Under the pieces are notes generated by a model, which had not been told where the DNA came from, did not search any database, and saw nothing but the letters and a program-made list of their open reading frames with translations. The position numbers and the translations under genes are program-made. A DNA stretch of 64,000 bases from Candidatus Saccharimonadota bacterium (GTDB lineage: Bacteria > Patescibacteriota > Saccharimonadia > Saccharimonadales > Saccharimonadaceae). Below are positions 1 through 64,000 of this stretch, in pieces; position 1 is the first letter of the stretch, and each line of letters begins with the position of its first letter. Location: positions 371,708-435,707 of the forward strand of contig JAFQXL010000004.1 of NCBI GenBank assembly GCA_017406985.1. The letters are read 5' to 3'.

Positions 1-402
1 TGCCCCAGTGGTGCCGGACATAGCGGAGGAGGAGGTGGATGGTATGGCGGAGAAGCAAAATCCACAGGCAATGAAAATGACGGCGCCGGTGGCTCTTCCT
101 ACATCTCCGGTCATACGGGCGCAGTAGGGGTAACGTCTACGTCTGATAGTTCTCCTAAGACTGGATGTACAACCGGAACTACAAATAACACTTGTAGTCT
201 AACGCCATATATAAATCCTGCTACTGGAACTTATTATACATTTACTAATACAGTAATGATAGATGGGGCAGGATATGCTTGGACGAACACAAAAGGTTCC
301 CTACAGCAGATGCCGAATCCGAGTGGTGGATATTACGCGAGCGGAGTCGGACATAGCGGAAACGGTTATGCGAAGATAACATATCTTGGAACTACAATCT
401 AG
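1..402 (+). CDS. Glycine-rich surface protein, C-terminal part (5' end off window)
   Basis: Frame 1 is open from the first base to a TAG at 400-402 and gives 133 residues with no start, so the gene begins left of the window. The protein is rich in Gly, Ser, Thr and Asn. It has runs such as GGGGGWYGG, GGSSYISG and, near the end, GNGYAKI. These are typical of glycine-rich (ALK/LTK-like) domains found at the C-terminus of many bacterial surface proteins. A secreted or surface location is inferred from family and composition only. It is convergent with yebC, and a hairpin separates the two. Its N-terminal domains are unknown. Confidence 0.7.
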   Translation, partial: CPSGAGHSGGGGGWYGGEAKSTGNENDGAGGSSYISGHTGAVGVTSTSDSSPKTGCTTGTTNNTCSLTPYINPATGTYYTFTNTVMIDGAGYAWTNTKGSLQQMPNPSGGYYASGVGHSGNGYAKITYLGTTI

Positions 403-432
403 AAAAAACTTACCGTCGATAAAACGGTAAGT
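403..432 (-). terminator. Intrinsic terminator of yebC
   Basis: A perfect 9-bp stem (408-416 with 424-432, loop of 7) is followed on the minus strand by a run of Ts (403-407 read in reverse). It lies 20 bp past the yebC stop. Read on the plus strand it has no T-tract, so it acts mainly for yebC. Confidence 0.75.
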
Positions 433-452
433 TCTGGCAAAACGCTATATTA

Positions 453-1154
453 TTAAGCGGCGTTCGTGAAGACGTTAACGACGTCGTCAAGGTCGTCGAC
501 TGCGTCGAGAAGCTTGTTTACCTTCTCTTCGTCTTCCCCTTCGACTGGGACGGTCGTGTTCGGAACATATTTAAGTTCGGCGCTTGAAACGGTCATACCA
601 GCATCAATTAAGTTCTGACGAACTTTCATTAAATCAGTCGGGCCAGTAATAATTTCAATTCCATCTTCCTCTTCCGACGCATCCTCTGCGCCAGCCTCTA
701 ACGCCGTCATTAAGGCCTCTTCGCCTTTATCAGAGATAAAAATCACGCCTTTTCGCTCAAATTGGAACATAACCGAGCCAGGATCAGCCATACGTCCACC
801 GTTCTTATCAAGAGTATGGCGAACTTCAGGCATAGTGCGATTTTTATTATCGGTTGCGACTTCGATAATAATTCCGACGCCGGCCGGGCCATAAGCTTCG
901 TAAGTTTCTTCAATAAGAGCAGCGCTATTTTTATCGGCAGCACGAGCAATTGCGCGTTCGATATTCGCTTTCGGCATGTTTGCGTGACGAGCTTTCTCAA
1001 GCACCATCGCGAGAGATGGGTTCATTGCCGGATCTTGTCCAGCGCGAGCCGCAATAGCGATTTGATTTCCAATTTTAGTAAAGAGCGCGCCGCGTTTCGC
1101 ATCAACGACCGCTTTCTGGCGCTTCGTAGTTTCCCATTTACTATGTCCTGACAT
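453..1154 (-). CDS. yebC: YebC/PmpR-family protein
   Basis: 233 residues, about the usual family length. The N-terminus has the family signature GHSKW followed by DAKRGALFTKI, and the body fits the three-domain YebC fold. Family members have been described as transcriptional regulators and, more recently, as factors that help ribosomes past difficult sequences; which applies here cannot be read from the sequence. The start is supported by a GAGGAAA ribosome site 7 nt upstream. A -10 box (TATAAT on the minus strand, 1199-1204) lies about 45 nt upstream. The gene is divergent from hppA. Confidence 0.93.
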   Translation of the reverse strand: MSGHSKWETTKRQKAVVDAKRGALFTKIGNQIAIAARAGQDPAMNPSLAMVLEKARHANMPKANIERAIARAADKNSAALIEETYEAYGPAGVGIIIEVATDNKNRTMPEVRHTLDKNGGRMADPGSVMFQFERKGVIFISDKGEEALMTALEAGAEDASEEEDGIEIITGPTDLMKVRQNLIDAGMTVSSAELKYVPNTTVPVEGEDEEKVNKLLDAVDDLDDVVNVFTNAA

Positions 1155-1242
1155 ATTATTTCCTCAAAAATTAAAGTTTTTAAAATATCTTTAGATATAT
1201 TATATCATAAAATTACGACTGGTAAAACCTCTAAAAATGTGG

Positions 1243-1326
1243 TAAAATATGTTTTAGTGGGCAAGCGTTGAGGAGCGCTTGTTTTTAGTAGCAGACAAGT
1301 ACATTTAAAATTAAGGAGGTGGGTTT
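1243..1326 (+). promoter_or_regulatory. hppA promoter and 5' leader with hairpin plus T-run
   Basis: A TG-G-TAAAAT extended -10 box (TAAAAT at 1243-1248) precedes a leader of about 70 nt. The leader holds a 6-bp stem (1262-1267 with 1276-1281) followed at once by five Ts (1282-1286). That is terminator-like and lies ahead of a strong AGGAGG ribosome site (about 1314-1319). It could be an attenuator or a chance hairpin. Confidence 0.45.
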
Positions 1327-3452
1327 ATGGAACAGATACTAATGTTGGTTCTGCTCGTAGTTATCGCTGCGATTTCAATGGCGATGAAAAACTACTTTAA
1401 CATTAAGCGCCCGAAGAAAATTCTGCCGGACGAAGAGAAGATTCAAGAGATGAGCGACCTTTCTGCGATTATTCGCGAGGGAGCGAAGACTTTCATGATC
1501 ACAGAGTATAAGATAATTGTCGTGGTAGTTTTATCGCTTGCGGCGGTTTTCTCGCTTTTTATCGAAGTGTCTTCTGGACTAACGTTCATATTGGGGGCTA
1601 TGATGAGCTCGGCGGCTTGTATTCTCGGGATGGTCAGTGCAACTCATGCGAACTATCGAGTAGCAAGACGAGCTTTTAGATGCGAGAAAGTTGGGCGAAC
1701 AGTTCGAACAGCCTTAAAGGGCGGATGTGTCAGCGGTCTTTCGGTAGAGGCTTTTGGGATTCTCGGACTAATTATTATCCTTTTTGTCTCTGGCGGAATC
1801 GACCTTGACGCACAATCACATGGTTTCCTAATCAACTTTGCATGCAACCCGATTACGATGAGGCTAACAACTTATTCACTGGGATGCTCGTTAGTTGCGA
1901 TGTTTAACCGCGTTGCCGGCGGTAATTACACAAAAGCTGCCGACATTAGCGCAGACATCGTAGGAAAGATTAGGATGGACATGCCCGAAGACGACAGCAG
2001 GATGCCAAATACAATCGCTGATTTTATTGGCGATATGGTAAATGACATTGCAGGAAACTGTTCAGATCTTCTGGAGAGTTTTGTCGCAACTATTGTTGCG
2101 TGCCTGCTCCTAGCTGGAACGGTTTATAAGGCTTCAGGCGAACCGAGCGCTGAGCTTTACTTAGCAACATTAAAGTTCCCGATTGCGCTTGCAGGAATTG
2201 GACTTTTTGCGTGTATTATCGGGCTGGCTTACAGTTTACACCACAAAAATTCAGACAATCCGTCGCTTGAGCTAAACATGGCGACCTACATTTCGGCGGC
2301 AATTACCGTTTTAGGCAGCGCCGGTGCAGCAAGTTTGATTTTCTCAGGGCTAAACCTTTACTCCGAGTTTAAACTCGGTTGGGCTTCGCCCTGGGTAGCG
2401 GCTATTTTCGGAATTATCTCTGGTGTTTTAGTCGGAAAAATCACAGAATATTATACTGGAACGGATTTTAAGCCGGTTAAGTCACTAGCGGAAATCTCGG
2501 TTGAGGGCGAGGCGTTCGTAATTACAAAAGGAGATGCAATTGGCTCAAGGTCAGTACTTCTTCCTTGTTTAGTAATCGGCGTTTCTCTACTCTTGTCATG
2601 GGCGTTCTGTGGAATCTACGGAATTGCCGTGGCGGCACTTGGAATGTTATCATTTGTTGCGACGACAGTCAGTATCGACGCTTTCGGGCCAATCGCAGAT
2701 AATGCGGGTGGTATCGCCGAGGTTGTAACCTGCCGGAAAAAATCCGAGTCATTACGGATAAGTTAGATGCGGTCGGAAATACTACCGCAGCAATCGGCAA
2801 AGGTTTTGCGATCGGTTCAGCAGCATACGCTACAGTTTCACTTATCTTTGCTTATGTTGGGAGCTATTCAACTGGAGAGGCAGTCTTAAATGTTGCGAGT
2901 CCGCTCGTTATCGTCGGTGCAATTATCGGTGGAGCGTTAGTTGAGTTCTTTAGTGCAATGTTAACCGATAATACTATTGAGTCGGCGCATCTTTTGGCCG
3001 ATGCTGGCGCGGAAGAATTAACGCCGGAAGTTATGGCGAGAGAGAAAAAGCCTGACTACAATAAGATTATCGAGATGGCAGCAAGGCAGGCCCTTCGGAA
3101 GATGTTAGTTCCGTCTCTACTCGCGCTGTTTATCCCTGTTATTGGCGGATTTATCTGCGGAGTTGAATTCGTCGGCGGAATGTTAGTCGGCGCAACTGTA
3201 GTCGCAATCCCTCGTGCAATCTTTATGGGTAACAGCGGAGGAGCTTGGGACAATGCAAAGAAATACGTCGAAGCAGGAATGTTACCTGGACACGGAAAAG
3301 GCAGTCCTGCTCATAAGGCAACCGTTGTCGGAGACACAACCGGCGACACAAGAAAAGATGTCGTTGGCGTTGCGCTTGATATTTTTATCAAGACAATGTC
3401 GACCGTCGCGAATACATTGGCACCGTTATTTGCTACTATCCACATTATCTAG
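1327..3452 (+). pseudogene. hppA: Membrane-bound ion-pumping pyrophosphatase, interrupted by a -1 frameshift
   Basis: The first reading frame (1327-2766) matches the pump up to DAFGPIADNAGGIAEV and then runs into an unrelated tail. The family sequence resumes in the next frame from about 2730 (LPEKIRVITDKLDAVGNTTAA) and continues to 3452. One base is missing near 2722-2730. Restored, the protein would be about 708 residues with many membrane helices. Catalytic motifs are present: YTKAAD, a variant DFIGDMVND loop, and VVGDTTGDTRKD near the end. GNTTAAIGKG has Ala where K+-independent enzymes have Lys, which suggests the K+-dependent class. The enzyme would hydrolyse PPi and pump H+ or Na+. Whether the break is a true mutation, an assembly error or recoding cannot be decided here. 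Confidence 0.85.
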
Positions 3453-3465
3453 TACTTTTTCCTCA

Positions 3466-3500
3466 AAAATCCCTCGGCTCCTAGAGCCGGGGGTATTTTT
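3466..3500. terminator. Bidirectional terminator between hppA and ruvA
   Basis: A 10-bp stem (3471-3480 with 3484-3493, one G-T pair, 3-nt loop) has a T-rich tract on the plus side (TATTTTTA) and an A-rich tract on the left. It can therefore end both convergent genes. Confidence 0.85.
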
Positions 3501-3507
3501 ATGGGCT

Positions 3508-4083
3508 TTATTTTTTAAGGGCGAGTTTGATTCGCTCTTCCGTGCTTAAGGATTTATCGACTTTTTCTAGCGCGGCGGTAGCTTCTTTTAATGGGAAGCC
3601 GAGCGCAATAAGAGCGTCTAAGGCTTCGTCGTTTTCGACTTTTTCGGTTGGTTTTAAGATTTCGGTCGCACCAACATGAGACGGGAGGCCAACTTTATCT
3701 CGAAGGTCGACAATTACGCGTTCGGCGGATTTCTTTCCAACGCCGCTCGCTTTAGAAACGAAAGCCGCGTCGGCGTTTGCGATTGCGTTTCGGACCTCTT
3801 CCGGCGAAGCGAGGGATAAAATCGCCATACCAGCTTTCGGACCAACGCCGTTAACGGAGATTAGAAGTTCAAATAATTTTTTCGCGGCGAGACTAGAAAA
3901 ACCGTATAAGTCTTCCCCGTTTTCGCGAACGGAATGATAAGTATAAAACTTATGAGTTTCGCCGACGTTAACCGCCTCAAAATCAATCATGGTTAAACTC
4001 ATTTCATAGCCAACGCCATTAACATCAACAATAACTGAGTTCAAAAATTTTTCAGCAATTTCTCCCTTAATATGTGCTATCAT
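3508..4083 (-). CDS. ruvA: Holliday junction DNA helicase subunit RuvA
   Basis: 191 residues, close to the usual 190-205. The N-terminal OB fold (MIAHIKGEIAEK, VDVNGVGYEMSL) is followed by the two helix-hairpin-helix motifs (VNGVGPKAGMAIL and ASGVGKKSAERVIVDL). The C-terminal domain III (residues about 150-191) contacts RuvB. RuvA binds four-way junctions and loads the RuvB motor for branch migration; RuvB is not in this window. The start codon overlaps the stop of the pilin gene upstream (ATGA), so the two are co-transcribed. Confidence 0.95.
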   Translation of the reverse strand: MIAHIKGEIAEKFLNSVIVDVNGVGYEMSLTMIDFEAVNVGETHKFYTYHSVRENGEDLYGFSSLAAKKLFELLISVNGVGPKAGMAILSLASPEEVRNAIANADAAFVSKASGVGKKSAERVIVDLRDKVGLPSHVGATEILKPTEKVENDEALDALIALGFPLKEATAALEKVDKSLSTEERIKLALKK

Positions 4084-4466
4084 TTCCTACTCTTTTTAAT
4101 ATATTCGTCTTCTTTTTCGAGCGTCGCCCTCAGCGTGTATTCTTTACATTTACCGTTCGTACAGTCCGCCGGTTCATAGCTATAGGTCGAGCCTTCGGAG
4201 CCGATATTAATTCCGTTCGGGTCGGTAAAGAGCGCCGGATCCATTACTTTAAGATTTTCTTCGGAAATCGTTTCAGGATAATAATTATTTTGAGCGAAGA
4301 AGCCCTCTTCGAGTGCATAATACATTGCGTTGATCGCCTCTTTTCGCTGTTCGTCTCTATGCATCGCGTCGGTGTTTACCTTTTGCATAAAGAATAAGAC
4401 GACCGCAAGGGTAGCGAAAATAATGACGACTGATAATTCTAAGATTGTAAAACCTTTTTTCTTCAT
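4080..4466 (-). CDS. Type IV pilin-like protein
   Basis: 128 residues from the ATG at 4466. The frame extends upstream, but this start places the classical prepilin site KKKG|FTILELS at the N-terminus, and a TATAAT box (4473-4478) sits exactly 6 nt before it, so the transcript is probably leaderless. Glu at +5 of the mature protein is present, followed by a hydrophobic helix (SVVIIFATLAVVLFF). The C-terminal half has two Cys (ADCTNGKC) that could form the D-loop disulfide. It may be a major or minor pilin. No pilus motor genes are adjacent; ruvA follows in the same transcript. Confidence 0.85.
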   Translation of the reverse strand: MKKKGFTILELSVVIIFATLAVVLFFMQKVNTDAMHRDEQRKEAINAMYYALEEGFFAQNNYYPETISEENLKVMDPALFTDPNGINIGSEGSTYSYEPADCTNGKCKEYTLRATLEKEDEYIKKSRK

Positions 4467-4549
4467 ATGTTTATTATAGCATGGTAGAGGAGTTTTTGCA
4501 CAAAACTCCAAATAGCTATTTATTAGGGAATATGTTATAATAATTTAAA

Positions 4550-5023
4550 ATGACAAACACGAAAAACTATCATAAAATCACAAACGATGAGCGTTTTCAG
4601 AAAAGTAAAGATTTTGTTCAGCATGGTGATTTTTCAGTTTATGATCACTCGATTTATGTTTGTGAAACTTGTTTTAAAATGTCGAAAGTTTTACATCTAA
4701 AAGTCGATAGTGAGTCGCTCGCAAAAGGCGCACTCCTTCATGATTATTTTCTCTACGACTGGCACAATAAAAATCATCCGAAGTTTCATGGGTTTAGGCA
4801 TGCGGGGCTAGCGGCGGAAAATGCAAAAAGAGATTTCGGCTTAAATTCAAAAGAAGAAAAAATGATTCGCGCACATATGTTCCCACTTGGACTAAAAGTC
4901 CCGACTTCAAGAGAGGCAATTTTACTTTGTATTGCGGATAAATATTGCGCAACAAGAGAAACGCTTAAAGGTAAAAGAAAACACCTAAAAAATCTCATAA
5001 AATTCAGAAAAGCCCCCGAATAA
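4550..5023 (+). CDS. HD-domain metal-dependent phosphohydrolase
   Basis: 157 residues. The HD metal ligands can be traced: H in VYDHSIYV, the HD pair in LLHDYFLYDWH, H in IRAHMFPL and D in CIADKYCA. The family hydrolyses phosphate esters, often nucleotides, and small single-domain members like this are common and of uncharted substrate. A TATAAT box (4536-4541) lies 8 nt before the ATG with no ribosome site, so translation is probably leaderless. The stop codon lies inside the terminator hairpin that follows. Confidence 0.85.
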   Translation: MTNTKNYHKITNDERFQKSKDFVQHGDFSVYDHSIYVCETCFKMSKVLHLKVDSESLAKGALLHDYFLYDWHNKNHPKFHGFRHAGLAAENAKRDFGLNSKEEKMIRAHMFPLGLKVPTSREAILLCIADKYCATRETLKGKRKHLKNLIKFRKAPE

Positions 5024-5040
5024 TCGGGGGCAATGTTTTT
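5012..5040. terminator. Terminator overlapping the HD gene stop codon
   Basis: A perfect 8-bp GC-rich stem (5012-5019 with 5024-5031, loop ATAA) precedes a TTTTT run (5036-5040). The TAA stop (5021-5023) is in the loop. The minus-strand reading ends in TTTTCT, so it may also stop the convergent surface-protein gene. Confidence 0.85.
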
Positions 5041-5053
5041 GTTTTACTACTTA

Positions 5054-7057
5054 TTATTTTTTTCTTGCGTAGCGGGTATAGGAAATTCGGGCGAAGTGAG
5101 CAGCGAAGAAAGCTACTGCCGAGAGCATGGTAATCTGGGTAAGGGCAGTTGTTCCGGTCGCAACCGGATCGATTTTTGTAAATCCGCCAGTATCCGGAAC
5201 GAGCGGGACATATTTCTCGTCTTCAGTATCAAGATAAGAGATAAGGTAGTTCGAGAATCTATCGGATTCGAAAGTCATAGTTGTCCCGGAAATTTCATAA
5301 TCAAGGCCAGTTGCTTCGCCGTTATGGCTTCTTGTAACCTGATATTCGCGAAGATGATTTTCTTCAAGAGTCGGAACATCGGATAGATCGAAAGTAAGTT
5401 TTAGCGGGCTACCTAATTCAACTATTTGGGCGATATAGTAACCTTCTTCGTTTTTAAGATAAACCGAGAAATCGTAAATTCCATAGTAGGTAGAACCTTC
5501 ATAAGCTGCGCCATAGAGAAGCGCTTTCTCTTCTTCAGAAACGGCTTCCGAGACATCGAAAGAGTTAAGCTGAGCGGTAATTTTTTGCCCCTCTGCTAGA
5601 GCATTAGCTAGCGCATTAACATTTACTACTTCGATTACCGTGCCGTCGCTTAAAGTAATTACGTCGCCGTCTTCAACCGTTTCGAAGTTCGCAATCAATT
5701 CAGCGACCGCCTGTTCAGCGATATTGTTTAAAATCTCTTTATTGCCGGTATCGTCAGAAATTTCGTCATCCGCATCAGTTTCGGTTGTCGGGATAACGAT
5801 ATAATGAGTACCGATTGAATAAACGCTATATCCGTCCATAGCATAAGCTTCGTCCGGAGCGGCAGTATAGATACCGCCACTAATGAATTTCGTAAAATCT
5901 TCAGATACGACTGTTTCGTCAGCATAGCTAATAAATTCGCCACCGGAAATAGTGATTGAAACTTTTGATAGAGATTCTGCATCGTTTCCTTGTGGATTTG
6001 CTTCACTAAACGGAACATTCGCATAAAATTCGCCATCAATAATATTAACTTCAATCGGGAGTTTTGTAGTGTGTTGTGCGATAGCGATAGCCGCACCTTC
6101 GGTAGTCGTACCAGAGCCGTTAGGGATGACCTTGTATTCCGTATCGGAGCTGACATAAATCTCAGCGCCGCTACCAACATTAAGTTCGCCGGCGCGCATT
6201 TCAATACCTTCCTTCATAGCTCGGATGTCGCCGTTAAAGTTAACCATTGCAGTTCCGGAAACGCTAATTCCCCAATCCGCTTTAATCGTACCGTTAATAT
6301 TGAAGATTGGATTTCCTTCTTTAAAGAGTCCGTTGATAAAAATTCCCGTAGACGTATTACTTCTTATACCATCAAGTGTTCCGTTCATATCTACGGTAAT
6401 ACTATATTTATAATCCTTATAATCTGTAGTACTCATAGTGATTAAATAAGTACGCTCATTATCTGTGGATTTAAGGGTTACATTATCGCCGACTGTTAGG
6501 TGTGTCCAATCTCTAGAATCGAGCTCAGAATTCCAGCCAAGAAGCGTAAACGGAATCTGTGCGCTTAAATTAAGAGTTCCCTGCCCGACGAGTTCAACTT
6601 TAGCACCCCAGACATAGAAAACGCGACTAGTAGTCCAGTTATAGCCATTAAAGTCAACAATAGTAGTGCTATTAGCTTTAAACTGATAAACTGCTTCACT
6701 ATCTTCAATATCAGCATGAAGAGTAAGGGTATTAGTAAGCTCGGAAGACGCATCAATAGCCGCTAGAGCTTCGTTAATTGTTTCATAGCAGGTGCCATTT
6801 ACATCGACAGTTTCACAAGTCTCATTTGTGTTTGTTGATTTTAGACTTTTTACTGAAGTTTTTTCTAGACTTTTAACCTCGGTATTAGCATCAATTGTCG
6901 GTTCCGTAGATTCAGGTTTTACTACATTTTCATTTAACGAGATCTCCGGAACGTTATCTTCCGCATAAGATTTATTTGTTAATAAAATTTGCGCCGAACC
7001 AGCGAATAATAAAGCCGCCAGAAAAGCATAAGACAACCTTTTTAGGTTTATTTTCAT
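5054..7057 (-). CDS. Large secreted surface protein with sorting-signal-like C-terminus
   Basis: 667 residues. A signal peptide is clear (basic KINLKR, hydrophobic core, cleavage near KSYA-ED). A Thr/Ser/Glu-rich linker follows, then a region of short repeating beta-strand-like turns (residues about 90-420, with many V.G.G and N.NG. patterns) suggestive of a beta-helix, then a second folded domain. The end reads LVPDTGGFTK, a hydrophobic segment and a basic tail (RYARKK), resembling an LPXTG-type wall-sorting signal with PDTGG in place of LPXTG. A role in adhesion to a host bacterium is plausible but only inferred. No sortase gene is nearby. Confidence 0.8.
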   Translation of the reverse strand: MKINLKRLSYAFLAALLFAGSAQILLTNKSYAEDNVPEISLNENVVKPESTEPTIDANTEVKSLEKTSVKSLKSTNTNETCETVDVNGTCYETINEALAAIDASSELTNTLTLHADIEDSEAVYQFKANSTTIVDFNGYNWTTSRVFYVWGAKVELVGQGTLNLSAQIPFTLLGWNSELDSRDWTHLTVGDNVTLKSTDNERTYLITMSTTDYKDYKYSITVDMNGTLDGIRSNTSTGIFINGLFKEGNPIFNINGTIKADWGISVSGTAMVNFNGDIRAMKEGIEMRAGELNVGSGAEIYVSSDTEYKVIPNGSGTTTEGAAIAIAQHTTKLPIEVNIIDGEFYANVPFSEANPQGNDAESLSKVSITISGGEFISYADETVVSEDFTKFISGGIYTAAPDEAYAMDGYSVYSIGTHYIVIPTTETDADDEISDDTGNKEILNNIAEQAVAELIANFETVEDGDVITLSDGTVIEVVNVNALANALAEGQKITAQLNSFDVSEAVSEEEKALLYGAAYEGSTYYGIYDFSVYLKNEEGYYIAQIVELGSPLKLTFDLSDVPTLEENHLREYQVTRSHNGEATGLDYEISGTTMTFESDRFSNYLISYLDTEDEKYVPLVPDTGGFTKIDPVATGTTALTQITMLSAVAFFAAHFARISYTRYARKK

Positions 7058-7196
7058 TTTTTGACCCTCTTTTTTAATTATTTTTATTATAAATGTTATG
7101 GTTATTTTTGTAAATATTTTTTATGTTAATATTGGATAAATTTTTTGTTTTTGCGAGGATTTTACAAGGGGCGGATTTTTTGATATAATAGGAAAT

Positions 7197-7282
7197 GGAA
7201 GGGTGGCCGAGTGGTTGATGGCACTGGTCTTGAAAACCAGCAGGTTAACGCCTCGCAGGTTCGAATCCTGTCCCTTCCGCCA
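7197..7282 (+). tRNA. tRNA-Ser (anticodon TGA)
   Basis: An acceptor stem of 7 bp (7197-7203 with 7272-7278), an anticodon loop CTTGAAA giving TGA, a long variable arm as in type II tRNAs, the TTCGAAT T-loop and an encoded CCA end fit tRNA-Ser. A TATAATA box lies just upstream (about 7184-7190). Confidence 0.95.
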
Positions 7283-7293
7283 GGAAGACTAGA

Positions 7294-7318
7294 AAAATAG
7301 CCCGTTAGGGTTATTTTT
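7294..7318. terminator. Terminator after tRNA-Ser
   Basis: A stem of about 10 bp (7294-7303 with 7308-7317, loop GTTA) is flanked by A- and T-tracts, so it can work in both directions. Confidence 0.7.
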
Positions 7319-7351
7319 ATAGGCTTCTTCGACAGAAGAAGAAAAAATCCT

Positions 7352-7370
7352 AATCCTGTCCTCTCCGCCA
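7352..7370 (+). repeat. Near-copy of the tRNA-Ser 3' end (att-like)
   Basis: These 19 bases match the last 19 bases of the tRNA gene (7264-7282, through CCA) at 17 positions, differing only by a swapped CT/TC pair. Duplicated tRNA 3' ends are the usual footprint of tyrosine-recombinase integration. The copy lies at the edge of the AT-rich accessory block, but no integrase is present. Confidence 0.6.
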
Positions 7371-7387
7371 TCTAAATGGCGTCGTTC

Positions 7388-8608
7388 TTAATAAGACCTC
7401 TTGGTCTTTTTACTATTTTTCCCTGGAATCTTAGTAACAAGAATTAATCCAGACATAATTACTATTGATATTATAATAACGACAAACATAATATTTAACG
7501 CTTCGGAGATCATACCGAATAACGCTAGAACCATCAGAATAAGATAACCAATAATTCTTCCGGCATTTAAAAATATCTCTCGATACGTAAAATATTCAGT
7601 ATTATATTTTGTCCCGTAATCATTTTTAGTGGAATAATCAAAAAGATTAGCATTAGCAATCCTGTCTACTACAAAAAGGAACACGTCATAGGCGATATTA
7701 TAGAAAACTATAGACATAAAGTTTGGTGAAATTAACACTAAAATGGTTGATACCAAAATAATCAAGGTAAACATAAACACGACAATAGTTTGGTATGGCT
7801 TCTTGTAATATTTCGCAAATACTAACATCGCAATAGTGCTCAGAGCAGCAAAAACTGACGACCAGTCGCCTATAGCGGTATCATTTGAAAGAGCTCTAAT
7901 AACAATAAGCGAAGCAATTAGGCTCATCACGCCATTGCGATTGAAGCCTTTAAGAAATTCTATGACATAAAGTTTCCAAAGAGTTTTGTCTTTTGTAATC
8001 TTTTTGGAGAAGCTTTTTAGGTTTAGTTTTTCAGCAGTTCTGTTTTTTGATTTTAGAAAGAAGCTGACTATAAGTTCTAAAACTGTAATAACGATAATTG
8101 GCACAGCGGCAGCCGTGTAACTAGTCTCAGTAATATATCGTCCAATAATAAGCGGAGCAATGATGCTGACTATACCAGTTAAAGCGTTACCATAACCAAG
8201 GTATCGTATTCTTTCACTATTAGCAATATTTTCTGATTCGATCATATTAAATGGGAACCCATTCGTAGCAGTCATTAAGCCATACAAAATGCCGAGAGAA
8301 ATAACATGATTCGTAATATCTTGGCCCAATGTTAAAATGGTAAAAGCAAAAATAGTTTTGATAATTATACCGGTACGGTAAAACCAAATTTTGTCTTTAC
8401 GTTTAATTATGTCTGCCAAGAAAACTGCACCGAGAGTTGCGAAAATCCAACCAACTACATTGTAAAGTGCAAGTTGAAATACATAATCTTCAGATATTTT
8501 GTAGAAATATGCTGACAAAAATATTCCAGTAAAAACTGAAAAAATCTTACAGAGAATGTTATCTAGAATCAGAATTTTAGTTGGGAATGATAGCTTTTTG
8601 TTTTTCAT
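7388..8608 (-). CDS. Major facilitator superfamily transporter
   Basis: 406 residues with about 12 hydrophobic segments in two halves separated by a basic linker (KSKNRTAEKLNLKSFSKKITKDK, near residue 200). This is the MFS layout; substrate unknown. The N-terminus is basic and the C-terminus is a Lys-rich tail. A TG-G-TATAAT extended -10 box lies about 20 nt upstream of the start. The gene is noticeably more AT-rich than the housekeeping genes, in keeping with the accessory block that begins at the tRNA. Confidence 0.75.
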   Translation of the reverse strand: MKNKKLSFPTKILILDNILCKIFSVFTGIFLSAYFYKISEDYVFQLALYNVVGWIFATLGAVFLADIIKRKDKIWFYRTGIIIKTIFAFTILTLGQDITNHVISLGILYGLMTATNGFPFNMIESENIANSERIRYLGYGNALTGIVSIIAPLIIGRYITETSYTAAAVPIIVITVLELIVSFFLKSKNRTAEKLNLKSFSKKITKDKTLWKLYVIEFLKGFNRNGVMSLIASLIVIRALSNDTAIGDWSSVFAALSTIAMLVFAKYYKKPYQTIVVFMFTLIILVSTILVLISPNFMSIVFYNIAYDVFLFVVDRIANANLFDYSTKNDYGTKYNTEYFTYREIFLNAGRIIGYLILMVLALFGMISEALNIMFVVIIISIVIMSGLILVTKIPGKNSKKTKRSY

Positions 8609-8941
8609 GGTTTATCTAGCTATATTATACCACATTAGCTTTGTTAAGATACTTCCGTCATCTAAGCGACATCTCGCCGTTTTTTTTGATAGAAAAAACA
8701 AAGGACACCATTATTCTTTAATCTTGGCTTATATTGACCTGCTTTTGCGGTCCATACTACAATAGTCGAGCACGAGTGAAGCGACTACTGTTACTTTTAA
8801 TGAAACATATTGTTTTTCACGAAATAAAGATATTTTTCATGGTAAAGTGTATAGAATTCGGAAAAAACAACACTATATAGTTTTTAAAGTCAGAAAAAAA
8901 TTAATGGTCATAACTGAACAATTTTTTATAGGCAATTACAT
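8609..8941. other. Intergenic stretch with no convincing gene
   Basis: 333 bases of AT-rich sequence. It holds the promoter of the MFS gene on the left. A possible rightward promoter (TTGACC, 18 bp, TACAAT) lies at about 8728-8757. A plus-strand frame is open from about 8764 to 8945 but has no start codon ahead of a Lys/Ile-rich tail. It may be the remnant of a lost gene. Confidence 0.4.
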
Positions 8942-9103
8942 TTAAAGATTTGAAGCCTGTTTTAGAAGTTTTTTCTGATCTTGACAAGAGCGTTTCATAG
9001 CAACACGAAAAACAACTTTAGCTTCTTCGCTCATATTTGGATTAGCGATATCATCTAATGTTGGTTTTCTTCTCATTAGTCTAAGTTTAATCTCGTCAAC
9101 CAT
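8942..9103 (-). CDS. 53-residue protein coupled to the zeta-type kinase
   Basis: The reading frame begins with an ATG whose last bases overlap the stop of the zeta-like kinase gene (ATGGTTGA). An AAGGAG site lies about 6 nt upstream inside that gene. The product is basic and helical-looking (MVDEIKLRLMRRKPTLDDI...), ending in KKLLKQASNL. It matches no family I recognise. Its position suggests a partner of the kinase, perhaps an antitoxin-like protein, although in the known epsilon/zeta and PezAT systems the antitoxin gene comes first. Confidence 0.6.
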   Translation of the reverse strand: MVDEIKLRLMRRKPTLDDIANPNMSEEAKVVFRVAMKRSCQDQKKLLKQASNL

Positions 9104-9779
9104 CGATATACTCCTTCAAATTATCTTTATTATAATATTTATTTATATTTTTGTCAATCTCTTCTACAGATATATTATTATTCCATTCCTTAATATTATA
9201 TCCGTCCTTTATGATTATGTCCAATACTATTTTATCATGTTTATGATTTTCCATTATAAATTTTATATTATCTATCGTGCGAGAAAAAGAATCGATGAAG
9301 CCACTTTTATCGATAGCACGATATTCGACTTTTTCTCGCTCTTTAGTAAAGGACCACGCTAGTTTCGGATCTTGATACAAATAGATAATCTTCACGCTAT
9401 AGCCATGCGCTAGCGCTCTCTTCACGTTATTTTTAGCATATTTACTGCTAAAGGTTCCGTCCATAATAAAATCTAGTTTGTTTTTAATGACTAAATCAAA
9501 AGTTTTGTTCAGAAGTTCAGTGGCCCCTCCTCTATACAAATCCGCCTTCTCCGGGCTATAGCCATCGATATGAGTCGCAATTTCATCCATATCTAGTCTC
9601 ACAGGTTTATTATCGAGGTTTTTAAGAAGATTTTTGCTGAACTCAGTTTTACCGGCGCCTGGCAATCCAGCCATAAAAATAGCCGTAGGATTGCCATCAG
9701 GAACAGCTCCGGATTTCAGAATAAGGCTCCTCGCAAATTCCTTTTTGTGAGTTTTTACCCAAAGTTTCTGGTTTAACAT
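9096..9779 (-). CDS. Zeta-toxin-family P-loop kinase
   Basis: 227 residues. The Walker A motif GLPGAGKTEF (about residue 39) follows a hydrophobic strand (AIFMAG). RLDMDEIATHIDGY and IMDGTFSS match the substrate-binding elements of zeta/PezT proteins, which phosphorylate UDP-N-acetylglucosamine and poison wall synthesis. Some relatives act on other small molecules. It is followed by a translationally coupled 53-residue gene. The PIN/ImmA pair lies just upstream on the same strand, which makes this a cluster of toxin-like genes. Confidence 0.8.
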   Translation of the reverse strand: MLNQKLWVKTHKKEFARSLILKSGAVPDGNPTAIFMAGLPGAGKTEFSKNLLKNLDNKPVRLDMDEIATHIDGYSPEKADLYRGGATELLNKTFDLVIKNKLDFIMDGTFSSKYAKNNVKRALAHGYSVKIIYLYQDPKLAWSFTKEREKVEYRAIDKSGFIDSFSRTIDNIKFIMENHKHDKIVLDIIIKDGYNIKEWNNNISVEEIDKNINKYYNKDNLKEYIDG

Positions 9780-9819
9780 ATTTTTATGTTAACAGATATA
9801 GATAAGCTTTTCAAGTAAT

Positions 9820-9915
9820 TCATAGCCACCGTGCGACGCCGCCATGATGCGAGCAAGTTCCGCTACGAGACCGACTATAACTATAAGAACCATCCCGACA
9901 TTGAGCAGCTTTCTA
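9820..9915. other. GC-richer patch, possible gene remnant
   Basis: About 90 bases here are clearly richer in G and C than the flanks. In one plus frame they read RRRHDASKFRYETDYNYKNHPDIEQ. The opposite strand is also open (AELARIMAASHGGYELLEKL) up to a TAA just before the zeta gene. Neither frame has a start and both are short, so this looks like a scrap of an older gene. Confidence 0.3.
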
Positions 9916-9938
9916 GTTCTAGAAAGAGTTATCGTTTC

Positions 9939-10397
9939 TTAGCCCGTCTTTTTTTCTTCTGTATTATTAAAAATACTATGAAATTCCTTTTTGCCAATAG
10001 TCCTAATGTCGAATTCAGATGCTAATTTAGTCAAGCCTTTGTCTTCCGTTACAATTACCCATTCCGTTAACAACATTTGTCCAAGTTCCTTATCTCTTTC
10101 AGCAAGAATTGTTGCGACTATCATGACATCGCCATTACCCTCATTATTATAAAGATCAATAACTTTTTCTGCTTTATGCATGACGATTGATTGCAATTTA
10201 TTTAATATCTCTAGTGTGGTGGGGAGATTTTGTTTATATAATATATCATGTCCAACTATTTTATTGTCTTTTAACTCATATAATATCTCCTCTGGTAAAA
10301 AGCATTTTTCTGTAAAGATTTTAGTTTTCATTGTAGCACGACTGAGTGTAGCAGCAACATTCGTGTCAATAATATATTTCCTTTCGATATATAACAT
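9939..10397 (-). CDS. PIN-domain ribonuclease, putative toxin
   Basis: 152 residues. The acidic PIN residues can be placed: YIIDTNVA (D near residue 11), EILYEL, GDVMIVATI and VTEDKGLTKLA. Such proteins are Mg2+-dependent RNases and often toxins. The ATG follows the stop of the ImmA/IrrE-like gene with no gap (TAAATG), so the two are translated together. PIN proteins of the DUF4411 type are known to pair with ImmA/IrrE proteins, which is the arrangement seen here. Confidence 0.8.
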   Translation of the reverse strand: MLYIERKYIIDTNVAATLSRATMKTKIFTEKCFLPEEILYELKDNKIVGHDILYKQNLPTTLEILNKLQSIVMHKAEKVIDLYNNEGNGDVMIVATILAERDKELGQMLLTEWVIVTEDKGLTKLASEFDIRTIGKKEFHSIFNNTEEKKTG

Positions 10398-11594
10398 TTA
10401 TAACGCTTCCTTCATATCAATTAAAAAATCTTTCGTTTTCCTATTGGAAACAAGTATTGTTCTTGCCTCATTAAAAGACATGGTTCCATTTTCTATAAAT
10501 GAAAAAATGTCGTTTGTAAATTTTTTACCATTATAATTAATGAATTTTGTAGTATCTTTTATTTTATACGGTATTTTTTTATTACTAGCTAGTGCCAATC
10601 TTCTATCCTCGTGCAATTCTTCAAAATAAGCATCCGCATCTTTTTTGTCTATGATACCCAACCGTTTCAGTCTCATAAGCATCATACTTGGGGTAACTTT
10701 AAAATCCTTAGCCAAGTTATTTATATCATCTATACTTCTTACAGATATACCCTCTACGCACCTTCTTGGAACCAATATTTCTTCCGCGACTATGTATTCT
10801 TTAGACTCTATAATATCCCTTAAATCAGTATCGTATGACACTGGCATATACTTTTTATATGCCATACACGATAATAAAAGAATCAATGTAAAAATCCTTC
10901 TTCCGACTGGATCACTTACGGCATCTTCATCTTTTGAATAGAGAAAAATGCTGGGGAAATGTTTGTCTTTAAGCGCGATACCGCTAAATCTAACTTCAGA
11001 ATCGACTCGTTGCGGCATGGCACCGTTTTGCTTCTTCGAAACCAATATGTTCGCAGCCTCAATTTGGTTTACCAAACATTCGTATGCCTTCGTTTTATCG
11101 GCTTTAGCTCTAACTTCCTCCATATTTATGTGTAGCGCTTCGACAATTCTATTAGCTACTTCTTCAATACCGCCGCTTGTATTAATATTGATTATTGCAT
11201 TTATTGGAACGTTTTTATGATATTTGTTCATAATCATTTGTCTTTTTCTAATGTCTTTCACAATTAGTTTTATATCTTTTATGTCAACATTCCCCCTGCC
11301 AGCCATATACATTCCGCCACGGTCTATACCCGAATATATTATGTCCTCGTCTCTCTTAATATTACTAGATACAAGCTTCTCTGGCGCAAAAAAGAGCGCA
11401 TACGGAATATGGCCCTTCCTCGATAGCTCTACAAGTTTAGAAAATTTGATTTCGCCGCTTTGTTTTGCTCTTTCGTAATCTTTATAGTAATGAATAAACG
11501 ATGACCTCTCGAATAAGTCGACAAAAATGGATTTCTTGATATAAATATATTTCGAGTCGATTTTCACTCTAATTTTGTCTTCGCTAGGTATCAT
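10398..11594 (-). CDS. ImmA/IrrE-like protein lacking the HExxH site
   Basis: 398 residues. The middle and C-terminus follow the ImmA/IrrE (COG2856) pattern: a PYALFFAPEKL element (about 64-73), GRRIFTL (about 231-237), VAEEILVPRRC and a final helical module (LAKDFKVTPSMMLMRLKRLGI). Where family proteases have the zinc motif of type FTLAHELGH, this protein has FTLILLLSCMAY, so both His and the Glu are gone and it should not be a zinc peptidase. A TATAAT box (11601-11606) stands exactly 6 nt before the ATG. It precedes and is coupled to the PIN gene, so an antitoxin that binds without cleaving is the natural guess. Confidence 0.75.
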   Translation of the reverse strand: MIPSEDKIRVKIDSKYIYIKKSIFVDLFERSSFIHYYKDYERAKQSGEIKFSKLVELSRKGHIPYALFFAPEKLVSSNIKRDEDIIYSGIDRGGMYMAGRGNVDIKDIKLIVKDIRKRQMIMNKYHKNVPINAIININTSGGIEEVANRIVEALHINMEEVRAKADKTKAYECLVNQIEAANILVSKKQNGAMPQRVDSEVRFSGIALKDKHFPSIFLYSKDEDAVSDPVGRRIFTLILLLSCMAYKKYMPVSYDTDLRDIIESKEYIVAEEILVPRRCVEGISVRSIDDINNLAKDFKVTPSMMLMRLKRLGIIDKKDADAYFEELHEDRRLALASNKKIPYKIKDTTKFINYNGKKFTNDIFSFIENGTMSFNEARTILVSNRKTKDFLIDMKEAL

Positions 11595-11650
11595 AACGTC
11601 ATTATATCATACTTAAAAATATTTTTATCTTTTGTCAAAATGGTTATAGT

Positions 11651-12835
11651 TTAATCTCTCGCAAATAAGTCTCTAGTATAGATTTTATCAGGAACATCGG
11701 AGAGGTCATCCGAGAAACGGTTTGCTAAAATTATAGAGCTATCATTTTCAAAGTCATCGATGTCGTTAATAACTGGACAACCGTTAAACTCGGGCTCATC
11801 TAAAGCTGGCTCATAAATTATAACTTCAACGCCTTTTGCTTTAATCAATCGAATGATATCTTGGATTGCGGAGGAGCGGAAATTGTCCGAGCCGGATTTC
11901 ATGGTCAATCTATAAACACCAACAATTTCTGGTTTTTTAGATAAAATGTCGTTTGCGATAAATTCTTTACGAGTTACATTAGACTTAACAATCGCTTCAA
12001 TTAGATTTTGTGGAACATTTTGATAATTTGCAAGGAGTTGTTTCGTATCCTTTGGCAAACAATATCCACCATAACCGAACGAAGGATTATTATAATGCGA
12101 GCCAATGCGAGGATCCAAAGAGACGCCTTCAATGACACTCTTCGTATCTAAGTTTTTAGAGGAGGCGTAGGTATCAAGTTCATTAAAATAAGCAACACGA
12201 AGTGCAAGATAAGTATTCGCAAATAATTTAACCGCTTCAGCTTCGGTACTTTCCATAAATAAGACCGGAACATCTTCACGGAGTGAAGCGGAAGATAGAA
12301 GTTCTGCGAATCTTCTAGCTTCTGGGGTTGTTGCGCCAACAATAATTCGAGACGGATATAAGTTATCATAAAGCGCTTTTCCTTCGCGGAGAAATTCTGG
12401 AGAGAAGAAAATATTTGAAATATCATATTTTTTACGGACACTTTCAATAAAACCTACCGGAATCGTAGACTTGACCACCATTGTAGTCTTTGGATTGTTT
12501 AAGCTAATAACTTTTTCTATGATGTCTTCAACTGAAGAAGTATCGAAAAAGTTTTGCTCTTCATCATAGTTTGTTGGGGTAGAGATAATTACAAAATCTG
12601 CGTCAGATAGAGCATCTTTATAATCTAGAGTTGCGCGAAGGTTTAATTTCCTAGAGCCGTTCCTCGCTTCATCAAAATATTTTTCAATATATTCATCTTG
12701 AATTGGAGAAACAAATCGATTAATCATATCGACTTTTTCTTCAATAATATCGAGAGCAACGACTTTATTGTCTTGACTTAAAAGTGTTGCAAGTGATAAT
12801 CCGACATATCCCGTTCCTGCAATTGCTATTTTCAT
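11651..12835 (-). CDS. ugd: UDP-glucose 6-dehydrogenase
   Basis: 394 residues. It has an N-terminal Rossmann motif ([13 protein letters not shown]), the central STPTNYD and [23 protein letters not shown] signatures, and the catalytic cysteine C259 in [15 protein letters not shown]. The C-terminal UDP-binding domain follows. It oxidises UDP-glucose to UDP-glucuronate with NAD+, supplying an acidic sugar for polysaccharide. It is the last gene of the polysaccharide cluster and is preceded by a 42-bp gap with a TATAAT-like box, so it may also have its own promoter. Confidence 0.92.
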
Positions 12836-12877
12836 TTTTATAAACCTTCTATATTATATATATTTTACCATATTTTG

Positions 12878-13894
12878 TTATTTTTGTAAAGAGGCTCTAA
12901 TTTTTCTTCCCAACATTAAGTTATAGAACAACTTGTCACTGAATATTTTGTCTATAAAACTGATCAGCAATATTGTAAGCATCAGTTCTAATATGTAGAA
13001 AAGCGGAGACAAAAATCCCATATTAAAAGTACTTATGATAATATTGGGAATTTTGCAAATAACTAAAATGATTGGTTGGTTTAGACATAAATATGCCAAA
13101 GAATTCTTGCCAATATTAATCATTTCTTTCTTCAATCTTATAGTTTTATTTGTTAGCTTTTTAGAAATATTAGCCAAAATTATATAACTAGTAAATGCGT
13201 TAAAGTAGAATAATAATGGAAAACCATATTGTCCGGTTCTCATATTTATTGTACCGTTTAGGAAGATTAAAAATATATTAAGTCCAACTACAATAAATAG
13301 ATACGGTATTTTAAGATTAAAAATCATGTCTATTTTTTCGCTTTTTTGTTTAAGCAAATATCCTATAAACAAGAATGCAATACTTGCTAAGGACGCGTTT
13401 ATAGATAATGGTAGATTAATATTAAAAATACTCGTAAGTAAGCATCCGCCGATAGACAATATAATACATAAGATACCTATAAAAAATCTATTTTTTACCT
13501 TCATAATCAGATAGAAAATGACTTCAGCAAAGAATAAAGCCGTAAGGAACCATAACGCTCCAGCAAGAGGCAACAAAACATTATTGTATGTAAAAATATT
13601 TTTTATAGAAGTGAAAAACAAATTAATGTCGCGGACGATCATAAGTTGTATTGCGCAATACATAAATCCAAAAGTAAAATAAGGAATGAGTAAGGTTCTC
13701 ACTTTTTTACGTATAAATGTAGAAAATGGTTCTTTCTCCTTAAAAAATAGTCCTGAAATTATAAAAAATATTGGCATATGGAACGCATGAATATACAGAC
13801 TCCAATCTGAGCTCACATTCGGCAAATGACCGGAAATCATACAAATTATGCCGAACGCTCGTATTATATCAATGTAATCAATGCGCTTTTTCAT
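12878..13894 (-). CDS. Acyltransferase family 3 membrane protein
   Basis: 338 residues, about 10 membrane segments. The N-terminus RIDYIDIIRAFGIICMISGH carries the catalytic-type His of acyltransferase-3 proteins, followed by HAFHMPIFFIISGLFF. Members transfer acetyl or other acyl groups to sugars of surface polysaccharides and lipids. The start overlaps the flippase stop by ATGA, so it belongs to the polysaccharide operon and probably O-acetylates the repeat unit. Confidence 0.9.
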   Translation of the reverse strand: MKKRIDYIDIIRAFGIICMISGHLPNVSSDWSLYIHAFHMPIFFIISGLFFKEKEPFSTFIRKKVRTLLIPYFTFGFMYCAIQLMIVRDINLFFTSIKNIFTYNNVLLPLAGALWFLTALFFAEVIFYLIMKVKNRFFIGILCIILSIGGCLLTSIFNINLPLSINASLASIAFLFIGYLLKQKSEKIDMIFNLKIPYLFIVVGLNIFLIFLNGTINMRTGQYGFPLLFYFNAFTSYIILANISKKLTNKTIRLKKEMINIGKNSLAYLCLNQPIILVICKIPNIIISTFNMGFLSPLFYILELMLTILLISFIDKIFSDKLFYNLMLGRKIRASLQK

Positions 13895-15324
13895 TTTATT
13901 CCATATATATTTTTAAAAGATAATAACGTCTTTCTAAATAGAAAACAGAAAATCATCATAGCTACAAGTATCATGAAACGTATATATGTATACTGATATA
14001 GAATAATTGCTGCAAGCCCAACTATTGTTGGGATGATAGATTCGAGAAATAGCTTTTTTAAATTAAATACATTTTTACCGTATTCGCTTCTGCAAATTTT
14101 TTGCGCCACAAGATAGTGTGCCCAGGCATATATAGCATAACAGATTAGGGTTGTATAAGATGCAGCTATAAAACCAAAGATCGGAATAAAGATTAGATTT
14201 AATGCAATATTGACAACTGCACAAAGAATCGATGTTACTGCAATAAAAGCCTTTTTCTCATAGTAGAATTCAAAACAGGAAAAGACGCTATACATAAACA
14301 TATACAGACAGCTAATGGCAATCGCAGGTATTGCATATACGGCACCATAATATTGTTCCGGAGCGAAGAATGAAACAACCTCAGGAGCAATTAATATAAA
14401 AGCAATTATGCAAATAGATAGCATTCTCATTAGTCTTATTACAATAGGTTGAATTTTATATTGCGTCTTATTCTTTATATTTTTGTATATCCACGGATTA
14501 AGCGAATTCGACATGGCAGTATTAAAAATTGTAAAAAGCATTGATATCTGATAGGCTAGACTGTAAACCCCCGCATCACTAGCACCAGAGATATTTTTTA
14601 TCATAAGCCTATCTGTCTGGCTTAATACCTGTTGGGACAAATAGTGTGGTAATAAAGGTATAGCAAATTTAAGCGAATAGCTCCAGTATTTTCTAGAAAA
14701 AAGAGGCCCACTAAATATCTGTTTCAAGAACAATACCGTATAAACCATAAGTTCAATTACAACCATAGAGTATATTCTTGCTTCAACCTTCATATCTGGG
14801 AATGCTAAAATGCTTAAAATTCCTGCTACTGGCTTTAAAAACGAAGTTAATACAGTAACCACAGCTACGGGCGCATAGTCGTAATCTACGCGTTTTTCTT
14901 GAGCCCATATTTCAAAAACGTTATTAGCCCATATACTTATAAACATAGCTATCATCAGCTCTGTGTTTAAGCCAGTAATACTGTTCCAAAAAGGTGCAGC
15001 AACAAAATATATACAAGTAGCTATTATAGACAATAGCGTAGATAAAGATTGTATTGAGGAAGATATGGTTTTTTTACTTTTTTCATTTTTAACATAAGTC
15101 TGTTGGAGAACACCAGCAGCTATTTTTAACGTAATAAAAATAGAAAAAATATTCATCCAAGATATAAAAACATTATAATTACCATATTCTTCGGTATCCA
15201 TTAATCTTGTAAATATCGGGGTAGTTAAAACCGATATGCCTTTTTGCAATAGCCCAGCAACCATAAAAACACCACCGGCAATTACAGCTTTTGAAATATG
15301 ATTATTTTTTATTTTTCTGAACAT
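13891..15324 (-). CDS. Wzx-type oligosaccharide flippase
   Basis: 477 residues with 12-14 hydrophobic segments and the MATE/Wzx layout: GGVFMVAGLLQKGISVLTTPIFTRLMDTEEYG near the N-terminus is characteristic of polysaccharide-unit flippases. It would move undecaprenyl-linked repeat units across the membrane for the polymerase encoded at 18014-19231. The start lies inside the acetyltransferase gene (23-bp overlap) and the stop overlaps the acyltransferase start. Confidence 0.9.
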   Translation of the reverse strand: MFRKIKNNHISKAVIAGGVFMVAGLLQKGISVLTTPIFTRLMDTEEYGNYNVFISWMNIFSIFITLKIAAGVLQQTYVKNEKSKKTISSSIQSLSTLLSIIATCIYFVAAPFWNSITGLNTELMIAMFISIWANNVFEIWAQEKRVDYDYAPVAVVTVLTSFLKPVAGILSILAFPDMKVEARIYSMVVIELMVYTVLFLKQIFSGPLFSRKYWSYSLKFAIPLLPHYLSQQVLSQTDRLMIKNISGASDAGVYSLAYQISMLFTIFNTAMSNSLNPWIYKNIKNKTQYKIQPIVIRLMRMLSICIIAFILIAPEVVSFFAPEQYYGAVYAIPAIAISCLYMFMYSVFSCFEFYYEKKAFIAVTSILCAVVNIALNLIFIPIFGFIAASYTTLICYAIYAWAHYLVAQKICRSEYGKNVFNLKKLFLESIIPTIVGLAAIILYQYTYIRFMILVAMMIFCFLFRKTLLSFKNIYGIK

Positions 15325-15775
15325 TCTTGCGTCCTAAATTATATTCGAATTCGCGTTTTTTTATTATATTATGTCCGACAACCATACTTTCTTCTGGCAC
15401 ATCTTTAGTAACAACAGCATTAGCGCCTATGTAGCTACCCTTGCCGATTCTAATAGGCCCAAGTACCCTGGCTCCAGCAAATATAGCACAATCGTCCTCA
15501 ATAATCGGTGCGCCAGAATTGACTATTTTACCGTCTACTATCTTCCCATTCCCGCCGATAGTAACATTTTGATAGATAGTGACATTATTACCAATTACTG
15601 CATCCGGATGTAATACTACCCCAAGTCCATCATGTTGCAGCTCTAATCCACTACCACACTTGATTGTAGTTGGAGTATCAAAAGAATATATCACACGTAA
15701 CAAAATGCTATACATCTTTCTTTTAAACTTCACACCGCTTTGTGCTTTATAGAACCATTTTTCACTTCGTCTCAT
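15302..15775 (-). CDS. Left-handed beta-helix acetyltransferase
   Basis: 157 residues. Hexapeptide-repeat turns run from about residue 45 to 140 (VIGNNVTIYQNVTIGG, IEDDCAIFAGARVLG, IRIGKGSYIGANAVVTKDVPE), ending with the GH-x-I signature (VVGHNIIKK). This is the serine-O-acetyltransferase-like class that also includes sugar O-acetyltransferases. The setting in a polysaccharide operon favours sugar acetylation over cysteine synthesis. Confidence 0.85.
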   Translation of the reverse strand: MRRSEKWFYKAQSGVKFKRKMYSILLRVIYSFDTPTTIKCGSGLELQHDGLGVVLHPDAVIGNNVTIYQNVTIGGNGKIVDGKIVNSGAPIIEDDCAIFAGARVLGPIRIGKGSYIGANAVVTKDVPEESMVVGHNIIKKREFEYNLGRKNVQKNKK

Positions 15776-15786
15776 ATAAGCTCCTA

Positions 15787-16929
15787 TTAAGATAAATGAT
15801 ATGTTTTTGATATTATATTATAAATATTGTTTTGATAAACCTTTTCAGAAAAAACCTTTAGATATTTATTATACCCAGAGATACCATATTTTTTTACAAG
15901 CGCCTTATTTTTAATCATAGTCGACATTTTTTCAGCAAGATCTTTCTCGTCATCTATCTTAAAGAGTAGCCCTGTTTTGCCGTCGGAAATGATTTCTGGA
16001 GTAGCCCCTCCAGAGGCGCCGATTACAGCAAGGCCGCAAGACATATACTCTGCAGTAACTCTACCAAAAGCCTCTGCCGGCGAACACATGATTCCAATAT
16101 CATATTTCGACAAGTCAATATCTGTTTGATATCCAGCGAAAATAATATTATCTTGCAGCTTTTTCTCTACAACATACTGTTTTAATTTTCGAATATATTT
16201 TTCATCGCCATCGCCTATAAAGTGCACCGTATATCCTGTTATACCTTTTTCTTTCAGAACTACACAGGCATCAATTAGCAACTTCTGTCTTTTTAACTCT
16301 GAAATTCTGCCAACCATAACAAAGCAGGTTTCTTTATTGCTATCATAATCACTCTTCATGTCTTTCATCGGTATACCATTGTATATTTTAACAATTTTGT
16401 CCTCGTTATTTTTTGTCTTATGTTTATCTAATACACAGTCAGAAATACAGATAATAGATTCGGAATTCTTACTTATAATATTATTAGTTAATTTTTCGCC
16501 GATATCATAATGTCTTTTAAAATCTTCTTTTCCGAATTCGCGGATATGTTGTATATGTGAGACACCTAATCTTCTCGCTAAAAGTATTCCAAAACAGTCC
16601 GTGTAAGTATTTGAATAAATACCGATAATCTTTTTATTTTTAATCTCGCGACTAATCCTTTTTGAAAGGATTATATTTTTAAAAATTTTATATAATCCAT
16701 AAATATTAGAAATAATAGGTATGAACTTGCTACTAGTCCATGTCTTGTATGGAATAACCTTGTATTTTATGCTTTTCTTCTTAAAGTATTCCTCTACCCT
16801 GCCGTGTCTAGGAATATATACTATACTATCTATGCCTTCTTCTTTTAATTTTTCTATAATCGACATGAGAGAAAAATCCGCGCCATACCCCATCCAACTA
16901 CAGGATACAAATAGAACAGTTTTTTTCAT
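15787..16929 (-). CDS. Glycosyltransferase family 4
   Basis: 380 residues. The C-terminal Rossmann domain carries the GT4 pattern: VGRISELKRQKLLIDA, HFIGDGDE, the E-x7-E motif region SPAEAFGRVTAEYMSCGLAVIGASGGATPEII, and GKTGLLF. It would add one sugar to the lipid-linked repeat unit. The N-terminal half, which sets acceptor specificity, is unlike any I recognise. The stop is 11 bp ahead of the acetyltransferase gene, and the start overlaps the next glycosyltransferase by ATGA. Confidence 0.9.
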   Translation of the reverse strand: MKKTVLFVSCSWMGYGADFSLMSIIEKLKEEGIDSIVYIPRHGRVEEYFKKKSIKYKVIPYKTWTSSKFIPIISNIYGLYKIFKNIILSKRISREIKNKKIIGIYSNTYTDCFGILLARRLGVSHIQHIREFGKEDFKRHYDIGEKLTNNIISKNSESIICISDCVLDKHKTKNNEDKIVKIYNGIPMKDMKSDYDSNKETCFVMVGRISELKRQKLLIDACVVLKEKGITGYTVHFIGDGDEKYIRKLKQYVVEKKLQDNIIFAGYQTDIDLSKYDIGIMCSPAEAFGRVTAEYMSCGLAVIGASGGATPEIISDGKTGLLFKIDDEKDLAEKMSTMIKNKALVKKYGISGYNKYLKVFSEKVYQNNIYNIISKTYHLS

Positions 16930-18017
16930 ATTAATTCCTTTCCATAGAGATTAATGTATTCATTAACTATCTTTTCTACTTTAAATTTGTCGAAAATTGC
17001 ATAATCAATGTTTGGATATGACCTTAATGCTTTCTTTGTCATATTTCCGAGGTCATGGGCATTTAATTTTGTTAAGTATTTAGATAATTTACCGACCAAT
17101 ATTTCGTCTGGTCCATATTTACAGTTAGTAGAAACTACCGGACATCCGCAATATAAAGCTTCGACTAAAACCATACCGAAAGATTCATAATCCGAGGAAC
17201 AGATGAGAGCTGATGCGCCTTTCATCCAAGCATAAATGTCATCCTTCCATCCCAATAAATGGATTTTATCTGCCATGCCGAGCCCTTTAATCTGTTCATA
17301 TGTCTCATCTTCTTTTTCCCCGATGCCTATCATAACCATATTATAGTCTTTATAAAGGTCGCTATCATAAAATGCTCTAACAGCTCTATCTGGTCTTTTT
17401 TGATCTGTAAGGCGTCCGCAGAATAAAATATATCTATCATAATCTTTTTTTGAAGGTTTACTTTTTAGTTGCTTATCAATCCTATCAAAATCTAGTGGGT
17501 TATAGATGACGAAAAGGTTATTCGGGTTCATATCATAATATTCAACAAGTTCTTTTTTTATACCATTAGACACGCATACTAATTTATTCTTAAAATACAA
17601 GATTTTAATAATTTTTTTGAATAAAATTGTTCTACTGTATTTGAACTGAAAATGCGGGTTATGCATAACGAATAAAAATTTATTCATATATTTTGAAAAT
17701 CGACATATTATATGAGGCAATGGTAAATGAACAGTCAATAGGCAAATATTTTCTAGGCCAATTTTTTCTAATTCTCGATCAATCATATTTCTCATTTTAA
17801 AAATGCCGGATATTTTTCTTATTGGTGAAAAAGTTTCTCTTTTCGAAAGATATATAATATCTACACCCTTGTCGATAGCATACTGGTTCCATTTTCTAAG
17901 ACATATAATTATCGGCTTATATTTCCCCTGCCGAGCAAGAAAATTAGCTTGAGTTACCACAACTCTTTCTGCTCCGCCGTTCTGGAGAGAGTTAATCACG
18001 AATACAACTTTTTTCAT
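16926..18017 (-). CDS. Glycosyltransferase family 4
   Basis: 363 residues. The N-terminus has INSLQNGGAERVV, a common GT4 acceptor-site motif, and the C-terminal domain has FCGRLTDQKRPDRAV, GIGEKEDE and CSSDYESFGMVLVEALYCGCPVVSTNCKYGPDEIL. It transfers an activated sugar with retention, substrate unknown. Four-base overlaps on both sides show tight co-translation with the polymerase gene and the next transferase. Confidence 0.9.
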   Translation of the reverse strand: MKKVVFVINSLQNGGAERVVVTQANFLARQGKYKPIIICLRKWNQYAIDKGVDIIYLSKRETFSPIRKISGIFKMRNMIDRELEKIGLENICLLTVHLPLPHIICRFSKYMNKFLFVMHNPHFQFKYSRTILFKKIIKILYFKNKLVCVSNGIKKELVEYYDMNPNNLFVIYNPLDFDRIDKQLKSKPSKKDYDRYILFCGRLTDQKRPDRAVRAFYDSDLYKDYNMVMIGIGEKEDETYEQIKGLGMADKIHLLGWKDDIYAWMKGASALICSSDYESFGMVLVEALYCGCPVVSTNCKYGPDEILVGKLSKYLTKLNAHDLGNMTKKALRSYPNIDYAIFDKFKVEKIVNEYINLYGKELI

Positions 18018-19231
18018 TTTTTAACCTCGCCACTAGTAAGTAAAATTTTTGGTACAATGCCGAGATACAAAATTAAGTGTGGAATATACATAGTTTCGTA
18101 CGTAAAGGACCATACGAAAAATGTTAGTGTAGCTATAAATAAAAATTTATTATCTTTACATAGAATCAAAATCTTAGCAATAATTATACAAAATATTATA
18201 TAAGCTATAATTCCATGCTCGGCAATCATTTGAAACATTGTGCTATGATTCTGTACGTAGAAACCGCTATATTCCAAACTATATTCCCTGAAGGCTCCGA
18301 GACCAGCGCCCATAAACTTTTTCTCTTGCGATAAAGCCACTGATCTATCCCATAATGAATACCTAATATTCATACTGCTAGATTCATTAAACGGTTTTAC
18401 AATAGATATCATAACAAATAACGCTGAAACAATTGCCGTCAAGAGATAACTTGCTTTTTTGATAGAAGATGTTTTTCTTTTTATAGCAAAGAATATCAGC
18501 ATAGCTAATAAGACTGGAATAGATGCCAATAAAATAGTACGCGAAAATGAAATTAGTATTGAAAATGAAGCTAATGCAATATATAAGATACGTTTCGTTA
18601 TTTTCTTCTCATACGTTAAAGCTAAACATATAAATAACATCATAACAAGAGACACGTAGTTTGGATCAATTCCGTAACCATCAATACGCGTAGACACACC
18701 CAATGCACTAGCGATACCAAATACCCCATCGTCAACAGAAGCGGTCGTCTCTGTATGATAATTAGCGAAAGGTAGTTCTACGCCCATTAATACAGCGACC
18801 TGAGACAATATTAAAAATATTGCCGAAATTTTTATAGCCTTATAAATAAACTTGTTAAGTTTATTATATTTATATTCAAGAATCACGAAGACATTTATAA
18901 AATTATATGCATTTAAAACGACTAAATTACGAAAATCTTCAGATCGCGATAATACCGACAAATCATTAGTGACGCAAGTGGTTAGAAATATTACCGAATA
19001 TAAAAGAAGTACCCATTTTGATATTGGATTAGAAAAAAGTTTCTTATTTCTAAGAGGCCTGGAGATAATTAGAAAGGCAAAGAACAGAGAAAAGACAGTT
19101 ACAACAATTCTTAAATCAAAATCGAATGGCACAAAACCTTTATTAAAAGTAGTAAAAATAAGTAGAAATAAATAAACACTATATATAGCATCGAGAGACG
19201 CAGATTTCTTTTGTTTTCTTATTTTCATCAT
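18014..19231 (-). CDS. O-antigen/capsule polymerase (Wzy-like)
   Basis: 405 residues with about 10-12 membrane helices and a large extracellular loop (residues about 275-330) containing the pattern typical of Wzy/WaaL proteins: RYSLWDRSVALSQEKKFMGAGLGAF and VQNHSTMFQMIAEHGI. It would polymerise flipped repeat units. Together with Wzx at 13891 it defines a Wzx/Wzy-dependent polysaccharide pathway. Start and stop overlap neighbouring glycosyltransferase genes by four bases. Confidence 0.87.
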   Translation of the reverse strand: MMKIRKQKKSASLDAIYSVYLFLLIFTTFNKGFVPFDFDLRIVVTVFSLFFAFLIISRPLRNKKLFSNPISKWVLLLYSVIFLTTCVTNDLSVLSRSEDFRNLVVLNAYNFINVFVILEYKYNKLNKFIYKAIKISAIFLILSQVAVLMGVELPFANYHTETTASVDDGVFGIASALGVSTRIDGYGIDPNYVSLVMMLFICLALTYEKKITKRILYIALASFSILISFSRTILLASIPVLLAMLIFFAIKRKTSSIKKASYLLTAIVSALFVMISIVKPFNESSSMNIRYSLWDRSVALSQEKKFMGAGLGAFREYSLEYSGFYVQNHSTMFQMIAEHGIIAYIIFCIIIAKILILCKDNKFLFIATLTFFVWSFTYETMYIPHLILYLGIVPKILLTSGEVKK

Positions 19232-20475
19232 ATTGTCTCCAGCATACTCTCAATTTTTGCCATCGATTTTTTAAGGCTAAATAGACCGGCACGTTTCCTT
19301 ACGCTAGTCTTATACTTATTCAAGATTTCTTTGTCCGTTAATATCCTCCACATTGATTGATATAGTTCTTCTAGATTATTTTCGCAAACTAGCCCATATT
19401 TCGAATCGCCTAACATTTCTTCCATTCCAGAGCACTTAGTCGTTATGATTGGCTTTTCTAAAATAATTGCTTCCGAGACTGCAGTACTAAAACCTTCCGC
19501 TCTTGAAGAACAAACAAAGACATCAGACATTTTTAAATATGGGTATGGATTCTCTTTATAACCAAGTAACTTTACATTCATAGCATCATACTCTGCAATT
19601 AATTTACGAAGGTTGTTTTCCTCCGCCCCAACGCCAATAATCCAAGTTTCAAAGTTGAAACCATCCTCTTTTAACTTTGATGATGCCGCAATTAATCTAT
19701 CATATCCTTTTTGCGTAGATAATCTTCCAACCGAACAGAAGGTAAATGCGGCTTTTTTAATGGACGCTTTTTTCCTTGCTTTTTTGATAATCGATACAGA
19801 ATCAATTGGATTATAAACTACGCATGTTTTGTTTTTTGCAATACCGTATTTTTTATAAAATTGTTCTTTTACTACCTTAGAAACACAGACTATTTTATCA
19901 AATCTTGAGTAAAGTTCTTTTTGTTCTTTTAAATTGTTAAAGAAACGATCGGATTTTGGCTCATTTATTAAATCAACATGTATCCAAGCAATCTTCTTTG
20001 AAGCTTTATTATTTGAAGCTCCGATAAATTTCGATGGGATCCCTTCTAAAAAGGCAACTTCTATATCGTATTTTTCTGTGACGTGCTCGCGATATAATTT
20101 TTCTAGGTCGGCGCGACGCCAGAATAATTCATAAGCTTTGATCACTAAAGTTTTAACCGGATTTTTTCTTTTTGTAGAATTGATATTTGAGGAGTATTTT
20201 TTATCTCCACCGCTCAGCCTCTTTAGTGCGTTAAAGCTAAAAACACTTTTATATTTTATGTGGCTTGCGAGTTGATCTTTAAGCTTCCCCATATCAACTA
20301 TGGTCATTACAGTAATATCAAATTTCTTTTTTGGAAGTGAATTGACTAGATTTATTAAGATACGTTCTGCCCCGCCAACTTGTAAAGTATGAATCACAAA
20401 AAGGACCTTCTTCTTTTGGCTTCCCGTCCTTTTTGGATTAGAAAATCCTGCCTTTTTCTTCTCTACTCTTTTCAC
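19228..20475 (-). CDS. Glycosyltransferase family 4, first gene of the polysaccharide operon
   Basis: 415 residues read from a GTG at 20475. After a basic N-terminal stretch it shows VLFVIHTLQVGGAERILINLV, and later SVGRLSTQKGYDRLI, GVGAEENNLRKLI and CSSRAEGFSTAVSEAIILEKPIITTKCSGMEEML, the full GT4 signature. The basic leader RVEKKKAGFSNPKRTGSQKKK is unusual, and the true start could be further in. A sigma70-type promoter lies just upstream. It is the first gene of the seven-gene overlapping run. Confidence 0.88.
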   Translation of the reverse strand: MKRVEKKKAGFSNPKRTGSQKKKVLFVIHTLQVGGAERILINLVNSLPKKKFDITVMTIVDMGKLKDQLASHIKYKSVFSFNALKRLSGGDKKYSSNINSTKRKNPVKTLVIKAYELFWRRADLEKLYREHVTEKYDIEVAFLEGIPSKFIGASNNKASKKIAWIHVDLINEPKSDRFFNNLKEQKELYSRFDKIVCVSKVVKEQFYKKYGIAKNKTCVVYNPIDSVSIIKKARKKASIKKAAFTFCSVGRLSTQKGYDRLIAASSKLKEDGFNFETWIIGVGAEENNLRKLIAEYDAMNVKLLGYKENPYPYLKMSDVFVCSSRAEGFSTAVSEAIILEKPIITTKCSGMEEMLGDSKYGLVCENNLEELYQSMWRILTDKEILNKYKTSVRKRAGLFSLKKSMAKIESMLETI

Positions 20476-20503
20476 TCTATAGCCTATATTTACTACTTCT
20501 TAT

Positions 20504-20532
20504 ATTATAGCATAAAAACTATGAAAAGGCAA
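20504..20532 (-). promoter_or_regulatory. Promoter of the polysaccharide operon
   Basis: On the minus strand, TTGCCT (20527-20532) and TATAAT (20504-20509) are separated by exactly 17 bp. The -10 box ends 28 nt before the GTG of the first glycosyltransferase gene. Confidence 0.7.
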
Positions 20533-20621
20533 TACTTATGACATATTTTATATCTTAAAGTTTTTGATTTTCCACCCTCTACTGTTTTTAGTATAATCTC
20601 TTATTCCTATTTTCTCAAGAA

Positions 20622-20672
20622 CTAAAAAGAGGAGGCGGTGTCCCGCATATATCCAATGCAGGTCCTGCCTCC
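20622..20672 (-). terminator. Long imperfect hairpin with T-run after the nuclease gene
   Basis: On the minus strand GGAGGC (20667-20672) pairs with GCCTCC (20631-20636), with further inner pairing around a 7-nt loop (20649-20655), followed by TCTTTTTAG. It lies 22 bp past the nuclease stop and is a likely terminator. The stem is unusually long, so a small RNA role is also possible. The rest of 20476-20693 holds only the operon promoter and AT-rich spacer. Confidence 0.6.
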
Positions 20673-20693
20673 AATACTTTAAGTATAGCATAT

Positions 20694-21074
20694 TTACCTT
20701 TCAAAGACAAGTTTCTTCGATTTTTTGGTGATTACAATAATACGATCGACACTATTAGACCTTTTAAACTCGTTTTCAATCTCTCGTAAGCATTTAGATT
20801 GGTGTCTTTTTGCTCTACGCAAATCAATAATAATGTTTCGGGATTGTTTAACTGCTTTTTGGATAGTGTTATTAATTAAATACTTACCTTCGCCTTTAGG
20901 CGCTTTCATCTCCCACTTTAGCCTGTTCATTATAATGTCTGGGGAGTGAACGCCTGTGACATTACTTTTTGGGATTAGTTCAATGTCGTATCCTTGTTCT
21001 GTTAGAAAAACAACAGTAGCGTTTTCATGAGTTTTCAGAACAACTCCATTTGGGATAATTTTTCCTTTTTTCAT
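20694..21074 (-). CDS. CdiA C-terminal-like PD-(D/E)xK nuclease
   Basis: 126 residues. The central HSPDIIMNRLKWEMKAPKG has the D...ExK active-site pattern of PD-(D/E)xK nucleases. The flanks (TVVFLTEQGYDIELIPKS and SRNIIIDLRRAK) resemble the tRNA-nuclease domain found at the C-terminus of CdiA toxins and as free-standing genes on mobile elements. There is no signal peptide or delivery domain. The ATG overlaps the stop of the upstream gene by ATGA, a toxin/antidote-like arrangement. tRNA cleavage is inferred from the family, not shown. Confidence 0.7.
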   Translation of the reverse strand: MKKGKIIPNGVVLKTHENATVVFLTEQGYDIELIPKSNVTGVHSPDIIMNRLKWEMKAPKGEGKYLINNTIQKAVKQSRNIIIDLRRAKRHQSKCLREIENEFKRSNSVDRIIVITKKSKKLVFER

Positions 21075-21646
21075 GATAATTTTTCTCCCACTACTAGAGA
21101 AGAGATGAACTGAGAGAGTCTGTCCGCGTCTTCTTTTGAAAGTCGCTTAGGTAAACAGAGAGAAGCGAGAGAGCCGTCTGACATTGGAAAAGGGAAACTA
21201 ATCAAGTCATTGTTTTGTGTATTACCTTTTGTTGACGTCTCAGAGACTCGCATAATTAGATTTGTATCCTTTTTTTGTGGCTGAGGTTCATTGGGCAATT
21301 TTTTGTTTTGGGTAGGACTCTTCCTAATTTGAGGCGTCCAACCTGGATTTTGTAAAAAGTTATTATACCAGGTCAGGGCCCGACCAGCACGAGCTCTATA
21401 CGACCCATAACTACGTTCATTATATCTGTCCAGGGCAAGATTTTTAAAACGAATCATATAATCATCAAGGTCAATATCTGACACATCAACATCTTCCCAA
21501 TTGTCTTTCTCGACTGTTTCAAAGATTTGATGGACAGCGGTCTTTAGCGGGATAACGACCGAAGACTTCGCACGCCCTTTCTTTACTAACGAGTCTAAAT
21601 ATGCATTTAGCCCGCTGATTTTTTTATTTCCTACAATATCTGGCAT
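21071..21646 (-). CDS. Putative immunity/antitoxin protein with recombinase-like helical domain
   Basis: 191 residues from the ATG at 21646, chosen because AAGGAGG stands 7 nt upstream; a longer frame to 21727 lacks such a site. Residues about 12-105 (LNAYLDSLVKKGRAKSSVV, SYGSYRARAGRALTWYNNFL) look like the helical core-binding domain at the N-terminus of tyrosine recombinases, but the catalytic domain is absent. A Pro/Asn/Gln-rich linker leads to a C-terminal module (DGSLASLCLPKRLSKEDADRLSQFI). The four-base overlap with the nuclease gene suggests a co-regulated pair in which this protein neutralises the nuclease. Function is inference. Confidence 0.65.
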   Translation of the reverse strand: MPDIVGNKKISGLNAYLDSLVKKGRAKSSVVIPLKTAVHQIFETVEKDNWEDVDVSDIDLDDYMIRFKNLALDRYNERSYGSYRARAGRALTWYNNFLQNPGWTPQIRKSPTQNKKLPNEPQPQKKDTNLIMRVSETSTKGNTQNNDLISFPFPMSDGSLASLCLPKRLSKEDADRLSQFISSLVVGEKLS

Positions 21647-21731
21647 AATTACCTCCTTGATATTAATTAACTTATTGTTGAGACAATTATAGCACAGTGT
21701 ATTAATGTCAGCAATACTTTTTCGCAAAGAT

Positions 21732-22667
21732 TTACCCGAAGAATCCGCGTTTCTTCGCGGAGCCGGAGCGGAATTCTTCGAGGAGTTCGCGTTGTTTCTT
21801 TGTTAACTTTGTTGGGGTGTCAACAATGATTGAGACAATGTGCGGACCACGATCGCCGTCGGCACGAATCGGGACACCGTGTCCAGAAAGTTTAAACGGC
21901 GTTCCGGATTGAGTTCCCGCAGGGACTTTCATCGTAACAGGGCCGTCGATAGTCTCGACGTCGATTTCACAGCCAAGCGCCGCATCAACCATCGAAATAT
22001 GTTCTTCGGAAAGGATAATTCTTCCCTCACGAACCAGCGTTTTATGAGACTTAACGTGAACTACAACATAAAGATCGCCGTTCTCGCCGCCTTTTTCTGG
22101 CGCCGCACCACCTCGTCCAGCAAGACGAATTCTCATTCCGTCCTCAATCCCCGCCGGAATCTTCAACTTAATATTTTTCCCTTCAACCGAAACCGTCTTC
22201 GTTACGCCAAAAATCGATTCCTTAAACTCAATCGTTACCGAAGTCTGTAAATCAGCGCCGCGATTTCGACGGCGACCGCCAAATCCACCCCCTCCGAACA
22301 TCGAGCCTAAAATATCTTCCAGGTCAATATCGACACCGTTAAAACTAAATGACTGCGAATAGGAACCCTGTCCAAACGGATTTCCAGAAAAGCCACCACC
22401 AAAAGGATTACCGCCGCTGAAGCCTCCACTAGCGCCGCCATTTACACCTGCATGACCGAACTGATCATAACGCGCACGTTTCTGTTTATCCGAAAGCACC
22501 TCGTGCGCCTCGGTCGCTTCCTTAAACTTCGCTTCCGCTTCTTTATTTCCAGGATTTCGGTCCGGATGATATTTTAAAGCGAGCTTCCTATAAGCCTTTT
22601 TAATCTCGTCATCAGAAGCGTTTTTTGATACGCCTAGAATTTCATAATAATCTCTTTTTGTTGCCAT
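21732..22667 (-). CDS. dnaJ: DnaJ/CbpA-type co-chaperone without zinc finger
   Basis: 311 residues. The J domain occupies residues 1-70 with the HPD motif ([10 protein letters not shown]). A Gly/Phe-rich stretch follows (about 75-130) and then the two beta-barrel substrate domains. The CxxCxGxG zinc-finger repeats of classical DnaJ are missing, so this is a class B type protein. It stimulates the ATPase of DnaK (36263-38155). A perfect CIRCE operator covers its promoter, which is unusual support for this being the heat-shock DnaJ rather than an accessory one. The -10 box ends 10 nt before the ATG. Confidence 0.92.
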
Positions 22668-22677
22668 AATTATAGTA

Positions 22678-22715
22678 ATTATAGCGCGTTAGCACTCAAA
22701 AAGCAAGAGTGCTAA
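22678..22715 (-). promoter_or_regulatory. dnaJ promoter covered by a perfect CIRCE operator
   Basis: TTAGCACTC (22689-22697), nine bases, then GAGTGCTAA (22707-22715): both CIRCE half-sites are exact. On the minus strand a TTGCTT -35 (22701-22706) and TATAAT -10 (22678-22683) are 17 bp apart and interleave with the operator, so HrcA binding would block the polymerase. No hrcA gene is in the window. Confidence 0.95.
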
Positions 22716-22736
22716 CGGACGGTCTTTTTATAGAGG

Positions 22737-24047
22737 TTATTCGTAGCGAAGAGCGTCGATTGGGTTCTTCTTCGCGGCTTTAAGCGCCGGTGCAGTTCCG
22801 GCGAGAAACGCGATAAACATAACGAGTAAGACAATTGGGATAATAATTTCCGGAGTAAATTTAACAAGGCTAAAAGTCGGGAAAGATTCGAGGAACATAC
22901 CTTCGTTATGGAGAACGGCGTTTGCGCCATAGCCGATTAACATCGAAACACCGGTTCCGAAGAGCGAACCCCAGAAACCAAGCGCAATTGCCTCCGCGGT
23001 AAAGCTGAAGAAGATTTTAAGACGGCTCATTCCGAGTGCTTTCATAAGCCCGATTTCGCGAGTACGTTCTTGGACACTCATGAAGAGAGTGTTAATGATT
23101 CCGATTGCCGCGGCAATTAGAGCGATCCCGCCGAAGATATTGAGGATTGCGAGAACGGCATCGAGGAAGATGCGGATTGTTCCGACTTCGTCGTCGATAG
23201 TCATAGCCTTAACGTTAATTTTCTCTAACTTCTCTTTAATTTCGTCGATTTTATCAGGTTCAACGAAAGCCGAAGCTTGGTAAAAACGGTCGGAAGATTC
23301 GGGCGGCATACCTTCGCTATTTATTTCGTGAATTTCATTCCAAAGCTGCATATTTACACGCGGGCCGCCCATCGAAAGAATACCGTTCGCCTGGACACCG
23401 GAGATAGTCGCCGTAACGAGAGTCTGGCAGTCGCTACGTTTCGCCGAAGTATAACATTTTACGGTCGAAGGAACGGCAATCGTAACGGTTTTTCCGACAG
23501 CATCTTCCGCATCTTTAAATCCGAGCGGCTCAAGATAGTTTTCGTTCAAAGCGATTTCATAAACACCCGTGTCGTCGAGATTCGGGCTTTTTCCGGCAAC
23601 AAGGTCGAGCTCGAAACCTTTAACGACGCCATTTAAGGAAACATTATAGCGCTTATCGGTTTTTTCGCTTGTAATATAATCTTCAGTCGTAGAATAGAGC
23701 GGATAAAACTCTTTTACACCGTCGATTTTCTTAATCTCTTCGATTTGTTCATCTTTAAAATAAACAGCTTGACTATCGCCCGGTTTATCTTCGGTATATT
23801 CTTTAATAGTTCCACCCATCATAGAAGACATCGCGTCTAAAGCGGCGGTCGGCATCATTTCAAGATAACCATCACCACCCATCGCCTTAATCTGTCCATC
23901 AACATAATCATTCACTCCGGCGTTAATCGCGGAATTTAAAATAATCGTAAGGCTACCGACGAAAATCGCGAGAATAGTTAAGAAAGTGCGGACTTTATTA
24001 CGGAGTAAATTCGTGTTTGCGGTTTTAATAATGTCTAAAGTTCTCAT
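22737..24047 (-). CDS. MacB-like ABC transporter permease
   Basis: 436 residues. One N-terminal helix (VRTFLTILAIFVGSLTIILNS), a large extracytoplasmic domain (about 45-300) and three C-terminal helices with the FtsX fold (GGIALIAAAIGIINTLFMSVQERTREIGLMKALG) give the MacB/LolC type VII ABC topology. Such proteins move or extract substrates at the outer face by mechanotransmission; the substrate is unknown. The start overlaps the ATPase stop (TAATG). Confidence 0.9.
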   Translation of the reverse strand: MRTLDIIKTANTNLLRNKVRTFLTILAIFVGSLTIILNSAINAGVNDYVDGQIKAMGGDGYLEMMPTAALDAMSSMMGGTIKEYTEDKPGDSQAVYFKDEQIEEIKKIDGVKEFYPLYSTTEDYITSEKTDKRYNVSLNGVVKGFELDLVAGKSPNLDDTGVYEIALNENYLEPLGFKDAEDAVGKTVTIAVPSTVKCYTSAKRSDCQTLVTATISGVQANGILSMGGPRVNMQLWNEIHEINSEGMPPESSDRFYQASAFVEPDKIDEIKEKLEKINVKAMTIDDEVGTIRIFLDAVLAILNIFGGIALIAAAIGIINTLFMSVQERTREIGLMKALGMSRLKIFFSFTAEAIALGFWGSLFGTGVSMLIGYGANAVLHNEGMFLESFPTFSLVKFTPEIIIPIVLLVMFIAFLAGTAPALKAAKKNPIDALRYE

Positions 24048-24817
24048 TATCTGTCCTCCTTTTCGCCTTCTTTAAGCGAACGCGTTTTTAAGGTCGAAGC
24101 GCGTTTACTTCTTGTCTCGGCAACAATGTTTCCGTCGACAATTCTAATCTGTCTATTACAAAGAGCGGCGAGGTCTTCGTCGTGAGTAACGATAATTAAA
24201 GTTACGCCCTTTTTATTTAAGCCAAAGAGTAAGTCGGTGATTTTCTTCCCTGTTCCGGAGTCAAGGTTTCCGGTCGGCTCGTCTGCGAAAATAATTTTCG
24301 GGTTATTTACAATCGCCCGCGCAATACAAACCCTTTGTTTTTGCCCTCCAGAAAGATCCGTCGCCTTATTTTTTGCTTTATTTTCAAGGTCAACAATATC
24401 AAGCGCCTTTAAGGCTAACTTTTTACGTTTAAAACGGCTGATTTTCGCGATTTTAAGCGGCAATAAAACATTTTCTAAAACGGTATCGCCGCTATTCATG
24501 AAGAATTGTTGAAAAACGAAACCAAAATATTTATTCCTGAGTTTATTTAATTTTCGTCCTTTTAATTTTGAAGCGTTCGCTCCCATGATTTTAATTGAGC
24601 CGGAAGTCGGTTTATCGAGCAAAGCCATTAAGTGCATTAAGGTCGACTTTCCCGAACCAGATTTTCCGATAATCGCAACGGATTCACCAGAATAGATTTT
24701 TAGATTAATTTTCTCAAGCGCCTTAAACGCGGTGCTGCGCTTCCCATAGGTCTTCGAGAGATTTGTGATTTCAATAAGCGGAGTTCGCTCCTCCGTTTTT
24801 AAAGATTTAGTTTCCAT
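24047..24817 (-). CDS. ABC transporter ATP-binding protein (MacB/LolD class)
   Basis: 256 residues. Walker [10 protein letters not shown], a Q-loop (FVFQQFF), the LSGGQKQR signature, Walker [10 protein letters not shown] and the H-loop (VTHD) are all intact. The order and the partner permease place it in the MacB/LolD group. The basic C-terminal extension ([21 protein letters not shown]) is extra to the fold. A TAAAAT box lies 8 nt before the ATG. Confidence 0.93.
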
Positions 24818-24866
24818 ACATATTTATTTTATCATATCTAGAGCGGTTTTATGGTAGAATAGAGTT

Positions 24867-25406
24867 ATGAAGAGGAAGATCTTGAGTTTGGTTTTTATTT
24901 TAGCGAGCCTGACTTATTTTTCGGTCTTCCCTGTTTCTGACGTAAGGGCGGAGGAAGAAATTCCTGAAGAAAAATTAAGCAATATCGAGACGAACTGCGC
25001 TTCGATTAAGGAGAGCTTAAAGAGAACTCAAAACGCAGATAAAAATACGCGAATTTCGCTCGGACGGACTTATCAGACACTTTTAACCGATTTTATTACG
25101 CCTCTAAACGTCCGCCTAATGAAAAATAACCGATTTGACTCGACTTTAGCCGATTTACAGCTTAATTTTTCAAACGACCGCGACACTTTTAACCAAGCTT
25201 ATATTGAATATAGTAAAGCATTTGAGATTTTGCTCTCAATCGATTGCAGAAACGAGCCGACGAGATTTTATCGCCAACTCGAAGAGGCGAGAACAAAGAG
25301 AAAGACAGTTTCAAAAGCGGCAATAAAACTTTCGACAGATATTTCAGATGGCGCGAAATCAGTAGAAGACTATATTACCTGGTTTAGGGAGAACGTCAAT
25401 GAGTGA
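24867..25406 (+). CDS. Secreted helical protein of unknown function
   Basis: 179 residues. A signal peptide (KRKILSLVFILASLTYFSVFPVSDVRA-EE) precedes a mostly helical, charged domain with two Cys (NCASI and IDCRN) that could be bonded outside the cell. No family recognised. A TAGAAT box stands exactly 6 nt before the ATG, so the mRNA is probably leaderless. It overlaps the next gene by 8 bp and is divergent from the ABC exporter. Confidence 0.75.
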   Translation: MKRKILSLVFILASLTYFSVFPVSDVRAEEEIPEEKLSNIETNCASIKESLKRTQNADKNTRISLGRTYQTLLTDFITPLNVRLMKNNRFDSTLADLQLNFSNDRDTFNQAYIEYSKAFEILLSIDCRNEPTRFYRQLEEARTKRKTVSKAAIKLSTDISDGAKSVEDYITWFRENVNE

Positions 25407-25770
25407 GCCAGAAACTAGAACTGAAGATGAAGAGAAAAAAGAAATCCGCGGGGGGAGAAATCTAATCCTGCTTGGAGTTATTTCGACTTTGATCGCGATT
25501 TCGACGAGCTTAATTTCGCTTTATATCTATCATAAGTCAGGCGATATTTATCTTGATTGTTCGATGCCTGGAGCGGATTGTCCGAGCGCACATAGTAACA
25601 GCGAAGAAAATAAGACCGACGAGGCTTATGAATTCTCCGATTCGGGAGAAATTACGACAAAGAGTCTTGAAGAGTTCTTAAAAGAATATAATTCGGCTTC
25701 AGAGAAGCTCCGAAAAATTAGCGAGCCTTTCTCGGGAGAACCGCTTTCAGACGAGTCCCTAGGAATCTAA
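25399..25770 (+). CDS. Single-pass membrane protein of unknown function
   Basis: 123 residues: a charged cytoplasmic head (about 25 residues), one membrane helix (NLILLGVISTLIAISTSLISLYIY) and an acidic outer region with a close Cys pair (DCSMPGADC). It is co-translated with the secreted protein upstream (8-bp overlap). The two may form one envelope complex, but no function can be assigned. Its stop codon lies within the hairpin that follows. Confidence 0.7.
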   Translation: MSEPETRTEDEEKKEIRGGRNLILLGVISTLIAISTSLISLYIYHKSGDIYLDCSMPGADCPSAHSNSEENKTDEAYEFSDSGEITTKSLEEFLKEYNSASEKLRKISEPFSGEPLSDESLGI

Positions 25771-25788
25771 ACTTTCAGTTTAGATTCC
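25762..25788 (+). terminator. 11-bp hairpin across the stop codon
   Basis: A perfect 11-bp stem (25762-25772 with 25778-25788, loop TTTCA) contains the TAA of the gene before it. There is no clear T-run after it, so it may protect the 3' end or stop transcription weakly. Confidence 0.5.
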
Positions 25789-25790
25789 TT

Positions 25791-25849
25791 CCGGCGGGCG
25801 GCACCTCGCCAATAAAAGTAAACTTTTGCTGACTCGGTTTCTACGCCGG
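25791..25849 (+). ncRNA. Candidate multi-helix structured RNA element
   Basis: An outer stem CCGGCG (25791-25796) with CGCCGG (25844-25849) encloses two further hairpins: GGCG/CGCC (25797-25800, 25807-25810) and AAAAG/CTTTT (25814-25818, 25823-25827). The result is a compact junction. The patch is much richer in GC than its surroundings and lies about 75 nt upstream of a small gene. It could be a leader element, a small RNA or an artefact. Confidence 0.35.
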
Positions 25850-25925
25850 TTGGGATTTAATTAAACATAAGCATTTTTCTTTTTTAGAACCCTATGATAC
25901 ACTAGTAGAAATAAATGGAGGTAAA

Positions 25926-26144
25926 ATGGGTTCTTTAAGAGAAGCATTGGTTAGAAACGGAGTTTTTTATTATGAACTCGGGGGAGAGCAATTAACAATC
26001 CAAGACGGATTTGGCTCATACATGGTCGCCTACGATAAATACGGAAACGCAAAATATCGCATCCGCGACGCCGAGGTCATGGCCGGTCGAGCCGTTATCG
26101 AGAATTATTACGGTGGCGGAGTCGTTGGATATTTAACAATTTAG
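25926..26144 (+). CDS. 72-residue protein of unknown function
   Basis: It has a GGAGGT ribosome site 5 nt before the ATG and a TATGAT -10 box about 30 nt upstream. The protein has a beta-rich look (GVFYYELGGEQLTIQDGFGSYMVAYD) and ends in GGGVVGYLTI. No Cys and no membrane segment. I recognise no family. The clean ribosome site and a terminator 40 bp downstream argue that it is real. Confidence 0.6.
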   Translation: MGSLREALVRNGVFYYELGGEQLTIQDGFGSYMVAYDKYGNAKYRIRDAEVMAGRAVIENYYGGGVVGYLTI

Positions 26145-26173
26145 TCCCGCAAACGCGCGAATTTCAGCACACT

Positions 26174-26210
26174 AGCAAAAGTCGCCCTCTAAGAGGGCAT
26201 TTTTGTTAGC
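26174..26210 (+). terminator. Intrinsic terminator
   Basis: A 6-bp GC stem (26184-26189 with 26193-26198) is followed by ATTTTTG, with extra A/T pairing outside (GCAAAA... TTTTGTTAGC). Confidence 0.85.
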
Positions 26211-26219
26211 ATAAGAGTA

Positions 26220-26248
26220 TTGAAAAAATCGGCAAAATGTGGTATAAT
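26220..26248 (+). promoter_or_regulatory. Promoter of the rimB-rimK genes, leaderless type
   Basis: TTGAAA (26220-26225), 17 bp, TATAAT (26243-26248), followed after 6 nt by the ATG. A TG two bases before the -10 box makes it an extended -10. Confidence 0.8.
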
Positions 26249-26254
26249 TAGGTT

Positions 26255-26779
26255 ATGGTACAGTTGAATGGGAAACAGGGGTCAAAGGTGCCTCTCGATG
26301 TCGTCGGGCGAAATGTTTATGTTTCGGTCGAAGGCGTTGAAAAAGTTCCGGCGAAAATTGATACAGGAGCGGATTCTTCTTCGATTTGGGCCTCGGATAT
26401 TGAGGTTTCTGAGGATGGAACGCTTAAGTTTAAACTTTTCGCAAAAGGATGTCCGTTTTATACGGGAGAAGTTATAGAAAGTAGAGAATATCGAGTTTCA
26501 GTAATTAGAAGTAGTAACGGCGAAGAACAGATTAGATATCGCGTAAAAATCCCGATAGAAATCAATGGACATAAAGTTAAGACATCGCTAACGCTTGCGG
26601 ATAGAAGCCGAAATCATTTTCCGATTTTAATTGGGCGAAGAACGCTAGCGGGAAAATTCTTGGTCGACGTAAGACGGACAGAAGTTGGACAGCCCCCAAA
26701 GAACATTAAGACTCAGCCGCTGAACGAAGAATTGAACAAAAACCCCTATAAATTTCATCAAAAATATATCAATAATTAA
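26255..26779 (+). CDS. RimB-like aspartic-type peptidase (COG4067)
   Basis: 174 residues. AKIDTGADSSSIWA (about residue 37) is the single Asp-Thr-Gly active-site loop of the retropepsin-like COG4067 family, once called ATP-dependent zinc protease. HFPILIGRRTLAGKFLVDV is the matching C-terminal motif. RimB is known to trim poly-glutamate tails put on proteins by RimK, and the gene is 11 bp upstream of a RimK homologue, so the same on/off pair is likely. The transcript appears to start at the ATG. Confidence 0.85.
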   Translation: MVQLNGKQGSKVPLDVVGRNVYVSVEGVEKVPAKIDTGADSSSIWASDIEVSEDGTLKFKLFAKGCPFYTGEVIESREYRVSVIRSSNGEEQIRYRVKIPIEINGHKVKTSLTLADRSRNHFPILIGRRTLAGKFLVDVRRTEVGQPPKNIKTQPLNEELNKNPYKFHQKYINN

Positions 26780-26790
26780 GGAAATAAGTT

Positions 26791-27699
26791 ATGAAAATTG
26801 CTATCCTTTCTAACGGTAATGCAAACTACTCGACAAAACGACTGGTCGAGGAGGCGGAAGCGCGTGGGCACGAGGTAAAAGTAATTAAATATAAAAACTG
26901 TTACATTTCCCTCGACGAGAAACATCCAGATATTTTCTATAAAGGAAAGAAACTCGGAAGATTTGATGCAATTATCCCGCGTATTTCGAATAATATGACA
27001 AAATATGGCTGTACGATTGTGCGCCAGTTTGAGATGCAAGGAGTCTGGACAGCTTCGAGTTCGATTGCGATTACGCGTGCGCGAGATAAACTACGCGCGG
27101 CGCAGATTTTAACGAAAGCCGGAGTCGACAGTCCAAAGACATTTGTTTCAAGAAATACGACCGATATTGACGCCCTGCTCGACCATATGGGTCTTCCTGT
27201 AATTATTAAGCTAGCGACGGGAACACATGGGAACGGCGTCGTTCTCGCAGATACAAAGAAGGCGGCAAAATCCGCACTCCAAGCGTTCTATCTTTATAAT
27301 GACGACGGGACAAACATCTTGCTTCAGGAATATATTAAGGAGTCGGCAGGAACCGATATTAGGGCATTTGTCGTAGGCGGAAAAGTTGTAGCGTCGATGC
27401 AAAGACAATCGCTTGATGATGATTTTCGTTCTAATTTGCATAAGGGCGGAAACGGAAAAGCGATTAAATTAACCGACGAAGAAAAGAAAATCGCAATTAA
27501 AGCGGCAAAGGCGATGGGCCTTCATATCGCGGGCGTAGATATTATGCGCTCGAGTCGCGGACCGCTCATTCTTGAGGTAAACGCCTCGCCAGGATTCGGA
27601 ATTGAACGCGTAACAGGAAGAAACGTTGCGGCGCCGATTATCGAATATGTCGAACACAATGCAACGCGCAAGAATTCAAAAGACCGAATTGGTGCTTAA
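26791..27699 (+). CDS. rimK: RimK-family ATP-grasp ligase
   Basis: 302 residues. The ATP-grasp fold is clear: PVIIKLATGTHGNGVVLAD (phosphate-binding loop), LLQEYIKESAGTDIRAFVVGGKVVA, and the Mg2+ site LEVNASPGFGIERVTG near the C-terminus. RimK adds glutamate to the end of ribosomal protein S6; relatives act on cofactors and peptides. Length and motif order match RimK (about 300). Preceded by AAGGAAA. Confidence 0.88.
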   Translation: MKIAILSNGNANYSTKRLVEEAEARGHEVKVIKYKNCYISLDEKHPDIFYKGKKLGRFDAIIPRISNNMTKYGCTIVRQFEMQGVWTASSSIAITRARDKLRAAQILTKAGVDSPKTFVSRNTTDIDALLDHMGLPVIIKLATGTHGNGVVLADTKKAAKSALQAFYLYNDDGTNILLQEYIKESAGTDIRAFVVGGKVVASMQRQSLDDDFRSNLHKGGNGKAIKLTDEEKKIAIKAAKAMGLHIAGVDIMRSSRGPLILEVNASPGFGIERVTGRNVAAPIIEYVEHNATRKNSKDRIGA

Positions 27700-27705
27700 G
27701 ATAAA

Positions 27706-27730
27706 GCCTCCTAGAAATAGGAGGCTTTTT
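27706..27730 (+). terminator. Terminator of rimK
   Basis: A perfect 8-bp stem (27706-27713 with 27718-27725, loop GAAA) is followed by TTTTT. Confidence 0.93.
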
Positions 27731-27746
27731 GTGGTATAATAAGCTT

Positions 27747-28196
27747 ATGGTTATTTTAGGCGTACTTATCATATTATTTATCTTATTCTTCGTCCTAAAG
27801 AAACATGTTGGACCGGCACATCTCGCGGTAATCGCTGGGGTAACGGTTTATGATGCGTTCGGAACAGACGTCGTTAATGGGTTAATGAATATGATTAACG
27901 GAGCGCCGAAAGATTTATTAAAAGTTATTGTCTTTCTGGTTCTAGTTTTAGGACTACCTCTACTATTATATTTTCGCTCATCTCGGGGAGGGTTATTCGG
28001 GATTCTAAGAATTATCGAAGCGCTACTTTTCTCTTCGCTTTTAGTTTCGCTTTGCGCTTGGTGTATAAATTATTTCGCGCCGTTCGACGGACTTGGAAAA
28101 AATATCGTAGATATTATTACGAAATATAAAGGAATTATCATGCTCGCGGGAGTTCTTTCCGCTTATTTCGACATCTTATTTTATCGAGAAGTTTAA
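27747..28196 (+). CDS. Small polytopic membrane protein of unknown function
   Basis: 149 residues with four or five hydrophobic segments (ILGVLIILFILFFVL, LAVIAGVTVY, LKVIVFLVLVLGLPLLLYF, IEALLFSSLLVSLCAWCI, GIIMLAGVLSAYF). The ATG at 27747 is chosen because a TG-G-TATAAT box (27735-27740) ends exactly 6 nt before it; the frame's upstream TTG lies inside the rimK terminator. No family recognised. Its stop is one base from the stop of the convergent gene. Confidence 0.75.
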   Translation: MVILGVLIILFILFFVLKKHVGPAHLAVIAGVTVYDAFGTDVVNGLMNMINGAPKDLLKVIVFLVLVLGLPLLLYFRSSRGGLFGILRIIEALLFSSLLVSLCAWCINYFAPFDGLGKNIVDIITKYKGIIMLAGVLSAYFDILFYREV

Positions 28197-28197
28197 T

Positions 28198-28797
28198 TTA
28201 ATTAACGGTCGCGGTAAACTTTACGACGTTCGAATAAGTTCCGGCTTTTGTTCCGGTAGAGATTTTAGCACCAAAGTAAACGGTTAAAGCGGAGTCGGAG
28301 GTTCCGCCGGCGGTTCCAGACCAGTTTTTAATTTGGACATTGCTAGTTGTAATCGGGTTATAAGTTGAGCCGTCGGTCGAATATCCCCAGTGATCCTTAA
28401 CCATAGTAGAAGAAGTCGCGCCGGAAGCACAAGGCGTAATCGGGGTATCGGTCGTCGAGCTAGTTAAGTTGACATCGGAAGTGTTCGAAGAAATATAGAG
28501 TTTATAACCGGCGGTATCGTTAGTCGTAACGGTTATGGAGCCACTATTCGAGGCAAAATAACCGTCGGCAGTCGGGTTAACCGAGCCGATAGAAATTTCA
28601 GACGGAGCGGAGACGCTTAAGACAGGGTTAATCGTCGCAGAGACGCTAACCGTGTCATAGTCCGCCGCATTTGTTTTTATAATCGGGGAAAATAGCGAAA
28701 AAACAAGCGCTCCCAGAAGGAGAGAACTTAAAAACGTTCCCGTAGTAAATACAAGGTTTTTAACGTCAACACTCATTTTTGTTTCACTAGTTTTCAT
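28198..28797 (-). CDS. Secreted Thr/Ser-rich surface protein
   Basis: 199 residues. A signal peptide with a long hydrophobic core (GTFLSSLLLGALVFSLF) ends near KTNAAD. The mature part is beta-rich, low in charge and full of Thr, Ser, Asn and Gly, opening with VSVSATINPVLSVSAPSEISIG. This resembles repeated-adhesin or pilin-like subunits seen in CPR bacteria, but there is no anchor motif. The promoter TTGCAA, 18 bp, TATAAT lies about 45-70 nt upstream. Confidence 0.75.
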   Translation of the reverse strand: MKTSETKMSVDVKNLVFTTGTFLSSLLLGALVFSLFSPIIKTNAADYDTVSVSATINPVLSVSAPSEISIGSVNPTADGYFASNSGSITVTTNDTAGYKLYISSNTSDVNLTSSTTDTPITPCASGATSSTMVKDHWGYSTDGSTYNPITTSNVQIKNWSGTAGGTSDSALTVYFGAKISTGTKAGTYSNVVKFTATVN

Positions 28798-28873
28798 AAT
28801 TGTTCGTGGAATAAACTTTACAAGTACTATTATAACACAAGCGGTTTAAATATTGCAAGAAAAAATGACGTTT

Positions 28874-29521
28874 TTAGAATAAAATTGGTGTTTTTCCGTG
28901 AGCGTTTAAATATTCGTTACATTTCGAGAAAGGTTTTGAGCCGAAAAAACCATGATAAGCCGAAAGCGGCGAAGGGTGAGCAGATTCTAAGACTAAGTGT
29001 TTTTTCTCGTCGATTAGAGATTTTTTCGAGCGAGCGTCGCGCCCCCAGAGAATAAAAACGAGATTTTCTTTTTTATCGTTTAAATATTTAATTGTTTCTT
29101 CGGTAAAAATCTCCCAGCCTTTTCCTCTATGGGAGCCGGCTTTATGTGCCTCGACAGTTAAAACATTGTTTAAGAGGAGAACGCCTTGTTTCTGCCAGTT
29201 CGTTAAATCTCCAGTTTTATTAACATGAGCACCGAGGTCGCTATCGATTTCTTTGTAGATATTAACTAGGCTCGGAGGCATATAATCCGGACTTTTAACA
29301 GAGAACGCGAGCCCGTCCGCGACGCCAGGGGTATGATAGGGGTCTTGTCCTAGAATTACGACCTTAACGTTTTCGAGGTCGGTCGAGAAAGCGCGAAAAA
29401 CGGCTTGTTTCGGCGGAAAAATTGTTTTAGTTTTATATTCTTCGGTTAAGAAACTTGACAATTCCTTAAAATATGGTTTATTAAATTCAGAGTTTAAAAA
29501 CGGCTTCCAGCTTTCGTGCAT
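28874..29521 (-). CDS. ung: Uracil-DNA glycosylase, family 1
   Basis: 215 residues from the ATG at 29521 (a TTG four codons upstream overlaps tmk and is less likely). The water-activating loop VILGQDPYH, the uracil pocket GLAFSV and LLLNNVLTVE, and the DNA-intercalating HPSPLSAYHGFFG are all intact. It removes uracil from DNA as the first step of base-excision repair. It follows tmk with a one-base gap, an arrangement that links dUMP/dTMP supply and uracil removal. Confidence 0.96.
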   Translation of the reverse strand: MHESWKPFLNSEFNKPYFKELSSFLTEEYKTKTIFPPKQAVFRAFSTDLENVKVVILGQDPYHTPGVADGLAFSVKSPDYMPPSLVNIYKEIDSDLGAHVNKTGDLTNWQKQGVLLLNNVLTVEAHKAGSHRGKGWEIFTEETIKYLNDKKENLVFILWGRDARSKKSLIDEKKHLVLESAHPSPLSAYHGFFGSKPFSKCNEYLNAHGKTPILF

Positions 29522-29522
29522 T

Positions 29523-30134
29523 TTAAATCTCAAATAACTTCTTTAAATCTTCGAAAACTTCTTCAATCGTTCCGCTCGCGTCGAGAGTCGGGACATCAAA
29601 ATCTTCCGCGACGGTTAAATAGGCTTTATTGACTTTATTCTGAAACGAGTCGGGCTGAGACTTCCAGACTTCGGTATTTCTTCCCTGTTCTTTTAGCCTT
29701 TTAGCGCGAGCTTCGTCGGAGAGAGTTAAAATAACCTGTTTATCGGGATTAAAATAAAACTCCGGCATAATCGTTTTATGAATCTTTTTAATTAAGCTTT
29801 TCGAGACGCCGCCAGCATAACCCTCATAAATTAAAGTCGAGAACCAACTACGCGTCGTTATAACGATGTCGCCGTTTTTTAAAGCCGGCTCGGCGAGTTT
29901 TCGCCATTGTTCATAACGATTAACGAGATATAAGAGAACGCGAGTTCGGTGGTCGATATCCTGATTCGAGCCGTAAGTCAGCTTCGCGATTTCGGCGATA
30001 AACGGATCTTCGCTCGCCGTTCCAGATTCGGCGTAGTGGACGACGGTTTTCCCCTGTTTTCTAAAATAATCGGCGAGAAGTTTCGCTTGGGTATCTTTTC
30101 CGGTTGCGTCTTGGCCCTCAATAACAATATGCAT
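29523..30134 (-). CDS. tmk: Thymidylate kinase
   Basis: 203 residues. The P-loop is EGQDATGKDTQ, a variant of the usual EGxDGAGKTT. TTRSWFSTLIYEGYAGG corresponds to the DR(Y/F) region that binds dTMP. The lid region (EARAKRLKEQGRNTEVWK) is present. It phosphorylates dTMP to dTDP. Some deoxynucleotide kinases of phages look similar, so strict dTMP specificity is not proven. AGAGGAAA precedes the start. Confidence 0.88.
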   Translation of the reverse strand: MHIVIEGQDATGKDTQAKLLADYFRKQGKTVVHYAESGTASEDPFIAEIAKLTYGSNQDIDHRTRVLLYLVNRYEQWRKLAEPALKNGDIVITTRSWFSTLIYEGYAGGVSKSLIKKIHKTIMPEFYFNPDKQVILTLSDEARAKRLKEQGRNTEVWKSQPDSFQNKVNKAYLTVAEDFDVPTLDASGTIEEVFEDLKKLFEI

Positions 30135-30192
30135 TTTTCCTCTTTTCTTTAAGATAAGTATATCAAAAAGCAGGGAGTTTGTTTAGGGGTTA

Positions 30193-31956
30193 TTATTTAG
30201 GAATATCAAAAGTAGTCGTGTCGATGTTCGGAGCCGGAGCAGGAGGGAGATTTATTTCAGGAGTTGGTTCGACTGGGACTGGGGCCGGTTGTTCGGGGGC
30301 TGGAACTGGGGTTGGGTTCATTAGAGCCGCCGGAGTTGCGTTTGGATCGATATATTGGAGATTCGGAATCGTAGCGGATTCAGGGGCTTGAGTCGGGACC
30401 GCCGGAGCAGCAGTCATAGCCGGATTAGCGGTCGGACTACTCGAGAGAGCTTCAGTTAAAGCTTGGTCAATCATAGAGCCATAATCTGGTTCTTCCGCGA
30501 CCGGCTCGGCGACGTTTTGAGCAATCGGAGAGCCTTGAGAGATAATCTGTGGAAGTTCGGTTTTTGTTTCTTCTTTCGGAGCTTCGTTAGCAATTGTATC
30601 GGCGACGCTAGTCGGGTTTAAAATTGCGTTCATAGCGGCTTGAACGTCGTCTTGAGAAACCTGACCTGGAAGAGTAAAGGTATCGTTCGCCGGAGCCGGA
30701 GCAGGTTCAGGAGTTGGAACTGGAACCGGTTCTGGAACAGGTGCCGGAGCTGGTGTCGGTTCTGGGGCAGGGGTTGGCTCTGGGGCTGGGGCAGGTATTG
30801 GTTCTGGGGTAGGAGCTGGTGCGACCGGCGCTACTGGAACGGCTTGGACCGGTTCAGGAATTGGCGCGGTCGGAACTTCAGCCGGTGTTCCGACGAGAAC
30901 TGGCGGAACCTCAGGGGTAGCCGGAGCGACTGGAATAGCTGGAGCGACTGGGGCGGTCGGAACCGCTAAAGTCGGTTCTGGAATGAGCGGTTCGCTTTCT
31001 ACTGGTTCTTCTTGGACGTTTAAAACTTCTTCCGTTTTTTCTTCGGTCGGAGCTTCTTCAACCGGCTTTTCTTCAGCAGGTTTTTCCGCTTCGGCTGGTT
31101 TCATAATATTAGTCGAGATAAGCTGTTGATCAGCGCCGGCTTGCATTAGTTTAGACGAGAGTGCCATAGTATCAGAAGTTGTACGGGCGTTTGAGAAGCG
31201 GTCGGTTGCGGAGACAATTCCGGTTAGAAGCGCGGTAGCGATAGGCTGGTCAAAGTCGGTTAATCCGAGCTCTTCGCCGAGTTTCGCAATCATTTCACAA
31301 CAAGACGACATCGACGGATCGCTCCACTCGAGTTCAGCAAAATGTCCGGCGGCATTAGTTGTAATATTAATCGCGGTTGCGTCGTGCATAATTCGGCCAT
31401 ATTCCGAAAGCGCGGCGTCGAGCGTTTCGCCAGAATCGACATCAATCGAAATCACTAAGTCGACATTAAAATCGCCCTGCGAAAACTCGAGATCTTTATC
31501 AGTAATTGTAGTTTTATAAGGGGTAATATAAACTTTAACGAAGTCGCCTTCAATTTTATAGCGGAGATGATCTGCTTTATCTTTATTTAAAGCAATAATA
31601 AAATCTTGAAGCGAATTTGTATCTTTCTCAAAAGTTTCTTCCGGCTTTAAAAACTCGAGCGTATTCGGAGTCTCGCCAGAATAAATCGCCGTAACGTGTT
31701 TTCCGAGCTTATTTAAAATCATAGTTAGCCCAATCGCCGCCGAGATTTCGTCGACGTTTGGATCATTACTTAAAGCGACGAGGATATTCTCACAAGCTTT
31801 AATTTTTTCAGCAGCTTTTTTCGTAACATTTCCGAGTTGTTCATCGACAGTCTGGACATTATCCGGAACCGGAGCGGAAGGAGCAGGCGCAGCAAACGCA
31901 CCATCTTTCGGAGCGCCACCTAGGCTTGCTTTATTTTTTGTATCATCTTTCGACAT
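30193..31956 (-). CDS. Degenerate DHH-family phosphoesterase with long Pro/Ala-rich tail
   Basis: 587 residues. Residues about 30-265 follow the NrnA/DHH layout (ILVALSNDPNVDEISAAIGLTMIL, VDLVISIDVDSGE, TGIVSATDRF). The metal motifs are altered: ITTNAAGHF takes the place of the DHH triplet, so activity on nanoRNA or cyclic dinucleotides is doubtful. From about residue 285 to the end it is low complexity, first Glu/Pro (EKPAEEKPVEEAPTEE) and then repeated PxPEPxP units. This is a probable extended spacer. There is no signal peptide or membrane helix, so it looks cytoplasmic. Confidence 0.7.
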   Translation of the reverse strand: MSKDDTKNKASLGGAPKDGAFAAPAPSAPVPDNVQTVDEQLGNVTKKAAEKIKACENILVALSNDPNVDEISAAIGLTMILNKLGKHVTAIYSGETPNTLEFLKPEETFEKDTNSLQDFIIALNKDKADHLRYKIEGDFVKVYITPYKTTITDKDLEFSQGDFNVDLVISIDVDSGETLDAALSEYGRIMHDATAINITTNAAGHFAELEWSDPSMSSCCEMIAKLGEELGLTDFDQPIATALLTGIVSATDRFSNARTTSDTMALSSKLMQAGADQQLISTNIMKPAEAEKPAEEKPVEEAPTEEKTEEVLNVQEEPVESEPLIPEPTLAVPTAPVAPAIPVAPATPEVPPVLVGTPAEVPTAPIPEPVQAVPVAPVAPAPTPEPIPAPAPEPTPAPEPTPAPAPVPEPVPVPTPEPAPAPANDTFTLPGQVSQDDVQAAMNAILNPTSVADTIANEAPKEETKTELPQIISQGSPIAQNVAEPVAEEPDYGSMIDQALTEALSSSPTANPAMTAAPAVPTQAPESATIPNLQYIDPNATPAALMNPTPVPAPEQPAPVPVEPTPEINLPPAPAPNIDTTTFDIPK

Positions 31957-31982
31957 TTTTATTTTGACCTATATTTTGGACC

Positions 31983-32011
31983 TTTATACTTAAACATTAG
32001 CATATTGTCAA
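31983..32011 (-). promoter_or_regulatory. Promoter of the DHH-like gene
   Basis: On the minus strand TTGACA (32006-32011), 17 bp, TATAAA (31983-31988); about 26 nt of leader precede the ATG. Confidence 0.75.
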
Positions 32012-32027
32012 AGGTTTTGCAAGAGTT

Positions 32028-32648
32028 TTAAAAGGTTTTTAGCCTTAATAAAAATGTTTCTAAAATCGGCCAAGGATTTTCAGAAAATTTAGTCGATTTT
32101 AAAAGCATATCGATTTTAGCGAGTTCCTTCAAGATTTCGCGATTTTTCCTCGAGTTCGGGCTTGATTTTAGGGCTTTTAAAGCTTGCGTCGTCCAAGCGC
32201 CGAGCATTAAATAAGGATCTTCAGTTTCCTGATTTTCTCTTAACATTTTTACGGCTTTTTCAGGGTTAGAAAGAGCGGTCGAATAAATATTAAAACTTAA
32301 AAATCTATCTTTTGCCTCGGGAAGTTTAAACTCTTTTAAATCAACTTCAGGCGATTTTTTCAGAGATTTTAGACTCGTCCAATTTCCGTTAATTTTATTT
32401 TCTAAAACGACGATTTCGTGAGGAGTTTCAAGGTATTTTTCAAGCTCTTCAAAGAGCGACTTTTGTTCCGAGAGACCTTTAATTAAAACTTTTCGCGTCT
32501 CGTCAAAGAGCGAAGTTCCGAGAAAAAGCGTCGGAAGGTCTTCGATTTTTAAATTTTCGGCGTCGATATTTTCATAATGCTCACCGAGAACTTTTTTCGC
32601 CTGTTTTTCTGCACTTAAGCGGTCTTCGCCATAAAATAAATGAATCAT
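32028..32648 (-). CDS. holA: Short DNA polymerase III delta subunit (HolA-like)
   Basis: 206 residues against about 330-345 for typical HolA. The start MIHLFYGEDRLSAEKQAKKVL matches the domain I opening of delta. SLFDETRKVLIKGLSE and EIVVLENKING follow, and the C-terminal LGAWTTQALKALK...LAKIDMLLKSTKFSENPWPILETFLLRL matches the delta collar. The protein opens the sliding clamp within the clamp loader. It seems compacted in the middle, as in other CPR genomes. It overlaps mutM by four bases. Confidence 0.75.
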   Translation of the reverse strand: MIHLFYGEDRLSAEKQAKKVLGEHYENIDAENLKIEDLPTLFLGTSLFDETRKVLIKGLSEQKSLFEELEKYLETPHEIVVLENKINGNWTSLKSLKKSPEVDLKEFKLPEAKDRFLSFNIYSTALSNPEKAVKMLRENQETEDPYLMLGAWTTQALKALKSSPNSRKNREILKELAKIDMLLKSTKFSENPWPILETFLLRLKTF

Positions 32649-33502
32649 TTTTCCTCCCTTTGACAGTTCGGGCAGAGGTGGGTTCCGCGGCCGGCGACGC
32701 GAATTTTAATAATTTCCGTTCCACAATTTTCACAAGGCTCATTTTCGCGACGAAAAACTTTCGCAAAGAGCCTTAAATAATCCCCTTTTGTTCCGTCTGC
32801 TTTAACATAAGTCGCCATGGTCGAGCCGCCAGAGTCGATCGAAGCCTGCATCGTTTTTCGCGTTCCTTCGAGGAGATTTTTAATTTCTTCGTCAGTTAGA
32901 GAGCCGGTTTCGCGCTTTGGGTGAACCTTAGCGAAGAAAAGCGATTCGTCCGCATAAATGTTTCCGACACCGGCGATTACTTTTTGATCTAAAATCGTCG
33001 CTTTTATTGGCTGGGACTTATGTCTTTGGAGGTTTTTCTTAAACTCCTCGAAACTCATATCCCAAGGTTCTTTCGCGAGAGATTTTATAAACTTATCGTT
33101 CCCGACTTCGGCGGTTTCAAGCAGTTTTACGAAACCGAATTTTCTCTGGTCGTTAAAGAAAAGTTTTCCATTTTCAAGCTCAAAGATTACGCGAGTTTGT
33201 TTATTCGGAAGTTCGGTAAAAAAGCTATCAGTAGGGTGACCGCCGGCAAAATTATTATTTTTTCCGCGATAAATTAGTTGTCCGGTCATTCTTAAATGAA
33301 TTAACATTGTAATCCCGTTTTCAAGATCAACTAAAAGCGCTTTTCCCTTTCGGCGGACGTCTTTAATTTTCTGATTCTCGACCGCTTCTAGAGGTCCGAT
33401 AAAAGATTTTTCGCAGAGAACAGAAACGCGGGTAATCCGCGCTCCTTTTATGAAGCCGGAAAGCCCGCGTTTAATCGTTTCTACCTCCGGTAGTTCAGGC
33501 AT
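32645..33502 (-). CDS. mutM: Formamidopyrimidine-DNA glycosylase
   Basis: 285 residues. The N-terminal PELPEVETIKRGL carries the catalytic Pro and Glu. A Lys in VRRKGKALLVDL, the H2TH region (ATILDQKVIAGVGNIYADESLF) and the C-terminal zinc finger (CENCGTEIIKIRVAGRGTHLCPNC) are complete. It excises 8-oxoguanine and ring-opened purines. Its ATG directly follows the rpsT stop (TAAATG) and its end overlaps holA, giving an rpsT-mutM-holA operon. Confidence 0.96.
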   Translation of the reverse strand: MPELPEVETIKRGLSGFIKGARITRVSVLCEKSFIGPLEAVENQKIKDVRRKGKALLVDLENGITMLIHLRMTGQLIYRGKNNNFAGGHPTDSFFTELPNKQTRVIFELENGKLFFNDQRKFGFVKLLETAEVGNDKFIKSLAKEPWDMSFEEFKKNLQRHKSQPIKATILDQKVIAGVGNIYADESLFFAKVHPKRETGSLTDEEIKNLLEGTRKTMQASIDSGGSTMATYVKADGTKGDYLRLFAKVFRRENEPCENCGTEIIKIRVAGRGTHLCPNCQREEK

Positions 33503-33883
33503 TTAAGCCTTCTTTGTTGTAGTTTTCTTTGTAGCAGTCTTTTTTACCGCCGGTTTTTTAGCGGTTGTAGCTTTTTTCGTAGTAGTTGTTTTCTTAGTAG
33601 CTGTCTTCGTAGCAGGTTTAGCAGCTTTCGCAGAAAGTTTAACATTCGCAGCTTTAGCGATTTTAGCGAGGTTAGCTTTACGACGAGAAGCGGTATTTTT
33701 CTTAATTAAATCTTTTTTAACAGCTTTATCATATTCAGACTGAGCCTTCGAGAGAGCCTCAGCGGTCGGTTTAGACTTAAAAGCCTTAACAGCGGCTTTA
33801 ATATCTTTCTTAATTTGGTTGTTATGCGCGGTGCGCTTTACTGCCTGGCGGGCAGCTTTCTTTGCGGATTTAATAATCGGCAT
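33503..33883 (-). CDS. rpsT: 30S ribosomal protein S20 with extended basic tail
   Basis: 126 residues; typical S20 is 85-90. The first about 85 residues (MPIIKSAKKAARQAVKRTAHN, KNTASRRKANLAKIAKA) are the S20 three-helix bundle that binds 16S rRNA. The last about 40 are a Lys/Thr/Ala tail (repeats of KKTTTTKKATTAKK type) resembling histone H1-like tails. AAGGGAAG precedes the start, and a TATAAT box lies about 45 nt upstream of that. First gene of the mutM/holA operon. Confidence 0.93.
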   Translation of the reverse strand: MPIIKSAKKAARQAVKRTAHNNQIKKDIKAAVKAFKSKPTAEALSKAQSEYDKAVKKDLIKKNTASRRKANLAKIAKAANVKLSAKAAKPATKTATKKTTTTKKATTAKKPAVKKTATKKTTTKKA

Positions 33884-33949
33884 TAATTCTTCCCTTAATC
33901 ATTAAAAATTAGTATTTTGTTCTATTACTTATATTATACACCTTTTTCT

Positions 33950-33986
33950 CTAAAAAGTAAAGAGTCCCGCTCGGAGCGGAACTCTT
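33950..33986 (-). terminator. Terminator of the 156-residue protein gene
   Basis: On the minus strand AGAGT-t-CCGCT, loop, AGCGG-g-ACTCT (33961-33985) is followed by TTACTTTTTAG. Confidence 0.8.
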
Positions 33987-33998
33987 AAAGTGCGAGAT

Positions 33999-34469
33999 TT
34001 AGAAATAAACTCCAGTTGCTTCTTCGACAGCAACAAAATCGTTACTCTCGTAGAATATCCCACCTTGGTTCACAAGATAGACCTGAAAACTCGCCTCGAT
34101 TGAATAAATCTTAATCGCTTCTCCCTGCGGGATTTTAAGCGTAACCGATAGTTTCGCCGGCTCGACTTTTATACTGTCGCCATGCGCAGAGGAGCGATAT
34201 TCCTTGACTTCTTCTTCGGTATGTCCCCGAGAGAAAACCGGAGAACTAATCTCGAAATAGTCGCCACTTTTTAAAATCAGTTCAAGTTGGTTCAGTTCGT
34301 TTTTAAGTAAGACCTTCATACACTTACGATAGTTTCCGCGGATTCCCATTGGCTTTTTAACCGGATTTCCAAAGGCGCTCAAGTCGCTTAAGAGAAACAG
34401 AAAATGCGTTCTTTCCTTACCGTTGTCAAAAACGTAGGTGTCGTCATGCTTCTTGTGATGGATTTTCAT
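33999..34469 (-). CDS. 156-residue cytoplasmic protein of unknown function
   Basis: No signal peptide or membrane segment. It starts KIHHKKHDDTYVFDNGKERTHFLFLLSDLS and has a beta-rich pattern (KVEPAKLSVTLKIPQGEAIKIYSIEASFQVYLV). I recognise no family. A strong AAGGAGG ribosome site, a TATAAT box about 50 nt further upstream, and its own terminator support expression as a single gene. The leader holds a short perfect palindrome (TCCCTATAGGGA). Confidence 0.65.
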   Translation of the reverse strand: MKIHHKKHDDTYVFDNGKERTHFLFLLSDLSAFGNPVKKPMGIRGNYRKCMKVLLKNELNQLELILKSGDYFEISSPVFSRGHTEEEVKEYRSSAHGDSIKVEPAKLSVTLKIPQGEAIKIYSIEASFQVYLVNQGGIFYESNDFVAVEEATGVYF

Positions 34470-34537
34470 TGTTCTAAACCCTCCTTTTTCGAAATGTGCA
34501 TCCCTATAGGGACTCTATGAGGTCATTATACAACCTT

Positions 34538-34566
34538 TTGACTTGTTTCCAAAACATAAGTATAAT
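34538..34566 (+). promoter_or_regulatory. uppP promoter, leaderless type
   Basis: TTGACT (34538-34543), 17 bp, TATAAT (34561-34566), then 6 nt to the ATG. Near-consensus sigma70 promoter whose predicted start of transcription is the start codon. Confidence 0.85.
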
Positions 34567-34572
34567 AGACTC

Positions 34573-35379
34573 ATGAATATTTTTGAGACAATTGTTTTAG
34601 GTTTAACACAAGGATTAACAGAATTTATTCCGGTTTCTTCATCCGGACATCTTGAGCTAGTTCAAAGGTTCTTAGGCGGAGGGCGCGCGGAAGACTTTCA
34701 TCTATTTTTAGAGTTAATTAATTTCGGAACTTTAATTGCACTCTTAATTTATTATCGAAAGAGAATTTTAAAGATTTTACACGACGTTTTTGTAAAACGC
34801 GACTTACACATGGCGATAAACCTGCTTTTAACGTCGATTCCGGCGGGGATTATCGGGATTTTACTCTCGAAGTTTATTGAAAGTAACGGATTTTTTGCGT
34901 CGATGTATACAATTGGAATTGCGATGGGGGTAGTTGGACTTTTAATGATTTTTATCGAAAAGCTACCGCATCTATCGGAGGTTAAATCCGAAGAGAAGCT
35001 AAGCCATAAGCGAGCGTTTTTAATCGGTCTCGCGCAGACTTTCGCGTTAATTCCGGGAGTTTCGAGGAGCGGCTCGACGATTATTGCGGGGCGCATCATG
35101 GGGATGGACTCAAAAGCGAGCGCGAATTATTCGTTCATGGCGTCGATTCCGATTATGATCGGGGTTTGTTTAAAGTCGGTTCTGTCTTCGTCCTCTCGAG
35201 CTTATATCGGGGCGAATTTCGGAATGTTATTATTGTCTAATATCGTCGCGTTCGTTTCTGGAATGCTTGCGCTTACGTTTGTAATTAAGTTCTTAGAGAA
35301 GAAGGGCGCGCTTTCGGCGTTCGGCTATTATCGCGTAATCTTATCGCTTATAATTCTGATTTTTATGTTGCTTAGATAA
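34573..35379 (+). CDS. uppP: Undecaprenyl-diphosphatase (BacA/UppP)
   Basis: 268 residues from the ATG at 34573; ten upstream codons in frame overlap the promoter and are excluded. The two catalytic motifs are intact: GLTEFIPVSSSGHL and PGVSRSGSTIIAGR. About eight membrane helices. It recycles undecaprenyl pyrophosphate, the carrier for both peptidoglycan and the Wzx/Wzy polysaccharide encoded in this window, and is associated with bacitracin resistance. Confidence 0.96.
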   Translation: MNIFETIVLGLTQGLTEFIPVSSSGHLELVQRFLGGGRAEDFHLFLELINFGTLIALLIYYRKRILKILHDVFVKRDLHMAINLLLTSIPAGIIGILLSKFIESNGFFASMYTIGIAMGVVGLLMIFIEKLPHLSEVKSEEKLSHKRAFLIGLAQTFALIPGVSRSGSTIIAGRIMGMDSKASANYSFMASIPIMIGVCLKSVLSSSSRAYIGANFGMLLLSNIVAFVSGMLALTFVIKFLEKKGALSAFGYYRVILSLIILIFMLLR

Positions 35380-35426
35380 GTTTTTTCGGCACGATTTTCA
35401 GTATTATCATAATCGTAGCCGTTATA

Positions 35427-35642
35427 ATGATTTCTAAAATTAACGCACTCTATTCGCAGATTATGTATATCTTTACGGCGACATGGGCGATTTCGGACCA
35501 ACTGCTTGTTACTTATAATAAGTATGGGCGGACGGAAGCGGCGCTTAAGCTCGCAGACTGGCGCGATTTCTCAAAAAGTATAACCGACGAAAGAAAATGG
35601 ATTTTTTCTACCACACACAAAGTAGAAGCCCCCTCGGATTAG
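35427..35642 (+). CDS. 71-residue protein of unknown function
   Basis: Reading frame MISKINALYSQIMYIFTATWAISDQ... ending at a TAG that forms the left shoulder of a terminator hairpin. The start is uncertain: the ATG at 35427 overlaps a TATAAT box (35423-35428), so translation may begin at the ATG at 35463. No family recognised. The terminator placed at its stop favours a real gene. Confidence 0.5.
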   Translation: MISKINALYSQIMYIFTATWAISDQLLVTYNKYGRTEAALKLADWRDFSKSITDERKWIFSTTHKVEAPSD

Positions 35643-35648
35643 AGGGGG
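35629..35648. terminator. Terminator between two convergent stop codons
   Basis: CCCCCTC (35629-35635) pairs with GAGGGGG (35642-35648), loop of 6. It sits exactly between the stop at 35642 and the stop at 35649. The T-tract on the plus side is weak (TTATCTT). Confidence 0.7.
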
Positions 35649-36263
35649 TTATCTTATTATCGCGAGAGTTTCTTTTATCTCAAGAGATTTTTCGGGGTGG
35701 ACTTTTAGCCATTCGTCAACAGCTCTTGAAGAACCCGGGAGTTCGGGATTATTATAATCGTGAACGACGATAATTCCGTCTTTTGTCATACAGTTTTCGA
35801 CGAGTTTTAGGCTAGTTTTAATACTCTGATAGAGGTCGCCGTCTAGAAAAGCGAAACTGATTTTTTCCGGAACGTCATTTTCTTCGAGATTTTCGAAAAA
35901 GCCTTTTCTAATTCGCGGAACTTTTAAGCCCGCCTTTTTAAATTTTTCGACAACTTCGCGTTTCGTAACGAGAAGTTCTCCAGCTTTAAACTGGTCTCCG
36001 GCAGCGGAAGAATCTTCAGCGGTTTTTTCGGGTAAACCTTCGAAAGAATCGTAAATCCAGAGGAATTTTAGCGGCTTTTCGGGGTTTTCCCTACGATATT
36101 TTTCGAGACGACGTTCAAAGATTACGCTCGTATCACCCCGATAACAGCCGAACTCGACGATGTCTCCCTCGAGAGCTAGAGTTTTCTCGAGTAAATCAAG
36201 AAGAGCCTCGGTCTCCTTATCGGAGACCTGCTGAGGCTCTCTTTTTAAAACGGGCTTTCCCAT
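35649..36263 (-). CDS. TylF/MycF-type SAM-dependent O-methyltransferase
   Basis: 204 residues. GDIVEFGCYRGDTSVIF is the SAM-binding motif I; IYDSFEGLPEK, ISFAFLDGDLYQSIKTSLKLV and IIVVHDYNNPELPGSSRAVDEWL are signatures of the TylF/macrocin O-methyltransferase family. The Asp residues (LDGD, HDY) bind the metal and the sugar hydroxyl. A surface glycan is a plausible substrate. Its start overlaps the dnaK stop (TAATG), so it is transcribed with dnaK under heat-shock control, an unexpected pairing. Confidence 0.83.
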   Translation of the reverse strand: MGKPVLKREPQQVSDKETEALLDLLEKTLALEGDIVEFGCYRGDTSVIFERRLEKYRRENPEKPLKFLWIYDSFEGLPEKTAEDSSAAGDQFKAGELLVTKREVVEKFKKAGLKVPRIRKGFFENLEENDVPEKISFAFLDGDLYQSIKTSLKLVENCMTKDGIIVVHDYNNPELPGSSRAVDEWLKVHPEKSLEIKETLAIIR

Positions 36264-38155
36264 TATTTATCTACAACTTCGCCTTCGACTGCTTCATCGT
36301 CTTTCGAATCATTCGATTTTTTATCGTCGGAAGATTTGTCGTCTTTAGAAGCTTCTTGATACATCTTTGCGCCGATCGGCATAATCTTATCTTGAAGTTC
36401 TTTCGTCGCGGATTCTAACTTATCTTTATCTGCGCTTTCGTCCTTTAAGACTTCTTTTGCTTCTTCAACAGCTTTCTTGATGGTTTCTTTATCTTCGTCA
36501 GAAATCTTATCTTTATACTCATCCGGCATCTTTTCAGCCTGATAAACAGCATTTTCTAGGTGGTTTCTAAGGTCAATCGTTTCACGCTTTGCTTTATCTT
36601 CGTCGGCGTGCATCTCGGCTTCTTTTTGAGCCTTTTCGATGTCGTCTTTACTCATATTACCAGAGTTTTGAATCGTAATCGACTGTTCTTTCCCGGTTCC
36701 CTTATCTTTCGCGGTAACATTCAAGATACCGTTTGCATCGATATTAAAGGTAACCTCAATCTGTGGAACACCACGTGGAGCCGGAGCAATTCCGTCTAAG
36801 ATAAAGCGGCCGAGAGATTTATTATCGTTTGCGAATTCGCGTTCGCCCTGGAGAACGTGAATTTCGACCTGTGGCTGGTTATCGGAAGCGGTAGAGAAAA
36901 CCTCAGATTTAGAAGTCGGGATAGTTGTGTTACGGTCGATAAGCGGAGTTCGGACACCACCCATAGTTTCGATACCGAGGGTAAGCGGAGTGACGTCGAG
37001 AAGGAGAACATCTTTAACGTCGCCCTGAAGAACGCCACCTTGAATCGCCGCACCAACTGCGACAACCTCGTCCGGATTAACACCCTGCATCGGCTCTTTA
37101 CCGAAGATAGACTTGACTTTTTCGACGACCGCCGGCATGCGAGTCATACCGCCGACCATAACGATTTCGTCAATATCTTTTGCTTCGAGTTTAGCATCTT
37201 TAAGAGCTTTTTCAACCGGTTCGGCGAGGCGCTCTAAGAGAGGCTCAACAAGTTCTTCAAGTTTTGCACGAGTTAAAGTATATTCAAAGTGTTTTGGACC
37301 TTCAGCATCGGCCGAAAGGAATGGAAGGTTAATATCGGTCGAAGTTGCGCTTGATAGTTCCTTTTTCGCTTTTTCAGCTTCGTCCTTAACGCGCTGCATC
37401 GCGGCAGCATCGCTTTTAATATCAATTCCAGATTCTTTCTTAAACTCGTCGCAGAGGTAATTTACGATAATGTTATCGAAGTCTTCGCCGCCGAGGTGAG
37501 TATCGCCGTTAGTCGATTTTACTTCAAAGACACCGTCACCAATTTCGAGAATCGAAACATCGAAAGTACCGCCACCAAGATCGAAGACAACAATCTGTTC
37601 CTCGCCTTTTTTATCAAGACCATAAGCAAGAGCAGCGGCCGTCGGCTCGTTAATAATACGTTTTACTTCGAGACCGGCGATTTTACCGGCATCTTTTGTT
37701 GCCTGGCGCTGAGAATCGTCGAAATAAGCCGGAACGGTAATAATAGCTTCCGTGACTTTCTCGCCGAGGAAAGCTTCGGCATCGGCTTTAATCTTCGAGA
37801 GAACCATTGCAGAAATTTCTTCAGGAGTATATTCCTTTCCGTCCATTTTTACCGCAACAGCATTTCCCTTTTTAACGATTTCATAAGGCATAATATCGAG
37901 GTCGCGTTTAACCTCTTTATCCTCAAATTTACGGCCGATTAAACGTTTAATACCATAAATTGTGTTTTTCGGGTTCGTAACGCGCTGGCGCTGAGCAACT
38001 TTACCGACGAGGCGTTCGCCTTTTTTCGTAACGGCGATAACGCTCGGGGTAGTTCGGTCGCCTTCGGCGTTCGTGATTACCTCTGGTTTTCCAGCAACCA
38101 TATAAGCGAAAGCAGAGTTTGTTGTACCTAAATCGATACCAATAATTTTACTCAT
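36263..38155 (-). CDS. dnaK: Chaperone protein DnaK (Hsp70)
   Basis: 630 residues. The nucleotide-binding domain has [26 protein letters not shown] and [10 protein letters not shown]. The linker [19 protein letters not shown] leads to the substrate domain and a helical lid. The C-terminus is acidic and ends EGEVVDK, close to the usual EEV-like ending. It folds proteins together with DnaJ (21732-22667). GrpE is not in the window. The promoter carries several HrcA-type half-sites. Confidence 0.98.
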
Positions 38156-38172
38156 AATTTATTCCTTTCTTT

Positions 38173-38199
38173 TTAGCACTCGTTATATTCAACTGCTAA
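38173..38199 (-). promoter_or_regulatory. Degenerate second CIRCE in the dnaK leader
   Basis: TTAGCACTC (38173-38181, exact), nine bases, AACTGCTAA (38191-38199, 7 of 9). Correct spacing and 20 bp downstream of the -10 box, inside the leader. Confidence 0.6.
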
Positions 38200-38210
38200 T
38201 TCTTACCTCT

Positions 38211-38248
38211 ATTATAGCGCGTTAGCACTCGGCTGTCAAGAGTGCCAA
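38211..38248 (-). promoter_or_regulatory. dnaK promoter overlapped by CIRCE
   Basis: On the minus strand TTGACA (38234-38239), 17 bp, TATAAT (38211-38216): full consensus. TTAGCACTC (38222-38230), nine bases, GAGTGCCAA (38240-38248) is a CIRCE with one changed base and covers the region between the two boxes. Confidence 0.95.
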
Positions 38249-38254
38249 CTAACG

Positions 38255-38297
38255 TTGGCACTCTTGGAACGTCCCAAGGGGTAAACAAGAGTGCTAA
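38255..38297. promoter_or_regulatory. Two extra CIRCE half-sites upstream of dnaK
   Basis: TTGGCACTC (38255-38263) and GAGTGCTAA (38289-38297) are properly opposed but 25 bp apart instead of 9. The first also forms a mirror pair with the GAGTGCCAA of the main CIRCE, six bases away. The second overlaps the stop codon of the neighbouring gene. Confidence 0.6.
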
Positions 38298-38866
38298 TTT
38301 GAAAGCGGAATAGCAGTGATAATTCCGGCGCCGAGAGCGCCAATAATGTCCCACATTGTATCGTCGATTCCGTCGGCGATTAGAGTTTGCATGTGTCCGC
38401 CCATAATCTTATCATAGAGAAACTCATAACACTCCCACCCCGCTGCCGTTAAAGCGACGAACGAGACGATAAAGAGACCGGAAAAGAGAGGATTAACTTT
38501 CTTAAAGTTTCGGCCTAAAATCTCTTTCGCAACAAAGGCGCCGAGCACGCCAGAGAGAGTATGAGCGATTTTATCAAAACAAGGACTTCCGAAAATATAC
38601 CAAGTTTTATAGAGGTCGAAATCAATTCCCATAACCATCGCCAAACCAATAAACAGGACATAAGCGATTTGGAGGCGGACAGAGGTTTTAAGACCGATTT
38701 TTTCAAAGATGTCCGGAATAAAAGGCAGGATAATCGTCACGAGATAACTCATTGTTTTAGGCCAAGTCTCGGGAGCGACAAAGTGAGCGATAAAGAGGCC
38801 GAGACCGAAAGCTGAAACAATAATTTTTAAGACTAGATTAAGTTTCTTCAAGACATCTTTCTTCAT
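38294..38866 (-). CDS. YjdF-like (DUF2238) membrane protein
   Basis: 190 residues, about six membrane helices. FDKIAHTLSGVLGAFVAKEIL, WECYEFLYDKIMG and DGIDDTMWDIIGALGAG carry the polar His, Glu and Asp residues characteristic of the COG3647/YjdF membrane family. Function unknown. A TAAGAT box (38873-38878) stands exactly 6 nt before the ATG, so its transcript is probably leaderless. Its stop codon is part of an outlying HrcA half-site. Confidence 0.72.
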   Translation of the reverse strand: MKKDVLKKLNLVLKIIVSAFGLGLFIAHFVAPETWPKTMSYLVTIILPFIPDIFEKIGLKTSVRLQIAYVLFIGLAMVMGIDFDLYKTWYIFGSPCFDKIAHTLSGVLGAFVAKEILGRNFKKVNPLFSGLFIVSFVALTAAGWECYEFLYDKIMGGHMQTLIADGIDDTMWDIIGALGAGIITAIPLSN

Positions 38867-38870
38867 ACTT

Positions 38871-40352
38871 TTATCTTATCATATTTTTAACTTTAGAGAT
38901 AGTACCTCTGAAGAGCTTCATAATCTCCTTTCTAAATTGGAAAACGAGAAAACCGAGACCGGCGAGGACAACGAGAATAACGGCGCCGAGCGCGACAAAA
39001 TTCGTCTGTTTCTCGCTTCCGAGCTCCGGAACCTCAAAAGCGTTAGAAGCGCCAGAGTTCTCTTTAACTTTATTACAGCGGTTTGTATCTGGATTCAGTT
39101 CATAACCCTCGTTACAAATCTTCTCAGTAGTCGCTTCGCCGGTAGCGGGATCATAGGTCGTAACGGTTTTTCCGGTCGTCCCCTCGGAGACAGTTTGAAG
39201 ATTTTTACAACGATTCGTTTTTGGATTTAAAAACTTTCCCTCGGGACAGGTTTTTGTCGTCGAGCTAGAGTTACTTGAAGAGGAAGAGCTAGAGCCGCTA
39301 GAGGTCGTCGTTTCCTCTTTATTTTTATTACAACGGTTAGTTTCTTCGTTTAAATAATAACCCTCGTTGCAGATTTTAATAGTTGTCCCCTCTCCAGTTT
39401 CGGGATCGTAGGTTGTAATAGTCTTCCCTGTTACCCCTTCTGAGACCGTCTGGAGGTTCTTGCAGCGATTTGTCTTCGGATTTAGGAATTTCCCCTCTGG
39501 ACAAGTTTTAGTCGTCTCGGAGTCGCTAGAGTCCTCAGAATCGGTATTTTCAGGGTTTTCTTCCGGAGAAGTTTCGGTCGTAAGCCGGATTAGGTTTGAA
39601 GAAACATTAGAAACCGCCGAAATAGTAGAATAGACCGCTTTTCCGGCAGATTTTTTCGAGGCGGGATCGTCCGAGCCTTTTGTCCCAATTTTAGCACATT
39701 TTAGGGTTCTAAGGTCGAGCGTCCAGCCAGCTTCGCAATCTTTATATTTCCCGTGATTATTAATTACACAGTTCCCTGTTTTCTGGTTAATAATATGTCC
39801 GAATTCACAAACAATCCGTTTACAGACATTCGAGGCGTCTTGAACCTTATAGCCGAAAGGACATTCAATCTTTTTACAGGTATTAGTCGCGGACTGGTAA
39901 GCATAACCGATATTACAAGTTTTAACCTTATTACAGCGGTCGGTCGAGTTATTATACCAATAGCCCGATTTACAGGTTTTAAAAGTTGAAGTTTCTCCGG
40001 TCGCGGGATTCCAGACCGTAGTCGTTATCGTCGTCGAAGTTTCAGTAACGGTTTGGAGCTTTTTACAGCGGTTCGTCGCGGGATTTATCGCGTAGCCGGC
40101 TTCGCAGGTTTTAGTCGTAGTCTGTTTCGCGAGCGTAACCGTTTTTAAAGCGGACAAGGCAGAGGTCGAGGAACCGCCAGAACCAACTGTAGCGGTTCCA
40201 CTTACTCCGTTGCTTGCGGCTAAAGTACTCCCACTCCCGACAGCGGTATTAAGAGACTTGTTATCATTCCCTGAAGTCGGGGTTGTGGGCGTGGTAATAC
40301 CCGGCGAAAGACCGAGCAGAAGCGTTAGAAAAACTGATAATATTTTTGTCAT
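38871..40352 (-). CDS. Surface protein with ten C-x2-G-x9-C repeats and a C-terminal membrane anchor
   Basis: 493 residues. A signal peptide (KILSVFLTLLLGLSPGIT) is followed by a Ser/Gly-rich stretch, then ten 14-residue units of the form CxxGxxxxxxxxxC (e.g. CPEGKFLNPKTNRC twice, CNEGYELNPDTNRC). A longer block containing GKT(I/V)TTYDP occurs twice almost unchanged. Near the end come a hydrophobic helix (NFVALGAVILVVLAGLGFLVF) and a basic tail. Each unit probably makes one disulfide, like small EGF-like modules. It is likely a cell-surface stalk or adhesin. No family recognised. Confidence 0.8.
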   Translation of the reverse strand: MTKILSVFLTLLLGLSPGITTPTTPTSGNDNKSLNTAVGSGSTLAASNGVSGTATVGSGGSSTSALSALKTVTLAKQTTTKTCEAGYAINPATNRCKKLQTVTETSTTITTTVWNPATGETSTFKTCKSGYWYNNSTDRCNKVKTCNIGYAYQSATNTCKKIECPFGYKVQDASNVCKRIVCEFGHIINQKTGNCVINNHGKYKDCEAGWTLDLRTLKCAKIGTKGSDDPASKKSAGKAVYSTISAVSNVSSNLIRLTTETSPEENPENTDSEDSSDSETTKTCPEGKFLNPKTNRCKNLQTVSEGVTGKTITTYDPETGEGTTIKICNEGYYLNEETNRCNKNKEETTTSSGSSSSSSSNSSSTTKTCPEGKFLNPKTNRCKNLQTVSEGTTGKTVTTYDPATGEATTEKICNEGYELNPDTNRCNKVKENSGASNAFEVPELGSEKQTNFVALGAVILVVLAGLGFLVFQFRKEIMKLFRGTISKVKNMIR

Positions 40353-40516
40353 AGGTAAAACCTCCTTTTATGTTAATGTGGGCGGGACTATACTCCGATT
40401 TTTTTCAAAGTCAAGCGCTAGCGTTTTATTTTTATGATTTAACAGAGGTAAAATTTTTAAACATAAGCGAAGCATAAGAGGTTTAAAAATAAGCTTAAGT
40501 GTGTTAAAATGTAAAT

Positions 40517-41227
40517 ATGGAAGGTCTTACCCCTGTTAATTTGGTGCAATTCGGGACAATTTTGCTCGCTGCGCTAGTTCACGCTTCCCTTCAACTCGGG
40601 CTCGGGGCATTGCTTTTGCTTTATCATGCGAGCCTCGGAAAACACATTAAAAAGAAGACAAAACAGCTCGCTTCGAATTATATTTTAGGTGTAACGCTTC
40701 TAACGGTTTTAATAGTTTCGACGGCGGCGTTTATAATCGGGACGATTACTTCGAGTTCACTCTCGGTCGAGGCGCTCGCGATTATCGTCGGGATTCTGCT
40801 TATGCTTGCTATTATAATTTGGTTTTTCTACTATAGGACTAGGAGGTCGACCGAGCTATGGCTTCCTAAGTCGGTTGCGAGGTATATCGGGACACGCGCG
40901 AAATTGACAGAGAGTAATACGGAGGCGTTTTCGCTCGGGATGCTCTCGAGTTTAGCGGAAATACCGTTTTCGATAGTCTTAATGATTCTGGCAGGAAATT
41001 CAATTTTAGGGCTACCGATAAACTTACAGATTTTCGCGGTTCTTCTCTATACTTTTATCGCAATCTTACCGCTTTTTATCCTTCGTTTCTCGATTCGCCG
41101 AGGGAACACGGTTGTTGATGTTCAAAAATGGAGAATGAAAAATAAGGAATTTCTAAAAGTTATGACGGGAGTCGGGTTTATGACTTTAGCGCTATTTATA
41201 ATCGGATTTAGGATTTTAGGAGGGTAA
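40517..41227 (+). CDS. Polytopic membrane protein of unknown function
   Basis: 236 residues with about six membrane helices; a Lys-rich cytoplasmic loop (KHIKKKTKQLASN) follows the first helix pair. The N-terminal VHASLQLGLGALLLLYHASLG is distinctive, but I recognise no family. TG-T-TAAAAT (40505-40510) stands exactly 6 nt before the ATG. It starts an operon with the small protein, flavoprotein and mannosyltransferase genes that follow; its stop and the next ATG touch (TAAATG). Confidence 0.75.
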   Translation: MEGLTPVNLVQFGTILLAALVHASLQLGLGALLLLYHASLGKHIKKKTKQLASNYILGVTLLTVLIVSTAAFIIGTITSSSLSVEALAIIVGILLMLAIIIWFFYYRTRRSTELWLPKSVARYIGTRAKLTESNTEAFSLGMLSSLAEIPFSIVLMILAGNSILGLPINLQIFAVLLYTFIAILPLFILRFSIRRGNTVVDVQKWRMKNKEFLKVMTGVGFMTLALFIIGFRILGG

Positions 41228-41473
41228 ATGGGGATAGCGAAATTGTCGAAGAAAAAACTCCACGACGAAATCATAAGGGAGGCGAAAGTTCTCGGGATAC
41301 ACTCCGGAACAAGCGAAATAATCGCAGATAAAGTAGTTCTTAAAATCATGAAATGGCGAGAGGGGCGGTCAATGATAACAGAGGAAGATTTAAATGAACG
41401 ACTAGCGAAAGAACTCGCGAAATATAATGAAGATTTAGCATATCTATTTAAAAGTAAAGACAAGATAATCTAG
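41228..41473 (+). CDS. 81-residue helical protein, ATP-cone-like
   Basis: Starts at the ATG directly after the previous stop. The sequence EIIREAKVLGIHSGTSEIIADKVVLKIMKWREGRSMITEEDLNERLAKELAKYNEDLAYLFK resembles the second half of an ATP-cone domain (regulatory domain of ribonucleotide reductases and NrdR). It is short and the N-terminal basic motif is weak, so this is a tentative resemblance. Its position in the flavoprotein operon suggests a role linked to that enzyme. Confidence 0.6.
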   Translation: MGIAKLSKKKLHDEIIREAKVLGIHSGTSEIIADKVVLKIMKWREGRSMITEEDLNERLAKELAKYNEDLAYLFKSKDKII

Positions 41474-41481
41474 GAGGTAAA

Positions 41482-42918
41482 ATGGCAGGAAAAAAATTTG
41501 ATTATGACTTAGTAGTAATCGGGAGCGGGGCGGCCGGCGGAACGGCGGCTTTAATGGCGGCGGGGGCAGGACTTTCGACCGCGCTAGTCGAAGCGGGAGC
41601 TTGGGGTGGGACAAATATAAACCGCCGAGATATTCCTTATGCGGCGGCGTCTCATTTCTCGCAGACCTTCTTTTCGGCAATCGAAGCGTCGAAATTCGGG
41701 CTTTCTTCGACTTCTCTAAAATATAATTATCCATCGGTTTTAAACTGGAACTTAGTTGCGCAGAAACGCGCGGGCGCCGGTTCGAAGAAAGAATTTGAGG
41801 CGGCGGGAGTTAAATGTATCTCGGGATTTGCGCAATTTATTTCTCCGAACGAGATTTCGGTCGGAAACAACAATAATATTACGGCAAAGAAATTTATTAT
41901 CGCGACAGGAGCGACGCCGATTGATCCAGGAATTACTGGCTCTTCTGAGGCAGAGTGTCTACTTCCGGAAGAAGTCTTTACTCTTCGAAGAGTTCCAAAA
42001 GTTGTAATGGTTGTCGGAGGTGGCTCGACAGGATGTGAAGTTGCGGAATATTTAGCGGAGATGGGCTCGAAAGTTCTTTTGACCGAGATTTCAGAGAGAC
42101 TACTTCCAAAAGAAGATCCGGAAGCTGGAGAGGTAATCGAGAAAAGATTTAGTAAGGCGCTCGGGATTAAAGTTTTAACTTCTTCGCGCGTCGTCGCGAC
42201 AGTTAAAGCCGGAAAAGAAACTTTACCGAACGGACGAAAAACCGAGGTAACGAAAGTTTCGTTTATGCGCGGAGGACAAGAAAAGTCAGTTAAAGTCGAG
42301 GCGGTAGTTATCGCGACAGGAAGCGAACCGGCGGTAGATTTAGGACTCTCAAACGCAGAAGTTCAGTTCTCTTCGCGCGGAATTAAAGTTAATGCGACGA
42401 TGCAAACTTCGGCGAAACATATTTATGCGGTCGGGGACGTTGCGGACGCTACACCAGAGAAACATTCTTATGTTGTAGAGATTTCTTCGACGGAAAAAGC
42501 GAGCTATGAAGCGGCGATTGCGGCGTCAAATATCGTAAATAAAGCGAAAGGAACAGTAGATTATCGCGGGTTTGTCCGAATGACCGACACTTTCCCGAAA
42601 GTTGCTTCGACAGGATTAACTGAAGACGAATGTATCGCTCGCGATTTAAGATATACTCAGACGCTCGTTCCGATTTCTTCAGTTTCGGCGTCCAACACGC
42701 AAGAATATCAAGACGGTTTCGTTAAGTTAATTACAAATAGAGAACACAAAATTATCGGGGCGACGATTGTTGCGCCGAACGCAGACCTCTTAATTCAAGA
42801 AATAGTTATCGCTATGAAAGCGGATTTGAAGTTAATCGATATTGCTTCGACACCACATATTGCGCTCGGATGGGGGGAAGCAGTAAGGGTTGCGGCAAGG
42901 CGTGCGTCGAGAGGATAA
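41482..42918 (+). CDS. Flavoprotein of the disulfide-reductase family lacking the redox cysteines
   Basis: 478 residues, the normal length of dihydrolipoamide dehydrogenase/mercuric reductase. The FAD motif VVIGSGAAGGTAAL, the NAD(P) motif VMVVGGGSTGCEVAEYLAEMGSKVLL and the second FAD site IYAVGDVAD are intact. The active-site loop, normally GGTCxxxxC, reads GGTNINRRD: Asn45 and Asp50 replace both cysteines. The C-terminal His-Pro pair is also gone (HIALGWGEAVRV). It can bind FAD and NAD(P)H but cannot reduce disulfides in the usual way. An AGGAGG site precedes the start, and the gene overlaps the mannosyltransferase gene. Confidence 0.88.
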   Translation: MAGKKFDYDLVVIGSGAAGGTAALMAAGAGLSTALVEAGAWGGTNINRRDIPYAAASHFSQTFFSAIEASKFGLSSTSLKYNYPSVLNWNLVAQKRAGAGSKKEFEAAGVKCISGFAQFISPNEISVGNNNNITAKKFIIATGATPIDPGITGSSEAECLLPEEVFTLRRVPKVVMVVGGGSTGCEVAEYLAEMGSKVLLTEISERLLPKEDPEAGEVIEKRFSKALGIKVLTSSRVVATVKAGKETLPNGRKTEVTKVSFMRGGQEKSVKVEAVVIATGSEPAVDLGLSNAEVQFSSRGIKVNATMQTSAKHIYAVGDVADATPEKHSYVVEISSTEKASYEAAIAASNIVNKAKGTVDYRGFVRMTDTFPKVASTGLTEDECIARDLRYTQTLVPISSVSASNTQEYQDGFVKLITNREHKIIGATIVAPNADLLIQEIVIAMKADLKLIDIASTPHIALGWGEAVRVAARRASRG

Positions 42919-44551
42919 AATAAAGACAAGACGAACAAAGCTTTTTGACGTCATTTTCATGGTCGTTTTAATTTTAGCGTATTCGTTTTTGTCGTTTTTT
43001 AATCTCGGGGACGATGTTGCGCCACAGAGCTTTTATAAACTAACGTCCTACAAAAGAGTCGCGATAATTCTACCGGAAGAGACGGAAGTTTCAAAAATCG
43101 TTTATTATGTCGGGCAATCGAGAAACGATTTTAATATGGTTTATCAGACGACGGTAGATTCGTCGGGAGTAGAGCTTTCGAAAGAACATGAGTTCGCGGT
43201 AGACGGGCCGTTTAGGTGGCGAAAAACCGAGATAAAAAGAAAAATCCGAATGATTATTTTAAGGACAAAAGACCGCGACGTCGATTTTGGGGAGATTTCG
43301 GTTTTCTCGGGAGAAAAAAGGATAGAAAATATAGAACTAAAAGATTTTCTACCGAGCGAAGGAGCTTTTAATGAGAACGAACTCTTAGCGAATTTAACGG
43401 ACGAACAGGACTTAATTCCGGAACAGTTTAATTATCATAACTCGAGTTATTTCGACGAACTTTATTTCGCGCAGACCGCGTATCAATATGCGACAAATCA
43501 AGAGGGATATGAGACGGTCCACCCGCCGCTCGGGAAAATTTTACAGTCGATTCCGATTAAAGTTTTCGGGAGAATGACGCCGTTTACTTGGAGATTTGCG
43601 GGGAATATCGCGGGGATTTTAATTATTATCGTCGTTTATTTTCTCGCAAAAGAATTATTCGGACGAGCAAGCTACGGAAGGCTCGCCGCGATTTTAACCG
43701 CGCTATCGGGACTACATTTTGTCCAGACAAGAGTCGGAACAATCGACTCGCATCTTTGCCTTTTTACACTTTTAATGTTCTTCTTTATGTTAAAGTTCTT
43801 AAAGAGTTCGAAATTTAGATATTTCTTACTTTCGGGGATATTCTTCGGATGTTCAATCTCGATTAAATGGTCCGGAGCGTTCGGGGGAATAGGGCTCGCT
43901 ATAATGTTCTTCTGGTGGGTTTATCAGAAATATTTTGTCGGAATTAACCGGAAGAATTGGCGCGAAAAAGTTTTTAAGCTTTCGCTTTTAAAGTGGTTCC
44001 CGCTCGGGGTTTTATGTTTTATTATAATTCCAGCGGGAATTTATTTCGGGAGTTATCTAGCCTTTCCGGAAACGACCGGAGCGAATTCAGTTTCCGATGT
44101 AATTTCTCAGGGGCAGTATCTCTTTTCTTATCATTCAAACGAACGAACGCCACACCCATATTCTTCGCCTTGGTTTTCTTGGCCGTTATCGTTAAAACCG
44201 ATGTTGTATGAATATGCAAGCGGAAGCGAGCGAGTAATTTGTCTTTATGGAAACTATGCGATTTCCTTTGTTTCAGTTATTGCGCTTCTTATTGCGCTTT
44301 ATTTCGCGGTTTTAAAGAAATCAAAAACGGCGCTATTTATTATAATCGCTTATTTATCACTATGGCTTCCTTACGCCTTTATACAGAGACCGATGTTCTT
44401 ATATCATTATCTTCCGGCGAGTGGATTCGCGATTTTGGCGATAACAGAAATGTTCTTCGAGCTTCCAAAAATTAGAAAAATTATTCCGTTTCTACTTATT
44501 ATAATGGTTTTAGTTTTTATCGTGTCTTATCCGAGATTCTCGGGAGTGTAG
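42890..44551 (+). CDS. PMT/GT39-type mannosyltransferase (GT-C fold)
   Basis: 553 residues from a TTG at 42890 (a GTG at 42902 is an alternative); either start overlaps the flavoprotein gene. After a basic N-terminus and one helix comes an extracytoplasmic domain (about 45-165). It is followed by SYFDELYFAQTAYQY, the Asp-Glu motif of protein O-mannosyltransferases, the loop motif HPPLGK and about ten more helices. It would transfer a sugar from a polyprenyl carrier to proteins or glycan on the outer face. The large extra N-terminal domain is unusual for the family. Confidence 0.82.
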   Translation: MRQGVRREDKIKTRRTKLFDVIFMVVLILAYSFLSFFNLGDDVAPQSFYKLTSYKRVAIILPEETEVSKIVYYVGQSRNDFNMVYQTTVDSSGVELSKEHEFAVDGPFRWRKTEIKRKIRMIILRTKDRDVDFGEISVFSGEKRIENIELKDFLPSEGAFNENELLANLTDEQDLIPEQFNYHNSSYFDELYFAQTAYQYATNQEGYETVHPPLGKILQSIPIKVFGRMTPFTWRFAGNIAGILIIIVVYFLAKELFGRASYGRLAAILTALSGLHFVQTRVGTIDSHLCLFTLLMFFFMLKFLKSSKFRYFLLSGIFFGCSISIKWSGAFGGIGLAIMFFWWVYQKYFVGINRKNWREKVFKLSLLKWFPLGVLCFIIIPAGIYFGSYLAFPETTGANSVSDVISQGQYLFSYHSNERTPHPYSSPWFSWPLSLKPMLYEYASGSERVICLYGNYAISFVSVIALLIALYFAVLKKSKTALFIIIAYLSLWLPYAFIQRPMFLYHYLPASGFAILAITEMFFELPKIRKIIPFLLIIMVLVFIVSYPRFSGV

Positions 44552-46189
44552 TTATTTAACTTTAAAGACATAAGTCGGGGAGTGGCTATTTTTAACGCCA
44601 CTATCCGTATCAAGCTCAATAATTTTATCATATCCCTCAAGCCAACTCGGGGTACTGCCTTCATAATTGTTACACGCTGTTCTATTAGACGAAAAGAAGA
44701 AATAGATATGTTCATACTTTTCAGAAAGCTCAGTGAATTTCTTTAAGACATCATCTATCTCTACTTTAGGTATAATCTCTTTCATATAATTTACATCTTC
44801 AACATATCTTTTATCGTATTTAAGCCAGTAATTAACGTCTAGATATTTATCGAGAAGAACATTATAAATATCTACTTCGCTATTAGTGATCTGGCTAAAG
44901 ACCGCCGAGTCAAACTGATTATGAGCGGCGATGTCACCCTCAATTAAAACTGTATTTTTCGGTAGACTATTAATAAACTCGGCGTTTGCTTTTGAATTAC
45001 TAAAAGAATGACTTAAATCATAGGTCGCATTAACGAGAGTTCGAGGAATCGTTGAGGCAACAAGGATAATCGCAAAAACCATGACTGGATTTTTCATGTA
45101 GAGCCTTAAGAATTTAGATATTTCTGAGAAATTAAGGATTCTTAAAATAATATTTTCCTTTTTATCTTTCGGTTCTAAGGCGAGCAGCCAAGTTATAGCG
45201 AGAATAATTATAACAATAAGCGAGCATTTTTGTTCAAAACAATAGTAACTCTGATAAAGAGTAGATAAGACGCCAAACCAAAATCCAAACGAGATAATCG
45301 CGTAAATAGCGATTTTAATATTTTCGGCAAAGAGATGAAGTACAAATAAGATTAAAACAGCCAAAGCAGTTATACCAAGAATAGAATTATCGAGGCCAAA
45401 AACGGTAGTTAAGATAGTCGGAATAAGTCCTGGACGTTCATAGCCGACGCTCTCCGCACTTTCAAAAACTTTACCGGTCAGGATAGCCTGATTTTCGAGC
45501 GAGCCGAAGACCATAGGAAGAACAGTCAAAATCGATAGCCCTAGAGGAAGCACGATTTTTAAGAGATTTAAGACGGTTTCTCCGGCGTTATTTTTTGATT
45601 TAATCTCTTCAACCATAAAGCCGAGGGTTAAAATTCCGAGCAAACCATACATTAGAAAATGCGTCTGCGAGAGAAAAGCGAGAGCTAGACCATATTTCAG
45701 AGGTTTTTCGTGACGATTTTTATAGGTCATTCCAATAAACGCGATTGCGAGCGGGACAAGACAATAATCACGCGCGATAACCGGATTGTAGTAGAAAAAG
45801 GCGTTCGAGAAGAGGAAAAGAAGTTTTAGAAAAGGATTTAGTGGAGCGAAACGCAAGAATAAAAACAGCGCAAGCGAGACGATAGCTAGAGAGATAATAT
45901 TTAGAGTAATAACCGGAAAGTTATTTTGGGAGAACGGAACGAGGATAAGTTCCCAGAGGAGAGGATGCGGCTCAGCGTCGTTCAATTCGTAGATATTTTC
46001 AGGGGTAATTCGTTTCGAGATTTCCCAAGGAACGGCCTCGTCGCTCCAAATTTCGTGATTTAAAAGCAGAGGGATATGAATCGCGACAAAAAGAGCGGTA
46101 ATAAGGAGCGTAACAAGAGTTTTATGGCTTTTACACCAGTTTCCTACCCTTCTAAAAAAACTACTAATCCCCTGAAAAAATTTCTTCAT
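44552..46189 (-). CDS. GT-C membrane glycosyltransferase
   Basis: 545 residues with about 11 membrane helices after a short basic N-terminus. LLLNHEIWSDEAVPWEIS holds the acidic Asp-Glu pair of the first outer loop, and DAEPHPLLWELILV resembles the HPPL motif of PMT_2/ArnT proteins. A soluble C-terminal part (about 420-545) is Asp/Glu-rich. Substrate unknown. Its stop codon touches the stop of the mannosyltransferase with no base between. A clear AGGAGG site precedes the start. Confidence 0.75.
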   Translation of the reverse strand: MKKFFQGISSFFRRVGNWCKSHKTLVTLLITALFVAIHIPLLLNHEIWSDEAVPWEISKRITPENIYELNDAEPHPLLWELILVPFSQNNFPVITLNIISLAIVSLALFLFLRFAPLNPFLKLLFLFSNAFFYYNPVIARDYCLVPLAIAFIGMTYKNRHEKPLKYGLALAFLSQTHFLMYGLLGILTLGFMVEEIKSKNNAGETVLNLLKIVLPLGLSILTVLPMVFGSLENQAILTGKVFESAESVGYERPGLIPTILTTVFGLDNSILGITALAVLILFVLHLFAENIKIAIYAIISFGFWFGVLSTLYQSYYCFEQKCSLIVIIILAITWLLALEPKDKKENIILRILNFSEISKFLRLYMKNPVMVFAIILVASTIPRTLVNATYDLSHSFSNSKANAEFINSLPKNTVLIEGDIAAHNQFDSAVFSQITNSEVDIYNVLLDKYLDVNYWLKYDKRYVEDVNYMKEIIPKVEIDDVLKKFTELSEKYEHIYFFFSSNRTACNNYEGSTPSWLEGYDKIIELDTDSGVKNSHSPTYVFKVK

Positions 46190-46223
46190 AGACCTCCTAA
46201 ATATAGCTTTATTATAACACAGC

Positions 46224-46253
46224 TTGACAAAAACTGTAATTATATGATAAGAT
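46224..46253 (+). promoter_or_regulatory. Promoter of the initiator tRNA
   Basis: TTGACA (46224-46229), 18 bp, TAAGAT (46248-46253), then 11 nt to the mature tRNA. Confidence 0.75.
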
Positions 46254-46264
46254 ATATATGTTAT

Positions 46265-46341
46265 CGCGGGGTAGAGCAGCTTGGTAGCTCGTTTGGCTCA
46301 TAACCAAAAGGTCGTTGGTTCAAATCCAACCCCCGCCACCA
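46265..46341 (+). tRNA. Initiator tRNA-fMet (CAT)
   Basis: 77 nt with CCA encoded. Anticodon CAT. Position 1 is C and 72 is C, so the first pair is mismatched, and A11:T24 in the D-stem is present; both mark initiator tRNAs. The anticodon stem is TTTGG/CCAAA, with two G:C pairs rather than the usual three, which is atypical. Confidence 0.9.
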
Positions 46342-46342
46342 T

Positions 46343-46367
46343 AAAAGACGCCGAGAGGCGGTTTTTT
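46343..46367 (+). terminator. Terminator of the initiator tRNA
   Basis: CGCC (46349-46352), loop GAGA, GGCG (46357-46360), extended by A/T pairs and followed by TTTTTT. Confidence 0.75.
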
Positions 46368-46407
46368 ATTACGTAAAGCGCTTATGCTCGCAGTTTTTAG
46401 AGGAAAG

Positions 46408-46416
46408 TGATATAAT
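46408..46416 (+). promoter_or_regulatory. Extended -10 promoter of the lipoprotein gene
   Basis: TG-A-TATAAT with the -10 box at 46411-46416; leader of about 50 nt with an AAGGAGG ribosome site. Confidence 0.65.
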
Positions 46417-46472
46417 ATCCTTGTAGTTTATTGGTCTAGCATAGATTAAGCACATTTAAGGAGGAACGAAAA

Positions 46473-47288
46473 ATGAAGAAGAGATTTTTTGTAACGCTGA
46501 TGGGGGCGCTCATCGGGACATCGCTAGTCCTCGGAGGATGCGGTTCGAGCGCAAAAACTGCGGACGAGGCGCCTTTACCTGAAGTTGAGGTAGCGGAGGT
46601 GGCGGAAGTCGCAGAAACTCCGGCTCCGGAGGCAGAAACGGATTCAGCTTCGACAGAAACAGTCAAAGAGGAAACTCTGGAGGAGGTCGTGGAAGAAGCT
46701 CCAGAAGAAGCTCCGGAGGCAACTGCAGAGGAACCCAAGGAAGAGGTCAAAGAGACTACCGAGGAAGCGGAAGTTGCTGAGGCGACTGAAGTCGAGATAG
46801 TCAAAGATGTTCCGACAGAGGTTCAGGCGGCAGGAAACACGGTTGCGGCGCCGGTAGAAACGGCAAAAACTGTGGCTACGGCAACGATTATCGACAAGTA
46901 TATTGCGGACGGCGTTTTCTCAGAAGAAGATCATGTAGCTTACGGCGCAGAAATGGGATCTACGAACGTATATGATGACGCTGCGAAACATTGGGATGTA
47001 ACTTTTCATTACGGCACATATTTTGTAGCTATTGGAACCAATGCTCAGGATCCTACCTATGCTTATGTTGGAGTTGGCGTTGAAGGGTCAAAGACGATTT
47101 CGTATTGTTGTCTCTACGATTACACAAAGAGTCAAAGCAATACTCCGGTCTTTGGCGATGGAGTGTTTGTACCAACAAAAACTTTGTATGATCTTGAAGC
47201 AACCATAAATTACATGAATGCAAATCCTGACGGAAGTAAGAAACCATCAATTAGCGGAATGTCCTGGATTGGCTGGGATGAGTGGTAA
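46473..47288 (+). CDS. Lipoprotein with acidic linker
   Basis: 271 residues. The signal ends in the lipobox LVLGGC, so the Cys at about residue 23 would be lipidated. A long Glu/Ala/Pro/Val/Thr linker (about 30-120) leads to a folded C-terminal domain (about 130-271) with Tyr/Trp-rich strands, YCCLYD and SGMSWIGWDEW at the end. Domain not recognised. The consensus ribosome site and the style of lipoprotein look more like Firmicutes than the leaderless genes around it, which hints at transfer. The tRNA is directly upstream. Confidence 0.8.
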   Translation: MKKRFFVTLMGALIGTSLVLGGCGSSAKTADEAPLPEVEVAEVAEVAETPAPEAETDSASTETVKEETLEEVVEEAPEEAPEATAEEPKEEVKETTEEAEVAEATEVEIVKDVPTEVQAAGNTVAAPVETAKTVATATIIDKYIADGVFSEEDHVAYGAEMGSTNVYDDAAKHWDVTFHYGTYFVAIGTNAQDPTYAYVGVGVEGSKTISYCCLYDYTKSQSNTPVFGDGVFVPTKTLYDLEATINYMNANPDGSKKPSISGMSWIGWDEW

Positions 47289-47322
47289 GAACAAATTTCG
47301 TTTTTCTAACAAAACAAGACAC

Positions 47323-47352
47323 GGGCTCGAGTTTTATCTCGAGCCCATTTTC
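47323..47352. terminator. Bidirectional terminator
   Basis: A perfect 9-bp stem (47323-47331 with 47338-47346, loop TTTTAT), then ATTTTCT. It lies between the lipoprotein and the convergent pilin cluster. Confidence 0.8.
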
Positions 47353-48677
47353 TAGAACGCGTCTAAGCTATCGTCTTCGGCTGTATTATCGCAGCCACTA
47401 CCGGCACCTCGATCAGATCTAAAGCAATCGAAGGTGGCATAGAATGTCTTATAAATATTGGAATGTGCGTCTGTCATAGTGATTTCATATTCTGGATAAG
47501 CGAAGTAGGTATCGACAAGTTCAACACGAGTTTCGACGCGGCGATAAAGGTCGTTTGCGCGACCGGTTGAATCTATACGAGCTTGAACACCAGAAAATTC
47601 AATTTGTTTTCTCGCTCCACCTACTACGCCGGATGCAGTAACTGAAATATCAGTTTCAGGCGTTCCATAAGGAAGGGAAACTAAAAGATAGGTGTTTGCG
47701 TCGTTTCTATTAGTTAAGCCACGGAAGGTCTTTGGAAGAGACATGGTTGCGGAACAATACCAAGTTCCAGCACTACAGCTAATCTGAATTGGGAGATTTG
47801 TTCCTTTATTAGCAGATTCGCCCCAAGCCGAAGCGCCGACAGAGTTTGTTCCGCCGGAGTTTGTCGGAACGAAGAATAGCTCGCCAGTGTCAGTCTTATC
47901 TGAATCTTTTGAAACGGAAAGTTCGGAAAGGTTAAAAGTGGCGTCAGTTTGAATTAGACGGACAGCGAGGGTAGGAGGGCCTTGAAAGGAGCCGTTACAT
48001 TGACCGTTTGGATATAATAACAATGTACTTCCAGATCTATTATTTCCGCAATAACGTATTGAGCCACCAGAAGAAACTAATTTCGAAGCGTTAACTGAAG
48101 AGAACCATTTAATCTGGACTGTGTCGACCGCATCAATATTATCAGCACGGATTGGAATAATACGAAGACGTCCGGCGGAGGCCGAGCCGAGAGTTGTGCG
48201 ATAGTCGTCGAGATCCTCTTTAATCGTTACACAAGTGTAAGCCTGAAGCATATTAGCATTATTACCGCTGTCGGTAGAGTTCTGAGTTTCCTGGACAACG
48301 ACAGCATTATTTTCAGCAGCCTGTTCACGATTCAAAACCTTTTGAACTGTCGAACAATCATTATTATTAATCCCATCTTGCATTTTTTTAATAATATCGC
48401 GACATTCGACAGAACCGGAAGTTGCGGTTGCACCCCTATCCAGACAATCGTGATAACGAAGAAGAGCAATTTTTGCATCTTCAACACCAGCGAGGGCAGA
48501 GTCATAGGCGGATTGAGAAAGATCGGTATTAGTTGTCTTTATCGCTTCAGAAATAATTAGTCGAGTAAAGCTTAAGACAACTATGCCGAGGATAATAATC
48601 GTAAAAACTACGACAAACATCGAAGCGACACCACGTTTTTTTAGGCTTAAGATTTCTTTTGATTTATTCTCTTTCAT
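47352..48677 (-). CDS. PilX-like pilus assembly protein
   Basis: 441 residues. LKKRGVASMFVVVFTIIILGIVVLSFTRLI is the PilX-type N-terminal helix, which begins R-G-x-A rather than G-F-T-L. DLSQSAYDSALAGVEDAKIALLRY follows, as in PilX N-terminal domains. The rest is a large Cys-containing beta-rich domain. It would sit at the pilus tip with the minor pilins encoded upstream. Last gene of the leftward pilin cluster. Confidence 0.8.
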   Translation of the reverse strand: MKENKSKEILSLKKRGVASMFVVVFTIIILGIVVLSFTRLIISEAIKTTNTDLSQSAYDSALAGVEDAKIALLRYHDCLDRGATATSGSVECRDIIKKMQDGINNNDCSTVQKVLNREQAAENNAVVVQETQNSTDSGNNANMLQAYTCVTIKEDLDDYRTTLGSASAGRLRIIPIRADNIDAVDTVQIKWFSSVNASKLVSSGGSIRYCGNNRSGSTLLLYPNGQCNGSFQGPPTLAVRLIQTDATFNLSELSVSKDSDKTDTGELFFVPTNSGGTNSVGASAWGESANKGTNLPIQISCSAGTWYCSATMSLPKTFRGLTNRNDANTYLLVSLPYGTPETDISVTASGVVGGARKQIEFSGVQARIDSTGRANDLYRRVETRVELVDTYFAYPEYEITMTDAHSNIYKTFYATFDCFRSDRGAGSGCDNTAEDDSLDAF

Positions 48678-48685
48678 TTTTCCTC

Positions 48686-49576
48686 CTATCTTTCACTGTC
48701 TAGTTTTTCGCCGTTTGCCTGCATAGCGAAATTAAATTTATTAATAGCACAGTAAGCAAAATCTGTATTTAGGTTGTCTGGCGGATCGGAACAGAATTCG
48801 CCAGTTGAGTTAATGTCGATTCCGCCTCGAAGAGTAGCTAAAATAAAGGTTCCGGAATAATAGGCGGAGCTAGTTAGCTCATGGACAGTCGGAGCAAAGA
48901 TTGACATATCGTAAAGCGCGAGATTATTTTCTGAGTTATCTAATAATTCTTCGTTTGTTTCTGGCGCCATTCCAGAAAGGGTATAAACCGGAGAATCATC
49001 ATAGAGATATTGGCTGTTATCCATGTGTTCTGTACAAAGTTCACGATTAAAATCAGAAACCTTTAAAAGCCTAAAATTATTATTTGTCCCGCCGCTATAG
49101 TTAAAGGTCGCTTGGTAGTTCCCGGTTGTAGCTCTAGGATAATCCGTAGGATTTAAGACATAAGCGGAGTTCCAAATATAAGAATAGCGTCCAGTACAGA
49201 AAACTCCGTTTGTCGGGACGATTCTTTCGACGCCGGCAATCTTAACTTTATTGTAGCGCTGTTGATAAGAGAACTTTCTAGCAGAATCGTTCATACAATT
49301 ATTATATTGGTATTGATTAGTCGTCTTGTTATATTTTTTAGCGCAGAGACTGTCGATAGTTAAAGCAGGCGAAGCAGAAACGGCGCGCGAAAAATCATCC
49401 ACTAACTCTTTCCCGACTGAGTTTACGGCTTTCATAGCAAGGCCTTTTTCATAAACAGTTGTTAAATGAAGCGTAAGCCACGCGATAGTGATAAGTAAAA
49501 CCGAAACGAAGACGAGCGCGAGAGAAAGCTCAACAAACGTAAAACCTTTTTTCCTATTTTTCATTATATCTTTCAT
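48686..49576 (-). CDS. Type IV minor pilin (PilW-like)
   Basis: 296 residues. The prepilin site KKG|FTFVELSLALVFV has Gly at -1 and Glu at +5. The mature protein has the hydrophobic alpha1 helix and then a Tyr/Asn-rich domain with several Cys. The gene shares one base with the next upstream gene (start at 49576). Pilus tip location inferred from size and neighbours. Confidence 0.82.
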   Translation of the reverse strand: MKDIMKNRKKGFTFVELSLALVFVSVLLITIAWLTLHLTTVYEKGLAMKAVNSVGKELVDDFSRAVSASPALTIDSLCAKKYNKTTNQYQYNNCMNDSARKFSYQQRYNKVKIAGVERIVPTNGVFCTGRYSYIWNSAYVLNPTDYPRATTGNYQATFNYSGGTNNNFRLLKVSDFNRELCTEHMDNSQYLYDDSPVYTLSGMAPETNEELLDNSENNLALYDMSIFAPTVHELTSSAYYSGTFILATLRGGIDINSTGEFCSDPPDNLNTDFAYCAINKFNFAMQANGEKLDSER

Positions 49577-50415
49577 TATTTTTGATCCTCGATAAGCTCA
49601 GGGTTATAGAGACGAATAGTTGTTCCGACGATCGTTGGGCGTTCATGCCCCGGAGCAAACCAACAAGTCCTAATATGAAAATCATAAAATTCCGGAGTAG
49701 CGCTTTCGCCTTTTGTCATATCTCGAGCGGAGATTACCCAAATTCCCTCGACGCGAGTAACTCTATCATAAACCTGATGGGTCTGATTTTGGTAAGTTAA
49801 GTTTCCAGAACCGAGTGGGAAGATTTCAGAAAGCTCGGCGTTGTCGTTATTACTACCGGTAGTCCCCTTCGTAAAGATTACGCGTGGATAAAGCGGAGCT
49901 TCGACAAACCTACTGGAGTCATAAGTACTTGTCGTCTGAACAACTGTCTCATTTATATTATTTGGATTTATTTTTCTTGTATTAAGAACAAAGGCGCGGT
50001 CTTTAAAGATATTATGGACACTACTGCCTCCGTTAGTAGTATCGTAATAAGTAGAACAAGCAACAGAATAATATTCAGAAATATCAGTCGGTTTATTAGC
50101 GAGGCCAGAACCGGCATCGGCGGAAATAGCCGTTGCGGAACCGCGAGAAAGCTTTAACCAGAGATTTTGGTAAGTACGATTCGTACGAGAAAGTTCTCGT
50201 TCGGAAAGGTATGAATTCTGAATAAAGCGAAGAGCCTCAGCTTGGGCATCGATTTCGTTTCGCGCCATTTCGAGTTCTAGGGCGCCTTGAATCGTCGCGA
50301 GGTTTCTATCCATAACCTGCATAGAAATAACCGAAATAAGCGAGAAAACAGCAATCGCGAAAGTTACTTCGATTATCGTATCTCCTTTTTTAAAAATTTT
50401 CTTTATTTTCTGCAT
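49576..50415 (-). CDS. Type IV minor pilin
   Basis: 279 residues. Site KKG|DTIIEVTFAIAVFSLISVISMQVM: Gly at -1 and Glu at +5 are kept, but the usual Phe at +1 is Asp, which prepilin peptidases tolerate in some minor pilins. It has a soluble domain with few Cys and the motif ARNEIDAQAEALRFIQNSYL, also found in PilV-like proteins. It overlaps its neighbours on both sides. Confidence 0.8.
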   Translation of the reverse strand: MQKIKKIFKKGDTIIEVTFAIAVFSLISVISMQVMDRNLATIQGALELEMARNEIDAQAEALRFIQNSYLSERELSRTNRTYQNLWLKLSRGSATAISADAGSGLANKPTDISEYYSVACSTYYDTTNGGSSVHNIFKDRAFVLNTRKINPNNINETVVQTTSTYDSSRFVEAPLYPRVIFTKGTTGSNNDNAELSEIFPLGSGNLTYQNQTHQVYDRVTRVEGIWVISARDMTKGESATPEFYDFHIRTCWFAPGHERPTIVGTTIRLYNPELIEDQK

Positions 50416-51383
50416 ACATCTACCGATTCACTTTCCGATAATAATTCAACGGCCGACTCAGTCGAACCATCAGCATGGACTCTAATCGCGCGACGGCGAT
50501 TAGCGACTCCGAAGAGATCTTCTGAACCAACACAAATATTTAAATCTTTATCATTTTTAAATCGATTATTATTAATCGCATTAATTATAAAATAGTCGTT
50601 CGCATTATAAAAACCGTCGCAAGAACGCGCGCTAGAATTCGAGCTAAGCCAGTTCTGAACTTCAAGAGTTCCGGCATTAGCGAGCGCAATGTCGTTCTTG
50701 TCGGTATAGAAGAAAGTATGGACCGTTCCGGAAACTGGGGAACGCGCAATTAGAATTGCGCCACGATAAAGCGACCTATTCGCGACTTGTTCCCCCGTAA
50801 CTGGATCGGCTATCGAGAGATTCTCTATTGTTGCGTCCCATTGAGGAAGATAACTACTAGTTGTTCCGGCGAGGCTGGCCGAACAGGAAGAAGCCGCAGT
50901 GTTATTTTGTCTGATATTAATGACGTTTGCCCAGACAGCTTTTAGAGATTGGATAAGTTCGTCGCTATCGTCCGGATCGATATTATTTCGCGGGTCAATT
51001 TCGGCAAGACCAATAATATCATAACGATTTATCCGGGTATTATTTTGTTCTCCGAAAGTAACAAGTTGTCCATAGACTGCGCAACGCGAACGACCTGGAT
51101 AGTTATCGGTGTCTTTAGAATCAATCTTCCTCCCATAACTCCCCTTATAAGCGGAAGAAATCGAACAGAAATAACTGCTATCTTCAGTTCTTACGCGGTA
51201 ATTCTCAACATTAATCGTGGCGGAATATGCATTTCTTATCTGTTCGACGAGATCGTTTACTGAATCATTATAGCGACGACGGGCGGTCGAGGTAGAAATT
51301 CCGGTCATAATCATTGCGAAAATCCCACCAGAAATCGCTAGAAAGAGAACGACCTCGATTAGAGTAAAACCTTTTTTAGACAT
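50403..51383 (-). CDS. Type IV minor pilin
   Basis: 326 residues. MSKKG|FTLIEVVLFLAISGGIF is a textbook class III-like prepilin start with a leader of only four residues. Its C-terminal domain contains six or more Cys, possibly forming disulfides outside the cell. It overlaps the upstream small gene by 8 bp and the downstream gene by 13 bp. Confidence 0.85.
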   Translation of the reverse strand: MSKKGFTLIEVVLFLAISGGIFAMIMTGISTSTARRRYNDSVNDLVEQIRNAYSATINVENYRVRTEDSSYFCSISSAYKGSYGRKIDSKDTDNYPGRSRCAVYGQLVTFGEQNNTRINRYDIIGLAEIDPRNNIDPDDSDELIQSLKAVWANVINIRQNNTAASSCSASLAGTTSSYLPQWDATIENLSIADPVTGEQVANRSLYRGAILIARSPVSGTVHTFFYTDKNDIALANAGTLEVQNWLSSNSSARSCDGFYNANDYFIINAINNNRFKNDKDLNICVGSEDLFGVANRRRAIRVHADGSTESAVELLSESESVDVCRK

Positions 51384-51789
51384 CTCTGCTCCTTTGACAT
51401 ATCACATCTCTTGATTCTAAATCCATGCGAACGCTTTTATCATTTGGAATCATCATATAGAGAGCATCGAACCTCTCTTCCGAGGAATAGAGAAATCCAA
51501 TCTTACAATAATAGACGGCGCTAGCAAGACCATAATAAAATTGTTTATTACTTCCGCTCGGACTCGCGGCCCAGCCTTCATCAAGACGTTTTTCAAAATC
51601 CAAATCTCGGCCTTTTTCAGCATTATAATTATCGGCTTCGGACAGAATACCGTTTCGGAGTTCATCGTAAGTATGGTCATCAAAAGCACCATGTTCTTTT
51701 AATATCGGAAAAAGGATAGCAAGGGTAGCGATAAACACTACCGAAAGCACCGCCATTAGCTCGAAGAAAAGTTTTTTATAATTTATCAT
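51376..51789 (-). CDS. Pilin-like protein with degenerate prepilin site
   Basis: 137 residues. MINYKKLFFELMAVLSVVFIATLAIL matches a pilin helix, with Glu in the +5-like position, but Lys replaces the invariant Gly at -1, so cleavage by prepilin peptidase is not expected. The soluble part has two Cys (YYCKIG and DVICQ). The stop of the giant protein gene is directly upstream (51790), with no intervening base. Confidence 0.7.
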   Translation of the reverse strand: MINYKKLFFELMAVLSVVFIATLAILFPILKEHGAFDDHTYDELRNGILSEADNYNAEKGRDLDFEKRLDEGWAASPSGSNKQFYYGLASAVYYCKIGFLYSSEERFDALYMMIPNDKSVRMDLESRDVICQRSRDV

Positions 51790-54700
51790 TTAATACCTCG
51801 GGGCGAGCTCCCTAGTATAGGTTACGACGGCTTCAGAATAACGCTCAGCTTGGTGATAGGCCCAAATGTAAGCATCAGCACGGAGATTGAAGATTTCTGC
51901 CGGAGCAACTGAGCCTTTATTGGCATCGGTCGGGTTACCGGTATTACCAATAGAACGATCGAGAACGTCTGTAGTCGTATCGTCCGGAGCGAAGCCGTGG
52001 TTATTACCAGCAGTTCGTTTTAAGAAGATATTGCTGGCGTAAACTGGGCCGTTTACAACTAGTGTTTTGTCGCAGTTTCCGCCAAAACTGTCGTAACGCT
52101 GTTTTGCATCACGAGCAGCAAGGTTATTGCCAATACTAAAACCTTTGCAAGTATCGATTGTGCCGTTCGGAACAATCAGCCAAGCGTCAACACGATTTAC
52201 TTCTTGAGTAATATAAACATTATTCGCGAAGATAATGATTTGCGGAAGTTTTGCAGAAGCGTCCGTGCTAATTGTATTGTAAGTGCGAAGTTTCGTAGGA
52301 TCATCACTACAGCCAGTTCCGAGACAGATATTCTGATTAATCGTTAAATCGCCGTTAATATAGAAGACGAGAGTATTGTCATTTTTCCCGTCGCCGAGAG
52401 TCTTAATCAAGTTCGAGCCTTCGCGACGAGTCGTCTGATTTGGATTTGAGCTACCTCTAATCCCGATATTAGACAGATTAACGTTTCCATTATAATAGAC
52501 ATATTGCATGCCGGTCGAAGCAGTATTGATCATAGCTTGGCTTCCATAAGCACCTTCGCTAGAGTCATAAGCAAAGGTTTTAGCCTTTTCTTGGTAACGA
52601 GACTGGAGACGCTGGAGATTCGTATTAATCGAAGCAGAAGCATTTACTTTTCCGCTACCTATATAGTTAATTCCACCATTGTTCGAAATTGTTTCAGGAT
52701 TTATATTCGTATAAGTCGTGCCGTTCCTTGCGACGCCACCACCGCCAGACAAATTATATTTACTATTATTATAGCCAAGTACGGCGCCCGAGCTAATGCC
52801 GTAGATATACTCGTTGCCGGTCACAATAGCATAGTCAACCCAGGAGCCAAAGATATGCGTACTGTCGCCACTATAGCTACCAAATCCGGAGTTAGTCATC
52901 TTCTTTGAGGTAGAAGTAACGATTTCGCCTTGGGTATAGACCGAGCCATTCCAAACTTGGAAATTCGGTTTCTTCGCGATAGTGCGACAAGAAGCACCAG
53001 AGATATTATATAGGTCGCCAGCATCCATCGGGGTTGACGCTCCCGAACCGCTCTTCGACTGAGCCTCAGCGTTACCAGTAACGAAATTATGAGAGTCGGA
53101 CGGATAGAAGCTCATTGCGACACAATATGTATAGCCGACATATTCGTTGTTATCCGGGATAGTTCGAGTGTAGTTGGCGCCGTCGCTTGAGCCGGCATAA
53201 CGCCCTTCTTTATTTTGTTTACCTTTTACATCAATTGTATTGAACATTTCTACCCCGCCGCTATTATTTCGTTTAAAGTAGGTTTCAATATCGGCTGGAC
53301 TTCTATCATTTCCGCCAACATTATAATATCCCGGCTTTAGAAGGAATTCAACAAGTCTAATTTCGGTATTATCCGGAGTAATTGTCGCGTAAGGGAAACT
53401 AGAGGTGTTATTATTTGATCTAGGATTAACAAACCATTTATAATTAACATCTATACTGCCGCCCTCAAAGACAACATCGCCTGCGCCGACAGTTGACTCG
53501 ACAGAGGTCGTGTAGTTAAACGGAGTATAAACTGTAGCACGTTTAACCTGATTACCGTAGTCTTTTTCCATTTTATGATACATAAAATATCCAGTTCCGC
53601 TGTTTGAGCTTGGGTTTACCCATGGATAATTATATTTATGGTAATACGGCGCAGCGCAACATTCATTGTGATACGTACCACAAGTTTTATTATCACAATA
53701 ATAATCACAGTTATTAGTGCCCGTTGGTCCGCATTGATACGGAAGTTGAATTTTTCCTGGCGTTCCGGCGAACGAACCTGGATATTCGTTATAATCACCA
53801 TAATTAACTGCCCAAGCACTATTGACGCCACAACCACAGCTACCGCCACGACTATGATGGTATTTCTCCCAGACTGTTAAAGAGTTAAAAGTGTGTTGTT
53901 GTCCGAACGTATGGCCGACAAGATTACTGACACCGACTTTTGAAGCGGAATTACAGCTACCGCTTTCAAAGCCGGGGATTTGGAAAGTTCCTATCTTAAA
54001 CGGGTCTTGAGAATTATACCAGGCGATCTGGCTACAGTTATAAGTCGAGCTATTATGTCTCGGAGCCAAAACATCAATTCCATAACCATCAGGAGAAACT
54101 GAATTATCTGGATCCGATGACGAGAACAGGGCCGTGTTAAGTGCCGTTACGCTAGCAGCCTGACTATTTATATTTGAAATCTGCCCCTCATCAAAGAGGA
54201 AATTATTATTCGGGAAGGCTTCAATCTTAAAATGATTCGTCCCGTCTGGATAATCATTACTATAGCTCTGTTCGCCACTATTCCAGACGTCCTGGTTCGG
54301 CACCCAACCTCCATAACGCACAGTCATAGAGATACAATGGTAAAAGTAGACGGAGTCGCCCGGCTTTGCGATTGTTTTTACATCCGAATCCCCCCACATA
54401 GTTAGGCCGGAATCCGTATGAAGACCGCTACGAACTCCAGTAGCTCTGACGGTATTTATGTCAGGTCTGTTTGTACGGCCGTCGAGCGAAACATTCTGGA
54501 CGGCGATACGGCTTTCGGTATTAGCAAGATAGCGATATTTTGTCGCCGAACAGGCTGTCATCGGAGGAGTCGGAGTCGTCGTAGTCGTCGTAGTTGTCGT
54601 GTCGGTGTATTCGTCACAGAACCAGCTAAGACCAGTGTTTCTGTAGTGCATTCCGTATGTAGTGTAGTGTCCTGGTGAAGTATATTCGTTTGCGGCAAAT

Positions 54701-55149
54701 TGAGATTGTGCTGTCCCAGGATCGACAACACTACCACCAGACATACTTCCGCCATCACCACTAGTCAAGGAGCCGTGCCGACTAATTGCTTCGTCGATGT
54801 CAACAAAGCCAGCGAGACCGCCACCGGAGAGACGAGTTGCAAGAATATAAATTCCGTTTTTACACGCCGTAACCGGAGTGTGACTAAACTCATAAGTGAA
54901 TGAGGGGGTTGTGCCGTTCGGGAAGAACAACCAGAAAGCGCCGTTTTCACGCAAAGACCAACAGTTTCCACTTTTACATTTCTGAGTTCCGTAACCACCA
55001 CTACCGGCGCCGCCAGAACCACCGCCAGAATATCCTTTTCCAAAGACCTCAACGCTTAAAGCGACTATTGCGATTAAAATCAGGATTCCGCCGAGGATAC
55101 TCGAAAGATTTATTCTTTTTATCTTCTTTGCGCCTTTCATTTTTCTCAT
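51790..55149 (-). CDS. Giant membrane-anchored surface protein in the pilin cluster
   Basis: 1119 residues, the longest protein here. One N-terminal helix (ILGGILILIAIVALSVEVFG) is followed by a Gly/Ser hinge and a large extracellular region very rich in Asn, Ser, Tyr, Thr and Gly, with about 25 Cys. A segment near 470-520 is Cys/Tyr/His-rich (CDYYCDNKTCGTYHNECC). The C-terminal 300 residues have regular strand-turn patterns (NGDLTINQN, FANNVYITQEV) like a beta-helix. A second ATG three codons in (55140) has the better-spaced ribosome site. It may be the pilus tip adhesin (PilY1-like in role, not in sequence). Confidence 0.75.
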   Translation of the reverse strand: MRKMKGAKKIKRINLSSILGGILILIAIVALSVEVFGKGYSGGGSGGAGSGGYGTQKCKSGNCWSLRENGAFWLFFPNGTTPSFTYEFSHTPVTACKNGIYILATRLSGGGLAGFVDIDEAISRHGSLTSGDGGSMSGGSVVDPGTAQSQFAANEYTSPGHYTTYGMHYRNTGLSWFCDEYTDTTTTTTTTTPTPPMTACSATKYRYLANTESRIAVQNVSLDGRTNRPDINTVRATGVRSGLHTDSGLTMWGDSDVKTIAKPGDSVYFYHCISMTVRYGGWVPNQDVWNSGEQSYSNDYPDGTNHFKIEAFPNNNFLFDEGQISNINSQAASVTALNTALFSSSDPDNSVSPDGYGIDVLAPRHNSSTYNCSQIAWYNSQDPFKIGTFQIPGFESGSCNSASKVGVSNLVGHTFGQQHTFNSLTVWEKYHHSRGGSCGCGVNSAWAVNYGDYNEYPGSFAGTPGKIQLPYQCGPTGTNNCDYYCDNKTCGTYHNECCAAPYYHKYNYPWVNPSSNSGTGYFMYHKMEKDYGNQVKRATVYTPFNYTTSVESTVGAGDVVFEGGSIDVNYKWFVNPRSNNNTSSFPYATITPDNTEIRLVEFLLKPGYYNVGGNDRSPADIETYFKRNNSGGVEMFNTIDVKGKQNKEGRYAGSSDGANYTRTIPDNNEYVGYTYCVAMSFYPSDSHNFVTGNAEAQSKSGSGASTPMDAGDLYNISGASCRTIAKKPNFQVWNGSVYTQGEIVTSTSKKMTNSGFGSYSGDSTHIFGSWVDYAIVTGNEYIYGISSGAVLGYNNSKYNLSGGGGVARNGTTYTNINPETISNNGGINYIGSGKVNASASINTNLQRLQSRYQEKAKTFAYDSSEGAYGSQAMINTASTGMQYVYYNGNVNLSNIGIRGSSNPNQTTRREGSNLIKTLGDGKNDNTLVFYINGDLTINQNICLGTGCSDDPTKLRTYNTISTDASAKLPQIIIFANNVYITQEVNRVDAWLIVPNGTIDTCKGFSIGNNLAARDAKQRYDSFGGNCDKTLVVNGPVYASNIFLKRTAGNNHGFAPDDTTTDVLDRSIGNTGNPTDANKGSVAPAEIFNLRADAYIWAYHQAERYSEAVVTYTRELAPRY

Positions 55150-55979
55150 TCTCCTTCCTCTGTTTTGCCAGGAAGACTTTCAAAATCGGCTTCCATTTTT
55201 TTGAGCATTTCCTTGTCGGTAATAACTTCTTCTGTATCGTCGTCAAGGAAGTTCTCATAAATCGGGTATTCTGTATCTAAAATATCTCGATATTTTTTAA
55301 CTTCTTCTGGATTATCAATTGCGCTATAATAATTTATTTTAGCCAAGAGATAGACGTAGCGGGTTTTCTTATCGAGTTCATGATTCTCCTTATCGAATTC
55401 ACTTAAGAAATATTCTGCTCGATCAACGTCATCAAAGCCACAATAAATCATAATACTAATTAGGCGGTAATAGATTTTTTCATAGTCACTGTCAAGGTTT
55501 TTTATAAAGGTATCAATATTATCTTGGACTTTGTTATGATTAATTTCGGAAGTTCCTTCGATTACGATATTAACATTAGCAGCTTCAGCAAGCTTCTTCT
55601 GGGCATAGGAAAGGGCAACGTCCGGAGTAACCGCCGTCTCAATAGTCGTATTTTCAGGGATACCACCCACGATAATGGCCGGAGCCGGCTCTTCTTTTTG
55701 GTTGTTCTTTTCAATGATAAATTGTACTAAGAAAATTCCACCAACAATTAGCGCTATAACAAGAAGGACGATACCAATAGAGAGAAGTTTATTGTTTTTA
55801 GCCCAATTTTTTAGAGTATTAATTCTAGCTTGACGTTTTTTCTGGCGGGCTTTTTGTTTCTCCCTTTGTTCTTTATTTTTTCCGCCTTCTACGGAATCAT
55901 CCTCTGGAAAAACCTCCCAAGGGTGTTTTTTTTCTTCGCTCGCAACGTCTTGCGAACCGTCTAGACCTTCGTATCCCAT
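55146..55979 (-). CDS. Single-pass membrane protein, first gene of the pilin cluster
   Basis: 277 residues: an acidic/basic cytoplasmic head of about 70 residues with a coiled-coil-like stretch (KEQREKQKARQKKRQARINTLKNWAK), one helix (LLSIGIVLLVIALIVGGIFLVQFII), then an outer helical domain with paired-helix repeats (YRLISIMIYCGFDDVDRAEYFL, YVYLLAKINYYSAIDNPEEVKKY) that look TPR-like. A TATAAT box ends 10 nt before the ATG. It overlaps the giant gene by ATGA. It may act as a scaffold for pilus assembly; this is inference. Confidence 0.72.
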   Translation of the reverse strand: MGYEGLDGSQDVASEEKKHPWEVFPEDDSVEGGKNKEQREKQKARQKKRQARINTLKNWAKNNKLLSIGIVLLVIALIVGGIFLVQFIIEKNNQKEEPAPAIIVGGIPENTTIETAVTPDVALSYAQKKLAEAANVNIVIEGTSEINHNKVQDNIDTFIKNLDSDYEKIYYRLISIMIYCGFDDVDRAEYFLSEFDKENHELDKKTRYVYLLAKINYYSAIDNPEEVKKYRDILDTEYPIYENFLDDDTEEVITDKEMLKKMEADFESLPGKTEEGE

Positions 55980-56040
55980 ATTACTTATGATTATATTTTA
56001 GATTTTTATTTTAGTCAATTAGAAAATGGTTGTGCTTTTC

Positions 56041-56490
56041 TTAAAAGAAGAGGAAATTAAGCCATTGATCGAAATTGGAGCGGTCGGATTTTGTCGTATT
56101 TTCTTCGGTTGTCGTTTCTTTATGTTTCGACTTTGCGCGCTCGGAGTTTTTCGGGAGATAGACGAGCGTTTCGCCGGCGAGTTTTTTATTCTGAAGCTTC
56201 CGAGCGGAAAGCTCTTGATATTCCTCGGAAGCATAATATTGATTTTCGAGCTCTTCAGTCTCGACTTGTAGCTCGAGGTAAGCCTTTTCGGCTTCTTTTT
56301 CGGCAATTTCCTGCTGGAGCGTCCAGTTTCGAGAGAGGCTCGAAATCGAGCCGATTAACCAGATTAAGAGAAGAAAAGGAATCGAAAGAAGAACCAGTTT
56401 TTCTGGCACTAAAATCTCTTGACGAAGTTTCGCTTTTATTCGCCTAACTTTCGCCGCGAGACGTTCTTTTCTGCTTCTTTGATCCACCAT
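56041..56490 (-). CDS. FtsB/DivIC-like septum protein
   Basis: 149 residues: a basic cytoplasmic head, one membrane helix (LVLLSIPFLLLIWLIGSI), then a long coiled coil (QQEIAEKEAEKAYLELQVETEELENQYYASEEYQELSARKLQNKKLAGETLVYL), which is the FtsB/DivIC layout including the end-of-coil motif. The tail is charged and Thr-rich. It would bridge divisome proteins at the septum. A TATAAT box lies 12 nt before the ATG. Confidence 0.8.
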   Translation of the reverse strand: MVDQRSRKERLAAKVRRIKAKLRQEILVPEKLVLLSIPFLLLIWLIGSISSLSRNWTLQQEIAEKEAEKAYLELQVETEELENQYYASEEYQELSARKLQNKKLAGETLVYLPKNSERAKSKHKETTTEENTTKSDRSNFDQWLNFLFF

Positions 56491-56564
56491 AATTTTTATA
56501 TTATTATACCATAAGAATTATAAAAATCTCCGAGCTATAAGTTTGCAAACGTAAATAATTATTG

Positions 56565-56577
56565 TATAATTATTTTG
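56565..56577 (+). promoter_or_regulatory. Promoter of the ABC exporter gene, leaderless type
   Basis: TTGCAA, 16 bp, TATAAT (56565-56570), then 7 nt to the ATG. Confidence 0.65.
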
Positions 56578-58365
56578 ATGAGTAATAATAAAACCGAAAA
56601 ATTCCCACAAACTTGGCGTCGAACGATACATTATTTTTGGCAAGCCAACAAGAAATATAAGTTATTGACTTTTGGTGCATTCATTACTACGCCTATAGTC
56701 TATATGCTTAGAGCTTTTTGCTTAATACTAATGTCGGACATGATCGGAGTTGTTTCCCTAGGACTTCCATTTGAAGAATTAAAAAATCGACTTTTACCGC
56801 TCGCATTATTGCTAGTAGGCGAGGAAGTAGTTCGTCATTTCATTATAGGACCGATTCGAATGTATTGTGTCTGGGAAATGGAAATTAGGACTATGCGAGA
56901 TTTAAGTCTGCAATGTTTTGATTCAATTTCTGCCCAGTCAATGCAATTTCATAGCGATAGGTTTTCTGGTTCATTAATTTCTCAAACTAATAATTTTGTT
57001 AGCTCGTACGAAAAACTTATGGATGAGTTTTTCTGGAACATCTTTCCAGTTATTTTAGATATACTATTTGCAATTATAATTTTAGCCCCTAGGGCGCCGC
57101 TATTTACAACCGTCCTTGTCAGTATTGTCGTAATTTTCATCATCATCTCGATTTTCTGGTCTAAACGGCTTTCAAAAATTAGCAAAAAAGAGGCTGTGGC
57201 TTATAATAGACGAACTGGTCAGCTTGCGGATGCTATAAGTAATATTGGCTCGGTTAAATCTTACGCTAACGAAAAATACGAACAGAAACGGTTTTTAAGC
57301 TCCTTGCATAATGTCTACAAGATTTCGCAACGCTTTCTTTTTGAAAACACTAAGCGAAATTATTGTTTTAATACAATCTTCTTAATGATAAATATTGGAC
57401 TGATTATATTTATGCTATATGGTCAGAATTTCTTTGGACTATCTGTTTCTACGATTGTTTTAATTATCAACTATTCAGACACTATCTCTGGCGATTTATG
57501 GAGTGTTCATTCAGTATTTAAATCTTTAAATCGAATTTTCGGTGATTCGCACGAAATGACCTTAAATCTTGATTTGGAAGACGATGTAGTCGATCTACCA
57601 GGAGCAACCAAATTAAAAATAAACTCCGCCGAAATTAAATTTAGTGACGTCGCATTTAAACATCAAGATGCTAAAGTAGCCATATTCAAAGATTTTAACC
57701 TCAACATCAAGCCGGGTGAAAGAGTAGGATTAGTAGGAGTTTCTGGCTCTGGAAAAACTACGCTAACTAAATTACTTTTACGTTTTGCTGATGTCGACCA
57801 GGGTGAAATAGCCATTGACGGTCAAAACATTAAATATGTCACCCAGGATTCTTTACGAAAGAATATTGCTTATGTTCCACAAGAGACGGCCCTATTTCAC
57901 CGTTCTATTGCTGAAAATATCGCTTATGGAAAACCAGAAGCCACTTTTACCGAAATACAGCATGCCGCCAAACTTGCTAATGCGGATGAATTTATTAAAG
58001 TCTTACCAAATGGTTACGAGACTTTAGTCGGCGAGCGCGGCATTAAACTTTCTGGCGGACAACGGCAGAGAATTGCTATCGCCCGTGCGATCTTAAAAGA
58101 TGCTCCGATTTTAGTTCTAGACGAAGCTACCTCGGCACTCGATTCCGAATCTGAAGCGCTAATTCAAGAAGCTTTACGCAAACTGATTAAAGGGCGAACT
58201 TCGATTGTGATTGCCCATCGTCTTTCCACCGTGATGGATTTAGATCGAATTATCGTGCTAGAAGCTGGCAAAATTGTTGAGTCTGGCTCTCACGCAGAGC
58301 TTCTAAAAGCGGGTGGCACTTATGCCAAACTTTGGTCTCATCAGTCTGGCGCTTTTCTAGACTAG
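56578..58365 (+). CDS. ABC exporter with fused membrane and ATPase domains
   Basis: 595 residues from the ATG at 56578 (a TTG one codon earlier is possible). Six membrane helices (residues about 30-320) are followed by an ATPase with Walker A GVSGSGKTT, Q-loop (VPQETALF), LSGGQRQR, Walker B ILVLDEATSALD and H-loop (IAHRLST). This is the MsbA/lipid-exporter class, probably a homodimer. The substrate cannot be read from the sequence. Confidence 0.93.
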   Translation: MSNNKTEKFPQTWRRTIHYFWQANKKYKLLTFGAFITTPIVYMLRAFCLILMSDMIGVVSLGLPFEELKNRLLPLALLLVGEEVVRHFIIGPIRMYCVWEMEIRTMRDLSLQCFDSISAQSMQFHSDRFSGSLISQTNNFVSSYEKLMDEFFWNIFPVILDILFAIIILAPRAPLFTTVLVSIVVIFIIISIFWSKRLSKISKKEAVAYNRRTGQLADAISNIGSVKSYANEKYEQKRFLSSLHNVYKISQRFLFENTKRNYCFNTIFLMINIGLIIFMLYGQNFFGLSVSTIVLIINYSDTISGDLWSVHSVFKSLNRIFGDSHEMTLNLDLEDDVVDLPGATKLKINSAEIKFSDVAFKHQDAKVAIFKDFNLNIKPGERVGLVGVSGSGKTTLTKLLLRFADVDQGEIAIDGQNIKYVTQDSLRKNIAYVPQETALFHRSIAENIAYGKPEATFTEIQHAAKLANADEFIKVLPNGYETLVGERGIKLSGGQRQRIAIARAILKDAPILVLDEATSALDSESEALIQEALRKLIKGRTSIVIAHRLSTVMDLDRIIVLEAGKIVESGSHAELLKAGGTYAKLWSHQSGAFLD

Positions 58366-58409
58366 AGAAGAACTGGTTCTCACCCATCTACCTTATCCAG
58401 AATAAAAAT

Positions 58410-58424
58410 AAGCCCGATGGGCTT
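58410..58424. terminator. Bidirectional terminator between ABC exporter and tRNA
   Basis: AAGCCC (58410-58415), loop GAT, GGGCTT (58419-58424), flanked by T-rich and A-rich tracts. A further outer stem CCAGAATA/TATTCTGG would reach into the tRNA CCA end. Confidence 0.75.
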
Positions 58425-58434
58425 GTTTCTATTC

Positions 58435-58510
58435 TGGTGGGGGCAGCTGGGTTCGAACCAGCGACCAATCGGTTATGAGCCGACTGCTCTAACCACTGAG
58501 CTATGCCCCC
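58435..58510 (-). tRNA. tRNA with CAT anticodon (elongator Met or Ile2)
   Basis: 76 nt with CCA encoded. The acceptor stem GGGGGCA/TGCCCCC is fully paired, so it is not an initiator. The D- and T-arms (AGCTCAGTGGTTAGAGC, GCTGGTTCGAACCCAGC) resemble bacterial Ile2 tRNAs whose C34 is changed to lysidine, but elongator Met is also possible. A TATAAT box lies at 58523-58528. Confidence 0.9.
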
Positions 58511-58532
58511 TAGCGTATATCTATTATAACAC

Positions 58533-58560
58533 AAAAGAACCCCTTTCGGGGGCTCTTTTA
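58533..58560 (-). terminator. Terminator of the 68-residue gene
   Basis: CCCC/GGGG stem (58540-58543 with 58548-58551) with outer AAAAGA/TCTTTT pairing. Read on the minus strand it ends in TTCTTTTG. Confidence 0.65.
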
Positions 58561-58577
58561 TATCTTTACGATAGATT

Positions 58578-58784
58578 TTATTTTTTCTTCGAGAGAGTTA
58601 AGAAACCGTTTCGCGGGTTTTCGTTAACGACACGGTCTTCAGGAAGATCACAAGGAGTTCCTTTACCGTTATTTTCAGTCTTCGTGAAGAAATAAATAGT
58701 CTGCGGTTTGCCGCCACGAAGGGTAACTTCAGATTTGTGTAAGTAATAGGTGATGCCTTTGCTGTTTGTATGAGTATAGGCCAT
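58578..58784 (-). CDS. 68-residue conserved-looking small protein
   Basis: MAYTHTNSKGITYYLHKSEV... with GKPQTIYFFTKTE and GTPCDLPEDRVVNENPRNGFLTLSKKK. A strong AAGGAGG site and a near-consensus promoter mark it as a well-expressed gene. The N-terminal YTHTNSKGITYYLH and C-terminal VVENxRxGxPxL-like pattern give a compact beta fold, but I cannot assign a function. Confidence 0.7.
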   Translation of the reverse strand: MAYTHTNSKGITYYLHKSEVTLRGGKPQTIYFFTKTENNGKGTPCDLPEDRVVNENPRNGFLTLSKKK

Positions 58785-58810
58785 GTTTCCTCCTTAGTTT
58801 ATATAATCTT

Positions 58811-58839
58811 ATCTTAAGACAGGTTATCTCTATTGTCAA
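58811..58839 (-). promoter_or_regulatory. Promoter of the 68-residue gene
   Basis: On the minus strand TTGACA (58834-58839), 17 bp, TAAGAT (58811-58816). Confidence 0.85.
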
Positions 58840-58851
58840 GGGGTAAATTGA

Positions 58852-59637
58852 TTATTTTAGAAAAAGTAGGGCAATTCTTAAGATAAGCCAAGTAATAATT
58901 CGAATAATTATAACTAATAATAAGAGAGCGCAAAGGAGAATTGCGAAGCCAGAAAGCGTCGGGGCGAAAACTGGGGAAGCGAAGTCATAACGGAAGAGAG
59001 CAGTCGAGGGGATACTCGCGGAAATCTGTTCCGTAATATAATCCGAGACAGGATATTTACTAATTTCGCCGGTCATACAGTTAATAAATTCAGCTGAGTT
59101 CCAAGCCCAGCCATAGCGAATCGCTTGGGGGCGACAGACGGAGTTTGCATAGGAATAGATATTTCCGTTCGGATTATCGTCAGAAATTTGAGCGGCGAGC
59201 GCCTCTGCTTCTTTAAGGGCTTTCTCGGCAAGACGTTTATATTGATGTTCAAGATAAAATTGTCCCGTCCCGAAGAAGAGGGAAGTTTCGCCGTTTTTCT
59301 CGGTAAAGTTAACGACAATATGGCTCTCGGTAAAGGTTTTTAATTCCTTTAGAGTATTCGCGATATTTTCGTTAATTTCCTCTTGAGACTTCTCGATTTC
59401 GCCAGCTTTAAGATTCCCATCCTCGTCTTCCCCGGCGGCGTCCGCCTCTAAGACGGCAGTTTTTAAGTCATTCATTTTTAAGTGGTCAAATCTTAAAAGA
59501 GTCGCTGTAATAAAAAGCAAGGGAATTAAAACTAAAATTAAATGCCAAGTACGGATACTCTTTAAGGAGCTCAAAAAATGATTCGAACGTTCTTCCTTTC
59601 TCTCGCGCTTAATGCGTTCTTTCCAGTTTCCACCCAT
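58852..59637 (-). CDS. Two-helix envelope protein of unknown function
   Basis: 261 residues from the ATG at 59637; eleven upstream codons in frame overlap the murC-like gene, while a TAAAAT box lies 10 nt before this ATG. A basic head is followed by a helix (WHLILVLIPLLFITATLL), an outer helical domain with an acidic stretch and two Cys (SVCRPQ, INCMTG), and a C-terminal hydrophobic segment (GFAILLCALLLLVIIIRIITWLILRIALLFL). No family recognised. Confidence 0.7.
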   Translation of the reverse strand: MGGNWKERIKRERKEERSNHFLSSLKSIRTWHLILVLIPLLFITATLLRFDHLKMNDLKTAVLEADAAGEDEDGNLKAGEIEKSQEEINENIANTLKELKTFTESHIVVNFTEKNGETSLFFGTGQFYLEHQYKRLAEKALKEAEALAAQISDDNPNGNIYSYANSVCRPQAIRYGWAWNSAEFINCMTGEISKYPVSDYITEQISASIPSTALFRYDFASPVFAPTLSGFAILLCALLLLVIIIRIITWLILRIALLFLK

Positions 59638-59645
59638 AGTTAATA

Positions 59646-60920
59646 CTATTTTATCACATTTCGGAGCCATTCGTCCGCCGGGCCGGCGGTCATAAGAAGA
59701 ATAAGATAATTCTCCTCTTGATATTTTTTAATTTTTTCGGTTAGCTCATTATTTAAATTTGCTGGTTCCGCGTTTTCTTTATTTTCTAAATCGGCGATAA
59801 AATCTTCTGGTTTTAAAATTTCTAAATCTGGGTTTTCGCGAGTTAAATAAGTCGGGAGCCAAAAAAGTTTATCAACTCCTAAAAAGGCATTTTTGTAACC
59901 GTCTTTTACTTCGTGTTGGCGAGTGTTTTGATGAGGCTCATAGAGAGCGATTATTCCGCGCTTCCCCGTTCTCTCGGCTTCTTCTTTAGCAAGTTCGACC
60001 GTCGCTTTTATCTCTTCAGGATGATGCCCATAGTCGCTATAAATTCCGTCTTCTAATTTTTCAAATCTTCGCCCGACGCCCGGAAAACTATTTAAAACTT
60101 TAATAATTTCCGCTTCGCCTAACTCTGGGTTCATTTTTTTAAGCGCGTTTAAAGCGAGAGTCGCGTCTTCTCGGCGAGCTTTTCCGGCAAGAGTTATTTC
60201 AGAATTTGTATCGATAATTACTTTTGTCGGGATATTTTTTTCAGTTAAATATTCAAGAGAGTCCGGCGCGGCGCTCGGGGAACCGAAGATAACGTTTTCG
60301 CTTTTTTCTTCAAAAGCTTTAAAAGCGTCTTTATAATCACGCTCGGTCGGGTAAATATCGGGGTGATCATAAGAAACGAAAGTAATAAGCGAAAGCCAAG
60401 GATTAAAACTTAAAAAGTTTCTGTCATATTCGTCCGCTTCATAGATAAGAAACTCGTCATTTTCAGAATATTTACCGGACTTAGCAAAATTTAAAGTTGT
60501 CCCGACAAGATAGGAAGCTTTTATTTTTAACTCTTTCGAAGCCCAAATTAACATCGAAGTCGTCGTAGTTTTTCCGTGAGTTCCGGCGACAGCGACCATT
60601 TTTAAGTTTAACTTTTTAACGAGAAAAGCGATAAACTCGTCGCGTTTAGAAGTTTTAATTCCTTTTTCTTTCGCGAGGGCTAATTCGGGATGATTTTCGG
60701 GAAGGGCAGAAGTATAGACAAACCAATCCGCGTCGAGATGTTTTTCTAAAAAACTCCCGTCTTGAGAGCCGATTTCAAAATCAATATTAGCGGCTTCTAA
60801 TTCTTCCGCGATAGCGCCTCTCTGTTTATCAGAGCCAACAACAGTAATTCCCGCATCTTTCGCCATCTCCGCGAGCGGCCCCATCCCAGTTCCAGAAATT
60901 CCCGAAATATAAATCTTCAT
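59646..60920 (-). CDS. murC: Mur ligase, MurC/Mpl type
   Basis: 424 residues, short for MurC (about 450-490). ISGISGTGMGPLAEMAKDAGITVVGSD is the UDP-binding N-domain, AGTHGKTTTTSML the ATP loop, and EADEYDRNFLSFNPWLSLITFVSYDHPDIYPT the central domain. The DEYD form is closer to Mpl than to MurC, while LYEPHQNTRQHEV is MurC-like. It joins L-Ala to UDP-MurNAc, or recycles the tripeptide if Mpl. TAAAAT stands exactly 6 nt before the ATG. Confidence 0.82.
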   Translation of the reverse strand: MKIYISGISGTGMGPLAEMAKDAGITVVGSDKQRGAIAEELEAANIDFEIGSQDGSFLEKHLDADWFVYTSALPENHPELALAKEKGIKTSKRDEFIAFLVKKLNLKMVAVAGTHGKTTTTSMLIWASKELKIKASYLVGTTLNFAKSGKYSENDEFLIYEADEYDRNFLSFNPWLSLITFVSYDHPDIYPTERDYKDAFKAFEEKSENVIFGSPSAAPDSLEYLTEKNIPTKVIIDTNSEITLAGKARREDATLALNALKKMNPELGEAEIIKVLNSFPGVGRRFEKLEDGIYSDYGHHPEEIKATVELAKEEAERTGKRGIIALYEPHQNTRQHEVKDGYKNAFLGVDKLFWLPTYLTRENPDLEILKPEDFIADLENKENAEPANLNNELTEKIKKYQEENYLILLMTAGPADEWLRNVIK

Positions 60921-60924
60921 ATTA

Positions 60925-61512
60925 TTATTTTATCATTTTACGGTGTTTTTCCCAAATCTCTTTCGCTTCTTTCTCGAGGTCGCGAGCCAAAGTCGCGCGT
61001 CCGACATTATCGAGACCGATTTCAATATTTAAGGCATGTTCAATCTGATTTACGGCGATTTGAGGAATCGGGAGAGCGGAAGTAGATTTTTTGACTTTAC
61101 CTTTAAAATTAACTCCGCCGGGGAGGCTCGCTTCGAGACCGCCGATTTCGTCACCACGTTCAAAAATCTCGATTTCTATATCCTCGAATTTTTCTTCAAT
61201 AAAAATTCCGGCATCGAACTTTAATTCTGTTATAACGAATTTTAAGCCATCTTTTTCAAGATTTTTCGCATCGCCAACCTCTAAACCAATCATCTCTAGA
61301 GCATCTTTAAAATCTTCAATAATTTCTTTTGATTTTTCCGAGCCGTCCGAAGAGAGAAGAACAGAAGTTGGGATCTCGGCGCCCGACTTAGCCTCGCGCG
61401 AATTTCCGAGATAGCGGACAAGACCAATCGAAACCGCCTGAATAAATCCGGAGGTAATATTCTCGGATTTTTCGGAGAGGATTCCGTTATTAAAATAGGC
61501 TTTAAGCGGCAT
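60925..61512 (-). CDS. Unknown protein resembling the first domain of phosphohexomutases
   Basis: 195 residues. YFNNGILSEKSENITSGFIQAVSIGLVRYL followed by VLLSSDGSEKSKEIIEDFKDALEMIGLEV resembles domain 1 of phosphoglucomutase/phosphomannomutase. The catalytic serine loop (TASHNP) and domains 2-4 are absent, so activity is not expected. It overlaps pta by 11 bp and sits four bases ahead of the MurC-like gene. A regulatory or vestigial role is possible. Confidence 0.6.
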   Translation of the reverse strand: MPLKAYFNNGILSEKSENITSGFIQAVSIGLVRYLGNSREAKSGAEIPTSVLLSSDGSEKSKEIIEDFKDALEMIGLEVGDAKNLEKDGLKFVITELKFDAGIFIEEKFEDIEIEIFERGDEIGGLEASLPGGVNFKGKVKKSTSALPIPQIAVNQIEHALNIEIGLDNVGRATLARDLEKEAKEIWEKHRKMIK

Positions 61513-62275
61513 TTAATCTCGCTAACTTTAATTCAATTTCAATTACTTTTAAGACGTCTTCTTTCGAGCTTCCGCGCGAGAGGTCAGAAAGGGGAGCGTT
61601 AAAGCCCTGTAAAATCGGGCCAGCAGCAACAAAACCGCCGAAACGTTCCATCGCTTTATAGAGAATATTTCCAGTGTTTAAATCAGGGGCGATTAAAACG
61701 TTCGCTTGTCCGGCGACAGTCGAGCCAGGGGCTTTTTTATCACCGATAGTTTTATCGATTGCGGCGTCGAGCTGGAGCTCGCCGTCGATAGCGATTTCGG
61801 GATATTTTTCATGAATTCGGTTTACGACATTTCGGATTCTCATAATCGAAGGGTCGCTTCCGCCAGAACCTAAAGTAGAGAACGAGAGCATCGCGACTTT
61901 CGGCTCAGTTTTTAAGACGGCTTTCGCGGTTTTATAGGTCTGGAGAGTAATATCGAAGAGCTGATCCTCGGTCGGGTTTTTACAGGCAGCGGCATCCCCT
62001 AAAACATAGACACTGTCGTCTTTTTCTAAAACAAAGCTCGCGGAAAACGTTTCGTCTTTTTTTCCGATAATGTCTCTCGCGGAGAGGATAACGTCGCGCG
62101 AAGTATAGTCAATTCCGCCGACAAGCGCGTCAGCTTCTTTATTCTTAACTTTTTCACAAGCTTCTTCGAGGGAGTTAACAAAAATAGGCTCAAAATCTTC
62201 GAATTTTTCTCTAGCTTCTTTTGTCGCCGCTTTAATTATTCCGTTTTCTTGTTCTGGAAAAACTATTCTGATCAT
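61502..62275 (-). CDS. pta: Phosphate acetyltransferase, compact form
   Basis: 257 residues against about 325-340 for common Pta. The catalytic core is present: MLSFSTLGSGGSDPSIMRIRNVV, IDGELQLDAAIDKTIG, NVLIAPDLNTGNILYKAMERFGG and AAGPILQGFNAPLSDLSRGSS. It interconverts acetyl-CoA and acetyl phosphate, giving ATP through acetate kinase (not in the window). The N-terminal domain is trimmed. The start lies inside the end of the polymerase-fusion gene (44-bp overlap). Confidence 0.88.
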   Translation of the reverse strand: MIRIVFPEQENGIIKAATKEAREKFEDFEPIFVNSLEEACEKVKNKEADALVGGIDYTSRDVILSARDIIGKKDETFSASFVLEKDDSVYVLGDAAACKNPTEDQLFDITLQTYKTAKAVLKTEPKVAMLSFSTLGSGGSDPSIMRIRNVVNRIHEKYPEIAIDGELQLDAAIDKTIGDKKAPGSTVAGQANVLIAPDLNTGNILYKAMERFGGFVAAGPILQGFNAPLSDLSRGSSKEDVLKVIEIELKLARLNAA

Positions 62276-64000
62276 ATATTAAGTATATCATAGGTAACAG
62301 ATAGACGTGAAGAGCGTTCGGGAGGCCGGAAAAGAAGATGAGTTGGAAGAGAAAGGCGACGAAGAGCGCGAGAGAAAAGGCATTAAACTTAATTTTTTCG
62401 AGCTTAAAGAAAGTGATAATCGACATAATAAGGGCGAAAATCCCGAAAAGGCCGGTTTCAAGAAGAGTCTCGAGATATTCATTCTGGACAATCTCTTTTT
62501 TATGTCCCTGTTTTTCGGGGAAATGACGATACAGCTCGGTTCCGGCAGAGCCAACGCCGGTCCCAAAGAGTAAGTTCGTCGGGTTTTCGGTCGAGATTTT
62601 TAAGGCGAACTCGGCAAGCTCGAGACGGCGGTTTGTAGATTCTTCGACATAACCGTTAAAGTCAGGGGAATTATCTTCTGCTGGTTCGACTTCTTGAGAC
62701 TTCTTCTTTAGAGGCTCAGTATGTCCGAGTTTATCGAAAGTAAGTTGAGAAAGGGCGCGATTTATCCCGGTTACATAGTTCGCGTCGGTCGGACCGATTG
62801 TCGAGAGAATCCCTTGAAGATTTAAGCTAAAGATAAACGTAAAGAATATAAGCACGAGAAGCTTTATAAGACTTTTAAGACTTTTTCGAAAATGAATTAA
62901 GAGGATAAACGCTCCGAGGAGAAAGGCAAAAATCGCTCCGCGAGAGAGAGTTAAGAAAAGGGTAGTTAAACTTAAAATCGCGACGAGAAGATAGTTTATT
63001 TGACTTTTTCTATTTTTATTTTTTAATAGGGAATTAAGGCTTAAGAAAATCGGCGCGAGAAGGAGAGAACCCATAAACTGCGGCTCGGGAGAAAAACCGT
63101 TTGGATGGGCGAAACCAAAAGTTTTAGAGACGCAGTTTTCGCAGAGAAGAGTTAAACTTTTATCGGCACCTATAGCGTCGAGAAAAACCTGAACGATACA
63201 GAAAAGACAAACGAGAGCAGTCGTAAAGAGAAAGATTTTCTTCGTATTTTTTATTAAAGTAGCGTTTCGAACAAGGTCTTTTATTCCTAAAATAGAGATA
63301 AAGAGGCAGAGGACTACACCGACAGTTAAAATCCCGCGGAGCTTATCGCTCGACCAGAGAAGAGTTAAAACGAGAAAAAGCGGAGCAAAAAGGAGCGGAG
63401 TTTTTAGATTTTCTTTAAGATATTTTAGAACCGGTTTTAGGCTGAGGAGTGCAAAAAACCCGAGCCAGATTAAGGGAAGAGTCAGCTCGAGATACATCGA
63501 GCTAGTTTCGCCGAGGATAAATTTCGGAAAATTCGAGAAGAAGAGAACGGCAGGAAAGGTCATAAAGAGGAAACTTCGAAGTCCCAGCGAGCCGATTTTA
63601 ATAGTTTTTTCCGTTTCTAAACGAGGCTTTTTTAGCGGGAGCTTTAGGGAATTAATCTCCTTTTTGATTTTCTTGACAAAGTTTTCCCGAGAGAATTTTT
63701 CGACAGATTTAGAAATTTTCTTCGAGTCGAGGGGAACTGTCCGCTTTTCAAATTTCTTTAAGGTTTTTTCAAGCGATTTTTCGGTCGGCTCGTCGAAGAA
63801 AAAGCCATTAACGTTTTCTTTAATATAATCTAGAGCGCCACCTTTTTTTAAAGCGATAACCGGACAGCCGGCGCTCATCGCTTCGACCGGCGCGATTCCG
63901 AACGGCTCTTCGCTCGGGAAGATAAACGCGTTCGCAAGGCTCGAGAGAAAAGCGAGATCTTGTTTTTTCAGAGGTTCGAGGAAGAGAATATTCTTCGAGT
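62232..64000 (-). CDS. GT4 glycosyltransferase fused to O-antigen-polymerase-like domain (5' end off window)
   Basis: The frame is open to the right edge. The first visible residues are the end of a GT4 catalytic domain: PSEEPFGIAPVEAMSAGCPVIALKKGGALDYI, with the E-x7-E pair. After a basic linker (about 60 residues) come 10-11 membrane helices with a long outer loop, as in Wzy/WaaL O-antigen ligases (FGFAHPNGFSPEPQFMG, LSRGAIFAFLLGAF, FGTGVGSAGTELYRHF). The internal ATG at 63878 is not the start. A sugar transferase and a polymerase in one chain is uncommon. The gene ends 44 bp inside pta. Confidence 0.83.
   Translation of the reverse strand, partial: SKNILFLEPLKKQDLAFLSSLANAFIFPSEEPFGIAPVEAMSAGCPVIALKKGGALDYIKENVNGFFFDEPTEKSLEKTLKKFEKRTVPLDSKKISKSVEKFSRENFVKKIKKEINSLKLPLKKPRLETEKTIKIGSLGLRSFLFMTFPAVLFFSNFPKFILGETSSMYLELTLPLIWLGFFALLSLKPVLKYLKENLKTPLLFAPLFLVLTLLWSSDKLRGILTVGVVLCLFISILGIKDLVRNATLIKNTKKIFLFTTALVCLFCIVQVFLDAIGADKSLTLLCENCVSKTFGFAHPNGFSPEPQFMGSLLLAPIFLSLNSLLKNKNRKSQINYLLVAILSLTTLFLTLSRGAIFAFLLGAFILLIHFRKSLKSLIKLLVLIFFTFIFSLNLQGILSTIGPTDANYVTGINRALSQLTFDKLGHTEPLKKKSQEVEPAEDNSPDFNGYVEESTNRRLELAEFALKISTENPTNLLFGTGVGSAGTELYRHFPEKQGHKKEIVQNEYLETLLETGLFGIFALIMSIITFFKLEKIKFNAFSLALFVAFLFQLIFFSGLPNALHVYLLPMIYLIYDQNSFSRTRKRNN

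Follow-up and report, generated by a model that had tools for sequence, protein, structure and literature searches.

The conserved partner of a nuclease gene found in a stretch of Saccharimonadota DNA is a small hairpin unit with its own promoter, rather than the 191-amino-acid (191-aa) protein encoded directly upstream, and this unit accompanies the nuclease near-universally among its relatives. From the sequence evidence we propose, at a probability of about 70%, that the locus is a module in which a toxin nuclease of the CdiA_C family would be countered by a small-RNA antidote. An antidote role for the RNA is drawn from the weak expression signals of the nuclease next to the strong ones of the RNA, the persistence of the RNA after loss of the nuclease, the rarity of the nuclease without it, the co-inheritance of RNA class and nuclease, and the position of a similar unit in phages, where an immunity gene would be expected.

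Organization of the locus

The window, that is the whole 64,000-nucleotide stretch that was analysed, carries on its minus strand two open reading frames (ORFs) of 191 aa (21646-21071) and 126 aa (21074-20694) that overlap by ATGA, as a sequence-only reading of this DNA had described. The 126-aa nuclease gene has dnaJ, a glycosyltransferase gene and the 191-aa gene as neighbours. The features are as follows.

21686..21714, minus strand: putative promoter of the two-gene transcript (-35 TTGCTG at 21709-21714, 17 nt, -10 TATAAT at 21686-21691)
21651-21657, minus strand: Shine-Dalgarno AGGAGGT of the two-gene transcript, from the sequence
21071..21646, minus strand: gene of the 191-aa upstream protein, a rare accessory (ORF, homologue counts, model)
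20694..21074, minus strand: gene of the 126-aa PD-(D/E)XK nuclease, CdiA_C family, predicted toxin (E17, D46, E55, K57)
20682..20710, minus strand: predicted small-RNA promoter (-35 TTGTCT at 20705-20710, 17 nt, -10 TATACT at 20682-20687)
20624..20672, minus strand: predicted small RNA, class T1, proposed RNA antidote (hairpin and terminator tail)

The -35 box of the small-RNA promoter is imperfect and falls within the nuclease gene. The hairpin comprises 42 nt (GGAGGCAGGACCTGCATTGGATATATGCGGGACACCGCCTCC, 20631-20672, minus strand), lies 9 nt from the -10 box and is followed by the terminator tail TCTTTTT (20624-20630). It folds on its own at -22.4 kcal/mol, a stability reached by 1 of 200 shuffled versions of the surrounding 101 nt, so that the long closing hairpin pointed out earlier is real.

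A stand-alone CdiA_C-type nuclease

The 126-aa protein matches Pfam PF18451 (CdiA_C) with 44.2 bits (cut-off 26.6) and contains the pattern E17...D46...E55-x-K57. These four residues are retained by nearly all of its 129 relatives, and an alignment of 64 sequences from relatives shows no variation at E17, E55, K57 and D84. The AlphaFold model reaches a pLDDT of 96, and its sole significant match to a solved structure is 4g6v, the CdiA-CT tRNase of B. pseudomallei 1026b (Foldseek E 7.6e-7), which is also retrieved by the 64-sequence profile (E 6.7e-7). The product is thereby confirmed as a stand-alone CdiA_C-type nuclease without a delivery domain, in line with the sequence-only reading. CdiA-CT Bp1026b cleaves the acceptor stem of tRNA-Ala (PMC9086364), and the relationship to this enzyme suggests that the nuclease studied here probably targets tRNA as well. 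NCBIfam and PADLOC returned zero matches for either protein of the window.

The nuclease was found in 90 of 197 relatives, with up to 9 copies per genome at different loci. The window's own genome carries a second CdiA_C nuclease (L091, C3:183522-183899) with a T9-class hairpin on its 3' side. A deep alignment of nucleases proved too diverse to serve in scans of contigs; the window nuclease (P0002) on its own retrieved ruminant-gut and other Saccharibacteria, plus one Eggerthellaceae genome. Its single viral match (L239) was set aside as an apparent chance match within an unrelated 400-aa ORF. Nuclease promoters in the relatives are weaker than the RNA promoters described below and end 6-7 nt 5' of the ATG, and Shine-Dalgarno sequences are rare; the nuclease mRNA is therefore probably leaderless.

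The upstream protein is a rare accessory

The sequence-only reading had assumed a toxin and an antidote, which was the right kind of idea, but had cast the helical upstream protein as the conserved antidote, and this part did not hold. Of 197 relatives, 4 have a homologue of the 191-aa protein and 90 have the nuclease, and a gene of this type stands 5' of the nuclease at just 2 of 129 nuclease loci, so that the expected co-occurrence is not conserved. Neutralisation of the nuclease by the 191-aa protein, as in a toxin-antitoxin or immunity pair made of two proteins, would fit the ATGA overlap, the shared transcript, the second copy of the pair in another genome (G057, L003) and the homologue found before another D...ExK protein (L004). 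Such a pair is nevertheless unlikely, given that the partner is absent from 127 of 129 nuclease genes, that its homologues are solitary (L167, L168) or lie beside an ATPase gene, and that both 191-aa and nuclease pairs retain the hairpin RNA. A nuclease mostly without the partner, and a partner beside other genes or alone, is largely the picture that had been named beforehand as speaking against the pair.

The model of the 191-aa protein consists of a helical N-terminal part, a low-confidence linker, and a beta hairpin with a helix. The earlier comparison with the core-binding domain of a tyrosine recombinase is weak: integrase SAM-like domains matched only below threshold and in single homologues (E 0.1-0.2), and a Foldseek search with a medium-confidence model built from 6 sequences gave nothing at E <= 0.001. 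The only match of the window protein was PHROG 2602, of unknown function, and a search of phages, plasmids and viral contigs with it (P0001) gave no matches. The 191-aa protein is a rare accessory, added 5' of the nuclease in the window.

One homologue lies 5' of the gene for another protein, of 151 aa, that shows a D...ExK pattern (L004, 1130-2091), and a second precedes an AAA/OLD-like ATPase gene (L005, 1432-2061). Given these varied neighbours, proteins of this family may act as adaptors that serve more than one nuclease or defence gene.

A promoter and hairpin unit follows nearly every nuclease gene

Based on motif class and inspection, the 3' end of about 126 of the 129 nuclease genes is joined by a sigma-70-like promoter (TTGAxA-17-TATAAT) with a hairpin of 38-60 nt, which starts about 9 nt past the -10 box and is usually followed by a T-run; in members of class T7, a clear T-run directly after the hairpin is often absent. 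The 3 nucleases without a hairpin are L025, which is cut short by the end of its contig, the fragment L132, and L030. The hairpin that had been treated as a mere closing feature is thus present as described, but is actually a near-universal partner of the nuclease.

In the relatives, the -35 box of the RNA lies within the final codons of the nuclease gene. The promoter spacing is 17 nt in 89% of cases versus 29% of shuffles, and promoters with few mismatches are seen in 75% versus 16% of shuffles. In a loose automatic scan, 107 of 129 distinct nucleases passed, as did 30 of 121 controls; the two-mismatch criterion was therefore too lax and was superseded by a tight one. The tight promoter-plus-hairpin scan detected the unit at 88 of 129 nucleases versus 6 of 157 other ORFs of the same loci (or 5 of 156, as one of the six control matches is a nuclease RNA itself), automatic counts that vary with the criteria and come from fragmentary MAG contigs.

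Rfam identified only tRNAs in the window at the gathering threshold and chance-level matches around the locus at a relaxed threshold, and it gave zero matches on the phage loci described below. In the open-access papers that were searched, an RNA partner is not described.

RNA structure, classes and inheritance

The hairpins fall into classes so dissimilar that a single origin of all of them cannot be assumed. In class T3 (28 RNAs), 93% of cells are paired versus 77% when shuffled and at most 52% when slid; changes on both sides are found in 10 of 13 pairs, and an internal loop (5'-GA / 5'-CCAA) is conserved. The outer stem of class T1 shows GGAGGC/GCCTCC in place of GAGGGC/GCCCTC through compensatory changes. 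We also considered whether the hairpin might be attC-like or belong to an integron, and rejected this since the stems covary freely and the units have promoters.

Mapped on the nuclease tree, with the unassigned group included, RNA class requires 21 changes versus 78 when shuffled, a difference to which related sequences contribute and which therefore demonstrates co-inheritance rather than a count of events. At three loci (L061, L082 and L127, the last with an additional same-strand copy), the RNA unit is inverted and carries a promoter-like box on its own strand. Inversion together with the promoter indicates that the RNA is an independent transcription unit.

The RNA also outlasts the nuclease. 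The 63 T3 matches seen in context comprise 39 beside an intact nuclease, about 10 beside a remnant and 14 without a nuclease within 300 nt (24 of 63 beside a remnant or without a nuclease), where some of the 14 lie at contig ends and some of the intact or remnant calls come from fragmentary MAG contigs. In several of the latter two groups, L106, L121 and L125 among them, the last nuclease codons, the promoter and the RNA are all that is left. As some RNA copies have no nearby nuclease, the RNA may have another job.

Further RNA units were observed in these regions. The window's own genome (G000) contains a T3 RNA (C3:286831-286869; L126 1532-1570) with a promoter and nuclease-like last codons and no nuclease nearby, possibly a solitary antidote. 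Nuclease-free copies at L101, L107, L111 and L116 adjoin predicted surface or repeat protein genes. Units of T4 type lie divergently just 5' of the nucleases in L011, L020, L021 and L024, which have their own T1 or T2 RNA on the 3' side, indicating that RNA units accumulate in these islands. In addition, the flanks of L011, L018 and L021 contain another recurrent long hairpin (GGTTGGTTT...AAACCAACC) near nucleases, preceded in L011 by a TATTAT box 8 nt 5' of it, which is possibly a further RNA class.

Occurrence beyond Saccharibacteria and in Streptococcus phages

A convergent RNA unit lies 3' of the nuclease in a distant family of Patescibacteria (L181-L183, L187, L188), and the nuclease of the Eggerthellaceae genome (L237) has a co-directional T9-like hairpin. 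Actinobacteria are the hosts of Saccharibacteria, so that this actinobacterial carrier makes transfer between epibiont and host possible.

In Streptococcus and related phages, CdiA_C either forms a fusion with the MuF head protein or has a gene of its own in the head operon (L203), and these copies occupy a fixed position in that operon. A convergent promoter, typically TTGAxA-17-TATAAT, and a hairpin abut the stop codon at 12 of 12 such loci; at L203 it was another hexamer that satisfied the automatic test, while the TATAAT was recognized by inspection. None of 10 MuF genes without CdiA_C has this antisense unit, and 6 of the 10 overlap or directly precede a small ORF. For MuF polymorphic toxins of temperate phages, a small immunity ORF is expected immediately 3' (PMC5576092). 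Among the phage RNAs (n=6), both-sided changes occur in 11 of 24 pairs.

Alternative roles of the hairpin

We considered whether the hairpin could be merely an intrinsic, perhaps two-way, terminator, with the TATAAT box arising by chance in AT-rich DNA. A hairpin with a T-run does resemble a terminator, and the intergenic regions are short and AT-rich. The constant 17-nt and 9-nt spacings and the shuffle controls argue against this explanation, as do the rarity of the unit at other ORFs, the promoters carried by inverted units on their own strand, the class-specific internal loops, the absence of the unit 3' of MuF genes without CdiA_C and the survival of the RNA unit beyond the nuclease. Together these observations render a terminator alone very improbable.

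The tight co-inheritance of RNA and nuclease would suit any RNA that works with the nuclease, including a guide or cofactor, or an antisense regulator of the nuclease mRNA, in place of an inhibitor of the protein. However, pairing with the start of the cognate mRNA (first 70 nt) is at the background level given by other classes (-20.8 versus -20.5 kcal/mol), a variable guide segment is not evident, and a cofactor would not explain why the RNA is retained without the nuclease, which makes these roles highly doubtful. The least probable alternative is a selfish mobile or homing element with a DNA-cutting nuclease and the hairpin as its mobility signal, which could account for the multiple copies per genome and for the tandem and nested hairpins of L015, L018 and L027, but not for the fixed head-operon position of the phage copies or for a tRNase as the closest solved relative.

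Comparison with known systems

The proposed RNA antidote module was compared with established toxin systems. With CdiA-CT Bp1026b (PF18451, 4g6v), the nuclease shares the Pfam family, the fold and the D...ExK active site, but it is stand-alone and leaderless and lacks the CdiA delivery part. In contact-dependent inhibition (CDI) the CdiI protein gene lies next to the toxin, whereas the conserved neighbour here is an RNA gene; at the window locus, a CdiA delivery protein and a CdiI neighbour are absent and the 126-aa gene stands alone. The conserved pairing of a type II toxin-antitoxin system is likewise not seen for the 191-aa protein and the nuclease (2 of 129 loci).

Type III toxin-antitoxin systems (ToxIN, CptIN, TenpIN) are alike in the proposed logic of a nuclease toxin held by an excess of structured RNA. 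By definition (PMC5086642), their antitoxin RNA consists of tandem repeats and precedes the toxin gene in a shared operon, the two being separated by a terminator, whereas we find a single hairpin, an RNA gene that is downstream with its own promoter or convergent, and a PD-(D/E)XK toxin fold in place of the ToxN/AbiQ type. Since the repeats, the single upstream promoter and the ToxN fold are all lacking, the module would follow a type-III-like logic without being a member. Type I systems share a small RNA adjoining the toxin gene, but their toxins are small membrane peptides and not nuclease enzymes, and the RNA described here pairs no better than background with the start of the toxin mRNA (first 70 nt). 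In the MuF polymorphic toxins, the protective element expected just downstream of CdiA_C on the head protein is a small immunity ORF (PMC5576092), whereas the CdiA_C subtype described here has a convergent hairpin RNA gene.

Proposed mechanism and implications

As judged from sequence patterns, a mechanism can be proposed that covers transcription, toxicity, binding, target and physiological role. The toxin would be the small stand-alone CdiA_C (PD-(D/E)XK) nuclease, which most likely cleaves tRNA as CdiA-CT Bp1026b does, and a typical copy would be expressed from a weak, leaderless promoter. The antidote would be a structured RNA of 40-60 nt whose promoter would be the stronger of the two, with a -35 box in the 3' end of the nuclease gene; this stronger promoter and the RNA's own terminator suggest that it is made in excess. 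We infer that the RNA binds the nuclease, probably by mimicking its substrate within the active-site cleft. Loss of the RNA, through phage shutdown of transcription or loss of the element, would free the nuclease and might cause growth arrest, serving abortive defence or addiction. In Streptococcus phages, a similar RNA gene at the position of an immunity gene may act on the CdiA_C of the MuF head protein.

With less assurance than for the locus itself, we lean toward a broader interpretation in which CdiA_C nuclease toxins, both the stand-alone forms of Patescibacteria and those on phage head proteins, are neutralised by hairpin RNAs instead of immunity proteins. If true, immunity to a polymorphic toxin domain would here be provided by RNA, and the RNAs would form a new antitoxin family without relation to ToxIN. 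A widespread toxin domain presumed to need protein immunity would then be countered by RNA in settings as different as ultra-small, host-associated bacteria and temperate phages. Structural and defence studies would gain a new, compact pair of protein and RNA. Furthermore, such an antidote would explain how CdiA_C MuF phage toxins spare their own host, and would probably account for many unannotated small RNAs of Saccharibacteria.
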